From contig NZ_CP107783.1 of NCBI RefSeq assembly GCF_036345255.1, positions 9,913,001 through 9,977,000 of the forward strand: a stretch of DNA of 64,000 nucleotides. Direction: 5' to 3'. The position numbers and the translations under genes were made by a program. The DNA comes from Streptomyces sp. NBC_00569 (GTDB taxonomy: Bacteria; Actinomycetota; Actinomycetes; Streptomycetales; Streptomycetaceae). Positions within the stretch are counted from its first letter, which is position 1. The number at the start of each line of letters is the position of its first letter. Shown here piece after piece: positions 1 to 64,000 of this stretch. A model generated the notes under the pieces. It did not search any database and was not told where the DNA came from. It saw only the letters and a program-made list of their open reading frames with translations.

Positions 1-2
1 GC

Positions 3-371
3 ATCACCGCGCGGCTGCACGCCCTCGGCGAGCGGCTGGCCGCCGGTGTCCGCGACGCCGCGGCGAGCATGGGTGTCGGCGATCACGTCGTCGTCCGGGG
101 CCGGGCCAGCAACCTGGTCTTCGCCACGCTCGACGAGAACCAGCAGCCGTCACAGCAGTACCGCACCCTGTTCCTGCGCCGGCTCCTCGCGGGCGGAGTG
201 CTCGCCCCGTCGTTCGTGGTGAGCAGCGCGCTCAGCGACGCAGACATCGACCGCACCGTCGATGTCGTGGCCCAGGCGTGTGCGGTGTACCGGAAGGCAC
301 TGGACGACGCCGACCCCACCCCCTGGCTGGCCGGTCGGCCCGTGAAGCCCGTATTCCGGAGCTTGGCGTGA
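3..371 (+). CDS. Aminotransferase class III (glutamate-1-semialdehyde aminomutase-like), 3' end only
   Basis: This is the last ~122 codons of a gene that begins before the window. Motifs such as SNLVFATLDEN and the closing helix (IDRTVDVVAQACAVYRKAL) match the C-terminal small domain of PLP-dependent class III aminotransferases of the glutamate-1-semialdehyde 2,1-aminomutase type. The catalytic lysine lies outside the window, so the exact substrate cannot be judged. Secondary-metabolism paralogues of this family are common in Streptomyces and are an alternative to the tetrapyrrole enzyme. It converges on the minus-strand PAP2 gene with only 12 bp between the stops. Confidence 0.7.
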   Translation: MTARLHALGERLAAGVRDAAASMGVGDHVVVRGRASNLVFATLDENQQPSQQYRTLFLRRLLAGGVLAPSFVVSSALSDADIDRTVDVVAQACAVYRKALDDADPTPWLAGRPVKPVFRSLA

Positions 372-383
372 CGTGACGTGGCA

Positions 384-1097
384 TCAGCGGCGCTCCCGCC
401 GACCGGCGTCGGCCATCCGGCCGAGCCGCCGGTCGGCAACCCGGTCGACCAGCCACCCGGTCGCCGGGATCACGGCCAGCGCGGTGCACCAGCCGCCGAG
501 GGCGTCGGTCGGGTAGTGCGCTCCCAGGGCGACCTCCGCCCAGCCCATCGCGGCGCCGGCAACCAGCGCCGCGGCGAGCACAAGCAACGTGCCGGCCGTC
601 CTGCCGAGGCCGAGCCGGCCGGTCACGAACAGCGCCACGATGAGGCCGAGCGCGGTGGCGAAGGTGGTGTGCCCGCTCGGATAGGACAGGTTGCCGTCGC
701 CGTGGATGGTGCGTCCCACCAGGGCCTTGAGCAGCCTCGCCGTCCCCACGCTCGCGCCGAGACCGGCAACGACGAACACCGCGGCGCGAGGACGCCGTAG
801 CAGCAGGCAGCCCGTCACGATGGCCACGACCAGCGTCGCCGCTCCGGCGGGCTCGCCCCAGAAGTCCATGACCACAGCGACGTACCGCCACGGCGGCCGC
901 ACACTGTCCGCCGTCGGCTTGACGATCCACCTGTCCACGATGCCGGGCTGGCTGTGACCGGCGTACCGGACCCCGATCGCGACGAGCACCAGCGCGGCGA
1001 GGCCCGCGATCAGCCCCAGCCGGGCGCGCAGAGACGGGGGCAGAACCGCAGACCCCGGCCGGACGGTCACACGCCCACCGCGACGACGGCGGGGCAT
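384..1097 (-). CDS. PAP2-family membrane phosphatase
   Basis: A 237-residue integral membrane protein with several hydrophobic segments (about residues 27-45, 88-105, 140-160, 170-190 and 200-220). It carries the three PAP2 acid-phosphatase signatures: a K/R motif (KALVGRT), then PSGHTT with the catalytic histidine, then GAHYPTDALGG with the second histidine and aspartate. The family removes phosphate from lipid phosphates such as phosphatidate or undecaprenyl pyrophosphate, with the active site facing outward. The ATG at 1097 gives a basic N-terminus before the first membrane helix; a GTG ten codons in is an alternative start. No operon partner is visible. Confidence 0.85.
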   Translation of the reverse strand: MPRRRRGGRVTVRPGSAVLPPSLRARLGLIAGLAALVLVAIGVRYAGHSQPGIVDRWIVKPTADSVRPPWRYVAVVMDFWGEPAGAATLVVAIVTGCLLLRRPRAAVFVVAGLGASVGTARLLKALVGRTIHGDGNLSYPSGHTTFATALGLIVALFVTGRLGLGRTAGTLLVLAAALVAGAAMGWAEVALGAHYPTDALGGWCTALAVIPATGWLVDRVADRRLGRMADAGRRERR

Positions 1098-2127
1098 TGT
1101 CGCCGGACGGCCCCGGTGACCGTAAGTCCGGGCACGACACGGCCTGTGCGCCCCATGAGCGCCGAGGCTCCCGCGGACAGGTCGCAGACACCATCGTTGC
1201 GGCCGCCACCGCCACCGCCACCGCCTGGGCCCGCACCCGCGGGCTGCACGGCTGAACCGAGCAAGATGACAAACCCGTCAAACAGGAACTGGGCTGGGCA
1301 GCATCCCAGCCCCGCTCCGTCCAGGCGATCCAACGCGAGCCCCCGTCGTATCCGATTCACCCTCACGCGATCACAACTGCCCCATGGACAGCCGCTCCTG
1401 GCTTGTACGACTCCGCGGGAGCCGTCAGCATGGCCATCACCCTGGTCAAGGGCGTCGCGATAAGTCTCTACTTGTCACCCTAACCAACAACCCGGCCACG
1501 GCAAACGCCGTCGGACAGACACGGAGCGCGAGCCGCGCCCTGTTCGGCACGCTGGCGCTGCAGGGCACCTTGCGACCCTCTGGGGCGTGAACTGCTCACT
1601 CGACCAGGCCTGTTGGCGAGCGACCGCTTGCGCCGGTCCATCACGGTTACGTCCGCGGGAGAGATGCATGGGCGGCCACTCGGTGATCTCGCTCTGAGCT
1701 ATGCGGGAGTTCGGTGGGCAGGCCGGTCTCCACGGATTCTGACTCGATCGGGTGGAGGCGGCCCTCGGCGAGTAGTCCGAGTCCTATGTAGGGGCGGGCC
1801 TCGGTCCGTTCGTCGCTCTGCTTGGCCAGGACCGCGGCGACCAGGCGGATCAGGGGCGGTGATCACGGCCGGCAAGGTGAGGCCGGCGATCAGCAGCGGG
1901 GTGTGTGATCACGTGGCTGCATGAGAACTGCCAGTCGGCGCCCGACGGGCTGCGGTCGAGGTGAAGCTGGGGCGAGCAGAGGTGTTGTCAGGTCCACCCT
2001 CGGATCCGGGTGCCAGGCCGACTGCGTGGGGGCCGCGCCGCTGACAGCATTTTTCTGCCGGGGTGAGCAGGCCCCGGGCCGGCCCAGTTACGAGGAGGAC
2101 CCCGTGCAGGAAACCATCGCCTGACGC
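1098..2127. other. Gene-poor 1 kb with a transposase scrap
   Basis: No intact gene is supported here. The only recognisable content is the minus-strand remnant at about 1700-1858. The open frames present are short, out of phase with each other and unlike known families. Confidence 0.5.
1700..1858 (-). pseudogene. Remnant of an IS256/mutator-type transposase C-terminus
   Basis: Read on the minus strand this encodes LIRLVAAVLAKQSDERTEAR followed by PYIGLGLLAEGR and an acidic tail. The pattern resembles the end of IS256-family transposases (RLVGAVLxEQxDEWxEGRRYxGLxxL). No catalytic DDE residues or terminal repeats remain, so it is a dead scrap. The family call rests on one short segment. Confidence 0.5.
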
Positions 2128-2708
2128 GTGACCGGAGTCAGCGGCATCGCCGCGGCCGCCGCCTTCATCCTCGAAGTGCCCCTGTACTTCGTCTACTCGG
2201 GGCCGCCGCCGGACTCCAACGTGCTGGCCCGACTGCTGATCGGAATCCTCGCGCTCGGATTCCTGATCGTCTTCATGACGGCCCTGCGTGAACTCATCAA
2301 GAACGTGCGCCCCGACATGGAATGGGCCGGCACGCTCGCCTTCACCTCCGGCCTCGCATACGCGATCGTCACGCTCACCGCCAGCGGCCTGGAGGCAGGA
2401 GCCGTGATTGCGACCGACCGCGCGATCGACCCCACCGTCACCGGCAACGGCACCTACATCCTGTACGGGTCGATCTCCCGCATGCTGCTGGCCATGTTCC
2501 TCGCCGCGACGGCGTACGCGATCTCCCGAACAGGCCTGCTGCCCCGCTGGACCCATCGCACGGCCTACGTGCTGGCGGGCGTGAACCTCGCTTTCATGCC
2601 CTCGCTCTTCTTCGGCAACACCCCGGCCCACTTCTACGCCGCCCACGGCTGGGGAACGACAGCCCTGATGGGCGCGCTGCTCAGCTACCGGGATTCATTC
2701 GCAGTGAT

Positions 2709-2724
2709 CCGGCCTTCAGGCCGG
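2709..2724 (+). repeat. Left-end hairpin of the IS605-type element
   Basis: Perfect 7-bp inverted repeat with a 2-nt loop (CCGGCCT TC AGGCCGG), 20 bp inside the left boundary. An outer partial stem (ATTCGC at 2697 with GCGAAT at 2731) may extend it. Such imperfect hairpins are the TnpA recognition structures in this family. Confidence 0.7.
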
Positions 2725-2836
2725 GGGAAAGCGAATCTTGTGGGGGCGGCGCGGAGCGTCGCCGTATCGTTCCAGCGGGGCTGGATACGGCTGTTCCGTC
2801 CCGGGGTTGTCAGTGTGTGGTGTTAGCGTCCGGATC

Positions 2837-4059
2837 ATGCAGCTTCGGTACGCCTTCAGGTTGTACCCGAACGCCGTCCAGCAGTCCGCGTTGGCGAGGT
2901 CGTTCGGGTGCGCTCGTGTCGTGTTCAACGACGCCCTCCGCGCCCGCGAGGATGCCCGTAAGGCTGGCCAGCCGTTCCCGACGGCCGGTGATTTGTCGCG
3001 GAAGCTGATCACCGAGGCCAAGCTGAGCAAGGAGCGGTCGTGGCTGGGCGATGTGTCCGCGGTGGTGCTCCAGCAGTCCCTGCGAGACGTCGAGACCGCC
3101 TACCGCAACTTCTTCGCCTCGCTCAAGGGTTCCCGCAAGGGCCCCAGGATCGGCCCGCCTCGGTTCAAGTCCCGCAAGGATGCCCGGCAGTCGGTCTGGT
3201 TCACCGCGAACGCCCGATGGACGATCACCGATGGCGGGCGTCTGAGCCTGCCGAAGATCGGGGCGGTGAAGGTGAAGTGGTCCCGCGCTCTGCCCACCAC
3301 CCCCACCTCGGTCACGGTCATCAAGGACGCGGCGGGGCGGTACTTCGCCTCGTTCGTCATCGACACCGACCCCGCTGCCGACGCGATGCGGATGCCCGCA
3401 ACCGACCGCACCATCGGCATCGACCTCGGGCTGACCCACTTCGCGGTCCTGTCCGACGGCGAGAAGATCGGCTCCCGCGCTTCCTGCGGCGCGCGGAGAA
3501 GAAGTTGAAGAAGACCCACAAGGAGCTGTCCCGCAAGCAGAAGGGATCAAGGAACCGCGCCAAGGCCCGCCTCAAGGTCGCCCGCGCCCACGCCGAAGTC
3601 GCTGACGCACGCCGTGAGTTCCACCACCAGCTCTCCACCAGGCTGATCTTCGAGAACCAAGGGATCGCCGTGGAAGACCTGTCGGTGGCGGGACTGGCTC
3701 GCACCAGGCTGGCCAAGTCCGTCCACGACGCCGGGTGGTCACAGTTCGTGGCCATGTTGGAGTACAAGGCGGCACGGTACGGACGCACCCTGGTGAAGAT
3801 CGGCCGGTTCGAGCCAACCTCCCAGACCTGCCACGCCTGCGGCACCGTGGACGGACCCAAACCCCTCGATGTCCGGGAATGGACCTGCGCCGCCTGCGGC
3901 ACGGTCCACGACCGCGACATCAACGCCGCACTCAACGTCAAACAGGCCGCCGGACTGGCGGCATCGGCCTGCGGAGCGCCGGTAAGACCAGGAGCAATCC
4001 CGGCACAGCGCGAAGAACCAGGAAGCCACGGATTCCCGACCGGAAACCGTGCCGCGTAG
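2837..4059 (+). pseudogene. tnpB: TnpB RNA-guided nuclease gene, frameshifted
   Basis: TnpB proteins are the RuvC-type RNA-guided nucleases ancestral to Cas12. The 5' frame runs from the ATG at 2837 and includes the first RuvC aspartate (IGIDLGLTHFAVL). At 3474-3476 a run of three C replaces an expected four, and the 5' frame then stops after a short aberrant tail. The next frame continues with SPRFLRRAEKK-like sequence, the RuvC glutamate (IAVEDLSV), a C4 zinc finger (CHACG ... CAACG) and the last RuvC aspartate (HDRDINAALN). All catalytic residues are therefore present but split over two frames. A sequencing error is possible. Confidence 0.85.
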
Positions 4060-4090
4060 CGGCACGGCAACCATTCGAGAAGGCCAGAAT

Positions 4091-4110
4091 CCTCGGGCTT
4101 CAGCCCGAGG
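4091..4110 (+). repeat. Right-end hairpin of the IS605-type element
   Basis: Perfect 9-bp stem with a TC loop, 10 bp before the right boundary. In TnpB systems the guide (omega) RNA ends at this boundary, so the flanking bases from 4121 onward would have been its guide. Confidence 0.75.
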
Positions 4111-4460
4111 TGCAAGTCAATGGCTGCTTGCCTTCGGCATCGCCACCTATCGCAGCGCGGCCCAGCACGAGCGCCTCGCGGGCCCGGGAACAGCGACGCC
4201 GACGGCCGCGCGCTGACCAAGGTGCGTCGACGGACTCGACCCCTCCGATGGCGCACCACTCAGGTCCGGCGGGGAGCACAGCGAGCGCTGTCGGCTTTGA
4301 ACCTTGGGCGGGGGACCGTCCAATGGGCGCGGGAGCACACCGGACAGCCGGCGGTTCAAGCCGACTCATCCGTTCGGCGAATACGGCCCATGCAAATCCT
4401 TGGCGATGGGGTACTAGCGATAAACTGGCCGACGGAAACGGCGGATGGGAATCGTCTGTC

Positions 4461-4481
4461 TTTTTTTTGGGGGGGGGGGGG
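4461..4481 (+). repeat. T8G13 homopolymer tract in the leader of the Imm1 gene
   Basis: Eight T followed directly by thirteen G, ending 6 bp before the ATG at 4488. The G run is also the only candidate Shine-Dalgarno sequence, since it can pair with the CCUCC anti-SD. Long mononucleotide runs are rare in Streptomyces DNA and are prone to slippage, so the length may vary between cells or be miscounted. Confidence 0.9.
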
Positions 4482-4487
4482 TAAATA

Positions 4488-4916
4488 ATGCGTGGAATGG
4501 CGGCCTACTACCGGAATGAGCACGGGGAGTCCCCGGTGGCGCTTCGTTCCCCCGAGGACGTCGACAACTTGATCGACGAGCTTCTGGCGAGCGACCGTTC
4601 GGAGGACATGGCAGTCCTGCACAGCCTGGAACGGCCGCTCATGCCTGCGGGGGTTCCTGATCACGAGTTGATGGTGGGGGCTGACGGAGGCCTCCGGGGC
4701 GGAGTTCTCGCCTTCATGGATGACGGAAATTTCGTCTCGCTTGGACCCGGCGGTGGGCGCGGTGAAGTCATTTATTCCATCATGGGGAATGTGGCTGAAT
4801 TTCCTGAGAGGTCGGAAATTCCCATCATGCTTGTGCGTCAAGCCGTAAAGGAGTTCTTGTCATCCGCGGGGAAGCGTCCGGCGTGTATTGAATGGCAAGT
4901 TCCGGAAATTTGGTGA
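4488..4916 (+). CDS. Imm1-family immunity protein
   Basis: This 142-residue protein matches the actinobacterial Imm1 immunity family: YYRNEHGESPVALRSPEDVD at the N-terminus, PDHELMVGAD in the middle, then YSIMGNVAEFP and VRQAVKEFLSSAGKRPACIEW. Family members neutralise toxin domains of polymorphic secreted toxins, usually nucleases, and normally lie directly downstream of the toxin gene. No toxin gene is next to it here, so it is an orphan. M4 (4497) is an alternative start. The T8G13 tract sits exactly where a ribosome would bind, which could make expression depend on tract length. It converges with the Na/Pi pseudogene. Confidence 0.8.
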   Translation: MRGMAAYYRNEHGESPVALRSPEDVDNLIDELLASDRSEDMAVLHSLERPLMPAGVPDHELMVGADGGLRGGVLAFMDDGNFVSLGPGGGRGEVIYSIMGNVAEFPERSEIPIMLVRQAVKEFLSSAGKRPACIEWQVPEIW

Positions 4917-5021
4917 AGGCGACAGATCCCACACACGCCAGCCACGGTGAGCTCGGCCGACGTCGCGTCGGCCGCCTCCTTGTCCCCCGCAGGAGTACCC
5001 GGGCGTCAGTGACACGGTCAC

Positions 5022-6296
5022 TCAGAGCACGCCCACCAGCACGATGACCAGGGCGGGCAGTGCGATGAAGACGGTGCCGAGGTAGACGGCGAGGACCCAC
5101 CGGTGCTCGGAGGCGACGCGGGCGAGGCTCTCGGCGCAGTACAGCGGCACGGGGCGCAGGAGCGGTATCACATAGATCACGACGATCCACGTAGATCACG
5201 ACGATCGCGAAGAGGTTGTAGATCAGATGCACGAAGGCTGCCTGCAGGCCGATCTTCGCGTCCTGTCCGACGCCTGCGAACGCCGCGAAGACCACCGTGA
5301 ACGTGGTGCCGAGGTTGGAGCCGACGACGACGGGATACACCTGTGCCGGGGTCAGGATGCCTGCCCCGGCGAAGGGGACCAGCACGGACGTGGTGATGGT
5401 CGAGGACTGGGTGACGACGGTTACTCCCATGCCTGACGCCATGGCGAGGTAGGCGTTGCGGCCGACGGCTTGATCAGAACGTCGCGGGCCCTGCCGACCA
5501 TGAGCAGTTTGAGGAGCCTTCCCAGGTAGCGGACGGCGACCAGGATCAGCGCGGCGCCGATCAGGATGGTGAACAGCGGGCCGAGTGTGCTGCTGACGTG
5601 CGAGGTCGCGTGGATCACTCCGTGTTCCACCGGTCTGGTTGCCGCCCGGATGAAGTTGAAGTGGGCCGGGTTCGGCAGCCAGTCTGTGCCGTACAGCGCA
5701 TTGGTCAACGTCCCGCTGATGTGTTCCAGCGGATGCCAGATCAGCTCGACCGGGAAGAAGATCAGTAGTGCGAGCCAGTTGTAGAAGTCATGCACGGTCG
5801 AGGCGCCCAGCGCCCTGCGGAACTCTGTGCGGTCGCCGATGAAGGTCAGTGCGACCAGGCTCGTCGTCACGGTGGTGCCGACGTTCGCGCCCAGAATGAT
5901 GGGGATCGCGCCCTGAAGGGGCAACGCGCCCGACCCTACGGCGGTGACAGCGATGGCCGTCGTCGTGGTCGACGACTGGATCAGGACCGTACCGAGAACG
6001 CCGACGCTCAGCCCGACCCACGGGTGCGCGGCGAAGGCGAACATGGTGTGCGCCGCGTCGGTGCCCAGCCCCGCGAAGCCGCGACTGATGATGCTGACGG
6101 CACAGAGCAGCAGGTAGATCAGCCCAGCGACACCGCACCAGCCGAGAGCCTTGGTCCATGCGGGGAGCTGGACGGCTCCGGCGCCGTTCTCGGCCGCGGG
6201 AGTCCTGAGCGCCGCGCCGCCGGAGAGGGTTGGCCCGGAGGCGGCACCCCTTTTACGGCTGTTGTCCGGCCCGCTGTCGGAAGAGGCTTCCGCCAT
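5022..6296 (-). pseudogene. Na/Pi-cotransporter II-related protein, two frameshifts
   Basis: The first frame (6296 down to about 5469) has the duplicated QSSTTTTAI and GANVGTTVTT motifs typical of NptA/YjbB-type sodium-phosphate cotransporters. A second copy (TQSSTITTSVLVPFAGAG, GSNLGTTFT) continues in another frame from about 5450. Frameshift 1 near 5469 is a missing base between VLIK and an expected AVGRNAYLAM. Frameshift 2 at about 5170-5208 is a 19-bp imperfect tandem duplication (ATCGTCGTGATCTAYGTG twice). After it the original frame resumes with IPLLRPVPLYCAESLARVAS and ends at 5022. The intact protein would be a multi-pass membrane transporter of roughly 420 residues. Confidence 0.8.
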
Positions 6297-6305
6297 GAAT
6301 CAAGG

Positions 6306-6750
6306 CTACGAGCTCCTGACGAGGGGCGCGCGTGGCTGAGCGCCGTACGTGTGCAACAGGCGACCGGTGCCGTCAGCGACTGCGGCTTCTCCTGGTCCGA
6401 CGCCAGGTGGGCCATGGTCGGGCTCGCCGGCCGGGCCTCCGCTACGGGCCCGCACGATCTTGGAGGCCACCGACACCACCCAAGCCAGGTCCCCGTCAGC
6501 CATCGCGGCCTGGGCCATCGGTGCGGTGAACACCCGCTGCCACGGGCCGTCGACGGCCGGCCCACATCCGCAGCCGGTTGTAGACGCCCTGCCGGTTTCC
6601 GTACTTCTCCGGCAGCTGCACCCACTGGCTTCCGGTCTGGAACTTGAATGCGATCGCGTCGATCACCTCCGGGTGATCCCTCCAGGCGCCACCCCGCACC
6701 GGCGTCCGGTCCGGGAGCAACGGCTCGATGGCGCCGCGCCCTCTGCGCAT
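6306..6750 (-). pseudogene. Degenerate IS5-family transposase
   Basis: Two minus-strand fragments in different frames belong to one transposase. The upstream one (to 6750) has PDRTPVRGGAWRDHPEVIDA and GSQWVQLPEKYG, the N-terminal DUF4096-type region. The downstream one has DGDLAWVVSVASKIVRA, the first DDE region, with the usual aspartate (VSVDS) changed to alanine. Everything after about 200 codons is missing. Confidence 0.75.
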
Positions 6751-6799
6751 CAGTCAACGACCCACCGGGCCAACAAGCCGAGGATCTGAATGAGACGCC

Positions 6800-6886
6800 C
6801 TAGCGGACGGTGTAGCCACCGTTGGCGAAGATGGTCTGACCGGTGATCCACGATCCGTCCGTGACCAGGCACTTCACGATCGGCAC
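6800..6886 (-). pseudogene. C-terminal scrap of a short-chain dehydrogenase
   Basis: The 28 codons end with LVTDGSWITGQTIFANGGYT and a stop, the usual SDR C-terminus that closes over the nucleotide site. The rest of the gene is not found on the other side of the adjacent IS element, so the body was lost by deletion or rearrangement. Confidence 0.65.
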
Positions 6887-6888
6887 TA

Positions 6889-7800
6889 GAGCCTGTCTTC
6901 AAAGGAGTCAGATCCACATCAGGAGTGATGCGATGGTGAGGGCTGCCTCATACGATTCACGGGTCTTGTCGTAGCGGGTGGCGATGGCCCGGTACTGCTT
7001 CAACGCGTTGAAGCAACGCTCGACGACGTTGCGCTGTTTGTAGCGTTCCTTGTCGAAGGCAGGTGGTCTACCGCCGTTGCTGCCGCGTCGGCGGCGGTTG
7101 ACCTGCTGGTCCGAACGTTCGGGAATGGTGTGCGGGATTCCGTGTTTCCGCAGGTAGCTGCGTATGTGTCGCGTGCTGTATCCCTTGTCGCCCAGGAGAT
7201 GTTCGGGCCGAGTACGCGGTCGTCCCGGTCCCGTGCGCCGGACTTTGATCCGCGCGAGTACTTGCTCGAACTGGGTGCAATCGTTGACGTTGCCACCCGT
7301 GACGAGGAAGCCGAGCGGGCGTCCGCGGCCGTCGCAGGCGAGGTGGATTTTCGTGGTCAGTCCGCCACGGGATCGTCCGAGGGCGTGAGAGTGTGCCGAT
7401 TCCGCTGGGGCCGCCCTTTTTTACGAGCACCTGCCGCGTGTTGGTGAGCGCGGGCAATCATGGAATCCACCGACACCAGCCAGTCGATGTCCCCGACTGC
7501 ATCCTTGCGGGCCTGGGCCGCCTCCAGCATCCGCGAGAAGGTCCCATCCAACGCCCACCTGCGGAAACGCGTGTACAACGTCCGCCAGGACCCATACCTC
7601 TCGGGCACATCACGCCAGGCCGAACCGGTCCGCAGCTTCCATACGATCCCGTTCAGCACCACCCGGTCATCCCGCCGAGGCCGCCCCGTCTCCGCCCTCG
7701 GAAGCAGCCTCGACAGCACATCCCACTCCTCATCCGAGAGCTCATGCCGCCGCACCATGCACTACATGATGCCCCATCAACTCCCTTTGAAGACAGGCCC
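6889..7800 (-). mobile_element. Intact IS5-family (IS427-like) insertion sequence
   Basis: The 912-bp element is flanked by a TA duplication (6887-6888 and 7801-7802) in a CTAG context. It is bounded by inverted repeats GAGCCTGTCTTCAAAGG (left) and GGGCCTGTCTTCAAAGG (right, reverse complement), with one mismatch. It encodes one transposase over two overlapping frames, the usual arrangement in this group. No stop or deletion was found in either frame when read through, so it may still be active. Confidence 0.85.
6908..7758 (-). CDS. IS5-family transposase, ORFA/ORFB joined by -1 frameshift
   Basis: ORFA starts at 7758 (MVRRHELSDEEWDVLSRLLP) and carries the first DDE aspartate (VSVDSMIARAH). 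At a run of six A followed by three G on the coding strand (HAAGARKKG) a -1 shift gives the second frame, which reads HALGRSRGGLTTKIHLACDG. It then has the second aspartate (LLGDKGYSTRH) and the catalytic glutamate (NVVERCFNALKQ), and stops at 6908. This frame was read through without a stop. The product would be about 283 residues. Confidence 0.85.
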
Positions 7801-7803
7801 TAG

Positions 7804-7944
7804 GAAGCCGTGGCCGCCGGTAACACGGCTGCTGCCGTCGAGGAGTTGAACCGGCACTTCGACAACACCGATCGCTACGTGGGCGAGGCCACCGAACTGC
7901 CCCTCGCCCACGACGAGCTCAAGACCGATGAGTTACCCCGGTGA
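7804..7944 (+). pseudogene. 3' fragment of an unidentified gene
   Basis: From the IS boundary to TGA at 7942-7944, one plus-strand frame has strong GC3 bias and encodes AVEELNRHFDNTDRYVGEAT followed by a short acidic tail. It looks like the truncated end of a helical protein. I do not recognise the family. The IS or an earlier rearrangement removed the 5' part. Confidence 0.35.
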
Positions 7945-8004
7945 TCGCCCCACGGAACGTGCGCCTGATCCGAATCCGGTACTGGCTCAGCTTGCGTGAT
8001 CTGG

Positions 8005-8472
8005 TTACTGAGCGTGCGGGCGCCCATGCAGTTGAACTCGGAGAGAGTGGGCTATTCGGTTCGCCTGGTCAGGCGTTACTCGCTCCTGCTCTGGTCGCCG
8101 AAGCAGCTCGAAGATGCCTGGCCCCCGATGCACTGGTTGCAGATCTGCCATGCGCGGAACGATGTGGAAGTGCACGTGCGCGAAGCCTTCGGCTTCCGCA
8201 AATTGGACGACGTAAGTCTTCGCGCAACCAGTCACGTTCCGGAGCGCCCGGGAGAGCTTGACCTGCCACACCCCTAGGGCGGAAGCCTCAATATCAGTGA
8301 GGTCATGAACCGCGGCAACGTGACGCCGTGGCAGCAGCACCAGCCAGCCGGGCACTGCGGTGTTCAGTGCGTGGGCCACCCGCCAGTGCTGGTCAAATGC
8401 CACGCACTCGCGTGGCGGAAGGTCGTCGAACTCTGCTTCCTTGCTGCATGCGTAGCAGTCGGGAGTCGTCAT
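8005..8472 (-). CDS. HIT-family hydrolase
   Basis: A 155-residue histidine-triad protein. The triad FAHVHFHIVPR lies near residue 115, followed by RMADL. The N-terminal CYACSKEAEFDDLPPRECV resembles the two-cysteine start of many Streptomyces HIT proteins. HIT enzymes hydrolyse nucleotide phosphoramidate or dinucleotide-polyphosphate bonds in the cytoplasm. The substrate of this branch is not evident. It is monocistronic, between IS debris on both sides. Confidence 0.8.
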   Translation of the reverse strand: MTTPDCYACSKEAEFDDLPPRECVAFDQHWRVAHALNTAVPGWLVLLPRRHVAAVHDLTDIEASALGVWQVKLSRALRNVTGCAKTYVVQFAEAEGFAHVHFHIVPRMADLQPVHRGPGIFELLRRPEQERVTPDQANRIAHSLRVQLHGRPHAQ

Positions 8473-8524
8473 GAACTCAGATCGTAGGAGTTTCTCTGTG
8501 GAGACGGTCGGCCTCAGTCATTAA

Positions 8525-9021
8525 GCACTTCAAGGGAACGCTCTTCAAAGGCATTGGAAGCCGGCGCATCCGAACGTCTGGCGCTTGAACATCTTGATTC
8601 TGGCGACATGCCGCACCGGCGCCACCGGGGTTCCAGGGCAGGGTGAGGCTGTCCCGTGAGGGAGTCGGAGTGCCGCACCGCCCGGCCGGCGACACGGCGG
8701 GGCTATGGCGGGATCGCGGGGGAGCGGGTCTACCGACGGGCGCTCGGTGCGGAAGCAGGAACGAGCTCGCTGGTAGCTGTGGGTGCGCCCGAGTGACACG
8801 ACCGCCTCCCATACTTCCCAGGCATTGGTGCAGCCCTGGTTCCCGTGGTCGTCCAGATAGGGCTTGAACTCATCCACGACCGCGGGGCGGCCGCGGAAGA
8901 CTCCGGCGGAGACGGCCAGCCGTTGATCAGGTGGGTGGCCCCAGGTCCGGGCCGGCCCAATACGGGCGATCAGCGGATCGGGAACCTGGGGGCTTGGTGC
9001 CCGATTGTGGTGCTTGCCCAA
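8525..9021 (-). pseudogene. Remnant of an ISL3-type transposase
   Basis: On the minus strand, VVDEFKPYLDDHGNQGCTNA and then HSYQRARS resemble the ISL3 segment KPYLxxRWNEGCTNAxxLxxE with GSYxxVR. About 250 bp further on, ARIKMFKRQTFGCAGFQCL matches the family's end (NTKxKxIKRQxxGRAGFxLL). The catalytic middle is deleted and the frame is broken. Confidence 0.6.
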
Positions 9022-9074
9022 AAAAATCGGAGATTGACAGTTTCGCCTAATCTCATTGGCGATATTATGAAGCC

Positions 9075-9815
9075 GTGGGACTGGATCACACCTCGTTGAC
9101 CACTCTCGCCGTCCTCGGCGACGAGCAGCGCCGCCGCATGTTCGACTTCATTCGGCAGGAGCGGCATCCGGTCACGCGCGAGGAGGTGGCCGCGACCCTC
9201 GGGATCTCCCGAAAGCTGGCGGCGTTCCACCTGGACAAGCTGGTGACAGCCGGCCTGCTCCGATCGCACTACGAATCCCCTGTGGGGATGATCCACAAGG
9301 TTGGCCGCAGGCCCAAGGTCTACGAGCCGATGGCCCAGGCCATCGCGGTGAGCATCCCTGAGCGCCACTACGAAATGCTCGCCGACGTCCTGATCGAGGC
9401 CGTCCTGACCGAAGGCGGGGGCGAGTCGGCCCGCGATACCGCGCTTCATGTGGCGTACGAGCGCGGGGAAACCCTGGGCAGCGCCGGGCGGGAACAGGTA
9501 CGTCCCGGCCTGCTCGGCGCCGAGCAAGGGCTCAGCCTGGCCGCCGACACCCTCGAGAAGTTCGGGTACGAGCCGGAGCGCGCCGCGCCCACCCTGCTGC
9601 GGCTGCGCAACTGCCCCTTCCACCCCTTGGCGGCCAAGGCCCCAGAACTGGTCTGCGCCGTCAACCAGGCTTTCCTGGCCGGCTACCTGCACGGCCTCGG
9701 AAGTGACAAGACCACAGCGGTGCTCGCCCCACGGCCCGACGCGTGCTGCGTCGAACTCCGCGCGGACGGCGTGGCACAAGGCTCCTCAGGACCCGGAACC
9801 GCCTGCGGCCGGTAG
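9075..9815 (+). CDS. ArsR-like winged-helix regulator with C-terminal cysteines
   Basis: This 246-residue protein opens with a winged helix (residues ~6-75: LAVLGDEQRRRMFDFIRQ, VTREEVAATLGISRKLAAFH, LDKLVTAGLLRSHY). The C-terminal half carries NCPFHPLAAKAPELVCAVNQ and RPDACCVEL, a cysteine pattern seen in regulators that bind metal or an iron-sulfur cluster. The start is GTG at 9075; an ATG at 9067 is out of frame. It lies 126 bp upstream of the DoxX gene on the same strand, so it may control that redox-linked membrane protein. The ligand is inference. Confidence 0.75.
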   Translation: MGLDHTSLTTLAVLGDEQRRRMFDFIRQERHPVTREEVAATLGISRKLAAFHLDKLVTAGLLRSHYESPVGMIHKVGRRPKVYEPMAQAIAVSIPERHYEMLADVLIEAVLTEGGGESARDTALHVAYERGETLGSAGREQVRPGLLGAEQGLSLAADTLEKFGYEPERAAPTLLRLRNCPFHPLAAKAPELVCAVNQAFLAGYLHGLGSDKTTAVLAPRPDACCVELRADGVAQGSSGPGTACGR

Positions 9816-9941
9816 CCGGCGAAGAAGCTGCAGCCTGGAAGCATTCTTCCGCGACATGGCGTAAGTGCTCACCGTCGATCGGTGGCCTCTTGCGGTTCGG
9901 GCGGAGGAAGCACCGTTTTCATATGCTCACCGGAGCACGCC

Positions 9942-10499
9942 ATGACTACGAAGAGTTATATGCATCGGGCTTTGGCTCGCACGGAACCGGCAGCGCCGAT
10001 CACCACCACGCCAAGGTCATCCGCATACGATTGGGGGCTGCTGCTGATCAGGCTGACCTTCGGACTGCTGATGGCCGGCCACGGGGCTCAGAAGTTGTTC
10101 GGGATTTTCGGGGGTCTGGGCCTGACGGAAACCGGTAAAGGGTTCGCAGCCCTTGGATATCACCCGGGAAAGATCTTCGCCCTGGTGGGGGGTCTGTCCG
10201 AATTCCTCGGTGGCCTCGGCCTGGCTGTAGGGCTGTTCACCCCTCTTGCGGCCGCCGCCCTGATCGGGGTGATGATCAATGCCATGGTGACCGTGACCGG
10301 TCCCCATGGTCTGTGGGAGACGAGCGGCGGCGTGGAGTACAGCGTCTGCATCGCCGTTGTAGCTCTGGCCGTCGCCATGATCGGTCCCGGCCGGCTGGCC
10401 GTCGACCGGTTCTTCCGTTGGGGTGCGGGCGGCTGGGCCGAGGGCGCGTTCGCCCTGGGCCTCGGCGGAATCGCTGCCGTCATCGCGCTGAGTCTCTGA
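9942..10499 (+). CDS. DoxX-family membrane protein
   Basis: A 185-residue protein with four predicted membrane helices. LLLIRLTFGLLMAGHGAQKL and FALVGGLSEFLGGLGLAVGL are the first two DoxX signatures; LIGVMINAMVTV and VALAVAMIGPGRLAVDR follow. DoxX proteins sit in the cytoplasmic membrane and have been linked to quinone or thiosulfate oxidation and oxidative stress, but this member's reaction is unknown. The start at 9942 is preceded by CGGAG; a frame-matched ATG 20 codons upstream lacks a ribosome site. Confidence 0.85.
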   Translation: MTTKSYMHRALARTEPAAPITTTPRSSAYDWGLLLIRLTFGLLMAGHGAQKLFGIFGGLGLTETGKGFAALGYHPGKIFALVGGLSEFLGGLGLAVGLFTPLAAAALIGVMINAMVTVTGPHGLWETSGGVEYSVCIAVVALAVAMIGPGRLAVDRFFRWGAGGWAEGAFALGLGGIAAVIALSL

Positions 10500-10523
10500 A
10501 CCTTGGGAGACGAAGGCGCCACG

Positions 10524-10809
10524 GTGGCCGAAGAACGACTGGCTCACCTGGCGATCACGCGCGAGGCGCTGTTGTCCTTGGTCGGCGAGGACTATGCCGA
10601 CCAGGGGCAATGCTCCGCCACAGGCGCCAGAGGACCCCGCGGACGAGCCGGCGCCCAATGGCCTGCGTCCAGCACTGCAACTTGCACACGGATACGGGCC
10701 GCAGGACCTGGTGGAGACGCTGCGGCCCTGCCTGCGCATCGTCGAAGCACTCGGAGAGATCCTGGACGAAGGCGAACTGTCCCGCCAAGTGCCTGCCACG
10801 GCAGGTTAG
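10524..10809 (+). pseudogene. Small hypothetical protein with probable frameshift
   Basis: The 5' frame from GTG 10524 (GAAGG upstream) reads AEERLAHLAITREALLSLVG. After about 10595 the coding bias moves to the frame that ends LVETLRPCLRIVEALGEILD and stops at 10809. Joined with a one-base correction, the two give a helical protein of about 95 residues. I do not recognise the family. Confidence 0.4.
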
Positions 10810-10877
10810 TTGAAGGGAGATTTCGCGGAGGCCCTGTGACTCCCAGATCCGCGACATTGTGTCGAAAGCGGCTCAGT

Positions 10878-11605
10878 TCAGCAGTGGTAGGTCACCACCA
10901 CTGCGATCGCATTTTGAGGCAATCGGTCGAGATAGTCTCCGACTAGCTGGACGTATGGATCGTGTCGCATCGAGTCCCATGCGAGCCAGCGGCCGTCGAT
11001 GGCCAACAGTGCGTCTGCGGTGACGCTTTCGTTCGCCTTTCGATGGATGAAGGCGTCCTCTCCGACGCCGAAATTTCCGACGGCGTTATCCCCGAAACGG
11101 TCTCGCAGATCGTGGTCTGCGAAAAGGGCCTGCACGAGGGGTTGTCTTCTGTATGCATGCCAGGCGGGGCCAGGCACTTGCTCCGAGGCGTGAGGGTCGG
11201 CTGCGATAAGGTCATCCAGACCCTGCGCTGTCGGAAAGCCTTGGCTGAACTCTGTCCATTGATTCCACAATTTCTGAGCCGCGGCAGCCGCCTGCAGTTC
11301 TGTTCCCTCAAGTCGAGCAGGCCCAGCGGCCCTCCATCGCAGAGACCAGGTGTGAGGGGCCGCAACTCCCCACGCGGGGTTTTCGGATTCCTCACAAGCC
11401 GAGGGTCATTCTCATGGCCGACTCGGACCAGGAACTCAAGCTTGGTTGAGCCTACGTCCCACGAATCCCATTCTTCTCCGCCCTTGTCTTGGTCGCTGCT
11501 GAGGTCGCGATTCCTGTCGAAGGGTGCCATGGCGGCAGAGATGGCCTGGTTGATGTCAGTCGCTGCACTCGCGTCCATGCATACGATCAACTGCTCGCGG
11601 GACAC
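10878..11605 (-). pseudogene. Hypothetical ~240-residue protein, one frameshift
   Basis: The first frame starts at 11605 (MSREQLIVCMDASAATDINQ) and runs with good coding bias to the AAAACCCC run at about 11376-11383. There one base appears to be missing. The next frame reads NPAWGVAAPHTWSLRWRAAG and WNQWTEFSQGFPTAQ, ending VVVTYHC at 10878. No catalytic motif is recognised. The tryptophan-rich, charged composition suggests a soluble protein. Confidence 0.6.
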
Positions 11606-11800
11606 GTAAACTCCAAGTCTGCTACGGCGTCCTGTCCGGAACGGGTCACCGCACGCCGGGCGAACCGATGGGGCCCATGTACGTCCGTGCCGTCAAGGCG
11701 GAGAAACGGTTCGTCGTTGAAGAAGCGATGATCGACCATACGGGTATTCTGCCTGCCCTTCCTCGCGGACCTTCGCCTGTAACAGCCGAGCCCTCCTGCC

Positions 11801-12268
11801 ATGATCGTCATCATGGGCATACACATCGCACCCGCCGGGGTGGCCGACTTCCATCAGGTCCTGACTGATCACCCCCGTTACTGGGGCGAACGCGATCTTC
11901 GGTCGTTGCACCTTCTCGCGCTGGTGCAGGAGTTCGGTTCCACCTGCTTGGTCGCCCGAGCCGAGGACGGAATCCGCGGGTACATCTTCGGGTTCGTCAC
12001 CCCAGGCGGAACCGGGTACGTGCATCTGATCGCCACACGGGACGACGCCCGTGGCACCGGTCTCGGACGTCGTCTGTACGCAGCGTTCGCCGAAGCAGCG
12101 GAACGGCACGGTGCACAACAGTTGAAGGCCATCACATCAATCGAGAACACCGGCTCAATCGCCTTCCACCGCAGCCTCGGCTTCGACGCGGAGATCGTCG
12201 ACGACTACAACGGCCCCGGCCTGACTATGGCCGTCTTCCACCGAGATCTGCCGCTCAACGTCTCGTGA
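11801..12268 (+). CDS. GNAT-family N-acetyltransferase
   Basis: A 155-residue single-domain GNAT fold. The acetyl-CoA pyrophosphate-binding motif is DDARGTGLGRRLY (near residue 87), preceded by YVHLIATRD on beta-4 and followed by IENTGSIAFHRSLGF, the beta-5/alpha-4 region. The enzyme would transfer acetyl from acetyl-CoA to an amine; the acceptor cannot be read from sequence. ATG at 11801 or at 11813 could be used. It is monocistronic and converges with the PLP enzyme. Confidence 0.85.
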   Translation: MIVIMGIHIAPAGVADFHQVLTDHPRYWGERDLRSLHLLALVQEFGSTCLVARAEDGIRGYIFGFVTPGGTGYVHLIATRDDARGTGLGRRLYAAFAEAAERHGAQQLKAITSIENTGSIAFHRSLGFDAEIVDDYNGPGLTMAVFHRDLPLNVS

Positions 12269-12361
12269 CCCTCACCAACCTGCCGTCCGTCACTGGCAAT
12301 CGCTCCCCAGGCCGTAGGTCTTGATGTCGTTCGCTCGACTCCGGGGAGGAGTGAGCGGTTG

Positions 12362-13342
12362 TCAAGATCGGTCGATGGGAGCCGCACCTACCCAGCGGTG
12401 ATAGGCGTCGACGTCGACGTTGCTGCCGCACACGATGGTGACGATGTGTCGGCCGGCGAAGCGGTCACGGTCTTCGAGGATCGCCGCGACGCCGAGCGCG
12501 GCCGACGGTTCGACGACCAGACCGGCGTGGGTGAGGAGCATCCTCATACCGGCGACGATCGACGACTCCTGGACCAGGACGGCGTCGTCAGCGACCAGGA
12601 GGAGGTCGTCCAGGACGGCCGGGATGGGGTACCGGCCGGCGACGCCGTCGGCGATGGTGCTGATCGAGTCGGTGGTGACGACGCGGCGCTGGCGCCAGGA
12701 GTGTGTCATCGCCGGTGCGCCGAGCGGCTGGACGCAGATCACCTCGGCCCGGGGTGCCAGGGCCTTCACCACATGCCCCACACCGGTGGCCAGCGCCCCG
12801 CCGCCGAGAGCGATCAGGACGGCGTCGAACGACGCCACAGTGTCCACCAGTTCCAGGCCGATGGTCGCCGCGCCCTCGCAGGTCTCGATGTCCAGGCTGT
12901 CCTCGACCAGCCTGATGCCCTCGTACTGAGCGATCGCCGCCGCCCGCTCGCGCGCCATCTCGTGGTCGCCGTCCACCAGTTCCAGTTTGGCGCCCAGCGC
13001 CCGGACACGCTCCAGCTTGGTCACCGTCGCGAAGCGGGATGCCACGACGGTGACGTCGAGCCCCCGGCCGCGACCGGACCAGGCGAGGGCTTGGCCAAGG
13101 TTGCCCGCGCTGGCGCACACCACGGCTCGCGTGCCTCTGTCAGCGAGCAGGTTCGCTACTACCTCGGTGCCACGGGCCTTGAAACTGCGGACCGGGTTCG
13201 CCGTCTCGAGCTTGATGCTCACCGTGCACCCGAGGTCGGGCTCCAGGGCCTCGCAGCGGTACAGCGGGGTGTCGAGAAAGAGCGGGTCGATCACCTGGCG
13301 AGCCGCCCGGATCCGAGCCATGTCGAGGCGTGTCTCCTGCAC
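12362..13342 (-). CDS. PLP-dependent threonine/serine dehydratase-like enzyme (fold type II)
   Basis: A 326-residue protein of the tryptophan synthase beta superfamily. The Schiff-base lysine is K55 in VRSFKARG, the cofactor phosphate/substrate loop is SAGNLGQA, and the phosphate-binding glycine loop is ALGGGALATG. There is no C-terminal ACT domain, so it resembles catabolic, non-feedback-regulated threonine dehydratases or serine racemase-type enzymes. Substrate and amino acid specificity are inference. It stands alone on the minus strand. Confidence 0.8.
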   Translation of the reverse strand: MQETRLDMARIRAARQVIDPLFLDTPLYRCEALEPDLGCTVSIKLETANPVRSFKARGTEVVANLLADRGTRAVVCASAGNLGQALAWSGRGRGLDVTVVASRFATVTKLERVRALGAKLELVDGDHEMARERAAAIAQYEGIRLVEDSLDIETCEGAATIGLELVDTVASFDAVLIALGGGALATGVGHVVKALAPRAEVICVQPLGAPAMTHSWRQRRVVTTDSISTIADGVAGRYPIPAVLDDLLLVADDAVLVQESSIVAGMRMLLTHAGLVVEPSAALGVAAILEDRDRFAGRHIVTIVCGSNVDVDAYHRWVGAAPIDRS

Positions 13343-13614
13343 GACATAGCAGGCTAGTGCCGCAGGTCGGTTCTACTCGAGTAATTTTCCATTCCCGTGG
13401 GTCAGCTGGGGCGGTTCACGCGGCACTGAGATCGGGTGGTTCGACCGCTGGGCTCCCGTTTCGGCGGCACGTCGGCCAGATGGTGACTCCCGTAGGCACG
13501 TCGAAGCGACTGCCACTGAGACGAGACGTGGATCGCCACACGAGCTCGTTGGTTCCGGCGATCTGTCCGGAGGTCGTTTGCCGGGCAGTCTTGCTCCCCG
13601 TCCCACTGGTTCCG

Positions 13615-15117
13615 TCAGGGGCCTGTGCTCTTCAGTGGTGCCAGGTCTGTCCTCTCGACGGACCTCATCAGCGTGAACCTGTCGCGCATTTCGTTGCGGC
13701 GGCCGCGGTCCATGGCCAGGTTGACCAGTTCGTGCGGGTCGTCCTGGAGGTCGTAGAGCTCATGGTCGCAGTCGTCGAAGTCGGCGTCCGGGCCGAAGAG
13801 CATCTTCGTGGGTTCGGGGATCTCGGGCCGGTCGGCGGGCAGGCCGCCGCCGACGCCGAAGTAACGGGCGTACTTGTAGCGGCCGTCGAACATGCCGCGC
13901 ACCGCGTAGCGGGTCTGCTGGATCTGCCGCGTGTGCACCGAGTCATGCGCGAAGAGCACGTAGTCGCGCACCTTCGCCGCTGGATCGCTGAGTATCGGGG
14001 AGAGGTCCTTGCCGCGGAAGGAGGGGGCGGGAGCGGCCCCGGCCAGCGCGCAGATGGTGCTCGCGAGGTCCACGTGCGAGGCGAGCGAGTCGGTGGTGCT
14101 GCCAGGGCGGGTGAGGCCGGTTGCCTTCACGTAGCAGGGGACGCGCATGATCTCGTCGTAGACGAAGGGGCCCTTGGAGCGCAGGCCGTGGGAGCCGCAC
14201 ATGTCGCCGTGGTCGGAGGTGAAGATGATGACGGTGTCGTTCCAGCCGCCGGACTCCTCCAGGGCGCCGAGGACGGTGCCGAGGCTTTCGTCGCCCAGCT
14301 GGTGGAGCCTGACGTAGTAGTCGAGCTGCCGCAGCCAGGACTTCTTGTCCTTTGGTTCGATGCGCCCCCACAGGCTGTTCTGCTGGTCGTGCCGCCACTG
14401 CCGCTGGGTGTCCGGTTTCGTGTGGAGGTCGTCGTCGAAGTTCTCGGGGAGCTCGTCGAAGATCTCGTCGTAGGCGTCCTCGAAGGGCGGGATCGCCTGG
14501 CCGCGCCCCCAGTCGTCGGCGTCCAGGAAACTCCGGACGAACTCCAGCATCCTCGGGTTGGCCCGCTGGTACTCCGGCTGGTCGATCGGGTACCACATCA
14601 CGTCGTGCGGGTTGACGAGCGCTACGGTCAGGAACCACGGCTCCTGCGAACCGGCGTTGTGCCGGAGCCAGTTGGCCGCGTTGGCGGCGATGACGGGGTC
14701 GAAGTGCACGCCGGTGCCGGCCATGCCCATGAAATGGTGGTCGTTGCCGTCCCAGTCGCCGTATCCGTACGCCTCCATGTCGGGCCGCGTGGATCGGGAC
14801 AGGTGCCACTTGCCGATGTAGGAGGTGCCGTAGCCGGCCTTGCGCAGGGCGGTGCCGATGGTTGGGACCGTGGTGGGCAGTTCGGGCTGCCAGGGGAAGA
14901 TCACGTTCTCGGCGACCTGGTGCTGGGTCACGTACTGCCCGGTCATCATGGTCGCGCGGGAGGGGGAGCAAGGGGCTGAGTGAGTCCAGTAGTTGGTGAA
15001 CTCCAGGCCCTCGGCGAGCAGCCGCTCGCGCCAGGGCAGCCGGACCTGTGGCGGTAGCCAGCCGCGCTGACGCTCCTGGTCGGAGACGACGAGCAGGATG
15101 TTGGGCTTCTTCTTCAC
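13615..15117 (-). CDS. Type I sulfatase
   Basis: A 500-residue sulfatase. The metal site begins with KPNILLVVSDQ, and the C-x-P-x-R signature is CSPSR (near residue 50), whose cysteine is converted to formylglycine. YIGKWHLS, IIFTSDHGDMCGSHG and SKGPFVYDEIMRVP are the remaining conserved blocks. There is no signal peptide, so it probably acts in the cytoplasm, as choline-sulfatase-type enzymes do. The GTG at 15117 is chosen because an upstream extension in the same frame overlaps the MFS gene. It lies 77 bp downstream of the MFS gene, so transporter and sulfatase probably form one unit for an imported or exported sulfate ester. Confidence 0.85.
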   Translation of the reverse strand: MKKKPNILLVVSDQERQRGWLPPQVRLPWRERLLAEGLEFTNYWTHSAPCSPSRATMMTGQYVTQHQVAENVIFPWQPELPTTVPTIGTALRKAGYGTSYIGKWHLSRSTRPDMEAYGYGDWDGNDHHFMGMAGTGVHFDPVIAANAANWLRHNAGSQEPWFLTVALVNPHDVMWYPIDQPEYQRANPRMLEFVRSFLDADDWGRGQAIPPFEDAYDEIFDELPENFDDDLHTKPDTQRQWRHDQQNSLWGRIEPKDKKSWLRQLDYYVRLHQLGDESLGTVLGALEESGGWNDTVIIFTSDHGDMCGSHGLRSKGPFVYDEIMRVPCYVKATGLTRPGSTTDSLASHVDLASTICALAGAAPAPSFRGKDLSPILSDPAAKVRDYVLFAHDSVHTRQIQQTRYAVRGMFDGRYKYARYFGVGGGLPADRPEIPEPTKMLFGPDADFDDCDHELYDLQDDPHELVNLAMDRGRRNEMRDRFTLMRSVERTDLAPLKSTGP

Positions 15118-15194
15118 GAGGGTGCCTTTCGGTAGGGGCGGTACGGGTTGCGTGGCCGGTACGGGCTTCGGTGTGTGGGCCGGTACGGCACGTG

Positions 15195-16690
15195 TCAGTG
15201 CGCCGGGGCCGTGGCGCCGCCGGTCGCGGGTGTGCGGCCGTGCCGCATGAATGCCGCGATCAGCAGGGCGCCCCCCGCAGCGCAGGCGGCGGTGAGCAGG
15301 GCGAGAACGAAGCCGGACTCCGCGTGGACGGCGGGGTGCCCGTCGTGGCCGCCGGTGAGGAGATGGGCGGCGAGTACGGCACCGAACACGGTCACACCGG
15401 TGGCGTTGCCGAGGTTGTTGGCGACGCCCATCATTCCGGCGCTCACGGCGGTGTGCGTGGCGGGCACGGCCTCGATCACCAGGTTCGACGCGGAGACGAA
15501 GAAGAACCCGAACCCGACGCCCTGCAGGACTGCCGCGAGGAAGAACTGCCAGGCGGCGGTGTGCAGAAGAGCCACGCACAGCGAGCTCGCCGTCAGTGCC
15601 GACGCGGCGACCAGCAGGGCCGTACGGGGCGCACGATGCCGGGCCAACAGGCCGCCCAGCGGTCCGCACACCGACGCCAGCACCCCCTGCGGCACCAGGA
15701 ACAGCGCCACCCCCATCGCACCGAGGCCGAGTCCGTATCCCGCCGACTCGGGGGACTGCACGAGCAGCGGGATGAGATAGCCGTAGCCGCCGATGGCGAA
15801 CGCGCCGCCGTACGTGGCCAGCAACGTCCAGCGCAGTGCGGGCCCGGTCAACAGCCGCAGGTCGACGAGGGGTTCCTCGGCACGCAGTTCGACCCGTACG
15901 AAGAGGGCGAGGAGTCCGGCAGCTACGGTGAAGCAGGACAGAGTGGAGGGGGACAGCCACCCCCAGGCTCTGCCCTGGCCCACCGCCAGCAGCAGGGCTC
16001 CGACGCCCGAACCGAGCAGCAGCCCGCCCGCGCCATCGATCCGCCGCCGCAGCCGCACCGTCGACTCGGGAAGCACCAGCAGCACGACCGGGGCGAGCAC
16101 CGCCGCGTAGAGCAGGCAGAACCAGAAGACTGCCCGGAACCCGAAGGCGCTGACGAGCGCACCGCCGATCAGCGGACCCGCGAGGGAACTGAGCCCGAGC
16201 CCTGTCGTGATGGCGCCCATGGCCACGGGTACGGCACGCGCCGGCAGGATGTCGCGGATCAGCCCGTACGCCGCTGGGGCCACGACCATGCACACGCCCT
16301 GCAGTGCGCGGCCGATGAGCAGTATCGGGAAGGACGGAGCCAGCGCACAGACCGCAGAGCCCGCCATGAACGCGACGGCGGCGTAGAGGATCACCGCTTT
16401 TTGCCGATGACATCGGCGACCTTGCCGAGCATCGGCTGTGCCACTACGCCCATCAGGCTCGTGACCGTCAGAGCCCAGCCGATGGACGGGGTGTCGAACT
16501 CTGCCTGCATGGCCTGCAACGCCGGGTAGATCAGGGTGATTTCGAGCGCGGCGATCTCGGTGAGCAGGACGAGAGGCACCAGGAGCAGGACGTAGAAGGC
16601 GGTCGGCCTGCCTTCGAGTCGCCTCGCGCCGCGCGAGGAGGGAAGTGCGGCGGGGGCTGTGTCCGGGTCGGACGGTGAAGCGTCGCGCAT
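15195..16690 (-). pseudogene. MFS drug/solute transporter, split by a frameshift
   Basis: The 5' part (ATG 16690, preceded by CAGGAG) encodes the first two membrane helices and ends with VADVIGKKR and a stop at 16391. The next frame continues directly (VILYAAVAFMAGSAVCALAP) through about ten more helices to 15195, giving a 12-14 helix DHA-type MFS protein if one base is restored near 16394. The stop and the next GTG overlap as GTGA, so re-initiation of a second half-protein is formally possible. Gene order TetR (divergent) - MFS - sulfatase suggests regulation by the TetR protein. Confidence 0.8.
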
Positions 16691-16714
16691 GAGTGACTCC
16701 TGAATGCGGGCGAC

Positions 16715-16724
16715 CAAGCGCTTG
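16715..16724. promoter_or_regulatory. Palindrome upstream of the MFS gene
   Basis: CAAGCGCTTG is a perfect 10-bp palindrome 24 bp before the MFS start codon, flanked by ACC and TTTGGT. It could be an operator, but it differs from the TetR-proximal palindrome at 16781. Confidence 0.4.
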
Positions 16725-16780
16725 TTTGGTGAAAGTGGTGCCGGCTCGGCCGCGGAAGGAGGTCGGGGTGAGGCGTCTGT

Positions 16781-16800
16781 TCTAACGCAGTTGCGTTAGA
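16781..16800. promoter_or_regulatory. Perfect 20-bp operator-like palindrome before the TetR gene
   Basis: TCTAACGCAGTTGCGTTAGA has 9-bp arms and a 2-bp centre, 17 bp before the TetR start codon, in the divergent MFS/TetR intergenic region. This size and position are typical of a TetR-family autoregulatory operator that would also cover the MFS promoter. Confidence 0.75.
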
Positions 16801-16817
16801 CGGGCAAGACTTGCATC

Positions 16818-17522
16818 ATGGCGACCGTGCGAACCCCGACGACGAGCACCCGAGTCCGGCTCATCGAAGTGGCGGAACGGCTCTATGCCGAGCGCGGCCT
16901 CAACGCCGTGTCCTCCCGAGAGATCGCCGCGGCGGCCGAGCAGCGCAACACCTCGGCCGTCGCCTACCACTTCGGCACCAAGCGCGCCCTGATCGACGCG
17001 ATCTACGCCCACCGCCTTGCCCCGGCGTCCGAGGAGCAACTGCGCCTGCTCGCCGGGCTCGACGAGCAGGAGCGAGGCCACGACCTGCGCTCTCTCGTGG
17101 CGATCCTCGTCCACTCGATGACAGGCCGGCTCGGCACCCCGGAGGAACCCGGCTGGTTCCTCCGCTTCGTCGCCAACGCCCTGTACGTGCACGAGATCGC
17201 CCCCTTCGACCTCACCGCCCAGGAGTGGACCCGCGGCGTGCACGCCCTGCGCAGCCGGATCGACGCGTGCATGGCCGACCTGCCCGCCGAAGTCCGTGCC
17301 CAGCGCTGGGACTTCCTGATCGGCTTACTGCTGCACACCCTCGCCCAGCAAGAGCACCTGCTCCAGCTGCACGGCGAGGCACCCAGCGGCCTCGCCACCC
17401 GGGACCTGCTCGCGGCCGGCCTCGTCGACTCGGCCGTCGCCCTGCTGAGCGCACCCGTCTCCCCGGCCACCCGCCACCTTCTCGCCGGGCCGGCAGGAAC
17501 GGCCGCCACGCCCTCGTCATAG
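16818..17522 (+). CDS. TetR/AcrR-family transcriptional regulator
   Basis: A 234-residue regulator with the N-terminal TetR helix-turn-helix (residues ~10-57: LIEVAERLYAERGLNAVSSR, then AVAYHFGTKRALIDAIYAHR). The C-terminal ligand domain is helical and unassigned. It is divergent from the MFS-sulfatase unit and has a perfect 20-bp palindrome just upstream, so autorepression plus repression of the transporter is likely. Codon 170 (17325-17327) is TTA, the rare leucine codon read by the bldA tRNA in Streptomyces. Its translation may therefore depend on developmental stage. Confidence 0.85.
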   Translation: MATVRTPTTSTRVRLIEVAERLYAERGLNAVSSREIAAAAEQRNTSAVAYHFGTKRALIDAIYAHRLAPASEEQLRLLAGLDEQERGHDLRSLVAILVHSMTGRLGTPEEPGWFLRFVANALYVHEIAPFDLTAQEWTRGVHALRSRIDACMADLPAEVRAQRWDFLIGLLLHTLAQQEHLLQLHGEAPSGLATRDLLAAGLVDSAVALLSAPVSPATRHLLAGPAGTAATPSS

Positions 17523-17638
17523 GGAGCTGGCGTGAGTTGATTCGGTACGGCGTGAGGCGTTTCGCGTACCAGGTGGTGCATACGGCAAGACGGCTGCGGG
17601 TGCGTCTCGGCGTGCTGTCGGACAGAGGTGACAGCAGA

Positions 17639-17825
17639 CTTGAGCCGCCGGTCCTGACCGAGGCCGAGCGGCAGGGGTCGAGCAACCGGGTCAAGCGCCG
17701 GACGACCGCGCAGGGTCCGGTCCTTCGAGGGAGGATCGTGCCGACCTGCGGGGGTGGCAGGCCGATCGGGGGGCGCCGGGCCCGGTTCGGGGGCGACCGG
17801 GGCCCCAAAGATTTCGTCCAGCCGC
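17639..17825 (+). pseudogene. IS630-type transposase N-terminal remnant
   Basis: PPVLTEAERQ, then RVKRRTTAQGPVLRGRIV, resembles the IS630 helix-turn-helix start (LTxxERxxLxxxxRRxTTAQxLALRARIVL). The expected ARRFGV-type continuation is blurred (GGRRARFGGD) and the rest is missing. Confidence 0.55.
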
Positions 17826-17835
17826 TGGGGGAGGG

Positions 17836-18016
17836 GCGGGAGATCGGTCCGGAAGACCTGGCGCACATCTCGCCGTACCCGACCGAACGCATCGACCGGT
17901 TCGGTGAGTGCTCCACGCATGCTCCACGCACGAGCTCGGCATCCAGCACGAGGCGTACGACCCCACACTGGACGCGGATTTCACCCGGCTCCGCGACCGT
18001 GATTCGACAGCATGCG
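17836..18016 (+). pseudogene. Tn3-family transposase C-terminal remnant
   Basis: LAHISPYPTERIDRFGE followed, after a frameshift, by HELGIQHEAYDPTLDADFT and LRDRD resembles the extreme C-terminus of actinomycete Tn3-family transposases. The frame is broken by an imperfect 11-bp tandem duplication (GCTCCACGCAT / GCTCCACGCAC). Confidence 0.5.
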
Positions 18017-18076
18017 GCTCCCGCCGGGCAGCAGCCTGCATCGCCCGTGGATCAGGATGACGGGAACCATGAGGCC

Positions 18077-19837
18077 CTACGTCGACGGCTGCTCGCCCTG
18101 CCACGACTGCCACAGCGCGGCGTAAGCGCCGTTCGAGGCCACGAGGTCGTCGTGGGGGCCGAGTTCGGTGATGCGGCCGCCTTCCATCACGGCGATCCGG
18201 TCGGCGTCATGGGCGGTTTGCAGGCGGTGCGCGATGGCGATGACGGTGCGCCCTTCGAGGACAGCGGCCAGCGCGCGTTCGGTGTGGCGTGCGGTGCGCG
18301 GGTCGAGGAGTGCGGTGGCCTCGTCGAGTATCAGCGTGTGTGGATCGGCCAACACCACACGTGCCAGGGCGAGTTGCTGTGCCTGCGCGCCGTCGAGCCG
18401 ATGCCCTGCAGCGCCCAGATCGGTGTCCAGGCCGTCCGGCAGATCATCGGCCCACTCGGCACCGACGGCCGCCAGGGCGGCGTGGAGTTCAGAATCAGTG
18501 GCGCCCTGCGCCCCGATCAGCAGATTGTCGCGGACCGTGCCGAGGAAGACGTGGTGTTCCTGGGTGATCAGGACGACCTGTCGGCGCAGCAGTTCGGGAC
18601 GGAGGCCGCGGATCGGGGCCCCGCCGACCGTCGCCGTTCCGGTGCGTGGCGCGTCGATGCCCGCGAGCAGCCTGCTCAGGGTGGACTTGCCCGCACCGGA
18701 AGGGCCGACGATCGCCAGCCGTTCGCCCACCTTCACGGTCAGGTCGACGCCGTGCAGTACATCGCCGCCGTCGTCGTAGGCATAGTGCACGCCGGCCACC
18801 TCGATGCGGTTGTCGGCGGGAGCACTGGAGGTGCCGGCGGGTACCTGGGGTATCTGTCCCAGCCCCTCGACCCGGGCGAAGGAGGCGCTGCTGGCCTGCA
18901 GTTGCTCCAGACGCTGCAGGATCGTGTCCAGCGGGGCAGACAGTTGCCGCAGATACACCGCGGAAGCGACCACCGCACCCAGGCTCATGGCGCCGTGGTC
19001 GCGCAGCACGCCGCCGACGAGCAGCACGCCGACCACCGGAAAGACGTAAGAGACGTCCACGGACGGGAGGAGCACGCTGCGCAGCAACAGCGTCCGCATC
19101 CGCGTGCGCCGGCACCTCTCGATCGCCTCCCGGCACGCGGTGAGGCGTCGCTGCTGCAAGCCGAAGGCCTCGATGGTGCGCGCGCCGGAGGCCGTGGTCG
19201 CCACAAGCTCCGCGAGCACCGAATTGGCGGCTCCCTCAGCGAGATAGGCGCAGCGCGCCCGGTGCAGGTACCAGCGGCCGGCGAACCAGATGCCGCTCAG
19301 CCCCACCACCGCACAGGCGCCGAGCAGCGGGTCAAGAGCAAAGACCGCGCCGAGGATGAACAACGCCTGCACCGCGGCGATGAGCACGTCCGGCCCGATG
19401 TCGCGCAGAGTGACGGCGACAGACGCGACATCGGTGCTGCCACGGGTGGTCACATCGCCCGTTCCGGCGCGCTCCACGACGGATGCCGGCAGCGCGAGCA
19501 CGCGGTCGACGAACCGCTCACGCACCCGCGCCGAAGTCCGCTCGCCGAAACGGTCCCCCACCAACCGGGCGTACCGCGTGAGCACCAACTGCGCTGCCGC
19601 ACATACGACGATGGCGAGCGCGAACCGGTCCACGGCCGTCGTACCACCGCCCGCCTTGACCGCGTCGATGATCCCGCCGAGCAGCCACGGGCCGACGAGG
19701 CCGGCGCCGGCTGCCAGCGCGTTGAGGGCGATCAGGGTGGCGAAGGCGCGTCGATCGAGACGAATCAGCTCAAGCGTCGCACGGCGTAGATGAGACGGCT
19801 CGGCGACGGGCAGTGGGCCGGCCGTCGCGCACGGCAC
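18077..19837 (-). CDS. ABC exporter half-transporter, catalytically competent subunit
   Basis: A 586-residue TMD-NBD half-transporter. Six membrane helices occupy residues ~30-320. The NBD has a good Walker A (VGPSGAGKSTLSRLLAG), a degenerate signature (LDGAQAQQLALAR), an intact Walker B (TLILDEATALLD) and the H-loop (VIAIAHRLQ). Good Walker motifs with a poor signature pair naturally with the upstream partner, which has LSGGQ but poor Walker motifs. Its 5' end overlaps the partner by 68 bp. The product would be a heterodimeric exporter in the cytoplasmic membrane; the substrate is unknown. Confidence 0.85.
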   Translation of the reverse strand: MPCATAGPLPVAEPSHLRRATLELIRLDRRAFATLIALNALAAGAGLVGPWLLGGIIDAVKAGGGTTAVDRFALAIVVCAAAQLVLTRYARLVGDRFGERTSARVRERFVDRVLALPASVVERAGTGDVTTRGSTDVASVAVTLRDIGPDVLIAAVQALFILGAVFALDPLLGACAVVGLSGIWFAGRWYLHRARCAYLAEGAANSVLAELVATTASGARTIEAFGLQQRRLTACREAIERCRRTRMRTLLLRSVLLPSVDVSYVFPVVGVLLVGGVLRDHGAMSLGAVVASAVYLRQLSAPLDTILQRLEQLQASSASFARVEGLGQIPQVPAGTSSAPADNRIEVAGVHYAYDDGGDVLHGVDLTVKVGERLAIVGPSGAGKSTLSRLLAGIDAPRTGTATVGGAPIRGLRPELLRRQVVLITQEHHVFLGTVRDNLLIGAQGATDSELHAALAAVGAEWADDLPDGLDTDLGAAGHRLDGAQAQQLALARVVLADPHTLILDEATALLDPRTARHTERALAAVLEGRTVIAIAHRLQTAHDADRIAVMEGGRITELGPHDDLVASNGAYAALWQSWQGEQPST

Positions 19838-21362
19838 GCAGCCCGGCCGCGACAGCCGCTTCGGTGTGCGCGTCGAGTGACGAGGTGGGCTCGGCTGTCA
19901 TCAGTACCTCGGGATCGGCCAGCAGCGCCCGTACCAGGCGGATACGCTGCCGCTGGCCGCCGGAGAGGTTGCGGCCCTGCGCATCGATGGGCGAGTCGAG
20001 CCCGCCGCGCAGGCCCAGCACGATGTCGTCCGCCATGGCCGCGCGGACGGCGCGGGCGAGGGCCGCCTCGTCCTGTTCCCGACGACCCGCGACCACTTCG
20101 CGCAGTGTGCCGGCGAACAGTTCGGCCTCGCTGTCTGCGACCAGGATGCCGTCGCGGACCTGCTCAAGGACGATGTCGTCGAGCCGTACCGCGCCCCGGG
20201 TCGCCGCCGTGTCGGTGAACCGTCCGAGGCGCTCGATCACGGCCGCGGCCTGCGAGGGCCGGGCGCTGACCAGCGCGGTCAGCTTCCCGGGCGCCACCTC
20301 GACGCCGGAGGCCGGATCACACAGCACGGACGTCGGCCCGGGCGCGTCCACGCCTGCCGTGGGGTCGGCCACGCCGGGCTCCAGGTCGAGGAAGCGCAGC
20401 AGACGCCGTGCGGCGACCAGTCCACGGCTGAGATCGGAGCCGCCCTCGATGAAGAACGACACCGGCACCACGAGAACCGCGACATACCCATAGACGGCCA
20501 CCAAATCCCCGACGCTGATGGCCCCTTGAGCAGCCATTCGGGCCGCGAGCCAGGTGACCACGGCAAGGAACAGCATGGGCAGACCGACGCCGAAGGCACC
20601 GATCCAACTGGTCACCGCCGCGACCCGGTACCCCTGCGCCTTCAGCGCTTGCGAGTCAAGGCGGTAACGCTCGGCGTACACCTGCTTGCCACCAAGACCA
20701 CCCAGGACGCGCAGTCCTGCGACGATGTCCCCGAACCGGGCCGTGAGCCCACCCTGCTGCTCCCGGTAAGCCATCTGGACCCCCTGCAACCGGCCCAGCA
20801 ACGGCCCGACCAACAGCGCGAGCAGCGGCACACCCAGCAGCACGACCACGGCGAGCAGCCAGGAGACGGAGAGCAAAAACGCGGCGACGACGGCGTAAGC
20901 AAACACAGCGCCGACCCCGGGGCCGGTGACGGTCAACGTGTTCGCCATCGCCGCGGCATCACCGAACCCGATCGTGACCACCTCTCCGGCCTGGACCCGG
21001 CGCGGCAGCACAGCCCCCAGCCGCGTCGCGTGCTCCACCACGACCTGCACCGTACGAAAGGCGCCATCCAACCGAACCTTGGTCATCGTGCGGTGCCGCA
21101 TGATGGCCAGCCAGGCATTCACCACCCCCACGGCCAGCAGCACCGCGCACCAACCCGCCAGCGCACCCAAATGCCCCGGCTCCAGCCCGTCATCGACCGC
21201 GCGGGAGAGCACAAAAGGAGGCAGCGTCAAACCGACCATCCAAACACTGCCCAACACCGCCCCGACACCGCACCGGCCACGCTGACAGGTGACCAGCCAC
21301 CACAGATACCAGCCAGGGCCGCGCCGATCCGGAATCCCCGGAGCAATGGATGTATCGGTCAT
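19770..21362 (-). CDS. ABC exporter half-transporter, degenerate and C-terminally truncated subunit
   Basis: This TMD-NBD protein has six helices and an NBD whose Walker A is absent (LTALVSARPSQAAAVIE) and whose Walker B lacks the aspartate (EVLMTAEPTSSLD), while the signature is canonical (LSGGQRQRIRL). It stops about 25 residues after the D-loop, so the H-loop and the last ~70 residues usual for this family are missing. The end (RPTARRRAVSSTPCDA) is read from the start region of the next gene, consistent with a deletion that fused the two genes. ATG 21362 is preferred; a start at 21416 extends it by 18 residues. Confidence 0.75.
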   Translation of the reverse strand: MTDTSIAPGIPDRRGPGWYLWWLVTCQRGRCGVGAVLGSVWMVGLTLPPFVLSRAVDDGLEPGHLGALAGWCAVLLAVGVVNAWLAIMRHRTMTKVRLDGAFRTVQVVVEHATRLGAVLPRRVQAGEVVTIGFGDAAAMANTLTVTGPGVGAVFAYAVVAAFLLSVSWLLAVVVLLGVPLLALLVGPLLGRLQGVQMAYREQQGGLTARFGDIVAGLRVLGGLGGKQVYAERYRLDSQALKAQGYRVAAVTSWIGAFGVGLPMLFLAVVTWLAARMAAQGAISVGDLVAVYGYVAVLVVPVSFFIEGGSDLSRGLVAARRLLRFLDLEPGVADPTAGVDAPGPTSVLCDPASGVEVAPGKLTALVSARPSQAAAVIERLGRFTDTAATRGAVRLDDIVLEQVRDGILVADSEAELFAGTLREVVAGRREQDEAALARAVRAAMADDIVLGLRGGLDSPIDAQGRNLSGGQRQRIRLVRALLADPEVLMTAEPTSSLDAHTEAAVAAGLRAVRDGRPTARRRAVSSTPCDA

Positions 21363-21416
21363 CCACCGCACCCTACGGGGGGATCCACCACCCTTCCAGG
21401 GTGCCGGTCGCTCCAT

Positions 21417-21611
21417 CCAGCAGGGCCGTCACCATGACCAGGCTCGCATGGTCTCTCGGGGCCTATCGCGCTCGCCGAATTGGCCGGGACCCTCAGGGCA
21501 GTCTCAAGCAATGGGCATGGCGGGTATGGATAACCGCTCTGCCCCTTCTCAGGTCTGGGTTTGGTTCCCATCGCGGCGGCATGGGCCAGGAGTATTGGCT
21601 ACGCTGCCGGG
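21417..21611. other. Intergenic region between the ABC pair and tnpB
   Basis: This divergent spacer must hold the ABC promoter and any left end of the TnpB-type element. No clear hairpin or promoter was recognised. Confidence 0.3.
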
Positions 21612-22784
21612 GTGAAGCTGGTGGTGCGGGTGAAGCTGCTGCCAACGCCCGTGCAGGCGGCGGCACTTGAGGCGACCCTGCACGCCTGCAACGAGGCCGC
21701 CACATGGGCCGCCTCCGTCGCCTTCGAGACGAAGGCACAACGTCCGCTTCAGCTGCGCAAGCACACCTATGCCGAGATCCGCCTGCGGTGGGGGCTGGGC
21801 GCTCAGGCTGCCCAGCACGCGATCAAGAAGACCTGTGACGCCTACACGACCTTGAAGGCGAACCTGCGGGCGGGACGTTACGGACGGCCCGGTTCCAGGC
21901 AGCACACTCGCGCCGCGGGCAAGCCCATCGCCTTCCGGCCCCAGGCGGCGCAGCCATACGACGACCGGATGCTGTCCTGGCAGCACCAGACATGCACGGT
22001 ATCGATCTGGACCACCACCGGACGGCTGAAGAACGTCGCGTTCACCGGGCAGGCCGACCAGCTCAAGGTCCTGGCGGCGCACCGGCGGGGCGAGTCCGAC
22101 CTGGTGTACCAGGGCGGGAAATGGTTCCTGATCGCCACCTGCGACATCGACGAAACGACCCCGAACACTCACCCGGCCGGCTTCCTCGGTGTCGACCTGG
22201 GCATCGTGAACATCGCGGTCACCTCCGACGGGACACGGCACTGCGGTCGCCGCATCAACCGCAAGCGGAACAACGACCGCAAGCTGCGCTCCAAGCTGCA
22301 GAAAAAGAACACCAAGTCCGCCAAGCGGCGGGCGAAGAAGCACGCCGGCAAGGAAGCCCGCCGTGCCAAGGACATCAACCACAAGATTTCGAAGCGGATC
22401 GTGGCGGAGGCTGAACGCACCGGTCGCGGGATCGCCCTGGAACAACTCACGGGCATCCGCGAGCGGGCACGGCTGAGAAAGCCCCAACGCACCACGCTCC
22501 ACTCCTGGCCCTTCGCCCAGCTCGGCTCCTTCATCGCCTACAAGGCGAAAAAGGCCGGAGTGCCGATCATGTATGTCGATCCGGCCTACACCAGCCAGGA
22601 ATGCTCGCAGTGCCACCACACCGCACGCCACAACCGGCCTTCCCAGGCCGTTTTCGCGTGCCGGGTCTGCGGATTCGTTGATCACGCAGACCACAACGCG
22701 TCCCACAACATCCGCCGACGCGGCTGGATGGCGTGGGTCTGCGGGGCCCAGTCAACGGCCCCCGAACTCACCCTCATCGCGTGA
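21612..22784 (+). CDS. tnpB: TnpB-family RNA-guided nuclease, intact
   Basis: An open 390-residue TnpB. The N-terminus (VKLVVRVKLLPTPVQAAALE) is the family's usual start, so GTG 21612 is chosen over an in-frame ATG 17 codons upstream. The RuvC-I aspartate lies in LGVDLGIVNIAV, the glutamate in IALEQLTGI, the zinc finger is CSQCHH ... CRVCGF, and the final aspartate is in DHADHNASHNI. All catalytic residues are present in one frame, unlike the copy at 2837. No tnpA is nearby. Whether it is a mobile IS200/IS605- or IS607-type unit or a domesticated gene cannot be decided. Confidence 0.85.
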   Translation: MKLVVRVKLLPTPVQAAALEATLHACNEAATWAASVAFETKAQRPLQLRKHTYAEIRLRWGLGAQAAQHAIKKTCDAYTTLKANLRAGRYGRPGSRQHTRAAGKPIAFRPQAAQPYDDRMLSWQHQTCTVSIWTTTGRLKNVAFTGQADQLKVLAAHRRGESDLVYQGGKWFLIATCDIDETTPNTHPAGFLGVDLGIVNIAVTSDGTRHCGRRINRKRNNDRKLRSKLQKKNTKSAKRRAKKHAGKEARRAKDINHKISKRIVAEAERTGRGIALEQLTGIRERARLRKPQRTTLHSWPFAQLGSFIAYKAKKAGVPIMYVDPAYTSQECSQCHHTARHNRPSQAVFACRVCGFVDHADHNASHNIRRRGWMAWVCGAQSTAPELTLIA

Positions 22785-22803
22785 GTCCCGGACGCAGCCG
22801 AAC

Positions 22804-22822
22804 CCATCACAGCCAGTGATGG
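22804..22822 (+). repeat. Hairpin 20 bp after tnpB
   Basis: CCATCAC-AGCCA-GTGATGG is a perfect 7-bp stem with a 5-nt loop. It may be part of the element's right end and the omega-RNA scaffold, or a terminator. Confidence 0.5.
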
Positions 22823-23003
22823 ATTCGAGTAGCAAACCCCGTCGCTCACGACCGGGTAGTTGACGTGAGGCTTGGGTACAGCGAACTCTGTCACCCGCCC
22901 TACAGGCAAGTCAGTTCAGATGTCCCCCGATCGTCAGACCCCAAGCACGTACGGTGCAACCAGCAGACGCGGCGGCCGCCCGTGCCGGCCGGTTGACGTC
23001 AGT

Positions 23004-25259
23004 TCATCCGGCATCCGGCTCGGCGGTCTGGGCGTCCAGTACGGCCCAGACGGTCTTGCCGTCATCGCGGAAACGAACTCCCCAGCTTTTGGCGAGTGTT
23101 GCGCAGATGTGCAGTCCGCGTCCGCCTTCGTCCGTCGCCTTGGCGTGGCGGGGGTAGGGGGCGGTGAGCGCGGCGTCGTCGATTTCGCACGTCAGCGTTG
23201 TTTCCCCTCTGATTAGGCGGAGGGTGATCGGGGGAGCGCCGTATCGGATTGCGTTGGTGACCAGTTCACTGACGACCAGTTCGGCGCTGAACGGGTCGAC
23301 GTCGAGGCCCCATTCCTGAAGGCGTGTCTGTGTCTGTTCCCGGGCCGGTCTGGCCGACTGGAGTTCGGGCGGCACATTCCACTCGGCGAGCTCGTCCGGG
23401 GGCAGGTGCCGGGTGCGCGCGACGAGCAGGACACGGTCAGGTGCCAGAAGGCGTTCGACGTCGTCTGCCATCTGCTGCGGTCCGCGATCCGGATGCGCGA
23501 GAGCAGCGGCCAGGCCACCTCGGGTGGGGCCTTGCGCGCGGGTGGCCGCGGGGGAGGCGAGGCAGACCGTGCTCCCCTCAGGCAGGACGAGGCTGGTGGA
23601 GGCGAACGGGGGGCCTTCTTCTCCCAGGAGCGGCCCTTCCTGCAGGGGGGCGGTGTCCACGGTGCCGTCCGGGCGGACGATCGTGAACATCGAGCGGCCG
23701 GCCCGTGCGGCATCGAGCCGCCCGCTGACGGGGTCGTGGATGGCGATGGTGCAGTGCACGGTGGGTTCGTCGGTGCTTCCCTGCGCGTATTTTCGCTCGC
23801 GGGCGAGGCGCAGGACGGTGGAATGCAGCCGGGCCAGGAGTTCGTGCGGGTCGAGGTCCAGGGTGGTCAGGGCCTGGGCCGCGGTCCGCAGGCGGCTCAT
23901 GGTGGCGACCGCGCTCAGGCCCGGGTTCTCGACCTTCCCCACGATCAGCGCGAGGCGGGAGCCGGGCAGAGGCAGAGCGTCGAACCACGATCCGGCGCCG
24001 CTGCCGCCCGCGTGGTGGCGCTGGGCGATCTCGGCGGCCCGTTGGGTCTGCCGTTCCTGCCCGCTGGGCCAGCTTTGCAGCGCGGTCATGACGACGTGCT
24101 CGCGTGTGAAGCGCAGCGCGTTCTCCAGACTGATCGCGGCGCGCGTGGTGATGCCCTTCGCCAGGTCCACGTCCTCGGGAGTGAAGGGTTCGCTGCCGCG
24201 CCGGCGCTCGAAGGCGACCGCCCCGAGGATCTGGCCCCGTGCCGACAGCGGCGCCACAAGCCGCGGCCCGTAGGGGGTGTCGTCCGCGTCGGCGCCGTCC
24301 GGTTCGGACACCGGCAGGATGGTGACAGTCGACGGCAGCTTCGGGCCGAACAGTTCGGGCAGCAGAGCCGAACCCGTCGGTGGCGGCGGGTAGCCGGCCC
24401 CGGTACTGCCCGCCGCAGCGCAGCGCAACAGCAACTCGTCGTCGTGAGCCGACAGTTCAGGCGTCCTGCCCTGCAGGACGGCATCGGTGAGTGCCACGAT
24501 TGCACTGTCGGCGAAGTCCGGCACCGTGACGTCCACCAGCTCGCCGGCCGTGCGTTCCACGTCGAGGGTGCGCCCGATCAGCTCGCGGGCCCTGTGCAGC
24601 AGGCGCAGGCGGGCCTGGGCGTGCTCGCGCGCGCTCACGTCCACCGTCGTCGCGACCAGTCCCAGGGTGCGGCCCGCCCTGCTGCGCACGCGATAGATCG
24701 ACACCGAGAAGATGTGCTCGCGTTCGGGGTCGGTGGGTGGCCGGCTCCGAAGGAGAACGTCGCGGGCCGGCTCGCCGGAGACGAGGACCTCACGGAGCAT
24801 GCTCTCTTCGATCCGCACGCCCATGGCCGCGTACGCCTCCGTGGCCGGGAGCCCGATGATGTCCCCCAGAGGGATGCCACGCATCCCGATGGCCGAGGGG
24901 TTGACCCGTACGACCCGCAGCTGGGGGTCGAGGAAGTGCAGACCGACATCCGCCTGGGTGAACACGGCGTCCAGGATCACCTCGGCCAGACCCGGCAGGT
25001 TCTCGTCCCCGCCCATCCCTCCTTCTCCGTCGTCGTCCCTTTCCTGCCACACACCCCAGGTCCGTTCGCGGGATTCCGGCGCGAGCGGCCCGATGCGCCA
25101 CGACCGCCCCTGCGTGGTCGTGGCGCCGACGACGTCGAACACGCTGCGTCCCAGGACGTGGGCCGCCGGACGGCCGAAGAGGTCTTCCGCCGCGACGCTC
25201 CACTCGACGACCCGGCCGTGATCGTCCACGGTGAGGAGCGGCTCATCGTGAGCGGGCAT
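23004..25259 (-). CDS. PAS-PAS-GAF-SpoIIE-like-HATPase regulatory protein with degenerate phosphatase site
   Basis: This ~751-residue cytoplasmic sensor has, in order, a PAS domain (~1-95), a second PAS (~100-225, HFLDPQLRVVRVNPSA), a GAF domain (~240-395), a SpoIIE/PP2C-like domain (~425-600) and an anti-sigma-type HATPase (~640-750, ELVVSELVTNAIRYGAPP, then DEGGRGLHI). Such proteins usually switch sigma factors by dephosphorylating anti-sigma antagonists. The two metal-binding aspartates of the PP2C domain are lost: the GGDWYD position reads GAGSWFD and the GDVxGHG position reads GKVENPG. The kinase-like HATPase part looks sound. ATG 25259 follows GAGGG; GTG 25271 is an alternative. Confidence 0.8.
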   Translation of the reverse strand: MPAHDEPLLTVDDHGRVVEWSVAAEDLFGRPAAHVLGRSVFDVVGATTTQGRSWRIGPLAPESRERTWGVWQERDDDGEGGMGGDENLPGLAEVILDAVFTQADVGLHFLDPQLRVVRVNPSAIGMRGIPLGDIIGLPATEAYAAMGVRIEESMLREVLVSGEPARDVLLRSRPPTDPEREHIFSVSIYRVRSRAGRTLGLVATTVDVSAREHAQARLRLLHRARELIGRTLDVERTAGELVDVTVPDFADSAIVALTDAVLQGRTPELSAHDDELLLRCAAAGSTGAGYPPPPTGSALLPELFGPKLPSTVTILPVSEPDGADADDTPYGPRLVAPLSARGQILGAVAFERRRGSEPFTPEDVDLAKGITTRAAISLENALRFTREHVVMTALQSWPSGQERQTQRAAEIAQRHHAGGSGAGSWFDALPLPGSRLALIVGKVENPGLSAVATMSRLRTAAQALTTLDLDPHELLARLHSTVLRLARERKYAQGSTDEPTVHCTIAIHDPVSGRLDAARAGRSMFTIVRPDGTVDTAPLQEGPLLGEEGPPFASTSLVLPEGSTVCLASPAATRAQGPTRGGLAAALAHPDRGPQQMADDVERLLAPDRVLLVARTRHLPPDELAEWNVPPELQSARPAREQTQTRLQEWGLDVDPFSAELVVSELVTNAIRYGAPPITLRLIRGETTLTCEIDDAALTAPYPRHAKATDEGGRGLHICATLAKSWGVRFRDDGKTVWAVLDAQTAEPDAG

Positions 25260-25612
25260 CAGCACCCTCACCAGTTCGTGTCGGCATCACTGTCCACGGG
25301 TCGGTCCACAGCCACGAATGCGGCAGCCCTGAATGCGGTGTGGCCCGCACCCGGTGTGCCGCGGACTGCTGGGCACGGGCTGCTGATCCCCATGCTTGGC
25401 CCGCACCACGCCGCGCGCCCGGCGGCAGACGGTCTGTGTGGGCCGTCCGGGTGACTCCAGGGGGCATCCGAGGGAGGGTGGCCACCCCGCTGACGCGGCA
25501 CGGGCGGGGCGGCCGGGCAAAAGCAGATCGGCGGGGTCGAGCAGCCGGTTCTGAAGGTCACGGACGACGGCAACTGCGGAGACCGTGAAGGCCTGAGGAG
25601 GCGAATGTGATG
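25260..25612. other. Intergenic, no gene seen
   Basis: About 350 bp between two minus-strand genes. It should contain the promoter of the PAS-SpoIIE gene. No repeat, RNA or convincing frame was seen. Confidence 0.4.
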
Positions 25613-26311
25613 TCAGTCGTTGTCGTTGTAGAAGGTGATGCCGCGCCAGTCGGTGACGCACGAGCTGCTCAGGAAGATCCATCCGATCGCGCTGTCGCGG
25701 ACGACGATCGCCGGGTTCGGCCCGTTCGTCGTGAAGCGGTACATCACCGTGGAGCCCGGGTTGCCCGCCACATCGCGCAGTGAACCGTCGCTGTACGCGC
25801 TGGTCGTGTAGTAGTTGTAGTACGCCGTGCAGGCCGGATCGACCGTGATCGCGGTGCCGTCCGTGGCCGCGTGCGCGGCGGCATTGAAGTTGCGGCCGAC
25901 CGTCCGGCGGTGCGAGATGTCGTCCTTGATCGCGTCGCTGCATGACTCCGAGACGGATGCGGTCGGGCTGGAGCCGAGGGCGCCGGGCGGGATCCAGCCG
26001 CAGATGTTGTTGCCGCCCCAGCTGCGCCCGTAGTGGTAGTCGCTGGGGTTGGTCTGGTGGACGTCGAAGGATGAGCCGGCCATGGCGGTGCCGACCCAGT
26101 AGCCGCACGGCTTGTTCTGCAGCCAGGTGCCGGCGGGGACCGTGCCGGAGTTGTTGCACACCGCTGGTTTGGGGGAGTTCGGTTGGACGGTGTACCTGTT
26201 CACGTTCGCCTGAGAGGTGGCGGGCAGCAGGGCCACGACCGCGGCCGTCACGGCGAGCACGGTGGCGGCGCGGATGCGTGGCCGCAGGGGCGTGGCTGTC
26301 TTGGTCGTCAC
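25613..26311 (-). CDS. Secreted protein of unknown function
   Basis: A 232-residue exported protein. The N-terminus is basic (MTTKTATPLRPRIR) followed by a hydrophobic stretch and an ATSQA cleavage site near residue 35. The mature part is rich in Asn, Tyr, Ser and Gly and has five cysteines that could pair outside the cell (CNNSG, KPCGYW, NICGW, ESCSDA, SSSCVTDW and DPACTAYY among them). No catalytic motif or named domain is recognised; the pattern suggests an extracellular all-beta protein. It is monocistronic. Confidence 0.7.
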   Translation of the reverse strand: MTTKTATPLRPRIRAATVLAVTAAVVALLPATSQANVNRYTVQPNSPKPAVCNNSGTVPAGTWLQNKPCGYWVGTAMAGSSFDVHQTNPSDYHYGRSWGGNNICGWIPPGALGSSPTASVSESCSDAIKDDISHRRTVGRNFNAAAHAATDGTAITVDPACTAYYNYYTTSAYSDGSLRDVAGNPGSTVMYRFTTNGPNPAIVVRDSAIGWIFLSSSCVTDWRGITFYNDND

Positions 26312-26626
26312 TGCATCTCCTTCGTGGGGACGGGCGATGTGGCGGGATGGTGCGGTCGGGGCAGGTCAGCGGTTGCGGGCGCAGTTGCGGATCCGTGTTG
26401 CTCCGCCCGGCACTGCTGCTGGCCGTCTGTCGTCCGCGGTGTCCTCGGCCCGCTTGGGCTCCCGGCTGGTCACGAGGCTCCTTCGGACAGCGGCAACGGG
26501 CTGGCCGGCGACGGCACCGCCCCGCGACCGCCGGGACCCGGTGCCGCGCCACGAGATGTTGCGTCACCACACCGCGCGGTCGGCAGGAAATGCGGTCGAT
26601 CAGGCAGAGCTGTGCAGCCTGCCCGT
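26312..26626. other. Intergenic, no gene seen
   Basis: A 315-bp spacer between two minus-strand genes for exported proteins. The frames here have no support. It must contain the promoter of the secreted-protein gene. Confidence 0.4.
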
Positions 26627-28264
26627 TCAGCGGGAGAAGCTGATGATCTGCGCGCTGCCCGGGGCCACGGTGACGGTCGATGTGCCGGCGCCGACGTGCA
26701 CCGGTGTGCTCCGCGGTGTCCGGTCCGCGGTTCCCGAGGGGGTCATCTTGGCGCCGCCGAGGGTGATGGCGCCGGCGTCCACTGAGGAGAGGCCGCCGGG
26801 GGCTGAGCTGACGAGGGTCGTGGCGCGGGCGGTGTGGATGCCGCGGGGGAGTTTGATCGTGACCGTGTCGTCGGTGGCGTCCGCCGCGGCCGGGTCCTGG
26901 ACGTTGATGAGGACGACGTGAAGCTTGCCGTTGCCATTCTCGATCCCGTAGGCACGCAGTTCACCGAGGGTGTCGTCGGGCAGTGCGAGGTCGACGAAGT
27001 GGCCCTTCGGGAGCCGGCGGAAGGTCCACAGGCCGTAATAGAGGGGCGAGGCGGAGAGCTGATGGGCGTCGAGCTGGGCCTGGTCGGTGGCGCAGAAGGC
27101 GCCGTAGTAACGGTACGAGATGGGGTAGTCGGTCGAGTCCCGGGGTTTGAAGTCGCCGCAGATCGCTGCGGTGTTGGTGTGGAACAGGAGTCGGCTGACG
27201 CCGTTCTGGGATGTTTCGAGGAGGTGGTCCAGCGCCCACAGGGAAGAGCCGTAGGCGTCGCTCACGCCGGGCTGGCCGCTGCAGGAGGCGCTGTTGGACT
27301 CGTTGAGTGTCATCGGCACGGTGTGGTGCAGGCGGTCGCCGACGGCCTTGATGCCCTGGAGCTTGGTCCGGGCCTTGAGGTAGGTGTCGGGCGACATGAG
27401 CTGGGCCATGGTGGTGGTCGAGGTGCCGCAGTGGCTGCCGGCGTACAGGTGCGAGGCCATTTCGGCCAGGGTCCGCCGCGGGGCGTCGGGGCCGTCGGCG
27501 AGCGCGGCGTCGGCGAAGCCGTCGATGACGGAGTTGGTGAGTGCCGTATTGGCCGACGGGCCGGTCATCTTCAGGTGTGCGTGCGGCAGTGCGGCGTCGA
27601 TCTCGGCCTGGTAGTGCTTGACGGTCGACCACATTTCGGCGGGGGTGAGCGTGGTGACGTTGTCGTACTCGTTCCCCACCTCTACGGAGAGCAGGTCGTC
27701 GCCGAGGGTGGCGTGGGCGGCCTTCACCTCACCCACCACCTGGTCCATCGTGACCTGCGGCGCCGGGTCCTTCGCGGGATTCTTCAGTTCTGCCGGGTCG
27801 ATCAGGGACTTCAGCGGCATGCCCAGCGTGACTTTCCAGCCGGTCGCGTCCAGCAGCTGCTTGAGGCCGTCGAGGTCCGACTGGTCGACGGTGCCGCCGA
27901 TGGCCTGCGCCGGGGCGGAGGTGTCGGCGGCGGCGCCGAACGCGGGCCACACGAGGTCCATCGAGTAGCCCCCGAGGCGCAGCACGCCGTGCGGGCCAAG
28001 GGTCTTGAGCCGCTCGGCGAGCAGGTCCTCGGTGAGGTAGCCATGGGCGAAGTCCGCGGACTCGACGGAGAAGCCCTGCATGCCGCTGTCGAAGGTGGCC
28101 CGTGAGGGCGAGCCGGTGGCGTCCAGGGCGAAGGGTGTCGCCGACAGGGCCGAGGTGTCGGGTGCCGGGGCGGCGTCGGCCTGTCCCGTACAAGCGAGCA
28201 GGGCGACGGCCGATGTCAGGACCGCCGTGCGGGCGAGCGTTGACGGCGCGGGGCGAAGGCGCAT
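26627..28264 (-). CDS. GH79-family glycosidase (beta-glucuronidase-like), lipoprotein
   Basis: A 545-residue exported glycoside hydrolase. The N-terminus has a lipobox (VALLAC, C25), so it is probably anchored to the outer face of the membrane. The catalytic (beta/alpha)8 barrel carries the acid/base glutamate E199 in VEVGNEYD and the likely nucleophile E322 in LNESNSASC. A C-terminal beta-sandwich follows (from ~430). GH79 enzymes release glucuronic or 4-O-methylglucuronic acid from glycans such as arabinogalactan or glycosaminoglycans. ATG 28264 is chosen over an upstream in-frame start because it directly precedes the signal peptide. A LacI-type operator lies 50 bp upstream. Confidence 0.8.
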   Translation of the reverse strand: MRLRPAPSTLARTAVLTSAVALLACTGQADAAPAPDTSALSATPFALDATGSPSRATFDSGMQGFSVESADFAHGYLTEDLLAERLKTLGPHGVLRLGGYSMDLVWPAFGAAADTSAPAQAIGGTVDQSDLDGLKQLLDATGWKVTLGMPLKSLIDPAELKNPAKDPAPQVTMDQVVGEVKAAHATLGDDLLSVEVGNEYDNVTTLTPAEMWSTVKHYQAEIDAALPHAHLKMTGPSANTALTNSVIDGFADAALADGPDAPRRTLAEMASHLYAGSHCGTSTTTMAQLMSPDTYLKARTKLQGIKAVGDRLHHTVPMTLNESNSASCSGQPGVSDAYGSSLWALDHLLETSQNGVSRLLFHTNTAAICGDFKPRDSTDYPISYRYYGAFCATDQAQLDAHQLSASPLYYGLWTFRRLPKGHFVDLALPDDTLGELRAYGIENGNGKLHVVLINVQDPAAADATDDTVTIKLPRGIHTARATTLVSSAPGGLSSVDAGAITLGGAKMTPSGTADRTPRSTPVHVGAGTSTVTVAPGSAQIISFSR

Positions 28265-28314
28265 GGCTGGGGCTCCTTGGACGGGGGCGGACGCCTCGAC
28301 GAACAAGATCCACT

Positions 28315-28330
28315 GAGTAAACGTTTTCTC
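28315..28330. promoter_or_regulatory. LacI-type operator upstream of the GH79 gene
   Basis: GAGTAAACGTTTTCTC is a near-perfect palindrome with an AAACGTTT core and a central CpG, the pattern bound by LacI/GalR-family repressors. It lies between the GH79 gene and the LacI gene, so the adjacent regulator is the natural candidate. Confidence 0.7.
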
Positions 28331-28405
28331 GTTGGCGGACCCTCCCGCGTCGTCGCGTTCCGTGTCAACGGCTGCGACGGAATTGGCGATCGTGAAAGGC
28401 GCGGC

Positions 28406-29404
28406 TCAGGCCCGGGTGGCCGCGCCCGTGGATGCCCGCATCACGAGCTCGGTCGGCAGCCGCACCGTGCCGTGCCGGCCGGCCCGTTCCAACTGCTCGC
28501 GCAGCAGAGCCCAGGCGTGCCGGCCCACCTCCTCGGTCGGCAGTCGTACGGTCGTCAGCGGCGGTGCGAGGAATTCGGCGACCGGAATGTCGTCGAACCC
28601 GGCCAGCGATATGTCCCCCGGCACGTCGAGGCCCTGTTCGCGCAGCCGGGCCAGCGCACCGATCGCCACCAGGTCGTTGAAGGCGATGACGCCGCTCACC
28701 CCCGCTGCCAGCAATGCGGGCAGGGCGCGATGGCCGTCGTCGCTGGTGGAGCCGGCCTGCACCACGCTGCGCGGGAGCCGCAGGGAGGCGGTGGTGTCCT
28801 CGAAGGCGCGCTGGCGCTCGGCGTTCGACCAGGACGTCGGAGGGCCGGCGAGGTAGCCGAGGTGCCGGTGCCCGAGCCCGGCGAGGTGGTGCACGACCGC
28901 GGTCATGCCGGCGTACGAGTCCACGCCGGCCGAGCTCATCGACAGGTCGCCGACCTCGCGGTTGGTGCACACCATCGGGGTTGCCACGAGTTGCGCCAGG
29001 TCCTCGAGCGGTAGCCGCGGCGAGCAGAGCACCAAGCCGTCGCAGTGCAGGGCGAGTTCCTGGATCAGCGTCCGCTCCTCGTCTTGACTCTCCTTGGCGT
29101 CGGCGACCAGCAGCCGGTGGTCCTGGGCGCCGGTGGCGTCGGCCAGCCCGCGCAGCAGCTCGGAGAACGAGGGGTTGCCCAGATCGGGCACCACGACGCC
29201 GATGAGCCGGGTGACGCCGGCCTTGAGGCTGCGCGCGGTGCCGCTGGGCCGGTAGTTGAGTTCAGCAGCCGCGAGCCGTACCCGGTGCACGAGTTCGGGG
29301 TCCGCCACACGCCTGCCGTTGAGGACTCGCGAAACAGTCGCCGTCGACACCTGTGCCACACGGGCGACGTCCACGACAGTCGGCTTGCGTATCACCTGGG
29401 CCAT
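28406..29404 (-). CDS. LacI/GalR-family regulator
   Basis: A 332-residue regulator. The DNA-binding region is TVVDVARVAQVSTATVSRVL, followed by the hinge helix (YRPSGTARSLK), and the periplasmic-binding-protein-like effector domain fills residues 65-330 (LIGVVVPDLGNPSFSELLRG, GVIAFNDLVAIGAL, SLAGFDDIPVAEF). It lies between a GH79 gene on one side and the kdgD-gudD-transporter operon on the other. It probably represses both in the absence of a uronic or aldaric acid. That effector is inference. Confidence 0.85.
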   Translation of the reverse strand: MAQVIRKPTVVDVARVAQVSTATVSRVLNGRRVADPELVHRVRLAAAELNYRPSGTARSLKAGVTRLIGVVVPDLGNPSFSELLRGLADATGAQDHRLLVADAKESQDEERTLIQELALHCDGLVLCSPRLPLEDLAQLVATPMVCTNREVGDLSMSSAGVDSYAGMTAVVHHLAGLGHRHLGYLAGPPTSWSNAERQRAFEDTTASLRLPRSVVQAGSTSDDGHRALPALLAAGVSGVIAFNDLVAIGALARLREQGLDVPGDISLAGFDDIPVAEFLAPPLTTVRLPTEEVGRHAWALLREQLERAGRHGTVRLPTELVMRASTGAATRA

Positions 29405-29431
29405 GCGAGGACCTTAGACGATGCAAAGGGG

Positions 29432-29461
29432 TTGACCCGCCGTCGGCCGGGTCCCTACAGT
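29432..29461 (+). promoter_or_regulatory. Vegetative-type promoter of the kdgD-gudD operon
   Basis: TTGACC (29432-29437) and TACAGT (29456-29461) are separated by 18 bp, close to the HrdB consensus. It lies 70 bp before the first operon start. A candidate operator half-palindrome (GCGTTTGCAAGC at 29471-29482) lies just downstream, where a LacI protein would block transcription. Confidence 0.6.
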
Positions 29462-29530
29462 CCACGCCGAGCGTTTGCAAGCATGGTCTGCATTCACATA
29501 TATGTCCTCAGTATTGCGAGGAGCCTCCTG

Positions 29531-30460
29531 GTGCCGAATCTCGACGGCGTGCTGTTCTTTCCCGTCACCCCCTTCGACGCGGCCGGCGAGGTCGACACCT
29601 CCGCCCTGGCGAAGCACGTCAGAGCCGGTCTGGCGGCAGGCCCCGGCGGCGTGTTCGCGGCCTGCGGAACCGGCGAGTTCCACGCCCTGGAGCCACAGGA
29701 GTACGCCGAGGTCCTACGCGTCACCGTCGAGGTCACAGCCGGGCAGGTGCCGGTCTACGCCGGCACCGGCGGGCCGCTGCCGCTCGCCCGGCAGTTCGCC
29801 CGAGCAGCCCGCGACGCCGGCGCGGACGGCCTGCTCCTGCTGCCGCCGTACCTGGTCAAATCGCCCGCCGCGGGCCTGGTCGCGTACGTCGACTCCGTCG
29901 CAGCCGCCACAGAGTTGCCGCTCGTGGTCTACCACCGCGACAACGCCCGCTTCGACTGCGCCTCGGCAGTGGACGTCGCCCGGCTGCCTCACGTCGCCGG
30001 GTTCAAGGACGGCGTGGGCGACCTCGGTGACCTCTCCCGAATCCTCTCCGCAGTCCGCGACGAACTGCGCGGCGGCGACAAACCGTTCCAGTTCTTCAAC
30101 GGCCTCCCCACGGCGGAGGCCACGGTCGCCGCCTACCGCGGACTCGGCGTCGAGCTGTACTCCTCAGCGGTCTTCTGCTTCGCCCCGGAGATCTCGCTCG
30201 CCTTCTACCACGCGGTGCGCGACGCCGACCACGAGCTGGTCGATGCCCTGCTGACGCGGTTCTTCCACCCGCTCGTCAGCCTGCGGGAGAAAGTTCCGGG
30301 CTATGCGATCTCCCTGGTGAAGGCCGGCGTACGACAGCGCGGGCTCGACGTCGGCGGTGTCCGGCCGCCGCTCGTCGACCCGGCTCCCGAGCATCTCGAC
30401 GAGCTGCGCCGGATCACCGAGGCCGGGCTGGCCGTGTGCGACGAGGCGGGTGCGCGATGA
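29531..30460 (+). CDS. kdgD: 5-dehydro-4-deoxyglucarate dehydratase
   Basis: A 309-residue member of the DHDPS/NAL aldolase superfamily. The barrel starts with GVLFFPVTPFDAAGEVD; the GTGEF loop is the substrate-carboxylate site, the tyrosine is in VVYHRDN, and the Schiff-base lysine is in VAGFKDGVGD. The enzyme dehydrates and decarboxylates 5-dehydro-4-deoxyglucarate to 2,5-dioxopentanoate. The gene overlaps the glucarate dehydratase gene by 4 bp (ATGA), which supports this substrate over other aldolase-type functions. GTG 29531 follows a GGAG site. Confidence 0.85.
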   Translation: MPNLDGVLFFPVTPFDAAGEVDTSALAKHVRAGLAAGPGGVFAACGTGEFHALEPQEYAEVLRVTVEVTAGQVPVYAGTGGPLPLARQFARAARDAGADGLLLLPPYLVKSPAAGLVAYVDSVAAATELPLVVYHRDNARFDCASAVDVARLPHVAGFKDGVGDLGDLSRILSAVRDELRGGDKPFQFFNGLPTAEATVAAYRGLGVELYSSAVFCFAPEISLAFYHAVRDADHELVDALLTRFFHPLVSLREKVPGYAISLVKAGVRQRGLDVGGVRPPLVDPAPEHLDELRRITEAGLAVCDEAGAR

Positions 30461-31725
30461 CCGACCGGCTGCGCATCACCGGCATCACCGTCACTCCGGT
30501 CGCCTTCCGCGACCCGCCGCTGCTCAACGCAGTGGGCGTTCATGAGCCCTACGCGCTGCGGGCGATCGTCGAGATCACCACCGATCAGGGTCTCACCGGC
30601 CTGGGCGAGACCTACGCCGACGAGGGCCACCTGCGCCGCCTCGGCCGGGCGGCCCGCGCACTCACCGGCATGGACGTGTACGCGCTCGGCCCCATGTATC
30701 AGCGGATCGCGGCCGGACTCGCCGGCGACACCGGGGCGGACGGCCACGGCCTCACCGGAATGATCACCTCCAGCTCGACGGTCGACCGGGTCTTCTCGCC
30801 GTTCGAGGTCGCCTGCCTGGACATCCAGGGCAAGGCGGTCGGCAGGCCCGTGTCCGACCTGCTGGGCGGCGCGGTCCGCGACGAAGTGCCCTTCAGCGCC
30901 TACCTCTTCTACAAGTGGGCGGCCCATCCCGGGGAAGAGCCCGATGTGTGGGGGGAGGCGCTCGACACCGACGGTATCGTCGCCCAGGCCCGCCGCATGA
31001 TCGACGCATACGGCTTCACCGCCATCAAGCTCAAAGGCGGCGTCCTGCCGCCCGAGAAGGAGATCGAGGCCGTACACGCCCTGCGAGCGGAGTTTCCCGG
31101 CCATCCGCTGCGCCTGGACCCCAACGCCGCCTGGTCCGTGCCCACATCGCTCAAGGTCGCTGCCGAACTCGACGGAGTCCTGGAGTACCTGGAGGACCCG
31201 ACACCCGGTCAAAAAGGCATGGCAGAGGTGGCTCGCTCCTCACCCATGCCGCTGGCCACCAACATGTGCGTCGTCGCCTTCGATGAACTGCCGCAGAGCG
31301 TCGCCCAGGACGCGGTACAGGTGGTGCTCTCCGACCACCACTACTGGGGCGGGCTGCACCGCACGAAGCTGCTGTCCGGAATCTGCGAGACATTCGGCCT
31401 CGGCCTGTCCATGCACTCCAACTCGCACCTCGGCATCAGCCTTGCGGCGATGACCCACCTGGCCGCCGCGACTCCCCATCTCAGCTACGCCTGCGACACG
31501 CACTGGCCCTGGAAGGACGAGGACGTCATCCAGCCGGGCGTCTTCACCTTCGCCGACGGTGCGGTACGGGTGCCGCGCACCCCGGGCCTCGGGATCGAGC
31601 TCGACCGCGACGCGCTGGCCCGGTTGCACGAGCAGTACCTGGCGTGCGGACTGCGCAACAGGGACGACACCGGTTACATGCAACGGCTCCACCCCGGATA
31701 CCGGCTCCGCTCGCCACGCTGGTAG
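30457..31725 (+). CDS. gudD: Glucarate dehydratase
   Basis: A 422-residue enolase-superfamily enzyme. The N-terminal capping domain is followed by the barrel with the KxK motif (AIKLKGG), metal ligands in RLDPNAAW, LEDPTPG and ATNMCVVAFDE, and the catalytic histidine in MHSNSHLGIS. These match the glucarate dehydratase branch, which converts D-glucarate or L-idarate to 5-dehydro-4-deoxyglucarate. The start overlaps the kdgD stop as ATGA, so the two are translationally coupled. Their products are consecutive steps of one pathway. Confidence 0.88.
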   Translation: MTDRLRITGITVTPVAFRDPPLLNAVGVHEPYALRAIVEITTDQGLTGLGETYADEGHLRRLGRAARALTGMDVYALGPMYQRIAAGLAGDTGADGHGLTGMITSSSTVDRVFSPFEVACLDIQGKAVGRPVSDLLGGAVRDEVPFSAYLFYKWAAHPGEEPDVWGEALDTDGIVAQARRMIDAYGFTAIKLKGGVLPPEKEIEAVHALRAEFPGHPLRLDPNAAWSVPTSLKVAAELDGVLEYLEDPTPGQKGMAEVARSSPMPLATNMCVVAFDELPQSVAQDAVQVVLSDHHYWGGLHRTKLLSGICETFGLGLSMHSNSHLGISLAAMTHLAAATPHLSYACDTHWPWKDEDVIQPGVFTFADGAVRVPRTPGLGIELDRDALARLHEQYLACGLRNRDDTGYMQRLHPGYRLRSPRW

Positions 31726-31752
31726 GCGACGGCCTCCTCAAAAGGAGTTCTC

Positions 31753-33273
31753 ATGGCATGGCTCGACTGGACAGCCCTCGCCGGTTACTTCCTGGTGATG
31801 CTGTTGATAGGTGTCTGGTCGCACCGCCGCATCAGCGGCGTCGGCGACTACTTCACCGGCGGCGGCAAGATGCCGTGGTGGCTGTCCGGCATCTCCCACC
31901 ACATGTCCGGCTACAGCGCGGCGGTGTTCGTCGCGTACGCGGCCGTCGCCTACAGCTACGGGATCACCGTCTACTTCTGGGCCTTCGTGCCGCTGGCGCT
32001 GGCCACCGGCGTCGGCGCCTTCCTCTTCGCGCCGCGCTGGAACCGGCTGCGGTCCCGCTTCAACGTGGTCTCCCCGCTGGAATACCTGGCCAAGCGCTAC
32101 AACGTCCCGACCCAGCAGGCGCTCGCCTGGAGCGGCGCGTTGCTGAAGGTCTTCGACGTCGCCGCCAAGTGGGCATCGGTGGCGATCCTGCTCAACGTCT
32201 TCACCGGCGTGCCGATGGCCACCGGCATCCTCATCACCGGCGTCGTCACCCTGCTGTACTGCACAGTCGGCGGGCTGTGGGCCGACGCCCTCACCGACTT
32301 CGGGCAGTTCGTCATCCAGGGCGTCGCGGCGCTGGCCATGCTCATCGCTGTGATCGTCAAGCTCGGAGGGTTCGCCGGCCTCGGCTCGATGTGGGACAAG
32401 CTGCCCGAGGGACACACACACCCGCTGGTGGGGCAGTGGACCGCCGGCTTCCTGACCGCGTACATCGTCATCAAGCTCTTCGAGTACAACGGCGGCATGT
32501 GGAACCTGGCCCAGCGCTACATGGCCACCGACTCCGCCCGCTCCGCCCGCCGTTCGGCCGGCCTCTCCGCCGTCCTCTACCTGATCTGGCCGGCTGTACT
32601 GCTGTTCCCGTCCGTCGCAGCCGGGGTACTGATGCCGCACGTCGCCGACCCGCAACAGGTGTACGCGCTGATGGCGAAGGCATATCTGCCCGCAGGGCTC
32701 GTCGGCCTCACGCTCGCCGGCATGTTCTCGCACACCATGGCGATGGCCTCGTCCGACGCCAACGCCATCTCGGCCGTCATCACCCGTGACATCCTGCCGG
32801 TCGTCTCCCGCCGGGCCCGCACGATGAGCACCCAGGCGGGGCTGCTGGCCGCCCGCGTGTGCACAGTCGTCTTCGTGTCGGTCAGCATGATCGTGGCGAT
32901 CGAGGCCGACCACTTCGGCGGTGTCCTCGGCATCATCGTGGCACTGGTCGCGGCCGTCATGGGGCCGATCTCCATCCCCATGCTCCTCGGCCTGCTGCCG
33001 GCCTTCCGGCGCTGCGGCCCGATCGCGGCGCTCAGCTCGTGGGCACTCGGTCTGGGAGCGTATTTCCTCCTCAAGTACGGCATCGAACCGGCCGACCAGA
33101 CATGGCTCGTGGCCACGCCGCTGGTCACCTCTCTCGTCGTGTACATGGGGTTCGGTCTGCTCAAGCCCGAGCCGAACGACGAGGCCGACGCGATCGTTGC
33201 CGCGGTGTCCTCCGACGGTCCCGCGGGAGCCGCCGTTCAGGCGCCCACGCCCACCGCAGCGACCGCCGACTGA
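31753..33273 (+). CDS. Sodium:solute symporter (SSS family)
   Basis: A 506-residue transporter with about 13 membrane helices. Signatures include the first helix (WLDWTALAGYFLVMLLIGVW), DYFTGGGKMPWWL with the unwound-helix region, GGLWADALTDFGQFVIQG, and LAGMFSHTMAMASSDANAIS. It begins 27 bp after gudD with a strong AAAGGAG site. Operon context suggests uptake of glucuronate, glucarate or a related acid with Na+. A strong hairpin terminator follows it at 33293. Confidence 0.85.
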   Translation: MAWLDWTALAGYFLVMLLIGVWSHRRISGVGDYFTGGGKMPWWLSGISHHMSGYSAAVFVAYAAVAYSYGITVYFWAFVPLALATGVGAFLFAPRWNRLRSRFNVVSPLEYLAKRYNVPTQQALAWSGALLKVFDVAAKWASVAILLNVFTGVPMATGILITGVVTLLYCTVGGLWADALTDFGQFVIQGVAALAMLIAVIVKLGGFAGLGSMWDKLPEGHTHPLVGQWTAGFLTAYIVIKLFEYNGGMWNLAQRYMATDSARSARRSAGLSAVLYLIWPAVLLFPSVAAGVLMPHVADPQQVYALMAKAYLPAGLVGLTLAGMFSHTMAMASSDANAISAVITRDILPVVSRRARTMSTQAGLLAARVCTVVFVSVSMIVAIEADHFGGVLGIIVALVAAVMGPISIPMLLGLLPAFRRCGPIAALSSWALGLGAYFLLKYGIEPADQTWLVATPLVTSLVVYMGFGLLKPEPNDEADAIVAAVSSDGPAGAAVQAPTPTAATAD

Positions 33274-33292
33274 CCCTCGCAGCGGGCGCGGC

Positions 33293-33332
33293 CCGTCGGC
33301 TGGGTGCCTCAGATGCGGTACCCAGCCGACGG
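33293..33332 (+). terminator. Hairpin terminator of the kdgD-gudD-symporter operon
   Basis: CCGTCGGCTGGGT pairs perfectly with ACCCAGCCGACGG, with three further inner pairs (one G-U) and an 8-nt loop. It starts 20 bp after the symporter stop and separates the operon from the second GH79 gene. Confidence 0.8.
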
Positions 33333-33409
33333 ATCGGCGCCCACCCACCCCCTTGCTTGATCTAGGTACGGCTCCGCCCGTGGGCGTGGCCTGCGAGCGA
33401 AGGAGCGGC

Positions 33410-35059
33410 ATGGAACGGCACCGCGCACGTCCCTGGCGTACGGCACGAGCGCTCGCGTGTGCCCTCGCTCTGGCCGCCGCAGCAGCCGCGCCCGGAACGG
33501 CGGCACAGGCAGTCGCACCCGTGCCGGCAACTGCCCCGGCCCAAGGCGGCCGGATCCCCGACCACTTCGTGGGACTCAGCATCGAATGGTCCCTGGTCGA
33601 GCGGTACCTGAACCCCTCCGCCCGGCCGGCCTTCGTCAACCTGCTGCGCAACCTGCACACCGGAATCCTCCGCATCGGTGGTTCCTCACAGGACCAGATG
33701 CCCTTCGACGCGACGGCCGTCAACACCAACCGGGTGATCACGCCGGAGGATCTGGCGTATGTGCGGTCCACCCTGGACGCCGCCGGCAAGGTGGCTCACG
33801 ACAGTCACGGCAAGCCTCGCTGGGGCGCCGTCCTCGGCACAGCCATGTCCCCGCCGACCGACGCCAGGCCCTGGGTCGGCCCGGAGCACGCCAGGACGTT
33901 CCTCACCCAGGGGGTCGAACCGGCGTTCCCGGGCAAAGCCGCAAAGGACATCGCCGGCATCGAGCTCGGGAACGAGCCGGACCTGTCCTACGGCGCCGAT
34001 CTCGACCGCTACCTCGGCGACCTGGCCACTTACGCGGACCCGTCCGTCTCCGGCCCTTTCCCTGTCATCGCCCCCAACACCAGCGAGGACATCCTCCCCT
34101 GGACGACCCTCGCCGACCCGACCGCCGCCACCCGTTACCTCCACGACTGGCCGCAGATCCTGGACACCGCGGCCCCGTTCATGTCACCGCGGGCCGGCGC
34201 CTTCGGCGCGTGGGCCTCCGACCACTTCTATCCGCTGGCCCGCACCTGCGCCAACAAGCCGTACCGCTGCGCCAGCACCACCTCCCTGCTCTCCGACGAG
34301 CACCTGGCGAGCCTCGACTACGAGGTCTACATCCACGCCGACGAGGCGGCCGAGCACGGCCTCGGCTACCGGTTGGAGGAGACCGGCACAGCGGCCAACC
34401 GCGGTGCGGCCGGCGTCAGCGACGTCGCCGCCTCCGCCACGTACGCCCTGTCCCTGATGTTCCACACCGCCTGCCCGCGCCCGCCGGACCGGCCGGAGGC
34501 GAACGCAAGCTGCACCACCGCCGCCACGGGCGTCAATTTCCACAACGCCGAGGTTCGCGCCTTCTTCCACCCCGAGGAAGGCAACGCCTACTACAACGCG
34601 ATCGACTACGACCCCACCGAGACGATGGGAGCGCCCAGAGCCGCCCCGCTCTACTACGCGATGCTGCTGTTCGCCCGCTTCGCGCAAGGCACTTGGGACC
34701 TGCGCCCGGCAACGGTCACCACTGCAGGCGCACAGGACCGCACGCCCGAGGCCTGGCGGCTGACCACCGGGTCCGGCGAACACCGCCTCTTCGTCATCAA
34801 CAAGGCCGACCATCCGGTGCGTGTCACCGTGCCGTTGAAGGGAGCGCAGGCCGAGATCTCCCGCATGACCCCGTACGATCCCGACGGCGCAGGCCGAACC
34901 CTCGACGCTCCACAGGTGCGCATCGACGGACGGTACGTCGCCGACGACGGTACCTGGCCCGGCTTTCACCCGGCTGTGTTGCCGACCACCGGAAATCGGA
35001 CGGCCCTGACCCTGGCGGCGGGCGAAGCCGCCGTCGTCACCTCGTCGACTCGGCCATGA
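33410..35059 (+). CDS. GH79-family glycosidase (beta-glucuronidase-like), secreted
   Basis: A 549-residue exported enzyme. A basic start and Ala-rich hydrophobic stretch end at an AQA site near residue 34, without a lipobox, so it should be released. The acid/base glutamate is E189 in GIELGNEPDLSY; the nucleophile is probably one of E323-E324 in YRLEETGTAAN. A C-terminal beta-sandwich begins near 440. It has limited similarity to the GH79 at 26627, so it is a distant paralogue with a likely different glycan specificity. ATG 33410 follows AAGGAG. It may come from its own promoter, since a terminator lies upstream. Confidence 0.8.
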   Translation: MERHRARPWRTARALACALALAAAAAAPGTAAQAVAPVPATAPAQGGRIPDHFVGLSIEWSLVERYLNPSARPAFVNLLRNLHTGILRIGGSSQDQMPFDATAVNTNRVITPEDLAYVRSTLDAAGKVAHDSHGKPRWGAVLGTAMSPPTDARPWVGPEHARTFLTQGVEPAFPGKAAKDIAGIELGNEPDLSYGADLDRYLGDLATYADPSVSGPFPVIAPNTSEDILPWTTLADPTAATRYLHDWPQILDTAAPFMSPRAGAFGAWASDHFYPLARTCANKPYRCASTTSLLSDEHLASLDYEVYIHADEAAEHGLGYRLEETGTAANRGAAGVSDVAASATYALSLMFHTACPRPPDRPEANASCTTAATGVNFHNAEVRAFFHPEEGNAYYNAIDYDPTETMGAPRAAPLYYAMLLFARFAQGTWDLRPATVTTAGAQDRTPEAWRLTTGSGEHRLFVINKADHPVRVTVPLKGAQAEISRMTPYDPDGAGRTLDAPQVRIDGRYVADDGTWPGFHPAVLPTTGNRTALTLAAGEAAVVTSSTRP

Positions 35060-35623
35060 CGCAGGCCGTCGCATCCCGCGCCACGCGGTACCCCCACGAC
35101 TTGGGCAACCATGCGTCCGCGCAGGTGCGAGTGCGCCGCGCCGACGTTCAGTGAACAGCAAGCCGGTGGCGAGGAGGGCGACGCCCGATGCGATCAGGGT
35201 GATGCCGGCGACTTCGAACCGCCTCGACGGCCCGCACAGAACCGACGTCGCCACCGTCCTCGCATGGCGCCGCGCCGCGGAGCCTCAGCGGACCAGCTGA
35301 TGCAGACGCCGAGCAGCGGTGAGCAGTTTGTGCCGTTACCCACTTTTGGGTGACGGGGCAGGGAAGCGGTCCGGACCACGGGCGTCGATGCGTTGCGGGG
35401 GAGGGGCTGTGACGGCAATCCGGTCGATTCGGTAGGTAGATGGACGTTACATGCGAGAGTGTCAGAAATGTGTCTGAACTGTAACGGCCTTCACGCCTTA
35501 CTCACATCTGGCGGCGACTGAGGCACGTTGTGGGTCCTCGGCCATCGGGCCGGGATCAGCACACAACGGACCTGCGGCGCACAAGCCGGGAACAGGTCCG
35601 CGAGTTCGAAATGAGGGGCATTC
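35060..35623. other. Intergenic; one hydrophobic scrap
   Basis: About 560 bp. On the minus strand near 35150-35240 a frame encodes one membrane-like segment (ITLIASGVALLATGLLF) that may be a transporter remnant, but nothing else supports a gene. The last 200 bp should hold the promoter of the lamin-tail gene. Confidence 0.35.
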
Positions 35624-36187
35624 ATGTCCGCTTTCATGTCCGTCGCCGCCCGTCGTGCGGGTGCCGCCGTTCTGGCGGCAGGCGCGCTGGTCGGCACCTT
35701 CGCGGCATCGGCTTCCGCCGACCCGGCGGCGCGTTCGCACCGCGAGTACGTCGAGATCAGCGGAGTGCAGTACAACGCGCCCGGTTGGGACAACCGCAGC
35801 TACCGCTCGCTGAACAGCGAATGGGTCGACGTCACCAACACCTCCCGCCGCGCGGTGAACCTCGACGGATGGACGCTGTCGGGCAGGGACGGTCACACCT
35901 ACACCTTCCACCACTACCGTCTGGGAGGCCGCTCCACCGTCCGCGTTCACACGGGATCCGGCCACGACACCTACCGTGACGTCTACCAGGACCGGCGTAA
36001 TCACGTCTGGGACAACCGCTCCGACACGGCCACCCTGCGCGACGACCGCAACTGGAAGGTCGACACCTACTCATGGGGCGGCGACCGTGACCGCTACGAC
36101 CGCGACCGCCGCTGGGGCAACGACCGCGACCGCCACGACCGCCGCGACTACCGCGACGGCGGTCACGGCCACGGTGGGCGCCGCTGA
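35624..36187 (+). CDS. Secreted lamin-tail-domain (LTD) protein
   Basis: A 187-residue exported protein. The signal peptide ends at ASASA near residue 32. The body (residues ~38-150) is an LTD: YVEISGVQYNAPGWD, SLNSEWVDVTNTSRRAVNLD, GWTLSGRDGHTYTFHHYRLG and VWDNRSDTATLRDD. LTDs in bacteria occur on extracellular and surface-bound proteins. The C-terminal ~35 residues are low-complexity Arg/Asp/His/Gly (DRDRYDRDRRWGNDRDRHD). The function is unknown. A perfect hairpin terminator follows. Confidence 0.8.
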   Translation: MSAFMSVAARRAGAAVLAAGALVGTFAASASADPAARSHREYVEISGVQYNAPGWDNRSYRSLNSEWVDVTNTSRRAVNLDGWTLSGRDGHTYTFHHYRLGGRSTVRVHTGSGHDTYRDVYQDRRNHVWDNRSDTATLRDDRNWKVDTYSWGGDRDRYDRDRRWGNDRDRHDRRDYRDGGHGHGGRR

Positions 36188-36243
36188 ACTGAGATGACGG
36201 GAAGCGCGGGCCGAGCTGTCCGTGCCTCCATGCCGGGGTCTTG

Positions 36244-36283
36244 AGAGGTGTGCCCGCAGATCGCCGTCTGCGGGCACACCTCT
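36244..36283 (+). terminator. Perfect 17-bp stem terminator after the LTD gene
   Basis: AGAGGTGTGCCCGCAGA pairs fully with TCTGCGGGCACACCTCT around a 6-nt loop (TCGCCG), starting 57 bp after the stop. It lacks a U-tract, as is usual in Streptomyces. Confidence 0.9.
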
Positions 36284-36557
36284 TCGTGTGAGACGGTCCT
36301 GCGTCGCACCTGGCGCCCGGCCTCCGCTCCTGGCGACGCTGCGTCAGGGAGTCGGTGGCCGACCGGAGTCCGCGACAGGCATACGGCGCCCGGCGCTCCT
36401 CGAGTCACGCGCGACCTGACCCGTCGCGTTGAGTGATCACGGCGCGTGCAGCTGAGACTCTCTCCGCTTCGCCGGCCCGAGCGAACAAATGCATGCTCGT
36501 CGTCCGGCTCATGGTGCGGCCGTGTAACCCGCGAACGCAGCCGGTTAGGATCACGGC

Positions 36558-37526
36558 ATGGCCCTGACCCTGAGCGACGTGGACCGGTTCGAGGCTGCCA
36601 GGCCCCGTCTCGAAGCCATCGCCTACCGCATGCTCGGCTCGGCGAGCGAGGCGGAGGACGCGGTACAGGAGACCTATCTGCGTTGGCAGGCCGCCGACGT
36701 CGAGCGCATCGAGGTCCCTGAGGCCTGGCTGACCAAGGCGCTCACCAACCTCTGCCTCAACCAGCTCACCTCGGCCCGTGCGCGCCGGGAGACCTACACC
36801 GGCCAGTGGCTGCCCGAACCGCTGCTCGAAGGGGACCCGATGATGGGCCCGGCGGAGACGGCCGAGCAGCGCGAGTCGGTGTCGTACGCCGTGCTGGTTC
36901 TTCTGGAGCGGCTCTCGCCCAACGAGCGTGCGGTGTACGTGTTGCGCGAGGCGTTCGCGTACTCCCACCGGGAGATTGCCGAGATCCTGGACCTGAGCGA
37001 GGCGGCCAGCCAGCAGATCTTCCATCGCGCGAAGAAGCATGTGGCGCAGGGCAGGGCGCGGGCAGCTTCCGGCGGGACGGGGATCGAGGTTGACCAGGCG
37101 GCCGCGCGCCGTGTCGTCGAGGAGTTCCTCGCCGCGGCGACCAGCGGTGAGACCCAGCCGCTGATCGAGCTGCTCACCTCGGACGCCATCGCGGTCGGCG
37201 ACGGCGGCGGGAAGGTGCCGGCCCGGGCCAGGGCTTTCGAGGGCGCGCTGGCGGTGGCGAAGTTCCTGCGCGGGTTGTTCAAGCCGGCCCAGGCCAAGCG
37301 GGATCTGGCAGGCGGTTCGCCCGACCTCTACGCCACCACCGCGAACGGCGGCCCCGCGGTCGTCGCTGTGGTCGACGGGCGGGTCTTCGGCATCATGTGC
37401 CTGGAGCAGACGCGGGAAGGCATCGTCGCGGTCCGTAGCCAGGTCAATCCGGACAAGCTGGAGCGCGCGACGGAGCGCTGGGCGGCGGGCGGTTTCGGTA
37501 CTCCGGTCCTGGCCAAAGCTCTCTGA
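36558..37526 (+). CDS. ECF41-type RNA polymerase sigma factor
   Basis: A 322-residue extracytoplasmic-function sigma factor. Region 2 is IAYRMLGSASEAEDAVQETY, region 4 is LSPNERAVYVLREAFAYSHR with the recognition helix (EAASQQIFHRAKKHV), and a SnoaL-like extension fills residues ~180-322. The hallmark ECF41 motifs are present: WLPEPL in the linker, DGGGK and NPDKL in the extension. In this group the fused C-terminal domain, not an anti-sigma factor, modulates activity. ECF41 genes usually sit beside oxidoreductase or carboxymuconolactone-decarboxylase genes, matching the flavoprotein downstream. Confidence 0.88.
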   Translation: MALTLSDVDRFEAARPRLEAIAYRMLGSASEAEDAVQETYLRWQAADVERIEVPEAWLTKALTNLCLNQLTSARARRETYTGQWLPEPLLEGDPMMGPAETAEQRESVSYAVLVLLERLSPNERAVYVLREAFAYSHREIAEILDLSEAASQQIFHRAKKHVAQGRARAASGGTGIEVDQAAARRVVEEFLAAATSGETQPLIELLTSDAIAVGDGGGKVPARARAFEGALAVAKFLRGLFKPAQAKRDLAGGSPDLYATTANGGPAVVAVVDGRVFGIMCLEQTREGIVAVRSQVNPDKLERATERWAAGGFGTPVLAKAL

Positions 37527-37533
37527 CTTCTTA

Positions 37534-37549
37534 TGTGACGCAGGTCACA
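37534..37549. promoter_or_regulatory. CRP-like palindrome between ECF41 and flavoprotein genes
   Basis: TGTGACGCAGGTCACA fits TGTGA-N6-TCACA exactly, 7 bp after the sigma factor stop and 91 bp before the flavoprotein start. Streptomyces Crp binds similar sites. It might act on the flavoprotein gene or be fortuitous. Confidence 0.5.
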
Positions 37550-37639
37550 CCTCTCTCCTGTCAGGAATCGGCGGGCTGCCCGGTTCAAGATGCGTGACCG
37601 GGCCAGAAGGCGCCGGACCAGTGCAGACAGGAGCAGGAA

Positions 37640-38836
37640 ATGCAGCACCGCATCATCGTCCTCGGCGCCGGCTACTCCGGAGCGATCGCGGCCGGCCGGC
37701 TCGCCAAGCGGCTGCGCCGCGAGGACGTCGCCATCACCCTCGTCAACGCCGAACCGGACTTCGTCGAGCGGGTCCGGATGCACCAGCTGGCCGTGGGCCA
37801 GGACCTGAAGCCACGCCCGCTGCGCGAGATGTTCGCGGGCACGGGCGTCGAAGTGAACCTCGCGAAGGCCACGTCGATCGACGTGGACCGCAAGACCATC
37901 GACGTGGAGAGCGCCGACGGCTCGGCGCAACTGCCGTACGACACCCTCGTCTACGCCCTCGGCAGCGGCCACGACGACAACGGCGTCCCTGGCGTCGCCG
38001 AGTACGCCCACCAGGTCGCGAGCCGCCCCGGCGCGCTCCGGTTGCGAGAGCGCTTGGCCGGGCTCTCCCAGGGTGAGACGGTGGTCGTCGTGGGTGGCGG
38101 CCTGACCGGCCTGGAGTTCGCCACGGAGGTCGCGGAGACCCGCCCGGACCTCGACGTCGCGCTCGCCGCGCGCGGCGAACTGGGCGACTGGCTCTCCCCG
38201 AAGGGCCGCGCGCACCTGCGCAAGGTCACCGACGGGCTCGGCATCACGGTGTACGAGAACGCCGCGGTGACCCGAGTCGAGGCGGACCGGGTCACGACCG
38301 CGGACGGCCGGACCATCCCCGCTGCCGTCACCGTGTGGACCACGGGCTTCGCGGTCCACGCGCTGGCCGCGGCCACCAGCCTCGAACTCGCGGACACCGG
38401 CCGGATCGTGGTCGACGCGACGATGCGCTCGGTCTCGCACCCGGACGTGTACGCGGTCGGCGACGCCGGCCACGCCCTGGGCGCCGGTGACAAGCCACTG
38501 CGCATGTCCTGCGCCTCGGGCACCCCGATGGCCTGGCAGGCCGCCGACTCCATCGCGGCGCGCCTGACGGGCGGCAAGCTTCCGAACGCCCCGCTGCGCT
38601 ATTTCAACCAGTGCATCTCGCTGGGCCGCAAGGAGGGCCTGATCCAGTTCGTCACCGCTGACGACCGCTCCGTGGACCGCGCCCTGACCGGCCGTTTCGC
38701 GGCCCGCTACAAGGAGCTGGTCTGCAAGGGCGCGGCCTGGGGCGTCGCCAATCCGACGATGGGCATTCCGGTACGACGGCGGCGGGTGGCGGCCGACCTG
38801 GTTGCGCCGGAGGGGGCGGCACGGATGACGGCGTGA
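37640..38836 (+). CDS. NAD(P)/FAD-dependent oxidoreductase (NDH-2-like)
   Basis: A 398-residue two-dinucleotide-binding-domain flavoprotein. The FAD site is IIVLGAGYSGAIAAGRLAKR; the NAD(P)H site is VVVVGGGLTGLEFATEVAE; the second FAD motif is VYAVGDAGHAL. The fold matches type II NADH dehydrogenases and related reductases. There is no redox-active CxxC. A likely role is electron transfer from NAD(P)H to a quinone or small acceptor, and it is the probable ECF41 target. ATG 37640 follows CAGGAA. Confidence 0.85.
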   Translation: MQHRIIVLGAGYSGAIAAGRLAKRLRREDVAITLVNAEPDFVERVRMHQLAVGQDLKPRPLREMFAGTGVEVNLAKATSIDVDRKTIDVESADGSAQLPYDTLVYALGSGHDDNGVPGVAEYAHQVASRPGALRLRERLAGLSQGETVVVVGGGLTGLEFATEVAETRPDLDVALAARGELGDWLSPKGRAHLRKVTDGLGITVYENAAVTRVEADRVTTADGRTIPAAVTVWTTGFAVHALAAATSLELADTGRIVVDATMRSVSHPDVYAVGDAGHALGAGDKPLRMSCASGTPMAWQAADSIAARLTGGKLPNAPLRYFNQCISLGRKEGLIQFVTADDRSVDRALTGRFAARYKELVCKGAAWGVANPTMGIPVRRRRVAADLVAPEGAARMTA

Positions 38837-39087
38837 AGCGCGTACTCATCTCACTGCGGAACAACGACCTGCAGCGACGCTTCCCGCACTTGATCGCCCC
38901 CTCATCCGCGCCGCTCAGGTCGCCCTCAAGCCCACTGACCGAAGAGACACCGTCCAACTGAGACCTGTCCGGGCGATCACACTGCGGTGACACGTCAAGG
39001 TCCCGCTCCCCGGCAGGCCGAGGCCGGCAGCGTGCCAACTGATCGACGTAGGATCAGTCTTGCCTCGCGTTGGAAGGTGGTCTGTCC

Positions 39088-39846
39088 ATGCCCGTGCCGA
39101 GCCTGCTCGCGGTATTCGCTCACCCCGACGACGAGTCGTTGTCAGCCGGCGGAGTGCTCGCGCGTCACGCAGCTGCGGGCGCGCCCACCGCAGTCGTCAC
39201 CGCAACCTGGGCCGCGGACACCGAGCGGGCCGCGGAGTTGGCCGAGGCACTGCGGATCCTCGGCGCCGGCAAACCGCGGATGCTCGGCTACGCCGATGCG
39301 CGCGTTCCGCAATCGGCACCGGGCTGCCGGCGGCTCTGCGATGCACCGCTCGACGAGGCCGTGCAGCGGTTGGTGGCACACATCCGTGACTTCCGCCCGG
39401 ACGTCATCGTCACCCACGATGCCTATGGCGGCCTGCCCGGTCACCCGGATCACGTGCACACCCATCGCGTGACCATGCTCGCGGCTCAAGCCGCCGGGCT
39501 GGGACAGCTGTACCCGGACACCGGCGCCCCCTGGCAGCCACGTGCCCTCTACCTGGCCACGCACCCGCACTCAGCCGTTTCGGCGCTGAGAGACGTGATC
39601 GGTGCTCGCAAAACGGTGTACAGCGTTCCGGACGAACAGGTCACCGCGACGGTCGACGTCAGCCCTTGGATGGAGCAGAAGATCGCCGCAGTGCTGGCGC
39701 ACCGCTCCGAGGTGGAGCGGGGAGCCCTTCCGGGGGTGATCGCCGGTCTTCCGCCGGATGCCCGGAAGCGGCTGTTCGCCACCGAGTGGTACATCCGCCA
39801 CGATCTCGTCACTGCAGCATCGACCCAGCCGGAACTGACCACTTGA
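39088..39846 (+). CDS. PIG-L-family deacetylase
   Basis: A 252-residue LmbE/PIG-L enzyme. The zinc and catalytic motif AHPDDES lies at residues 11-17 and the third ligand in GHPDHVHTH near residue 115; VTHDAYGG is the conserved middle block. The family removes acetyl groups from N-acetylglucosamine-type substrates, including mycothiol precursors and glycosylated natural products. This member's substrate is not evident. ATG 39088 follows GGAAGGTGG; an upstream ATG six codons earlier overlaps that site. A terminator follows directly. Confidence 0.85.
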   Translation: MPVPSLLAVFAHPDDESLSAGGVLARHAAAGAPTAVVTATWAADTERAAELAEALRILGAGKPRMLGYADARVPQSAPGCRRLCDAPLDEAVQRLVAHIRDFRPDVIVTHDAYGGLPGHPDHVHTHRVTMLAAQAAGLGQLYPDTGAPWQPRALYLATHPHSAVSALRDVIGARKTVYSVPDEQVTATVDVSPWMEQKIAAVLAHRSEVERGALPGVIAGLPPDARKRLFATEWYIRHDLVTAASTQPELTT

Positions 39847-39856
39847 CCGGAGACGG

Positions 39857-39897
39857 CCGTCGAAGGGCCCGCCGCAAGCAGAGGGGCCCTTCGACGG
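39857..39897 (+). terminator. Hairpin terminator after the PIG-L gene
   Basis: CCGTCGAAGGGCCC (39857-39870) pairs perfectly with GGGCCCTTCGACGG (39884-39897), 11 bp after the stop codon. Confidence 0.85.
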
Positions 39898-40011
39898 TCG
39901 TGGTCTCAGCTCGACGCCTACCCCGACGTTGTTGCTGGGGTAGGCGATCGATGCCGATGCGGCCGGAGGAGCAGAGGGCGGGGGCATGGAAGCCCCTTGG
40001 ATCGGCACCGC

Positions 40012-40395
40012 TCAGTGGTCACCGGTCGGTGGGTCGTCGCGGGTCCTGCGCCGGCTTTCCGTGAGCGCCTGTTCGAGCTGCTCCTGTGCTCGCCGTTCGA
40101 TGCCCTCACTGTCGTGCAGCATCTCGTCCATCTCCGTCGCTGTGAGCCGGGCAGGCGGCGAACTCTCGTCGGTGAGGCGTTCATAGAGCCAGGCACAGGC
40201 CCGGCCTTCGTCGGTGAAGGTCTCCAGTGCCTCGCGTCTGCCGCGTTCGTGGACTCCCACGATCCACTCGCCCTCGCGTTGAGCCAGGTAGTAGCCCTCA
40301 AGCGAAGGGTGGCCGCCCGGACAGCCGGGGATCTCGTAGTGGGCATCGGGAACCCCGGCTGCCCGCAGCGCCTCGCAGAGCTGGTAACGGTCCAC
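40012..40395 (-). CDS. Candidate immunity protein for the adjacent TNT toxin
   Basis: A 127-residue acidic, soluble protein (MDRYQLCEALRAAGVPDAHY, PGCPGGHP, GEWIVGVHERG, ACAWLYERLT) with no signal peptide. It lies 63 bp downstream of the secreted TNT-domain toxin gene on the same strand, the usual place for an immunity gene. Small proteins of this type are frequent beside TNT-domain genes in actinomycetes as far as I know. The sequence itself shows no named domain, so the immunity role rests on position. Confidence 0.6.
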   Translation of the reverse strand: MDRYQLCEALRAAGVPDAHYEIPGCPGGHPSLEGYYLAQREGEWIVGVHERGRREALETFTDEGRACAWLYERLTDESSPPARLTATEMDEMLHDSEGIERRAQEQLEQALTESRRRTRDDPPTGDH

Positions 40396-40458
40396 GGAAC
40401 CAGTCTCCCACCGGGGGCGATCAGTACGAGGTGTGCGCCAGTTGTCGCAGCCGGGAAG

Positions 40459-41190
40459 CTACGAGGTCGCGAGCCGCACAAGGGTCCCGTTGCGCACCAG
40501 GTCCAGCACCGAGGTGCGCTCAATCTTCGGGCAGTACGAGCTCGATGTCACGTACTGGACGCCCAGGCCGGGCTGCTCGAACGCCGGGGCGATCGGCCCT
40601 GCGCACACCTTGAAGTCCTTCGTCACCTTGTACAGGTAGTAGTTGTACGGGTGGCGCGGATCGGCGGTGTTGAGGCTGGACGGCGGGATGCTCCGCTTCC
40701 CGTACTTGGTGCCGGCGGGGGCCAGGTAGCGACCTGCCTCATTGCCCAAGCGGTCGACCTTCTGACCCACGTGGAGCTCGAGTTCGGCGGCGATCGGCTT
40801 TCCCTGGGAGTCCTTCGCGTAGCCGTCGGCGTCCGGGTAGCGCCAGTCGCCCTGGCCGGTGTCGGCAGCCGGGTTCCACCACCGGTTCAGGAACTGGGTC
40901 GCGGTGAGATGGCCGAGGCGTTCGTAGCGGTGGAGGGTGCGCGCCACCAGCCCATGGGTCGGCAGATGATTCGGGCCGAGCCGCCAGTCGGCGCAGAAGT
41001 AGTCCGGGCGCAGAGGGTACGGAATGGGGTCCGGTACCAGGCCTCGGCAGACGTACGGCCGGTACGTGTCACCGGCGGCCGTTGCGGCCGTCGCGGCTGG
41101 TGCCGCCTGGGCGGCGGGAGCGCCGAGAAACAGCGAGCCCAGCAGGCCAGCCGTGGCGGCAAGCCCGGCACACCGTCGTGGTGATGTCAC
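40459..41190 (-). CDS. Secreted TNT-domain (NAD+ glycohydrolase) toxin
   Basis: A 243-residue exported protein. GTG 41190 is preceded by AGGAG; the basic start and hydrophobic stretch end at AAQA near residue 30. The rest resembles the tuberculosis necrotizing toxin fold: PDYFCADWRLGPNHLPTHGL, GDWRYPDADGYA, VGQKVDRLGNEAGRYLAPAG and RSIPPSSLNTADPRHPYNYY, ending with a GLGVQY strand. TNT enzymes hydrolyse NAD+. There is no long delivery module, so it is a stand-alone secreted toxin, perhaps against competitors or hosts. The downstream 127-residue gene is its probable antidote. Confidence 0.8.
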   Translation of the reverse strand: MTSPRRCAGLAATAGLLGSLFLGAPAAQAAPAATAATAAGDTYRPYVCRGLVPDPIPYPLRPDYFCADWRLGPNHLPTHGLVARTLHRYERLGHLTATQFLNRWWNPAADTGQGDWRYPDADGYAKDSQGKPIAAELELHVGQKVDRLGNEAGRYLAPAGTKYGKRSIPPSSLNTADPRHPYNYYLYKVTKDFKVCAGPIAPAFEQPGLGVQYVTSSSYCPKIERTSVLDLVRNGTLVRLATS

Positions 41191-41546
41191 TACAACTCCT
41201 GGTGATCGTCTCTGGTGCGCCGTCACCGTGCGGGGTGGCACGGCGAAAGAGGCCGTGCGGATCAGCTACGGAAGGACGGATGGCGACGTGCGGAAGATCA
41301 CTCAAGCCAATGGGGAGGGTGAGAGGGAGTGACGGCGCGGGTGATGCGCCCGAAAGAGTGCGTGCCGCGCCCCAATGGGCGATGACGCTGCGCGTGTGTA
41401 CAGATGGGACGCGGCGATGCACGCGCCGAGACGGCGTTGCGCCCTATGCACGCAGTGGACACACACTCCTCCCATTCCCGGCGGGGCCGGTGCTTGATGT
41501 GCTGTGAAGGTCCGAGCACCGCACCCCTTGTTGGGAGGAGGACATC
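41191..41546. other. Intergenic, no gene seen
   Basis: About 355 bp between the divergent toxin gene and a small plus-strand peptide gene. It should hold both promoters. No clear motif was recognised. Confidence 0.35.
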
Positions 41547-41699
41547 GTGAAAGGTCTGTCCAACACCCTTGCTCAGGAGACAAGTTCAGCGTCAGCGGGT
41601 GGACTGCTGCTGGCGAGGCGCCGGATCACGGCCGCGCGGGAGCGCGGGATGACGCCGTCGGACGGCGGCGGTTCCGGCCGTAGCGACGGCAACGACTGA
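41547..41699 (+). CDS. 50-residue peptide of unknown function
   Basis: GTG 41547 follows a very strong ribosome site (GGGAGGAGGACATC). The peptide is Ser/Thr-rich at the start (GLSNTLAQETSSASAGG), then has LLLARRRITAARERG and a Gly/Ser/Asp tail, with no cysteine. It could be a small regulator, a RiPP-like precursor or the leftover 5' end of a larger gene. The short frame downstream looks like a decayed enzyme gene. Confidence 0.5.
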   Translation: MKGLSNTLAQETSSASAGGLLLARRRITAARERGMTPSDGGGSGRSDGND

Positions 41700-41883
41700 G
41701 CGCGGGAACGTCGCCACGACGTTTGGGGCGATCGCCGAGTGCCTGAGCGGCGACACGTTCGCCGCCCAGGTGCTGCACCGCGACTCGCTGCACACGAGAG
41801 CTGCGCTCGAACGGCCGCTGGTGTGGTCACGTTCGATGACCTCAATGACCTCATTGCCGCGCACCTCTGGAGCCGACGCTGAT
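41700..41883 (+). pseudogene. Possible cupin/JmjC-like remnant
   Basis: Two frames together give TFGAIAECLSGDTFAAQVLH, RDSLHTRAALERPLV and VTFDDLNDLIAAH. This resembles the N-terminal part of JmjC/cupin-like oxygenases (FxxxxxxxxxLHxRxxxPL, TFDDLNxLI). A frameshift and the loss of the metal-binding barrel make it non-functional. The assignment is tentative. Confidence 0.3.
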
Positions 41884-42383
41884 GAGGCTGTTGTCGTCGA
41901 TTCCTTTCCTGCCAGAGTTCCTGAGGACTATGGCGATCGGTTCCGCGGTCCCGGTTTGCAAGGGGCCGTCGTCGGCATAGGTGAGGTGGTGCTCTATGCC
42001 GGACGCGCGACAGGCGAAATCAGGCAAACGACGGACGTCATCACCTATGGGCCGGACGAACGCTTCCAAAAAGTCCCGGAACCAGCCCGCGCCCACGACC
42101 AACACCGGACACCACCGACAAACTCGCCGCCCTCGCCGCCCTCGTACCGGAGTGGGCGACAGAGGCTTGCCGAGTCACAACGGTGCCCTGTCCTGGGTGC
42201 ACGCCCGGGACAGGGCACCGTCGGCATTCGCGCTGCGATCGTCCTGCTGCTGATAGGCCCCCTTGGCATCACGGACAGCGGGCCCGGCGGGCGGGCCGAA
42301 CACCTGCCGAGAGCGCCATGTCCGCTGGCATAACCACCTCACCAGCGCTCACAGTCCACCGGACAGCTGCCCGGGCAGTGACG
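41884..42383. other. Gene-free stretch with a strong hairpin
   Basis: No gene is supported. A short plus-strand tail (DKLAALAALVPEWATEAC) before 42180 may be the end of a decayed gene that used the hairpin at 42181 as terminator. Confidence 0.35.
42181..42220. terminator. Strong hairpin, bidirectional terminator
   Basis: CGGTGCCCTGTCC (42181-42193) pairs perfectly with GGACAGGGCACCG (42208-42220), with an inner GGG/CCC pairing in the loop. Confidence 0.75.
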
Positions 42384-43136
42384 TCACGAATCGATGGCGT
42401 CCGCTTCCGCGGTGGCATCCGCAAGCAGCCGGGCCATCAAGGCTAGGCCGTCCTGTCCCATCAGATCATCGGGCCCGTAAGAGCGCTTCGGCCAGTACGC
42501 CTGCCCATCGATCCAGGGGACACCCATCAGCAACCCGTCCGCTGGGCCACGAAGTTCGAGGTTGCCGGCGGGCTCCACAGGCAGGTCGGCCGGGAGCTTG
42601 CCCGCCCCCACGAACCGAAGCCAAGGTTGCGGGAAAGGCATGAGTTCCAGCACCCCATCAGGTTGGACGTCGTCGCCCCCGGCGGCCGGAAACAACACCA
42701 GCAGGGCGACCCCGCCCCACGGCGGGTCGTACACCACGGCATACCGCTTGGGCACCGGGCCAGGCGCACAGGCCGCACGGGCCAGGGTCCTGGCCGTCTC
42801 CCCAGGGACACCACGAAGACGGTAGGTCCCGTAGAGCGCCAGACCCACCGACACAACAAGCGGGGCCCAGGCATCAGGCAATATCCAAGGGCCGGCCAGC
42901 AAGCAAATCGCCAGCAGAAGACACGTGAAAACCAGCGCCGTGATCAAGGTGGACAAACCCGAGATGCTCCGCAGCGTCCCCACCCGCCACCACCGCACCT
43001 TGCGAACGTCAGCCTCGCGACGACTGCGTGCCGTGGGCCTGGGCAGCGCCGCCTGGCGCCGCGCCTCGGCCATCACCATCGCGTACGTCAGCGCGCCAGA
43101 TCTCGGCGCCGGGCTTTCTCCATCGTCGTGCGACAT
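42384..43136 (-). CDS. Membrane protein of unknown function
   Basis: A 250-residue protein. ATG 43136 (MSHDDGESPAPRSG) follows AAGGAGAGG; a frame-matched start 17 codons upstream lacks such a site. After a charged N-terminus (RSRREADVRKVRWWRVG) come two adjacent membrane helices (ALVFTCLLLAICLLAGPWIL and LVVSVGLALYGTYRL). A soluble C-terminal domain (~115-250) follows, with YAVVYDPPWGGVALLVLFPA, LELMPFPQP and the AYWPKRSYGPDDL block. No named domain is recognised. Confidence 0.65.
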   Translation of the reverse strand: MSHDDGESPAPRSGALTYAMVMAEARRQAALPRPTARSRREADVRKVRWWRVGTLRSISGLSTLITALVFTCLLLAICLLAGPWILPDAWAPLVVSVGLALYGTYRLRGVPGETARTLARAACAPGPVPKRYAVVYDPPWGGVALLVLFPAAGGDDVQPDGVLELMPFPQPWLRFVGAGKLPADLPVEPAGNLELRGPADGLLMGVPWIDGQAYWPKRSYGPDDLMGQDGLALMARLLADATAEADAIDS

Positions 43137-43889
43137 CGGGCCCCTCTCCTTCGCGGGTATCACCCCGCGTGCCCCAACTTGCTGCAACAGGCACCGACTT
43201 TAGGCCCTCAACGGGTTCGCGGGCCCACGGCCCTGCCAGCGATACGCGGCTGAAGCGCAGTGAGTTGATCTGTCACTGGACGATGAGACAGCGGGCCGGT
43301 TCGAGCGAGGCGTCGTAGACGTCGGCTCGGTGTTGCCCTCGCTGTACCACGACCCCGAACGATCGTCACCGGTGCCGAAGAAGGCAGGTACTGGCACTGC
43401 GCTGGGGTGCGGACCGTATCGAGGTTGAACTCGATACGCAGCGAGGCCGGACCGCGCAGCAGTCCTCACTTGCCGTGGGGTGGCGACGCTTGGCACTGCT
43501 CTTTTTGGCGGTGCCGCCCGGTCCGGGCACGGGGAACGCACTCGTGGTGACGCTGCTCGCGCAGCTCGGGGTGGCGGCAGTGACGGCTGCCGAACCTGCG
43601 GCTGCCTAGGGTGGTCGGCCGAGAGCTGGCTCTATCAGTAGGTGCTGGCACCGGTTGTCGATCGGGGGCGACAGCGCCCGGTGCTGGCGGAGCGTGATAT
43701 CGCCAAGTTTTGGCACCACTTGGGTGCTTGCGGTGGGACGTCGGACTGCTCTGCGTGGTGAGAAGGGCGTCGTCCATGCCGCCGAGGTCCAAGGTCATCC
43801 ACCGCATCCTGCACAGCGGCCAGGACGGGGGACCAGGACACCTGCACCCCGACATCCACGACAGGTAGGCACCACGAGATGATCCTCCC
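43137..43889. other. Gene-free 750 bp with an inverted repeat
   Basis: The frames here are short and lack family resemblance. The clearest structure is the inverted repeat at 43415-43438. The promoter of the HAD gene should lie near 43800-43880. Confidence 0.35.
43415..43438. repeat. Inverted repeat
   Basis: CGTATCGAG-GTTGAA-CTCGATACG has perfect 9-bp arms and a 6-bp spacer. It could be an operator or part of a former gene. No adjacent intact gene uses it clearly. Confidence 0.5.
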
Positions 43890-44621
43890 ATGGTGGATGT
43901 GATCTTCTTCGATCTGGACGGCACCCTGGTCGATCATCGAAGCGCGGTCATGGAAACGATCGGTCAGATCGTCCAGGCCGCGCCGAACGCGACGGCTCCA
44001 CCGGAGGAGCTGGTGACGTTGTGGTGGACGCTGGAGGCGCGCCACATGCGGGAATACCTATCTGGTCAGTGCTCCTTCGCCGAGCACCACCGACGCAGGC
44101 TCCGTTCCTTCCTGCCGATGCTAGGCGAGCCCGTTCCTGAAAGTCCTGGCCTTCTGGACGCCTGGATCGCCGAGCGCTACCTCACCGTGTTCGAGGAGTC
44201 CTGGCGGTGCTATCCCGATGTCCAGCCATGCCTGGAGACCCTGAAACGGCTTCCCCGAGGACCACGTCTGGCCGTTCTCACCAACGGGGACCCCGAGCAA
44301 CAGCGCGCCAAGCTCGCCCGCTTCGACCTCCTCGAATACTTCGAAACCGTCCTGACCCCGACCGAGCTCGGCGGGGCCAAGCCCGCCGCCTACACCACCG
44401 CCTGCCGGCAGATGCGGACGGACCCCACGCAGGCGGTCAACGTGGGCGACATGCTGGAAAGCGACGTGAACGCAGCTGCCCTCGCCGGGCTCACCGGGAT
44501 CTGGCTGGACCGCGGCATCGACTTCGTCACCGGTGGACCATCGCCGACGGCAGACGAGACGGTGCTCCGCATCGAACGGCTCACCGACCTCCCCGACCAC
44601 CTATCCGGTACCAACGGCTGA
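43890..44621 (+). CDS. HAD-superfamily phosphatase
   Basis: A 243-residue haloacid-dehalogenase-like hydrolase with an alpha-helical C1 cap. Motif I is FFDLDGTLVD (nucleophile D8), motif II LAVLTNGD, motif III lysine in LGGAKPAAY, and motif IV VGDMLESDV. The layout is that of YjjG/Gph-type small-molecule phosphatases acting on nucleotides or sugar phosphates in the cytoplasm. It is monocistronic. The start is the ATG at 43890, where the first beta-strand begins. Confidence 0.85.
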   Translation: MVDVIFFDLDGTLVDHRSAVMETIGQIVQAAPNATAPPEELVTLWWTLEARHMREYLSGQCSFAEHHRRRLRSFLPMLGEPVPESPGLLDAWIAERYLTVFEESWRCYPDVQPCLETLKRLPRGPRLAVLTNGDPEQQRAKLARFDLLEYFETVLTPTELGGAKPAAYTTACRQMRTDPTQAVNVGDMLESDVNAAALAGLTGIWLDRGIDFVTGGPSPTADETVLRIERLTDLPDHLSGTNG

Positions 44622-45022
44622 CCAGCTCTCCCGGCCGTAGTTCATCCACGCCCCCGGAAACCTCCAGATAGCACGACCCGCAGAGTCATCCCGGCGTCCT
44701 CCCACCGCCCCAACCAGCGACAACGCTGGCCCGCGGTCCCTTTCTGGTGTATTCCGGCCGCCTCCCTGGCGCGCCTGCACCACACGGAGCCCTTCCTCGA
44801 CAGGTGCCGCCCTCGTCGACCGCAGGCCCGCGTCAAGGTGGAGGCGCCCGCAGGCGGAGCCGAGGACGCATGACCTTGACACGAGTCGAAGGTCGGCCAC
44901 CATCGCGGCATCGAGCAGGGTCAACGCGCCCCGGCAACGGTGTCGGTTCTCGATTGCGACGCCAGCCGAGAGCTGAGTGGGACCGGCCGCGCCCGGTACG
45001 GCAGCAGGGCTCCGATACGGCA
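44622..45022. other. Intergenic, short direct repeats
   Basis: No gene is supported. TACGGCAGCAGGG occurs twice near its end (44997 and 45016), next to the terminator of the DUF6243 gene. Confidence 0.4.
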
Positions 45023-45057
45023 GCAGGGCCCGGACCGCGTCGCGGTCCGGGCCCTGC
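45023..45057. terminator. 16-bp perfect hairpin downstream of the DUF6243 gene
   Basis: GCAGGGCCCGGACCGC and GCGGTCCGGGCCCTGC pair fully around a 3-nt loop (GTC). It lies 32 bp after the minus-strand stop at 45090. Confidence 0.85.
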
Positions 45058-45089
45058 CCCGTGCGGTGCCGCCCTGCGGCGGCAGTGCG

Positions 45090-45299
45090 TCAGCTCTGCG
45101 CGGTGTCGTCACCCGTCTGCCCGACGCCCTCAGCTGCGCCTGCCTTCTCGCGCATCTTGCGCACCAGCTCCGCCTTCTGGTCGGCGGCACCCCGGCGGTC
45201 GAGGTTGCGGTGCGGACCGTTGTTCTGGCGTTCGGCGCGGGACAGCCTCTTGCGCTGGCCGCCGCCCATGCCCACGGGGTTGTTGATGTTCTTGCTCAC
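45090..45299 (-). CDS. DUF6243-family small protein
   Basis: A 69-residue basic, hydrophilic protein (MSKNINNPVGMGGGQRKRLS, then RNLDRRGAADQKAELVRKMR) matching the Streptomyces DUF6243 family. Its function is unknown. A strong terminator follows it and the gene stands alone. Confidence 0.8.
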   Translation of the reverse strand: MSKNINNPVGMGGGQRKRLSRAERQNNGPHRNLDRRGAADQKAELVRKMREKAGAAEGVGQTGDDTAQS

Positions 45300-46774
45300 G
45301 GGTTCTCCCGGAAAGATGTGAAGTGATCTACGGATTCATCGGTGGGGGACGAGCGCGGCGACGTCGAAGGACGTCAGCAGAGGCCCGTCACGCTCTCACT
45401 CGTAAATCGGCGTCTGGAAGAACATGACAAAGACGATACCCGGTTCCGTCGGCCCCTCATACCAAGCTTTTCGCCGCCCCGGCGCCGGCCGGGCCTTCAG
45501 CGAGCGCCCGAGGTCAGCCGTTCCCTTCTGCTTCTCCATCCGACCACGGAGCCTTCCTACGGCGGCTTGCAGCCGACACCGAAACCCAGTTGAAGGCTGC
45601 GGCAACCACTGTCCTCGCTGGTGCGGTCACCCCGCGGGAGGAATGCGGCACAGGGGCGTCGGACAGTCCAGCCGCGCTCACGGACTCCGCCGCAACAGGC
45701 GCCGAACCGGACATCGAGTATTCCGGCGGCGGGATGCCCGTGCAGGCATGGGTCTCACTGCCCGCCAGCTGCTGGAAGGTCCGTGGCACCCACACCAAGG
45801 CGGACGAGGAGACCCGCGGCGCCCCGAACATCAAGGGCGGCAGGGGCAAGCTCCGCTACATGCTGGAGCAGACCTTCGCCCTGCTCCAGCACTTCAAACG
45901 CCTCGCCGTCTGCTGGGGGCGCCGCGCTGGAGTCCACGACGCCGGACCTGCTGTTCTGCGGCGTTGTCCGTTCGGAAGGGTTGAGGCCGAGCGTCGCCCG
46001 GCCTTCGGCAGGGACGCCGCTGTACAAGGCGCACAGACGCTGGCGCCACAGCGCTACTTCTCCGCAATCCCCCACAGGAGGTACCCAAACCCACAGGAGT
46101 GATCGAACGCAGCATCACGGCGCAGCACCCTCGGCCACACCAAGGGCCACTCGGCCTATTCGAAATTCGGTTCTAGATTTCGCCCCCGGACACCCGTGAC
46201 GGCGACAGGAATGGCCCAGTTAACCGATCGCCTGTCCACATCGCGCCCCGAGGAACACCCATGCACCGATTGCATCCGCCTGCGCTCATTCATCCTGCGT
46301 TCGAAAATGCAGCTCCGCGCTCGGACACCTCCACTCACCGTGCTGACGCTACGCCAGAGTCCTCGCCGACGGGCCCTGACCGGATACGAGGGCCCGGCAT
46401 GACGGAACCCGCAAGCCTTCCCGCTTCACTGGCCCGGCGGGTGGAACCGGCTCCAGAGCTGACTCACCACAGCGCTTCTGCTCGCCCGCGACGCTTCGAT
46501 CTCCTCGCCCACGACCGGGTCTTCATCCGCCCCAGGCGGATGGTTACGTCTCCGAACTGCTGGCCAAGACCGGCGGGGGGCTCCTCTTCGGATAGAAGCG
46601 CCTAACGACCGGCCAGACCCTTTCCCGAAGAGTCCGGGCTGGTCCACCGTGGAACACGACCGAAGAGAACGGCTCGTGAGATCGCACCCGAAGCCCTCCC
46701 ACAACCCCCCTTGTCCAACGGCTTCCTTGACCTGGAGGTCGCCCGCCGCTGTCAGTTGACGTCGCGGATCCCGT
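45300..46774. other. 1.5 kb without an intact gene
   Basis: It contains an IS5-type transposase remnant (45783-45955). Just before it is a piece resembling a decayed lipoprotein start (VLAGAVTPREECGTGASDSP, about 45608). Nothing is supported from 46156 to 46774. In particular, no FxLD-type precursor peptide was found upstream of the methyltransferase gene. Confidence 0.45.
45783..45955 (+). pseudogene. IS5-type transposase C-terminal remnant
   Basis: GGRGKLRYMLEQTFALLQHF followed by KRLAVCWGRRAGVHDA matches the DDE-glutamate region of IS5-group transposases (GxxxWVVERTFAWLxxFRRLxxRxERRxxxH). Only this segment is left. Confidence 0.65.
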
Positions 46775-48935
46775 ATGACCCCACCGGAAGAAGGGCCCGC
46801 CGTGGCGACTCGTCCCACCACCGAACGCGACGAAGCAAGCAACTTGCGCCATCAGCTTGCCGACCGGCTCCTGTCAGCCGGCCATATCCGCACCAGCCCG
46901 GTCGAGAGCGCCTTCCGCACCGTGCCGCGGCACGCCTTCGCCCCCGAAGTCCCCACCGAAACGGCGTACGCCAACGACACCATCCCCACCCGCCACGCGT
47001 CCGACGGCCGGACCATCAGCTCCGTCTCCGCCCCCTGGCTGCAGGCCGACATGCTCGAAGCAGCCCGCATCCGGCCCGGACACCACGTCCTGGAGATCGG
47101 CTCCGGCGGCTATAACGCCGCCCTGATCGCCGAGCTAGTTGGGCCCATTGGAAATGTCGCCACCCTCGACATCGATCCCTTCGTCACCGAACGCGCGACC
47201 CGCTTCCTGGCCGAGACCGGGTACGACCGCGCCCGCGTCATCACCGCCGATGCCGAAGACCTGCCTGAAGGCATCGTCCCGGACGAAGGCTTCGACGCCA
47301 TCATGGCCACCGTCGACACCTGGGACGTGCCCTGGATCCAAGCCCTCGCAGAGGGCGGACGCCTCGTCGCACCGCTCCGGCTGCACCAGTACGTATGGGC
47401 CATCGGCTTCACCAAACGCGACGGTGAACTCCACAGCGACGGGCCGCTCACCGTGTGCGGATTCGTCCCCATGCAAGGCGCCGGGGCATGGGATGCGAAC
47501 CGGCGCACCGTCCCGGGCAACGGCATCCATCTCGCGTGGGAGGACGGAACACCCCTGCCCGTCGATCAGCTCGCCCCAGCCTTCTCGCGCGTTGACACGT
47601 ACGCACGTGACGGTCGGCGGCCAGGAGCCCTTCGACGCCCTCACCCTGTACCTGGCCGGGGCGCTGCCTGGCTTCTGCCGCCTCTCGGTCGATGCCGACA
47701 GCGACAACGGCGTCCTGAACCCACCACCCCCGCACTGGCCGGGTGCCGCCATCGTGCGCGGCGCCTCCCTCGCACGGCTGGCCACCGAACGCATTGCGGA
47801 CGGCGACGACGGCAACGGCGTGTACGAACTGGTCGTCCACGGCTACGGACCAACGCGACACCTGGCCGCCAAGGAGATGGCGGAACAGGTTCAGCACTGG
47901 CAGCGCAACCACCGAGCGGCCTCATACCCGTGCATCACCGTCCAGCCCGTCGCCAGCCACGGCTCAGCCTCCGACGGCCATACCCCGCATGTGTTCCGCA
48001 AGAAGCACACCCGGATCTCGGTCGACTGGCCGGTCATTCCCGGCACTGCGGCCCTGCTCACTGACGACGAAGGCCGCTACCTGCTGCACCTGCGCTCGGC
48101 GAACAAGCCGATTTGGCGGCCCGGGCAGTGGGCTCTGCTCGGCGGCAACACCGAGAAGGGCGAGACATGCGACGAGGCGATCGTGCGGGAACTCGCCGAA
48201 GATACCGGGCTCACCATTCCCGGCCTCACCACCTTCGCCACCCTGGACACGCTCGAAGCCAACGGATCTCTCAAGGACCGCGTCCGCGTCTACCAGGGCA
48301 GGCTCAACCTGCCGGCGCACGAGATTCAGCTGCGCGACGGGATCCAGCTGCGCTGGACGCGCATCGAGGAGACAGCGGAGATGACCATGGACCCCGGCAC
48401 AGCCGCGGTGCTCCAAGCGCATCACGGCGGTTCGCACTCCGCCCGCGGAAGCGACGGGATCCTCCTCACCGTGCAGGTCCACGAGCCGAACGACCACCGA
48501 AGCCGCAGCATCGTCGGTGCCCACCTCGTCCTCATCCGCGACGGGGCCGTGCTGCTCGGCAAACGCCACGCCAACAGTGCCTTCGCCCCTTCGACCTGGC
48601 ACCTGCCAGCCGGCCATCGAGAGGACAGTGAAGCCGCCGCCTCCTGCATGATCCGTGAGGCGGAGGAGGAGACCGGACTCGTCATCGCCGAGGGCGACCT
48701 GTCACTCGTGCATGTCGTCGACCTGCTCGATCCCGGCAGCCCGATCCCGCGCGTCCAGTTCTTCTTCGCCGCATCGCGGTGGGAGGGCGAGCCCGTCGTC
48801 CGCGAACCCGACCGGTGCACCGAATGGCGGTGGTGGCCGCTGACCGCGCTGCCCGAGCCGATTGTGGCGTACACCCGCGCCGCCCTGGAGAGCATGTCTC
48901 GCGGCGCGCTCTACACCGCGATGGGGTGGAGCTGA
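46775..48935 (+). pseudogene. FxLD-type methyltransferase fused to two Nudix domains, one frameshift
   Basis: The 5' frame encodes a protein-L-isoaspartate-methyltransferase-like domain (VESAFRTVPRHAFAPEVPTE, SAPWLQADMLEAA, SAM motif VLEIGSGGYNAALIAEL). The coding frame changes at about 47598-47610; the next frame completes the domain (VTVGGQEPFDALTLYLAGAL, YELVVHGYGP), as in the methyltransferases of FxLD lanthipeptide systems. Two Nudix domains follow: box 1 GGNTEKGETCDEAIVRELAE has its EE pair altered to ED, while box 2 GHREDSEAAASCMIREAEEE is complete. The next two genes also join MT to Nudix, so a native fusion is likely. Start 46775, or GTG 46802 with a better ribosome site. A sequencing error at 47600 would make it intact. 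Confidence 0.75.
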
Positions 48936-49038
48936 CGCCTTGCCATCCACCGCTCGGCCGGGCCGCTCCCGCTGCGCCCGGCCGCCGCTCACCGCTGCTT
49001 CCTTGAGACCACCGCTTCTGGGAAGGACGTGCCTCTGC

Positions 49039-50568
<1,530 letters not shown>

Positions 50569-50614
50569 CTCCCGGCTCAAGCAGCCAACCCATTTACCAG
50601 TGAGGGGAGTTCCC

Positions 50615-51820
50615 GTGTCAGTTGAGGACCTCAATGCCGAAGCCTGGACCATCTACGGCCAACGCCAGCTCAACCGCGCGTTCATGCCACCAGTACCGGA
50701 GAAGCTGAACTGGACCCCGTGGGAGGGCATCGGCCCCGGGGCCGAACTCCTCGGCGAGATCGCTGGCAAAAGAGTGCTGGATATCGGCTCGGGGGCCGGC
50801 CATCACGCCGTGCACCTGGCGCGGGTCCACAGTGCGCGCATGACCGCGATCGAACAGTCGCCCACTCAGCACGAGCGTGCCGTCGGCACTCACGCCGGCG
50901 TCCACGGCGTCGAATTCGTCCAGGGTGACGTCGTCGACTACCTCCGCACCGCCGAGCCCTTCGACGCGGCATACGCCATCGGCACCCTGGCGTTCGCCGA
51001 CCCTCACCGCGCCCTGCCCGCGCTGCGCCAGGGCCTATGCCCAGGCGCACCACTGATCCTCTCCCTCCTGCACACCGACCTGCACGACCGTGGCCCGTCC
51101 ACGACGGTCGCGCCCCGGGAGCAGATGATCCCGCAGCGCGACCACCCGCCGCTGGCCACGCAGATGTGGGTACTGGCGCCCCAGCTGTGGGAAGACCTGC
51201 TCAGCGAATACGGCTTCCGAGTCGAGGCCATCGACCTGCTGCACCATCCCGACGACAGCGCGTCGGTCGTGCAGCAACTCATCCACGCGCGCCGCCTCGC
51301 CGACCGGCCCGCACGCATCTCCAGCCGCCCTCGCAGCACCCGGCCACCCGCACCGCACGCGGCCGTTGGCGTCGGCGCCGTCCTCTTCAGCGACCAGGGC
51401 GTACTACTGGGTCGCCACCGCCGCGGCACGCTCGAACTCCCCGGAGGCACCGTAGAGCCCGGGGAATCCTTCCAAGAGACGGCGGTCCGCGAACTCCGCG
51501 AGGAGACCGGACTGACCGCACGCCCGGACGACGTCACGCTCCTGGGCACCCTCGCCGACCACGTCGGTGACGTCCTGCGGGTCACCATCGCCGCTCTGGT
51601 CCATGCCTGGCAGGGCCAGCCGGACACCCAGCCTGACGAAAGCGTCGGCGACTGGGCCTGGTATCCCCTCGACCAGCTACCCGACGGACTGTTCGTATGC
51701 AGCGCCCAGATCCTCACCGCTTGGCGCCCCCACCTGCCCATCGACCACACTCCGGCACACTTCACACCCTTCGCGAGCGGCACGGCGCCCTCGTCCACAG
51801 CATCGAACCGCGGCGCATGA
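50615..51820 (+). CDS. Methyltransferase-Nudix fusion protein
   Basis: A 401-residue two-domain protein. Residues ~5-225 form a class I SAM methyltransferase (WTIYGQRQLNRAFMPPVPEK, motif I VLDIGSGAGHHAVHLAR, FVQGDVVDYL). Residues ~250-380 form a Nudix hydrolase (VGVGAVLFSDQGVLLGRHRR) with a full box GGTVEPGESFQETAVRELRE ETGL. GTG 50615 follows GAGGGGAG and lies 46 bp after the previous gene. The stop overlaps the next ATG (ATGA). The methyl acceptor and the nucleotide substrate are unknown. Confidence 0.85.
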   Translation: MSVEDLNAEAWTIYGQRQLNRAFMPPVPEKLNWTPWEGIGPGAELLGEIAGKRVLDIGSGAGHHAVHLARVHSARMTAIEQSPTQHERAVGTHAGVHGVEFVQGDVVDYLRTAEPFDAAYAIGTLAFADPHRALPALRQGLCPGAPLILSLLHTDLHDRGPSTTVAPREQMIPQRDHPPLATQMWVLAPQLWEDLLSEYGFRVEAIDLLHHPDDSASVVQQLIHARRLADRPARISSRPRSTRPPAPHAAVGVGAVLFSDQGVLLGRHRRGTLELPGGTVEPGESFQETAVRELREETGLTARPDDVTLLGTLADHVGDVLRVTIAALVHAWQGQPDTQPDESVGDWAWYPLDQLPDGLFVCSAQILTAWRPHLPIDHTPAHFTPFASGTAPSSTASNRGA

Positions 51821-52802
51821 CCTCGGCCACAGACTCGAGCCTGTGGCGGCACCGCGAATTCCGCCTGTACTGGACGGGCCAGGCCAGCGATGTCCTCGGC
51901 TCCTCACTCAGTTCGGTGGCCATTCCGCTGGTAGCAGTGGTCACGCTGCATGCCACGACGTGGGAGGCCGCCATCCTCGCGGCCGTCCAGAAGACGCCGC
52001 CCCTGTTGTTCTCCCTGCCCGCCGGCGCGTGGTGCGACCGCGTCAAAAGCGCCCCCTGATGGTGGCCACCAGCCTGGTTTGTGCGGCGGGGACGGGGTCC
52101 ATTCCGCTGGCAGCGGCTTACGACAGGCTGACGCTGATACAGCTGTGGCTGGTGGCCTTCGTGGTCGGCTCCTGCCACGTCCTGGGCATGGCGGCGAGCC
52201 TGTCCTACATCCCCCATCTCCTGCCGCCGCACCGACTCCTGGAAGCCAACGCCAAACTGGCCAGCGCCAACACCCTGTCCGACATCGGCGGCCCCGCCCT
52301 CGCCGGCGCGTTGATCGGCGTGATCGGTGCCGCCCGCGCGGTCGCCGCTGACGCCGTTTCCTACCTCGTCACCGCCTGGTGCACGCTGCGCATCCACAGC
52401 TCCGAGGCCGGCCCAAGACCACGCACCACAACGCCGTCACTGCGCGGTGAGATCCGGGCCGGCCTCGCCTACACCTGGCGCCATCCCGTCATCGGCCCCC
52501 TCGTGACCACGAACGCGATCACCTCAACGGTCCTGGCCGGCACCAGCGCGATCTGGGTCGTCTACCTGGTCCGCGAACTGCACTGGTCGTCACAGGTGTT
52601 CGCCCTCGTCATGAGCATCGGGGCGAGCGGCGGATTCCTCGCCTCCCTCACCACAGTGCGCCTCACCGCGCGCTATGGAGCGGGATCCGTCATGATCAGC
52701 GCACTGACCCTGGCACCGGCCAGCCAACTACCGCTCCTGCTGGCCCACCCCGGCCCTACCGGACAGCTGGTCTTCGGTTGCGGTCTGTTCGCGCAGCTCT
52801 AA
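51817..52802 (+). pseudogene. MFS transporter, frameshifted and 3'-truncated beside an IS
   Basis: The start codon overlaps the upstream stop as ATGA, so it belongs to the MT-Nudix operon. The first frame (SLWRHREFRLYWTGQASDVL ... LPAGAWCDRVK) stops at 52059. Restoring one A in the AAAA run at 52045-52048 gives KRPLMVATSLVCAAG and continues through about eight more helices to TAA at 52800-52802, the target duplication of the adjacent IS. The ~329-residue product would lack the last helices of a typical ~400-residue macrolide-efflux-type MFS protein. The sequence beyond the IS does not continue it. Confidence 0.75.
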
Positions 52803-53670
52803 GACGCTGTCCTACATGGTGAGTGTGAGGAGCCGTTTGTAACAGCAGAGGGCTGCGGCAAGGCCGAGAAAGGCCAGGTAGTTGGCGGGTTGGCGCTCGT
52901 AACGGGGGCTGAGTCTGCGGTAGCCCGTCAGCCACGACATTGTCCGCTCGATCACCCACCTGCGGCGCCCTAATCGTTCGCTGGACTCGACACCCTTGCG
53001 GGCGATGCGGACCCCGATGTGCTTGCCCTAGAGCCATCGCCGCAGGTGAGGTATGTCGTAGGCCTTGTCGGCGTGAAGGCGTTGAGGCTTGAAGTAGCGT
53101 CCGCGGTAGCGGTCATGTCTCGTTTGGTGACCCTCGACCATGGGTTTCAGCGCGAGGCTGTCGTGGACGTTGGCGGCGGAGAGGCCGACGATGAGGGGCA
53201 GTCCGTTCGCGTCCGACAGGACGTGCATCTTGGAACCCTGCTTGCCCCGGTCCACGGGGCTCGGACCTGTGTGTTCGCCCCCTTTTTTGCCCGCACGTGC
53301 GCGGAGTCCAGCACGACACGGGAGACATCGACGAGGCCGGCATCGTCCAGCCGGTGCACAACCGCCTCATGCAGACGCCCCCACACACCAGCTCTCGACC
53401 AGATCATGAACCGCCGGTGCACCGTCGACTTCGACACCCCAAAACAGGGCGGCAATGCCCGCCAGGCGCAACCGCTTACCAGTACGTAGATGATCGCGGC
53501 GAACAGCGTCTCATCAGGCGTGTTCTGCTTTCCGCCACCCTGTGGCCGCACCCGATCCGCCGGAATCAACGGCCTGGCGATCTCCCACAGCCCGTCCGGA
53601 ACAATCCAACTCCACGTCCCCTGCACCATGTTGAGGAGCACTACCCAGCCTCACCATGTAGGACACCGTC
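52803..53670 (-). mobile_element. IS5-family insertion sequence with a broken transposase
   Basis: An 868-bp element flanked by TAA duplications (52800-52802 and 53671-53673). The terminal repeats are GACGCTGTCCTACATGGTGA and, at the right, GACGGTGTCCTACATGGTGA (reverse complement), with one mismatch. It carries a two-frame transposase. It differs from the element at 6889 in sequence, ends and target duplication. Confidence 0.85.
52812..53641 (-). pseudogene. IS5-family transposase, ORFA/ORFB with an amber stop
   Basis: ORFA (from 53641) ends beyond a canonical -1 slippery heptamer A_AAA_AAG in HVRAKKG. The shifted frame reads GGEHTGPSPVDRGKQGSKMH then VLSDANGLPLIV. It is interrupted by TAG at 53028-53030 after HLRRWL and continues as GKHIGVRIARKGVESSERLG and RRRWVIERTMSWLTGYRRLS, ending at 52812. 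The slippage is normal for the family. The amber codon removes the catalytic glutamate, so the transposase is dead unless suppressed. Confidence 0.8.
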
Positions 53671-53673
53671 TAA

Positions 53674-54125
53674 GTGGCCGGGGAATTGGTGTTAGCACCA
53701 TGACCACTTCGGAACGCCGGGCGGGGAAGTGGCGCCGGTTCTTGCCCTCTCGTCTACCCGTCCTCGCTCGCGGACGCATCACCGGTGTCAGCGAGCGCTG
53801 ACGCAGTTACGAGGAGCCGCAAGCCGCCGCGGCGACTGCTCAGTAGAGCCCCACGGGGCAGGACTGCCTCTACTGGTGTGAAACGTCGTCCGCTCGGGTG
53901 TCTCATACAAGTCTGAGCACCGCAGGTCTGAGGCGTGGGGTACCCACACTTATCTGAGACAGGACAGCTGGCGGACCGCCACCGCCTCCGCTCCGTCCGC
54001 TGTGGGGCCTGTGTGGTCCCACAACTGCTGCTTCGACGATCTCGCGGTGCTCGCCGTGGCGGAGCGAGCGACGCACGCGATCCTGTCCCGCCGAAGCCAC
54101 ACCCGTCTCTGAGAAAGGTGACCCA
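53674..54125. other. Intergenic, no gene seen
   Basis: About 450 bp between the IS and dinB-like gene. No frame or repeat is convincing. It should hold the promoter of the DinB gene. Confidence 0.4.
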
Positions 54126-54656
54126 GTGCACCGTATCGACGCCCTGCTGCGCGAGTACGACCGTGCCCGCGCCTACACCGACGACCTGTGGAAGGACCTC
54201 ACACCAGACGAAGTGACCTGGCGACCGCATGAGAACTCCAGCGCCATCGGCTGGCACCTCGGACACCAAGCCCACGTCGCCCACTTCTTGGTCCGCAACC
54301 TCACCGCCGCCGAACCCAGCCCCGACCCCGAACTGGACGGGCTCATGGACTCGGCCAACCCGGAGAAATTCCGCGGCGCCCTGCCCACCGTCGAACGCCT
54401 CAACGCGTTCCGCGACACCGTCGCCGAACGCGTCCACGCCCGCATGCGCGACATCGCCTCTGGGAACGTCTCCGCACCGCAACAGCTCACCGTCGTCGGC
54501 GCTCACCTGCTCACCGCGCTCATCAACCACGAGTACCAGCACGACCAGTGGATCAGCGAAGTCCGCGCAGACAATCTCGGGCACCCGCTCCCACCCGACC
54601 CCAAGGCGGACCACGTCCGCCGCGTCGACGGCTACCTCCTCATCGACGGCCTGTAA
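54126..54656 (+). CDS. DinB-superfamily protein
   Basis: A 176-residue four-helix-bundle protein of the DinB/YfiT-like family. The three metal-binding histidines expected in this fold are visible in IGWHLGHQAHVAHFLV and ALINHEYQHDQW. Family members include thiol-S-transferases using mycothiol or bacillithiol and proteins induced by DNA damage. This one's partner is unknown. GTG 54126 follows GAGAAAGGTGA. Confidence 0.8.
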   Translation: MHRIDALLREYDRARAYTDDLWKDLTPDEVTWRPHENSSAIGWHLGHQAHVAHFLVRNLTAAEPSPDPELDGLMDSANPEKFRGALPTVERLNAFRDTVAERVHARMRDIASGNVSAPQQLTVVGAHLLTALINHEYQHDQWISEVRADNLGHPLPPDPKADHVRRVDGYLLIDGL

Positions 54657-55174
54657 GCAGCGAGTACAGGGAATCCGGGCCTGGCCAATGCAGTGCGCAC
54701 ACAGGCCAACCATGGTGCTCAGTCACGAGAGGATGTGACGAGCGCTGGATCTGTCGGATGAGCACTGGATCGGCCCAGCCGTGCATTTGAGTTGGCAGCG
54801 CAGGCTAGCGCCCGAGGTGGCTGACCTGGGCTGTCTGGCTGGATGCGGCACACGGGGCGCGTGGAGAGCTGCCTGTGGGTTGAGCCTCACCGGTCGGGGG
54901 AGGCGTGGTCGCGCCTGGTCGGGATCACTGACAGAGCTGTCCTCTGCTCCTGAACCGGCGGCGATGGCTCTGGTGCGAAGATTCATGTGGCGTCCCGGGC
55001 AGCGGCACCGGCCGGGGTCTCTTTGACCTGTACGTATGCGCTTTTGAGGTGCTCGGTGGCGATCCTCCACCGTACGTCCGACGTACCGCCTCGCACGTCG
55101 TGCTGTCGAGTTCGCACCGCCGCACGCTTGAGTGTGAGCGATGAGTTTGGGCTGCGGATCGGGTCTGCCCTGGC
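54657..55174. other. Intergenic, one palindrome
   Basis: About 520 bp without a supported gene. A perfect palindrome lies at 55072-55086, 88 bp before the truncated RibD-like gene. Confidence 0.4.
55072..55086. promoter_or_regulatory. Operator-like palindrome
   Basis: GTACGTC-C-GACGTAC has perfect 7-bp arms around one base. Its position upstream of the RibD-like fragment and alpha/beta-hydrolase genes would suit an operator. No cognate regulator is nearby. Confidence 0.4.
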
Positions 55175-55339
55175 ATGAGTCGAATCATCGCTGACATCTC
55201 GGTCTCTTTCGACGGCTTCGTCACCGGGCCCGACCCCAGCCCGGACGACGGTCTGGGCACTGGCGGCGAGGCCCTGCAGCTGCGGAGCGTGATCTCGACA
55301 TCGATCGCGTCGCACCTGACCTACGACGTCTCCCGGTGA
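55175..55339 (+). pseudogene. RibD/dihydrofolate-reductase-like gene with an internal deletion
   Basis: The 54-residue frame joins a typical N-terminus (MSRIIADISVSFDGFVTGPD then GLGTGGEAL) directly to a typical C-terminus (LRSVISTSIASHLTYDV). About 120-130 residues of the NADPH-binding core are missing without loss of frame. It lies 4 bp upstream of the alpha/beta-hydrolase gene, so translation of the remnant may still aid that gene. Confidence 0.65.
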
Positions 55340-55343
55340 TCCG

Positions 55344-56186
55344 ATGACCACGGTCAACGTCAACGAGATCGCCCTGGGCATCGAGTCGTTCGGTGACGAC
55401 GACGCGCCGCTCGTCCTGCTCGCGGGCGGGACGACGATGCTCTCCTGGCCCGACGCGCTGTGCGAGCGCCTCGCCGCCGGCGGGCGCCGTGTGGTGCGCT
55501 ACGACCTACGCGACAGCGGGGAGTCGACGACGACGGATCCGCAGGCGCCCGCCTACACCCTCCGCGCCCTCGCCGCCGACGCGGTGGCCCTTGCTGACGC
55601 GCTCGGCGGGGGACCTGCGCACCTCGCCGGCATCGGCGTCGGCGGGATGGTGGCCCAGGTTGCGGTGCTTGACCATCCGGGCGCGTTCTCGGCGCTCACC
55701 CTGGTCGGCACCCGTGCGGTTGCTCCTGGCCCGCCCGACGATGACCTCCCCGGCCATGACCAGACGACGATGAGCCGGCTGTTCGCGCGTGCGATGCCTG
55801 ATTGGACGGACCGCGAGGCGGTCGCGGAGTTCGCCGCCGTTGGCGCCGAGATCCGGGGCGACGACCCCATCGCCGCGCGCGCCATCGCTGCGCGCATCTG
55901 GGACCGCACGCCCGGCACCACACCCCCGGTCCAGATGGCCAACCAGATGGGCATGGTGTTTTCCAGGCTCGACTGCAAGCCGCGCTGGCGCGAGCGCCTG
56001 CCCGAGATCGAGGTCCCCACGCTCGTCGTCCACGGCCGCCGAGACCGGTTCTTCCCCGTCGGCAACGCCGAGGCGATCGCGCGCGAGATCCCCGGGGCAC
56101 GGCTGCTCGTCCTCAAGGAGGCCGCCACTGCCATCCCCGATGCGGCGGTCGGCGAGGTCACCGAGGCGATGCTCACGCTCGGATAA
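55344..56186 (+). CDS. Alpha/beta-hydrolase homologue lacking catalytic residues
   Basis: A 280-residue alpha/beta-hydrolase fold: the oxyanion strand LVLLAGGTTMLSW, YDLRDSGES, the nucleophile elbow and PTLVVHGRRDRFFPVGNAEA with the acid aspartate. The elbow reads GIGVGGMVAQ where GxSxGG is expected, so serine is replaced by glycine. At the histidine position the sequence is KEAATAIPDAA instead of a GxGHxxP block. Two of three triad residues are thus missing. It may be a non-catalytic binding protein or a decaying gene. ATG 55344 follows CCCGGTGAT. Confidence 0.75.
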   Translation: MTTVNVNEIALGIESFGDDDAPLVLLAGGTTMLSWPDALCERLAAGGRRVVRYDLRDSGESTTTDPQAPAYTLRALAADAVALADALGGGPAHLAGIGVGGMVAQVAVLDHPGAFSALTLVGTRAVAPGPPDDDLPGHDQTTMSRLFARAMPDWTDREAVAEFAAVGAEIRGDDPIAARAIAARIWDRTPGTTPPVQMANQMGMVFSRLDCKPRWRERLPEIEVPTLVVHGRRDRFFPVGNAEAIAREIPGARLLVLKEAATAIPDAAVGEVTEAMLTLG

Positions 56187-56869
56187 AGGACGGCGACAAG
56201 CAGGACCGCCATCACTGCCTCGTCCATATCTGCCTTTTCGCCAAGATCCCACCCTAACGGCTTGGGCCCGCGATGCCGCCACGCGGACAGTGAGCATCGA
56301 AGTTGTCCAGCGGTGCCAAGTCCCGCGCTCGGTCTCAGTTATGACGGGGCGCGCTATCTGGCTTTTGAGCGGCCCGTCTCTCTCTTCTGCGCGTCCCAGT
56401 TGTCACTCTGAGCAGACATCCGCAGCCATACGACAGGATGCCGTTAATGATCGGCGCTAGCAGTGGTCTCAAGTGGAACAGCCTTCTGGCGCCAAGGGAT
56501 GCCCTTGGTCGGCCTGTGTGGCCTGCTTGGGCGCCTGACGTGCTGTCAACCTCGGTGCAAGACGTGCCAGTTGACTGCCGAACTGTGGGTGTTTGTGAGT
56601 GATCGCTGACTGTCGGCCCTGCGCCTGCGGGGGCTGCGGAATCCGCTGGGGTGCGACGGGCAAGCCAGCCGCTTGACCGCAAGGGCAGAGGTGGCGTCCC
56701 GCCGCTATGTGGCGCACCAGTTTCCCATTCAGAGACTGGCCCCGGTCGACCGGCCAGGGTGGCTGATTTTGATCGATCATTCGTCAGCCCTTGACGTCCG
56801 TGTGACGGCAGAGCAACATCCTCCCGCACCTAGTGAGAGAGCTTCTCACTGTATGAGAAAGGTATGGGT
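56187..56869. other. Intergenic 680 bp before the catabolic operon
   Basis: No gene is supported over the first 640 bp. The last part carries two overlapping perfect palindromes (56833-56859) just before the operon start. Confidence 0.45.
56833..56859. promoter_or_regulatory. Two overlapping palindromes at the operon start
   Basis: GTGAGA-GAGCT-TCTCAC (56833-56849) and TTCTCA-CTGTA-TGAGAA (56843-56859) are each perfect 6-5-6 inverted repeats sharing the TCTCA half-site. They abut the ribosome site of the dehydrogenase-RraA gene. The IclR protein encoded in the operon is the natural candidate to bind them. Confidence 0.6.
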
Positions 56870-58264
56870 ATGCGAGTCGGGATTCTGGGCTTGGGCGAGG
56901 CGGGAGCGCTGTATGCGGCGGGGTTCGCGGAGCATGGCTGGGAGGTGGCCGGGTTCGATCCCGGTGACGTGCCGACCCCGGCGGGCGTGATCCGTGCGGC
57001 CTCGGCGGCCGAAGGGGTTCAGGACTGCGACCTGGTGCTCAGCCTCACGGGCGCCAGGGCCGCGTTGGCCGTCGCCCAGGACGCGGCCGAGCATTTGGGT
57101 GCGGCGACGGTGTATGCGGACATGAACGCGGGTGCACCGGAGCTGAAGAGGCAGATCGCCGGGGTCGTCGCCAGGGCCTCGTCGGCGGTGTTCGCGGACG
57201 TGTCCGTGATCGGGTCGGTACCGAAGTACCGTCACCGCACAGCCCTGGTGGCCAGCGGTCTCGGAGCCTCCGTGATCGCGGACTACTTCGGGTCGCTCGG
57301 TGCCCCGGTGGAGGACCTGGGGCGTGACCCGGGTGCGGCCTCCGCCCGCAAACTGCTGCGCAGCCTGTTCATGAAGGGGCTGGGCGCGGTCATCGTGGAG
57401 GCGGTGGACGCGGGCCGGGCGGCCGGAGACGAGCTGTGGGTGCGCGAGCAGATCGCCAAGGAACTCGTCGACGGCGAGGGCACTCTGGAGCGCCTGTACC
57501 AGGGCACGTTCAAGCACGGTGACCGTCGCGGGCGGGAGGTCGCCGCTGCGGCAGAGCTCGTGGCGGAACTCGGCCTCGACACCGGGCTGGCGCGGGAGAT
57601 CAGCCAGCTCCACTTCCTGGCCGCGCGTTCCGAGGGGCTGCGCGACACCAGCAGGGTCACGCCTGAGCTTGTGGCCGCCTACCAGGGCCTGGCCACGGCG
57701 AACATTGGGGACGCGACCGAGCGGCTCGGGCTGCTCGACTCCGGGATCAGCGCACTGTGGCCGGGGGCGAGGGCGGTGGGCCGCGCATTGACGGTGTGGA
57801 CGCGGGCCGGTGACAATCAGGCCCTTCATCAGGCTCTCAAGGTTGCCGAACCCGGTGACGTCATGGTCGTCAACGGTGAGGGTGATGTGTCCCGTGCGCT
57901 CGTCGGCGAACTGATCGCCGAGCGTGCCCGGGCCCGCGGAGTGGTGGGCATGGTGCTGGACGGTGCCGCCCGCGACGTCGAGGTCCTCGCCGAGATGGGC
58001 TTCCCGGTGTGGGCCCGCGCTGTCACCCCGGCCGGCCCCTACAAGTTCGGCCCCGGCCGGGTCGGGGTTCAAGTTGCGGTCGGCGGGGTCGTCTGCCGCC
58101 CCGGTGACCTGGTCGCCGCGGACGGTGACGGCGTCGCGATCGTCCCCGCCGACCGCGCGGCGGACGTCCTCGCCGCCGCCCGCGAGGTCGAGGCCGAAGA
58201 AGCAAGGCGGCGCGCCGACATCCGCGCCGCGGCCGCTGCCGTCATGCCAGGAGGTGCATCGTGA
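56870..58264 (+). CDS. NAD-dependent dehydrogenase fused to an RraA-type aldolase
   Basis: A 464-residue fusion. Residues ~1-250 are a 6-phosphogluconate/beta-hydroxyacid dehydrogenase-like protein with Rossmann motif VGILGLGEAGALYAAGF, followed by a helical C-terminal domain (LFMKGLGAVIVEAVDAGRAA). Residues ~265-464 are an RraA-like domain (LATANIGDATERLG, GDVMVVNGEGDVSRALVGEL, GMVLDGAARDVEVLAEMGFP, PGDLVAADGDGVAIVP), the fold of 4-hydroxy-4-methyl-2-oxoglutarate/4-carboxy-4-hydroxy-2-oxoadipate aldolases. The fusion suggests consecutive oxidation and C-C cleavage of a branched hydroxy acid. ATG 56870 has GAAAGG 7 bp upstream; ATG 56864 is too close to it. Confidence 0.85.
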   Translation: MRVGILGLGEAGALYAAGFAEHGWEVAGFDPGDVPTPAGVIRAASAAEGVQDCDLVLSLTGARAALAVAQDAAEHLGAATVYADMNAGAPELKRQIAGVVARASSAVFADVSVIGSVPKYRHRTALVASGLGASVIADYFGSLGAPVEDLGRDPGAASARKLLRSLFMKGLGAVIVEAVDAGRAAGDELWVREQIAKELVDGEGTLERLYQGTFKHGDRRGREVAAAAELVAELGLDTGLAREISQLHFLAARSEGLRDTSRVTPELVAAYQGLATANIGDATERLGLLDSGISALWPGARAVGRALTVWTRAGDNQALHQALKVAEPGDVMVVNGEGDVSRALVGELIAERARARGVVGMVLDGAARDVEVLAEMGFPVWARAVTPAGPYKFGPGRVGVQVAVGGVVCRPGDLVAADGDGVAIVPADRAADVLAAAREVEAEEARRRADIRAAAAAVMPGGAS

Positions 58265-59598
58265 CCGCTGTCTGGGCACTGGGCTGCTACATAGCGGCCA
58301 TCATCGTGTGGAACGCCGTCCTCAAGCGCAACATCGGCGAGGCCCTGATCGTCGGCTTCCTGGTCACCGGCCTGTTCGCGGGCGGCGACATCGGCCACGC
58401 CATGTGGGCCGGGTTCGCAGAGGCGATGCAGGAGGAGGTCACCTTCGCCGCTCTCGCCTTCGTGTTCATGAGTTACCTGCTCGCCCGAACCCCCGTCCTC
58501 GACCAGCTCCTGGGCATCCTCAACTCCCTGCTCGGCCGCCTGCGCGGCGGCCCCGTCTACACCTCCACCCTCGCCGCCGGGATCTTCGGCGCCATCGCCC
58601 ACGTCGGAGCGGCGGTGACCGCGGCGGTCGGCTCCGTGACCATCCCCTGGATGAAGCGCTCGAAAGTCAGCGGCGAACTTGCAGCCACCGTCGCCGCCGG
58701 CGGCGCCGGCATGGGCGTGACATTCCCCTTCAGCTCCACCATGTTCATCCTCATGGGCACCGCCGGCGTGGCATCCCTGGCCACCACCGACGACATCGTC
58801 CTGCCCCTGTTCCTGGGCGGCCTGTGGTGCCTGGGCTACCGGATGGCCGCAGCCTTCATCATGGTGCGCCGCCACAAGATCCAGCCCATGGACCGCGCCG
58901 ACCTGCTGCCCCTGCGCACCAGCTTCGGAGCAGGCTGGACCAGCCTGTTCCTGTTCGCGGCGATCATCGTGCCTCTGCTGCTCACCAGAGGACCCTCCGG
59001 CGGCGCCGTGACCGAATGGGTCGGCACGAAGATGTCGGACGCCATCAGCCTGATCACCTGGATCCCGGTCCTCCTGATCGCCACAGTGCTCCTCCTCGGC
59101 CGGCGCCATCTGCCGCGCTCGAGCCGCGAGTGGTGGCAAGCACTGGGCGGTGCGGCTCCGCAGTTCGGGGTGATCGGCGTAACCATCGTGGCCGCCTTCT
59201 CCGCCTCCAACGTGCTGGGAGAACTGGGGCTGCCGCAGCAGCTGACCGACCTTCTGGCCGGCATCAACGCCCCGCTGTGGGCGATGACCCTGATCGTCGG
59301 CATCCTCGTGGTCGGCGTGGCCATCCCGCTCACTGCCAGCGCCACCATGGCCGCGATCGGCCCCGTCGCGGTGACGTCCCTGGTCGGCGCGGGGGTGCCG
59401 CCCGCCACCGCATGCGTCGCCGTCCTCATCTTCGCCTCGACCGAGGGTGCCTCACCCCCGTCAGGAGCGCCGATCTACGTGGCCAGCGGTATCGCGGGCG
59501 TGGACCCCTCCCGCACCTTCCTGCCCCTGGTCGCCTACTACTGCCTGCCCATCCTGCTCATCGGCGCCGGTGTGGCCACCGGCCTCCTGCCCGTATAG
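58261..59598 (+). CDS. TRAP-type transporter large permease subunit (DctM-like)
   Basis: A 445-residue membrane protein with about 11-12 helices. Motifs such as LIVGFLVTGLFAGGDIGHAM, FGAIAHVGAAVTAAVGSVTI, AGGAGMGVTFPFSSTMFI and TEGASPPSGAPIYVASGIAG fit the TRAP large-subunit/ion-transporter superfamily. Its GTG start overlaps the upstream stop by 4 bp, so the two are coupled. No DctP-type periplasmic binding protein is encoded nearby. It probably imports an organic acid that the dehydrogenase-aldolase degrades. Confidence 0.75.
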   Translation: MTAVWALGCYIAAIIVWNAVLKRNIGEALIVGFLVTGLFAGGDIGHAMWAGFAEAMQEEVTFAALAFVFMSYLLARTPVLDQLLGILNSLLGRLRGGPVYTSTLAAGIFGAIAHVGAAVTAAVGSVTIPWMKRSKVSGELAATVAAGGAGMGVTFPFSSTMFILMGTAGVASLATTDDIVLPLFLGGLWCLGYRMAAAFIMVRRHKIQPMDRADLLPLRTSFGAGWTSLFLFAAIIVPLLLTRGPSGGAVTEWVGTKMSDAISLITWIPVLLIATVLLLGRRHLPRSSREWWQALGGAAPQFGVIGVTIVAAFSASNVLGELGLPQQLTDLLAGINAPLWAMTLIVGILVVGVAIPLTASATMAAIGPVAVTSLVGAGVPPATACVAVLIFASTEGASPPSGAPIYVASGIAGVDPSRTFLPLVAYYCLPILLIGAGVATGLLPV

Positions 59599-59625
59599 AG
59601 ACCTGTACGAGAGAAAGGCAACGCC

Positions 59626-59901
59626 ATGGCTTCCCGCCTGCTGCAGCCCCTCTTCCGCCTCAGCATTGTCGTCTTCCTCCTCGGGGGAGTGGTCATCGTC
59701 CTCGGCCAAACCGTGGGCATCGTCCTCGGCGACGCCCACTGGGTGGAGCAGGTCGCAGCCACCCTCCAGCCGCCCACCTGCATCGCCGCGAGCATCGGCG
59801 GCATCCTCTCGTTCGTCCTGTCGTACCGGACGAACGAAGAAGAAGCCGATCACAGCCCCACGATCCCCGAGCACACAGCCGCCGCCGGCACCGCCCAGTA
59901 G
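59626..59901 (+). CDS. Small membrane protein, candidate TRAP small subunit
   Basis: A 91-residue protein with two hydrophobic segments (LSIVVFLLGGVVIVLGQTVG and TCIAASIGGILSFVLSY) and an acidic tail. It starts 27 bp after the large permease gene with GAGAGAAAGG. By position it is the DctQ counterpart, but canonical DctQ has four helices and ~150 residues, so this is either a minimal version or an unrelated accessory protein. Confidence 0.65.
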   Translation: MASRLLQPLFRLSIVVFLLGGVVIVLGQTVGIVLGDAHWVEQVAATLQPPTCIAASIGGILSFVLSYRTNEEEADHSPTIPEHTAAAGTAQ

Positions 59902-59957
59902 CGAGGCGACCGACCTCCTGGATGGATCACGTGCGATCCACCACCCGCTCGTAGAGT

Positions 59958-59970
59958 GATAAGTCTTATC
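59958..59970. promoter_or_regulatory. Palindrome upstream of the IclR gene
   Basis: GATAAG-T-CTTATC is a perfect 13-bp palindrome 38 bp before the IclR start. It may be part of the IclR operator or promoter, although it shares no half-site with the palindromes at 56833. Confidence 0.5.
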
Positions 59971-60008
59971 GAGACACTCTCTATCGAGCAGACCATCCAG
60001 GAGCTCTC

Positions 60009-60767
60009 ATGGCCAACTCCGCCACCCCAGCCTCCGCCATGCGATCCCTCGACCGGGCCTTCGACGTCCTCGGCGTCCTGGAGGACACCCGCCAGCCACT
60101 GCGCCTGAGCGAAGTCGCCCGCCGCGCGGACCTGCATGTCGCCACCACCCAGCGCATCCTCAACGTGCTCATCGACCGCGGCTACGCCGCCAAGGACGAC
60201 ACCGGCTACGTCGCCGGACCGGCCGCCGTCGCCACCGCTCACGCCTTCCTGATCAACAACCGCCTCAGCCAGGTCGCGCTCCCCGTCCTGCAGGAACTCG
60301 CCGCCACCGTCGGACAGGCCGCCAGCCTCTACGTCCGCGTCGGCCTCTCCCGAGTCCTCATCGCCCGCGTCCAGAGCCGCAACCCCCTGCGCTACCAGCT
60401 CCCCCTCGGGGAGAAGCTCCCCCTGCACATGGGCGCCGGCAAGGCCCTTGCCGCCTGGCTCCCCGACACCGAACTGCACGCACTCATCGAGCACGCCACC
60501 CCCTTCACCCGCATCTCGGGCGAACGCGTCACCGCCGAGGACCTGGAGGCCGACCTGCGCCAGGTCCGCACGGACGGCTACGCCCTGTCCGTCAGCGAAC
60601 GCGTCCTCGACGTCACAGCCGTCAGCGCCCCCATCCGCCGCGACCACGACGTCATGGGCGCCCTCAGCATCACCGGCACCGGCAGCGAACTCACCGAAGC
60701 CGACCACACCCGCCTCATCGGCGAAGTCCGCAGGGCAGCAGACGAGATCGCCGCACGCTGCCCCTGA
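60009..60767 (+). CDS. IclR-family regulator
   Basis: A 252-residue regulator. The winged helix is ASAMRSLDRAFDVLGVLEDT, LRLSEVARRADLHVATTQRI and LNVLIDRGY; the effector domain has the family's GEKLPLHMGAGKALAAWLP and GYALSVSERVLDVTAVSAPI. IclR proteins respond to small organic acids. Its place inside the operon between the transporter and the cyclase suggests control of that pathway by its substrate. Confidence 0.88.
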   Translation: MANSATPASAMRSLDRAFDVLGVLEDTRQPLRLSEVARRADLHVATTQRILNVLIDRGYAAKDDTGYVAGPAAVATAHAFLINNRLSQVALPVLQELAATVGQAASLYVRVGLSRVLIARVQSRNPLRYQLPLGEKLPLHMGAGKALAAWLPDTELHALIEHATPFTRISGERVTAEDLEADLRQVRTDGYALSVSERVLDVTAVSAPIRRDHDVMGALSITGTGSELTEADHTRLIGEVRRAADEIAARCP

Positions 60768-60787
60768 CAGAAAGCCCCTCCACCCCC

Positions 60788-61759
60788 ATGCCCCTGCCCA
60801 CCTACCGTCAGCTCACCGAGCGCACCGACGCACCCGCCGGATCCAGTTGGCACCTGTTCACCGACCACCCCGACCGCGGCATGGCCAACTTCGCCGGCCC
60901 ACACCAAATACGCCGCGCCGCCGACTGTGTCACCCGAGGCCTCGCCTTCAACCTGGACTACGCACTCGACGCCTTCGACCCGCCCATGTCCAAGGCCCGC
61001 GGCATCCCCCAGCACCACATCACCGCCAAACACGACCAAGCCCGCGACGACCACCTGGACAACTTCCATCTTCAGGCCACCACCCAGATCGACGGGCTGC
61101 GCCACCGCCGCGCCTCCGGACACGGCTTCTACAACGGTGTGCCTGACGACGAGATCACACCCCGCAGCCCCCGCCTCGGAGTCCAGCTCTGGGCCGAAGA
61201 ACCCATGGCGGGCCGCGGACTGCTCATCGACATAGACGGCCTGTTCCGCGAACGCGGCACCGTGCTACACCATCAAGAGGCCCCCGCCCTCACCCCTGAC
61301 CTTCTCGACGACGCGCTCGCCGCCCAGGGCTACAAGGTCGAACCCGGTGACCTGGTCATGGTCCATACCGGATGGGCCCACTGGTACCTGACCACCACCC
61401 CCGAGCAGCGCACCGAAACCCGCGCCGGGCGACGCGCCACCGGCTTCGCCCAGACACGCGGCTTCGCCGCGTGGTGCTGGGATCACCGCATCGCCCTGAT
61501 GGCCACCGACACCTTCGCCGTCGAAGTCCTCCCCGTAATGCCCGACAGCGACTTCCACGACAGCGCCCCCGAGGACGGAGGCATGATGCACCAGGAGCTG
61601 ATCGCGAGACTGGGCCTTCCGCTCGGCGAACTGTGGAATCTCACCGCACTCGTGCAAGACAGTCGCATCACCGGGCACTGGGACAGCCTCTTGACCGTCA
61701 AGCCCCTCAATCTCACCGGCGGAGTCGGCTCCCCGGCCAACGCCACCGCACTGCGCTGA
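60788..61759 (+). CDS. Cyclase-family metal-dependent hydrolase
   Basis: A 323-residue member of the cyclase/kynurenine-formamidase family (PF04199-like). The metal and substrate region appears as DNFHLQATTQIDGLRHR, the divergent form of HxGTHxDxxxH, and RGLLIDIDGLF and GDLVMVHTGWAHWY are further blocks. These enzymes hydrolyse or cyclise amide or lactone bonds. It begins 20 bp after IclR, so it is probably co-transcribed and may open a ring or amide to feed the dehydrogenase-aldolase. The substrate is not known. Confidence 0.8.
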   Translation: MPLPTYRQLTERTDAPAGSSWHLFTDHPDRGMANFAGPHQIRRAADCVTRGLAFNLDYALDAFDPPMSKARGIPQHHITAKHDQARDDHLDNFHLQATTQIDGLRHRRASGHGFYNGVPDDEITPRSPRLGVQLWAEEPMAGRGLLIDIDGLFRERGTVLHHQEAPALTPDLLDDALAAQGYKVEPGDLVMVHTGWAHWYLTTTPEQRTETRAGRRATGFAQTRGFAAWCWDHRIALMATDTFAVEVLPVMPDSDFHDSAPEDGGMMHQELIARLGLPLGELWNLTALVQDSRITGHWDSLLTVKPLNLTGGVGSPANATALR

Positions 61760-61823
61760 GCTGTTCCGGACCGCGACATAGGACACGGGCCAGGCGCTCA
61801 TTCGGTTGAGGCGCAAGTCTTCC

Positions 61824-62084
61824 TCAGCCGAAGGCGTGCGTCAGTTGTGAGCCCACGCCGTCCTTCCGGGCGAGCCAATTTCCGGAGCGTCTCAATAGCC
61901 CTTGAGTACCGTTCAGCAGCCCCAGGGCCGAGGAATGCACGGTGTCGCCGCGGAAGTCGGGCAGAAACTCACCGTGCTTATCCAGAGCAGTGAAGTCCAG
62001 ACCGGTGCGGGCCGGCAGCAGGCCGAGGACCGTTCCAGCGGGGCGGCCGTGCGCGGCCGGCATTTCGGCGGTGAAAGTGTGCAT
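61824..62084 (-). pseudogene. N-terminal scrap of a FAD monooxygenase paralogue
   Basis: The frame carries GRPAGTVLGLLPARTGLDFT, LDKHGEFLPDFRGDTVHSSA and LGLL, a close match to residues ~10-60 of the intact monooxygenase at 62206 (PAGMVLGLLLARAGVDVTVL, EKHGDFLRDFRGDTVHPST). The rest of the protein is absent and several residues have drifted, so it is an old partial duplicate or the remains of a second gene. Confidence 0.75.
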
Positions 62085-62200
62085 TCATGGCTGCCTGGGA
62101 CGCCGGTCTCGGCGGACCGTTCCAGGAGCGCACGGGCGGCGTTCACGTCATGGTTCGTGTCCTGTCGACTAGGCCGAAGCCCGCCGGTCAGTTGTGCGCC
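62085..62200 (-). pseudogene. Possible TnpB C-terminal scrap
   Basis: RQDTNHDVNAARALLERSAE on the minus strand resembles the last RuvC motif and tail of TnpB proteins (HDVNAAxNxL). Nothing else of the gene remains, so the call is weak. Confidence 0.3.
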
Positions 62201-62205
62201 GCAGG

Positions 62206-63438
62206 TCACCGCACCGATTCGGCGGGCGGACGCTCTCGTCCGGCGCCGTAGCCGATGAAGTACGCCGGCACGCGCTTGAGCCACGGTGAGGTGGTGAGTA
62301 GGCGGCTCATCCGCTCCGCCCGCCTGGCATTGCCGAAAGGCGGGCGTCCCGCGAGTACGGGTGCGATGACCCTGGTGTGAGCGAACCGCTGCAGTGCCTG
62401 CGTCGCCGCCGTGGTCGGCCACCGGCGCTGCTGGACGCGGCGTACGTCCCGCAGGCCGACCGCACCCCGGCGCAGCGGTTCGATGAGATAGCGCGCGGCG
62501 GCCACCGCGTCCTCGACGGCGAGGTTGATGCCGATGCCGAAGACAGGTGACATCGCGTGCGCCGCGTCGCCGATGCACAGCAGTCCGGGGCGGTGCCAGC
62601 GGCGGAGGCGGTCGAGCCGCACGTCGAGCATCTTCACCTCGTCCAATGACCGCAGCGCATGTGCCCGGTCCCCGATCCAGGGCACAGCGGCCGAGAAGTC
62701 GGCCCTGAACCGCTCGAGACCGGCGGCACGGCGTTCGGCGTCGGTCCCCTTGGGAATCAGCGCGGCGCACTGCCAGTACTCCCCACGGTCGATCATGGCG
62801 GTGAGGAGCCGGTCGCCGGCGCCTCCCACGAGCCCGTGCGGGTCGTCCTCCCGCCGTGGCAGCCGGAACCACCAGGCGTCCATGGGGCACGTGAACTGCC
62901 GCAGCCGAAGTTCGGGGCGCGAGCGGGCCAGCGAGTTCCGACCGTCGCAGGCCACGGTGAGGGTGGCCCACAGTGCACCGGTGCGGCCGTCGGACGTGCG
63001 GTACCGCACTCCGGTGACCCGTCCGCGCTCCTCCAAAAAAGATGTCGCCTCGGTGTTCATCAACACGGAGAAGGACGGCTCTTTTCGGGCCTCGTAGGCG
63101 AGGAGGTTCAGCAGGTCCCATTGCGGCACCATCGCCACGTAGTTGTACGGCTCCGGTAGCGCGCTGATGTCCGAGACGGTGACCAGCGAACCGTCCGCGC
63201 CGAGCGGCAGCTGGACCGCGGTCACCCGACGTTGCCGCAGACGGGCGAAGCGCTCGGCCAGGCCGAGATCGTCCAACAGCGCCAGGGTCGAGGGATGCAC
63301 CGTGTCGCCACGGAAGTCGCGCAGAAAGTCTCCGTGCTTCTCCAAGACCGTGACGTCCACACCGGCCCGGGCCAGCAGCAGGCCGAGGACCATTCCGGCG
63401 GGGCCGCCACCCACCACGCAGCACGTCGTCCGCTCCAT
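62206..63438 (-). CDS. FAD-dependent monooxygenase
   Basis: A 410-residue group A flavoprotein monooxygenase-like protein. The FAD dinucleotide motif is CCVVGGGPAGMVLGLLLARA; the DG motif is VACDGRNSLAR; the FAD ribityl motif is LCIGDAAHAMSPVFGIGINL. ATG 63438 directly precedes the Rossmann strand and follows AAGGGAAGGG. These enzymes hydroxylate or epoxidise aromatic or polyketide substrates with NAD(P)H and O2. It is divergent from a cytochrome P450 gene, 105 bp away, which suggests a tailoring or xenobiotic pathway. Confidence 0.85.
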   Translation of the reverse strand: MERTTCCVVGGGPAGMVLGLLLARAGVDVTVLEKHGDFLRDFRGDTVHPSTLALLDDLGLAERFARLRQRRVTAVQLPLGADGSLVTVSDISALPEPYNYVAMVPQWDLLNLLAYEARKEPSFSVLMNTEATSFLEERGRVTGVRYRTSDGRTGALWATLTVACDGRNSLARSRPELRLRQFTCPMDAWWFRLPRREDDPHGLVGGAGDRLLTAMIDRGEYWQCAALIPKGTDAERRAAGLERFRADFSAAVPWIGDRAHALRSLDEVKMLDVRLDRLRRWHRPGLLCIGDAAHAMSPVFGIGINLAVEDAVAAARYLIEPLRRGAVGLRDVRRVQQRRWPTTAATQALQRFAHTRVIAPVLAGRPPFGNARRAERMSRLLTTSPWLKRVPAYFIGYGAGRERPPAESVR

Positions 63439-63543
63439 CTCAGCCCTTCCCTTCGGTGGCCTCCGCGATCCGAGTCGATGAGGCATATACCCTCAAAAAG
63501 GACAACATTGCCGTGTGGGTTCGTGACGACCCCTGGAGGCCTG
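63439..63543. promoter_or_regulatory. Divergent promoter region of the monooxygenase and P450 genes
   Basis: The 105-bp spacer contains the only AT-rich stretch nearby (GCATATACCCTCAAAAAGG at about 63482), a likely site for overlapping divergent promoters. No clear operator palindrome was seen. Confidence 0.4.
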
Positions 63544-64000
63544 ATGAGCAGCCAGCAGCCGGTCCCTTTGCCCTATGCCGATCCGGCCTTCATGACGGAT
63601 CCCTTCCCGCTCTACCGGCAGCTGCGCGAGGACGGCCCGGTACGGCGCGCCGTCCTCGCCGGTGGCCTCGAGGCATGGTTGGTCACACGCTATGAAGACG
63701 GCCTCGCAGCCCTCTCCGACTCACGGCTGAGCAGCGACGTCCACGATGCCTCGGACCCCCGGCTCCTCGAGCGGCTGCCGGCCACGGAGCGCGAGTCAAT
63801 GCTGCGCACCATGCTCCGCTCCGACCCGCCCGACCACACCCGCCTGCGTCGCCTGGTCTCCAAGGCGTTCACCGCCCGCAGGGTGGCCGAGCTGCGGCCA
63901 CGCGTCCAGGAGATCACCGACGGGTTGCTCGACGTGATCGTGCCGGCGGGCAAGGCAGAACTCGTCGAGGACTTCGCGCTGCCGCTTCCCGTCACTGTGA
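63544..64000 (+). CDS. Cytochrome P450, 5' part
   Basis: The first 152 codons of a bacterial class I P450. Visible landmarks are PFPLYRQLREDGPV (helix A), AWLVTRYEDGLAALSDSRLS (beta-1 and helix B) and the helix-C heme-contact block LRSDPPDHTRLRRLVSKAFT. The I-helix, ExxR and heme cysteine lie beyond the window. ATG 63544 follows CTGGAGG. It is divergent from the FAD monooxygenase. Confidence 0.9.
   Translation, partial: MSSQQPVPLPYADPAFMTDPFPLYRQLREDGPVRRAVLAGGLEAWLVTRYEDGLAALSDSRLSSDVHDASDPRLLERLPATERESMLRTMLRSDPPDHTRLRRLVSKAFTARRVAELRPRVQEITDGLLDVIVPAGKAELVEDFALPLPVTV

Follow-up and report, generated by a model that had tools for sequence, protein, structure and literature searches.

A putative decayed tail of a core-exchanging Streptomyces locus family carrying methyltransferase-Nudix fusion genes

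Three consecutive genes of Streptomyces sp. NBC_00569 each fuse a methyltransferase to Nudix domains and are followed by a gene for an MFS transporter, raising the question of what such a row may do and whether it is a working system. Within the window (the whole stretch of 64,000 nucleotides analysed), all four are encoded on the plus strand. Gene A lies in two pieces of different frame, 46775..47588 with an FxLD-type PIMT/PCMT methyltransferase domain and 47592..48935 with the end of the FxLD methyltransferase and two Nudix domains. Gene B (49039..50568, 509 aa) is intact and encodes a class I methyltransferase with ASCH and Nudix domains, and gene C (50615..51820, 401 aa), also intact, a class I methyltransferase with Nudix. 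The MFS gene is again in two pieces (51817..52059 and, in another frame, 52053..52798, its end being absent). Several points of the initial annotation were confirmed: the order A-B-C on one strand, with 103 nt between A and B (48935 to 49039) and 46 nt between B and C (50568 to 50615), the ATGA overlap of C with the MFS gene at 51817-51820, and, by profile matches, the domain contents of the three proteins.

The best Pfam families of the methyltransferase domains differ (PCMT for A, Methyltransf_11/25 for B, and Methyltransf_25 for C), and thus plain tandem duplication is not the origin of the row, in agreement with the earlier description. Loose Nudix boxes with the metal-binding glutamates number two in A, one in B and one in C; in A, one of them has ED for EE, and that of B is one residue longer. 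At least one loose box was present in 39 of 39 relatives of A, 56 of 57 relatives of B, and 117 of 120 relatives of C. The ASCH domain of B (PF04266) scored 24.7 bits against a gathering cut-off of 21.2. The structure model of C was good, with methyltransferase and Nudix domains joined by a loose linker, and Foldseek retrieved with it mostly generic methyltransferases and indicated no substrate; the model of B was poor (mean pLDDT 62).

The four-gene set holds only in part, B and C being intact. Gene A is not a single reading frame: TIGR04364 (cut-off 320 bits) gave 283 bits for positions 1-250 and, in a different frame, 81 bits for positions 255-394, and the two pieces correspond to residues 1-271 and 276-722 of an uninterrupted database protein of 722 aa (99% identical). 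The MFS gene is frame-broken near 52055 and then terminated at 52799 by an insertion sequence (52799..53674, 34-nt inverted ends), the minus-strand ORFs of which we take to be transposase. This leaves two of the four genes broken. Homology to the related locus L147 is limited to 46065-46421 and 46760-51770. The intervening site, which in L147 spans about 2.5 kb and includes the ABC transporter gene, is only 339 bp in the window (46421..46760) without ABC similarity, and tblastn detected no ABC gene in the window, though the plus-strand leader, a conserved promoter-like DNA, is kept at 46092..46406 (75% identical to the relatives' leader). Judged from these comparisons, the window apparently contains a decaying copy, with A split, MFS broken and the upstream ABC gene missing. 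With core and ABC gene lost from the locus and with A and MFS broken, only B and C could still act.

The set was then compared with its relatives, for which conserved grouping and a frame-intact first gene had been named as the points to check. In a survey of 199 Streptomyces genomes, the host included, 17 strong B-family places were identified. Of these, 12 have a relative of C no more than 3 kb away (11 of 16 when the window is left out), a grouping that exceeds chance. A, B and C are thus grouped in relatives, and A was found there in one frame: the row ABC-A-B-C without inner stops is present in L147 (S. olivochromogenes) and L101 (an S. chartreusis plasmid). The search for related loci gave nine loci. 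The gene order, a composite of intact members rather than one single locus, consists of a 5' flank (p234, DUF6624, DUF6082), an exchangeable core, the 315-bp leader, and a tail with an APH kinase or Nudix gene, the ABC gene, A (the Nudix pair of which may be absent), more Nudix genes, an M15 peptidase, ASCH-Nudix or B, C, and sometimes MFS. The names p234, p427, p503, TPR and half-exporter were coined in this analysis; the TPR-like protein gave no Pfam match. Annotation by ORFs overlooks a gene if its crude ORF is overlapped by a longer one.

Two unrelated biosynthetic cores were identified in front of the tail genes. An FxLD lanthipeptide core, including a LanB_C-PIMT fusion, precedes them in seven loci (G092, G116, G197, G203, G379, JJ38, and S. 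sclerotialus), and a 7-deazaguanine-type core, QueD-QueE-FolE-p503-methyltransferase-Nudix-p427, in five (G107, G169, G237, G279, and G354), of which three (G169, G237 and G279) are almost copies of one another according to the ABC tree. The QueD-like and QueE-like scores are below the NCBIfam cut-offs (78 vs 89 and 83 vs 260, respectively), and QueC was not recognised among the proteins of this core. The FxLD precursor is readable in L150, and a divergent LanB-type set (35%), below the typing thresholds, precedes one G284 locus. No locus carried both cores in tblastn typing, the identity and coverage thresholds of which also lose true members and under-call ASCH-Nudix. Of 36 distinct tail loci, the window among them, 24 showed neither core in the roughly 20 kb fetched for each; these core proportions are biased because loci were chosen for resembling FxLD, the leader, the ABC gene or A/B/C. 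In the window, the ORFs between 36 and 56 kb included no relatives of FolE, QueD or QueE when compared with L229 and L236 proteins, and LanB_N and LanC of L150 gave no match (tblastn, 1e-4).

The DNA of the shared flanks shows 77-90% identity, whereas the cores are unrelated. By blastn of a Que-type locus (L229) against an FxLD-type locus (L233), the first 3.3 kb aligned at 81%, followed by middles of 8.8 and 6.7 kb, respectively, without similarity, after which alignment resumed over 0.4 kb (83%) and 6.6 kb (88%). The common 5' flank is present at all five Que loci and at four of the seven FxLD loci; a fifth FxLD locus retains only p234, and the JJ38 stretch stops before the flank. The leader together with an ABC gene of the L147 kind was found at only three of the seven FxLD loci (G203, G379, and JJ38); G092, G116 and G197 gave no leader match and their ABC gene is of a different kind, and no ABC gene was detected within the 22 kb fetched for S. 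sclerotialus. In small trees the core types are intermixed: given the well-supported branches, the Que label has to change at least three times in the tree of the tail Nudix gene (12 rows) and at least twice in that of DUF6624 (9 rows). By this comparison, A, B, C and the MFS gene are what is left, in decayed form, of the 3' tail belonging to a Streptomyces locus family with exchanged cores.

At loci without a recognised core, the tail genes gave pN/pS values of 0.28-0.49, as against about 1 for the leader ORFs, and they are still under purifying selection without either core. Broken tail genes were also observed among coreless loci (A in L108, and a shortened C in L110). The leader is located in relatives between the last core gene and the APH, Nudix or ABC genes.

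A RiPP precursor family ending in PDTRYLA, represented by ORFs of 47 aa and 26 aa upstream of the ABC gene at several loci, was considered and rejected after a coding test. The in-frame pN/pS was 0.96 and 0.99 (14 loci each), the differences were not enriched at third codon positions, and the conserved end overlaps an apparent ribosome-binding site and the start of the next gene. This region was treated as leader DNA; Rfam gave a single chance-level match.

The expectation that the MFS protein is the constant exporter of the system was not borne out, as only some relatives carry it: the gene is uninterrupted behind C in L148, present also in L118, and interrupted by a stop in L116, and L147 and L101 gave no relative. 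An ABC gene in front of A is commoner, preceding it in most relatives examined, and its product is presumed to be a half-exporter. The ABC gene was rejected as a module marker, since relatives are present in 318 of 392 genomes at 1e-90. Among 20 ABC copies (69-90% identical), 19 had neither leader nor tail gene at the typing thresholds, one of them (G034) with a Nudix domain within the same open frame; in the twentieth (G103), C lies directly behind the ABC gene.

Taken as a whole, the locus is read here as a decayed remnant of a tail that would form a transferable self-protection and export module, still working without a core; the probability of this reading is estimated at roughly 45%. The ABC protein would export the product or fragments of it, the Nudix domains would hydrolyse activated nucleotide or pyrophosphate-linked forms, and the fused methyltransferases, with the adjoining kinase and peptidase, would mask the compound. 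Precedents are Pur7 of puromycin and, in tubercidin, TubG with TubH and TubI. Against this reading, the FxLD core yields a peptide for which Nudix hydrolysis would serve no obvious purpose. The single pathway for a nucleotide-linked compound that was proposed originally fits the 7-deazaguanine-type core of relatives, but one dedicated pathway is doubtful because the tail genes stand behind two unrelated cores or behind neither. Likewise, the absence of an FxLD precursor nearby holds for this entire genome (TIGR04363, no match), but several relatives carry the FxLD operon directly upstream, and a nucleotide-only reading leaves FxLD unexplained.

Self-protection, as deduced from the gene types, is slightly likelier than core-specific tailoring, a serious though less favoured alternative. 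Under tailoring, the methyltransferase, Nudix, ASCH, kinase and peptidase proteins would alter what the respective core makes: the FxLD methyltransferase of A would target a lanthipeptide Asp in the manner of a related PIMT, and the Nudix domains would dephosphorylate deazapurine nucleotides. The LanB_C-PIMT fusion of FxLD loci speaks for tailoring, as do the methylation of a core Asp by a PIMT of an FxLD-type cluster (PMC7268733) and the description of TubG, in the part of the source consulted, as a tailoring Nudix in 7-deazapurine biosynthesis (PMC6112128); in addition, the modelled methyltransferase of C resembles the natural-product methyltransferases MitM, CcbJ, TleD and MtfA by Foldseek. 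It has to be reconciled, however, with purifying selection that persists at coreless loci, with two chemically unrelated cores, and with G169, where the methyltransferase of A lies beside the Que core in a genome without an FxLD precursor match. That the tail is its own small pathway to a nucleotide-derived compound, ABC-exported, and the core merely a neighbour at a recombination hot spot, is unlikely: unlike middles between conserved flanks would suit a hot spot, and ABC-A-B-C alone is kept under purifying selection in S. olivochromogenes and on the S. chartreusis plasmid, but the tail proteins scanned modify or hydrolyse, with no scaffold-building enzyme among them. We consider it rather improbable that one modifying-and-export chassis serves lanthipeptide and 7-deazapurine cores repeatedly swapped between the same flanks, whose products share a nucleotide-linked form, so that the Nudix-fused enzymes act on both. 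That repeated insertion brought together ordinary paralogues of Nudix and methyltransferase genes on the variable arm of the Streptomyces chromosome, without joint function, would agree with the 44 Nudix matches in the host genome and with the insertion sequence and broken genes of the region, but is already largely refuted by the order conserved across several species, besides the common leader and purifying selection, and is very improbable.

If the self-protection and export reading is true, tail and leader could provide a handle for finding unknown lanthipeptide and deazapurine nucleoside clusters, and why a similar Nudix-methyltransferase-exporter set would serve both peptide and nucleoside becomes a testable question. 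In the open-access literature, the only literature covered, no description was found of an operon in which Nudix domains are fused with methyltransferase, acetyltransferase, kinase and ASCH domains, or of a swap between lanthipeptide and 7-deazapurine cores.

Among known systems, the FxLD class I lanthipeptide clusters of Actinobacteria (families I 1-4, PMC7268733; TIGR04363/TIGR04364) share with A the FxLD-type PIMT methyltransferase; their LanB_N-LanC-LanB_C/PIMT operon, with no LanB_N or LanC match in the window, is the one preceding the tail genes in the seven loci. The word Nudix is absent from the main text of PMC7268733, and only nine of 40 fetched FxLD-precursor regions included a gene whose label placed it among the relatives of the Nudix-fused set. 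The tubercidin cluster of Streptomyces tubercidicus is alike in its 7-deazapurine genes and in Nudix, kinase and MFS, TubG occurring together with the kinase TubH and the MFS protein TubI in the portion of the report seen (PMC6112128). TubG, however, is a small stand-alone Nudix, whereas here several Nudix domains per locus are fused to methyltransferases, ASCH, APH or GNAT, and no relatives of UbiD or PRPP-transferase were recognised among the proteins scanned. The puromycin, cystocin and A201A clusters are alike by enzyme types (the Nudix Pur7, methyltransferase, acetyltransferase, and Pur8, an MFS exporter) and have no common biosynthetic core with these loci. In the sections of PMC11641026 available, Pur7 is counted among the puromycin resistance-mediating enzymes and no fusion proteins are mentioned.

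The same building principle was recognised in an operon of giant linear Streptomyces plasmids (NZ_CP109170, NZ_CP134205, NZ_CP074103, and NC_023286), with other fusion partners (MT-Nudix-PIMT, Nudix-APH, and GNAT-Nudix). Its gene types are APH, GNAT, HIT, M15, MFS and MT, and the annotations read ABC, NUDIX, HIT, phosphotransferase, MFS, PIMT, methyltransferase, GNAT, M15 and fxlM, the gene set varying between records. The ABC protein of this operon is 34-36% identical to that of L147, and a relative of the operon is located behind an FxLD core in L194.

The tail, a gene set running from an ABC gene to gene C, is represented in the window (position 9,913,001-9,977,000 of a single 10.3-Mb contig, near one end) by genes A, B and C and a following MFS gene on the plus strand (46775-52802). 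Based on Pfam and NCBIfam matches, A carries a PCMT/FxLD methyltransferase and two Nudix domains, B is a methyltransferase-ASCH-Nudix protein, C a methyltransferase-Nudix protein, and the gene after C an MFS transporter. The domain contents proposed in the initial annotation were thus confirmed, but A lies in pieces in two frames. At 99% identity, these align to residues 1-271 and 276-722 of P0121, a database protein of 722 aa, and going by that record the break in A would be recent. The MFS gene is also in two frames and is terminated at its 3' end by an insertion sequence (52799-53674) with 34-nt inverted ends. The frame breaks in A and the MFS gene may be sequencing errors. Within the ASCH domain of B (49824-49866), seven in-frame CCACGA copies encode a run of Asp-His pairs, at a site where the consensus of relatives is a short HDRDSGREL. 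Upstream are located a PIG-L deacetylase gene (39070-39843; 7 kb from A, about 62% identical to the PIG-L of plasmid-type tails) and a HAD-family hydrolase gene (43890-44621; CTE7 and YjjG/YfnB model matches, below the cut-offs).

Among 199 Streptomyces genomes, that of the window included, a total of 17 strong B-family places were identified, five with the full methyltransferase-ASCH-Nudix protein and 12 with ASCH-Nudix or part thereof. The genes co-occur across genomes: a relative of C is located within 3 kb of 12 of the 17 places, one of the other five being on an 8-kb contig. ABC, A, B and C are consecutive and free of inner stops in S. olivochromogenes (L147) and on an S. chartreusis plasmid (L101), both of which supply the frame-intact first gene looked for in relatives, and the order in S. 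albospinus (L148) is ABC-A-ASCH/Nudix-C-MFS. Among 120 matches listed for each, 39 relatives of A are 700-745 aa long and 57 relatives of B at least 455 aa. Further fusions include FxLD-methyltransferase with methyltransferase and Nudix (P0202), Nudix with MFS (P0219), and APH with ASCH-Nudix (P0312). A single open frame in L263 (G034:C24, 9807-12845) joins an ABC protein of the tail-ABC family (69%) to a Nudix domain, a predicted physical link of exporter to Nudix.

The collection comprises 36 distinct loci that each contain one or more tail genes, the window included and G191 and S. albospinus counted as one. Loci were chosen because they resemble A, B or C, the leader, the ABC gene or the FxLD precursor in sequence; regions were about 20 kb, beyond which cores, the biosynthetic genes before the tail, would escape detection. 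Seven carry an FxLD lanthipeptide core, five a QueD-QueE-FolE-p503-p427 core, none both and 24 neither. In Streptomyces sp. JJ38 (L150), LanB_N, LanC, a LanB_C-PIMT fusion, a TPR-like protein and the ABC gene precede A, and an FxLD precursor is readable at 997-1179; S. sclerotialus (L149) has the same order without the ABC gene. In the Que cores, FolE meets the NCBIfam cut-off and the QueD-like and QueE-like proteins score short of theirs; an excerpt of PMC11888242 gives QueD, QueE and FolE as first steps towards 7-carboxy-7-deazaguanine. Methyltransferase and Nudix genes also belong to the Que clusters (L226, L229, L230, L232 and L236), as does a protein with weak resemblance to nucleoside phosphorylases; no QueC was recognised in these clusters, and no description of them was found in the open-access literature searched.

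The leader, about 315 bp of conserved DNA 3' of the last core gene, was detected with at least 222 aligned bases at 20 places in 17 of 392 genomes, the window included, and the ABC gene is within the fetched region for 18 of the other 19. Its two short ORFs showed no coding behaviour in a coding test. Window 46092-46406 is 75% identical to it. Since homology with L147 is confined to 46065-46421 and 46760-51770 (76-77% identity), a 2.5-kb stretch with the ABC gene is missing from the window. An open frame at 45590-46100, possibly the end of a transposase, occupies the place of the relatives' last core gene.

On the other side of the core, p234, DUF6624 and DUF6082 are located in all five Que loci and in four of seven FxLD loci, the JJ38 stretch stopping short of where they would lie; p234 alone precedes the core in one further FxLD locus, and none of the three was found in the remaining loci of the 36. 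Alignment of a Que locus (L229) with an FxLD locus (L233) gave 3.3 kb at 81% identity on the 5' side, a middle of 8.8 kb versus 6.7 kb without similarity, and then the leader at 83% followed by 6.6 kb of tail at 88%. The same pattern was observed between L236 and L243. For L230 versus L172 and L229 versus L166, both outer flanks are similar and the leader and ABC region dissimilar. Trees were built for the tail Nudix gene (12 rows), the ABC gene (21 rows) and DUF6624 (9 rows). In these small trees, with three Que rows near copies, core labels are intermixed, and somewhat clustered, and the branches with good support require a minimum of 3, 2 and 2 changes of the Que label, respectively. The simplest reading of these alignments and trees is that the core has been exchanged repeatedly between conserved flanks.

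The tail is absent from most FxLD clusters examined. The precursor model gave 82 places among the matches listed for 199 genomes; of the 40 regions fetched from these, nine contain a gene labelled as related to the Nudix-fused set (L162, L166, L167, L171, L172, L173, L179, L186 and L194, the match in L179 being only 33%), and two more (L168 and L184) have just an unlabelled ORF with a Nudix box.

Where no core was recognised, pooled pN/pS was 0.28 for the two Nudix domains of A (4 loci), 0.49 for its methyltransferase (4), 0.44 for B (9), 0.35 for C (8) and 0.35 for ABC (7), so the tail seems to do something even without a core. Values of the same five in core-bearing loci (0.38-0.69) mix paralogues and hence give no comparison with these. 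Coreless loci also contain individual broken genes, A in L108 and C in L110. The PDB chains nearest by sequence to A's second Nudix domain and to the Nudix of C are MutT and plant Nudix 1, and C's methyltransferase has a fold similar to that of natural-product methyltransferases. Tailoring of a product is a nearly equal candidate for the role of the tail; self-protection and export are slightly preferred, because the tail genes persist alone, stand behind two unlike cores, and are grouped on plasmids with resistance-like kinase, acetyltransferase, HIT, M15, MFS and ABC genes. Precedents are Pur7 in puromycin and TubG in tubercidin (excerpts of PMC11641026 and PMC6112128, respectively).

Streptomyces linear plasmids (L099, L100, L103, L104 and L105) carry a larger relative of the tail, with varying subsets of ABC, triple Nudix, HIT, APH, MFS, PIMT, MT, Nudix-APH, GNAT-Nudix, M15, MT-Nudix-PIMT, PIG-L and Nudix genes. 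The genome of the window contains at both ends a 978-aa open frame with three Nudix matches (L127, G000:C1:10290000-10309900; mirrored copy near 23,600-25,000). In L127 it is accompanied by PIMT pieces, an MFS gene and an ABC gene that shares 86% identity with the plasmid type; this is another tail, apparently decayed.
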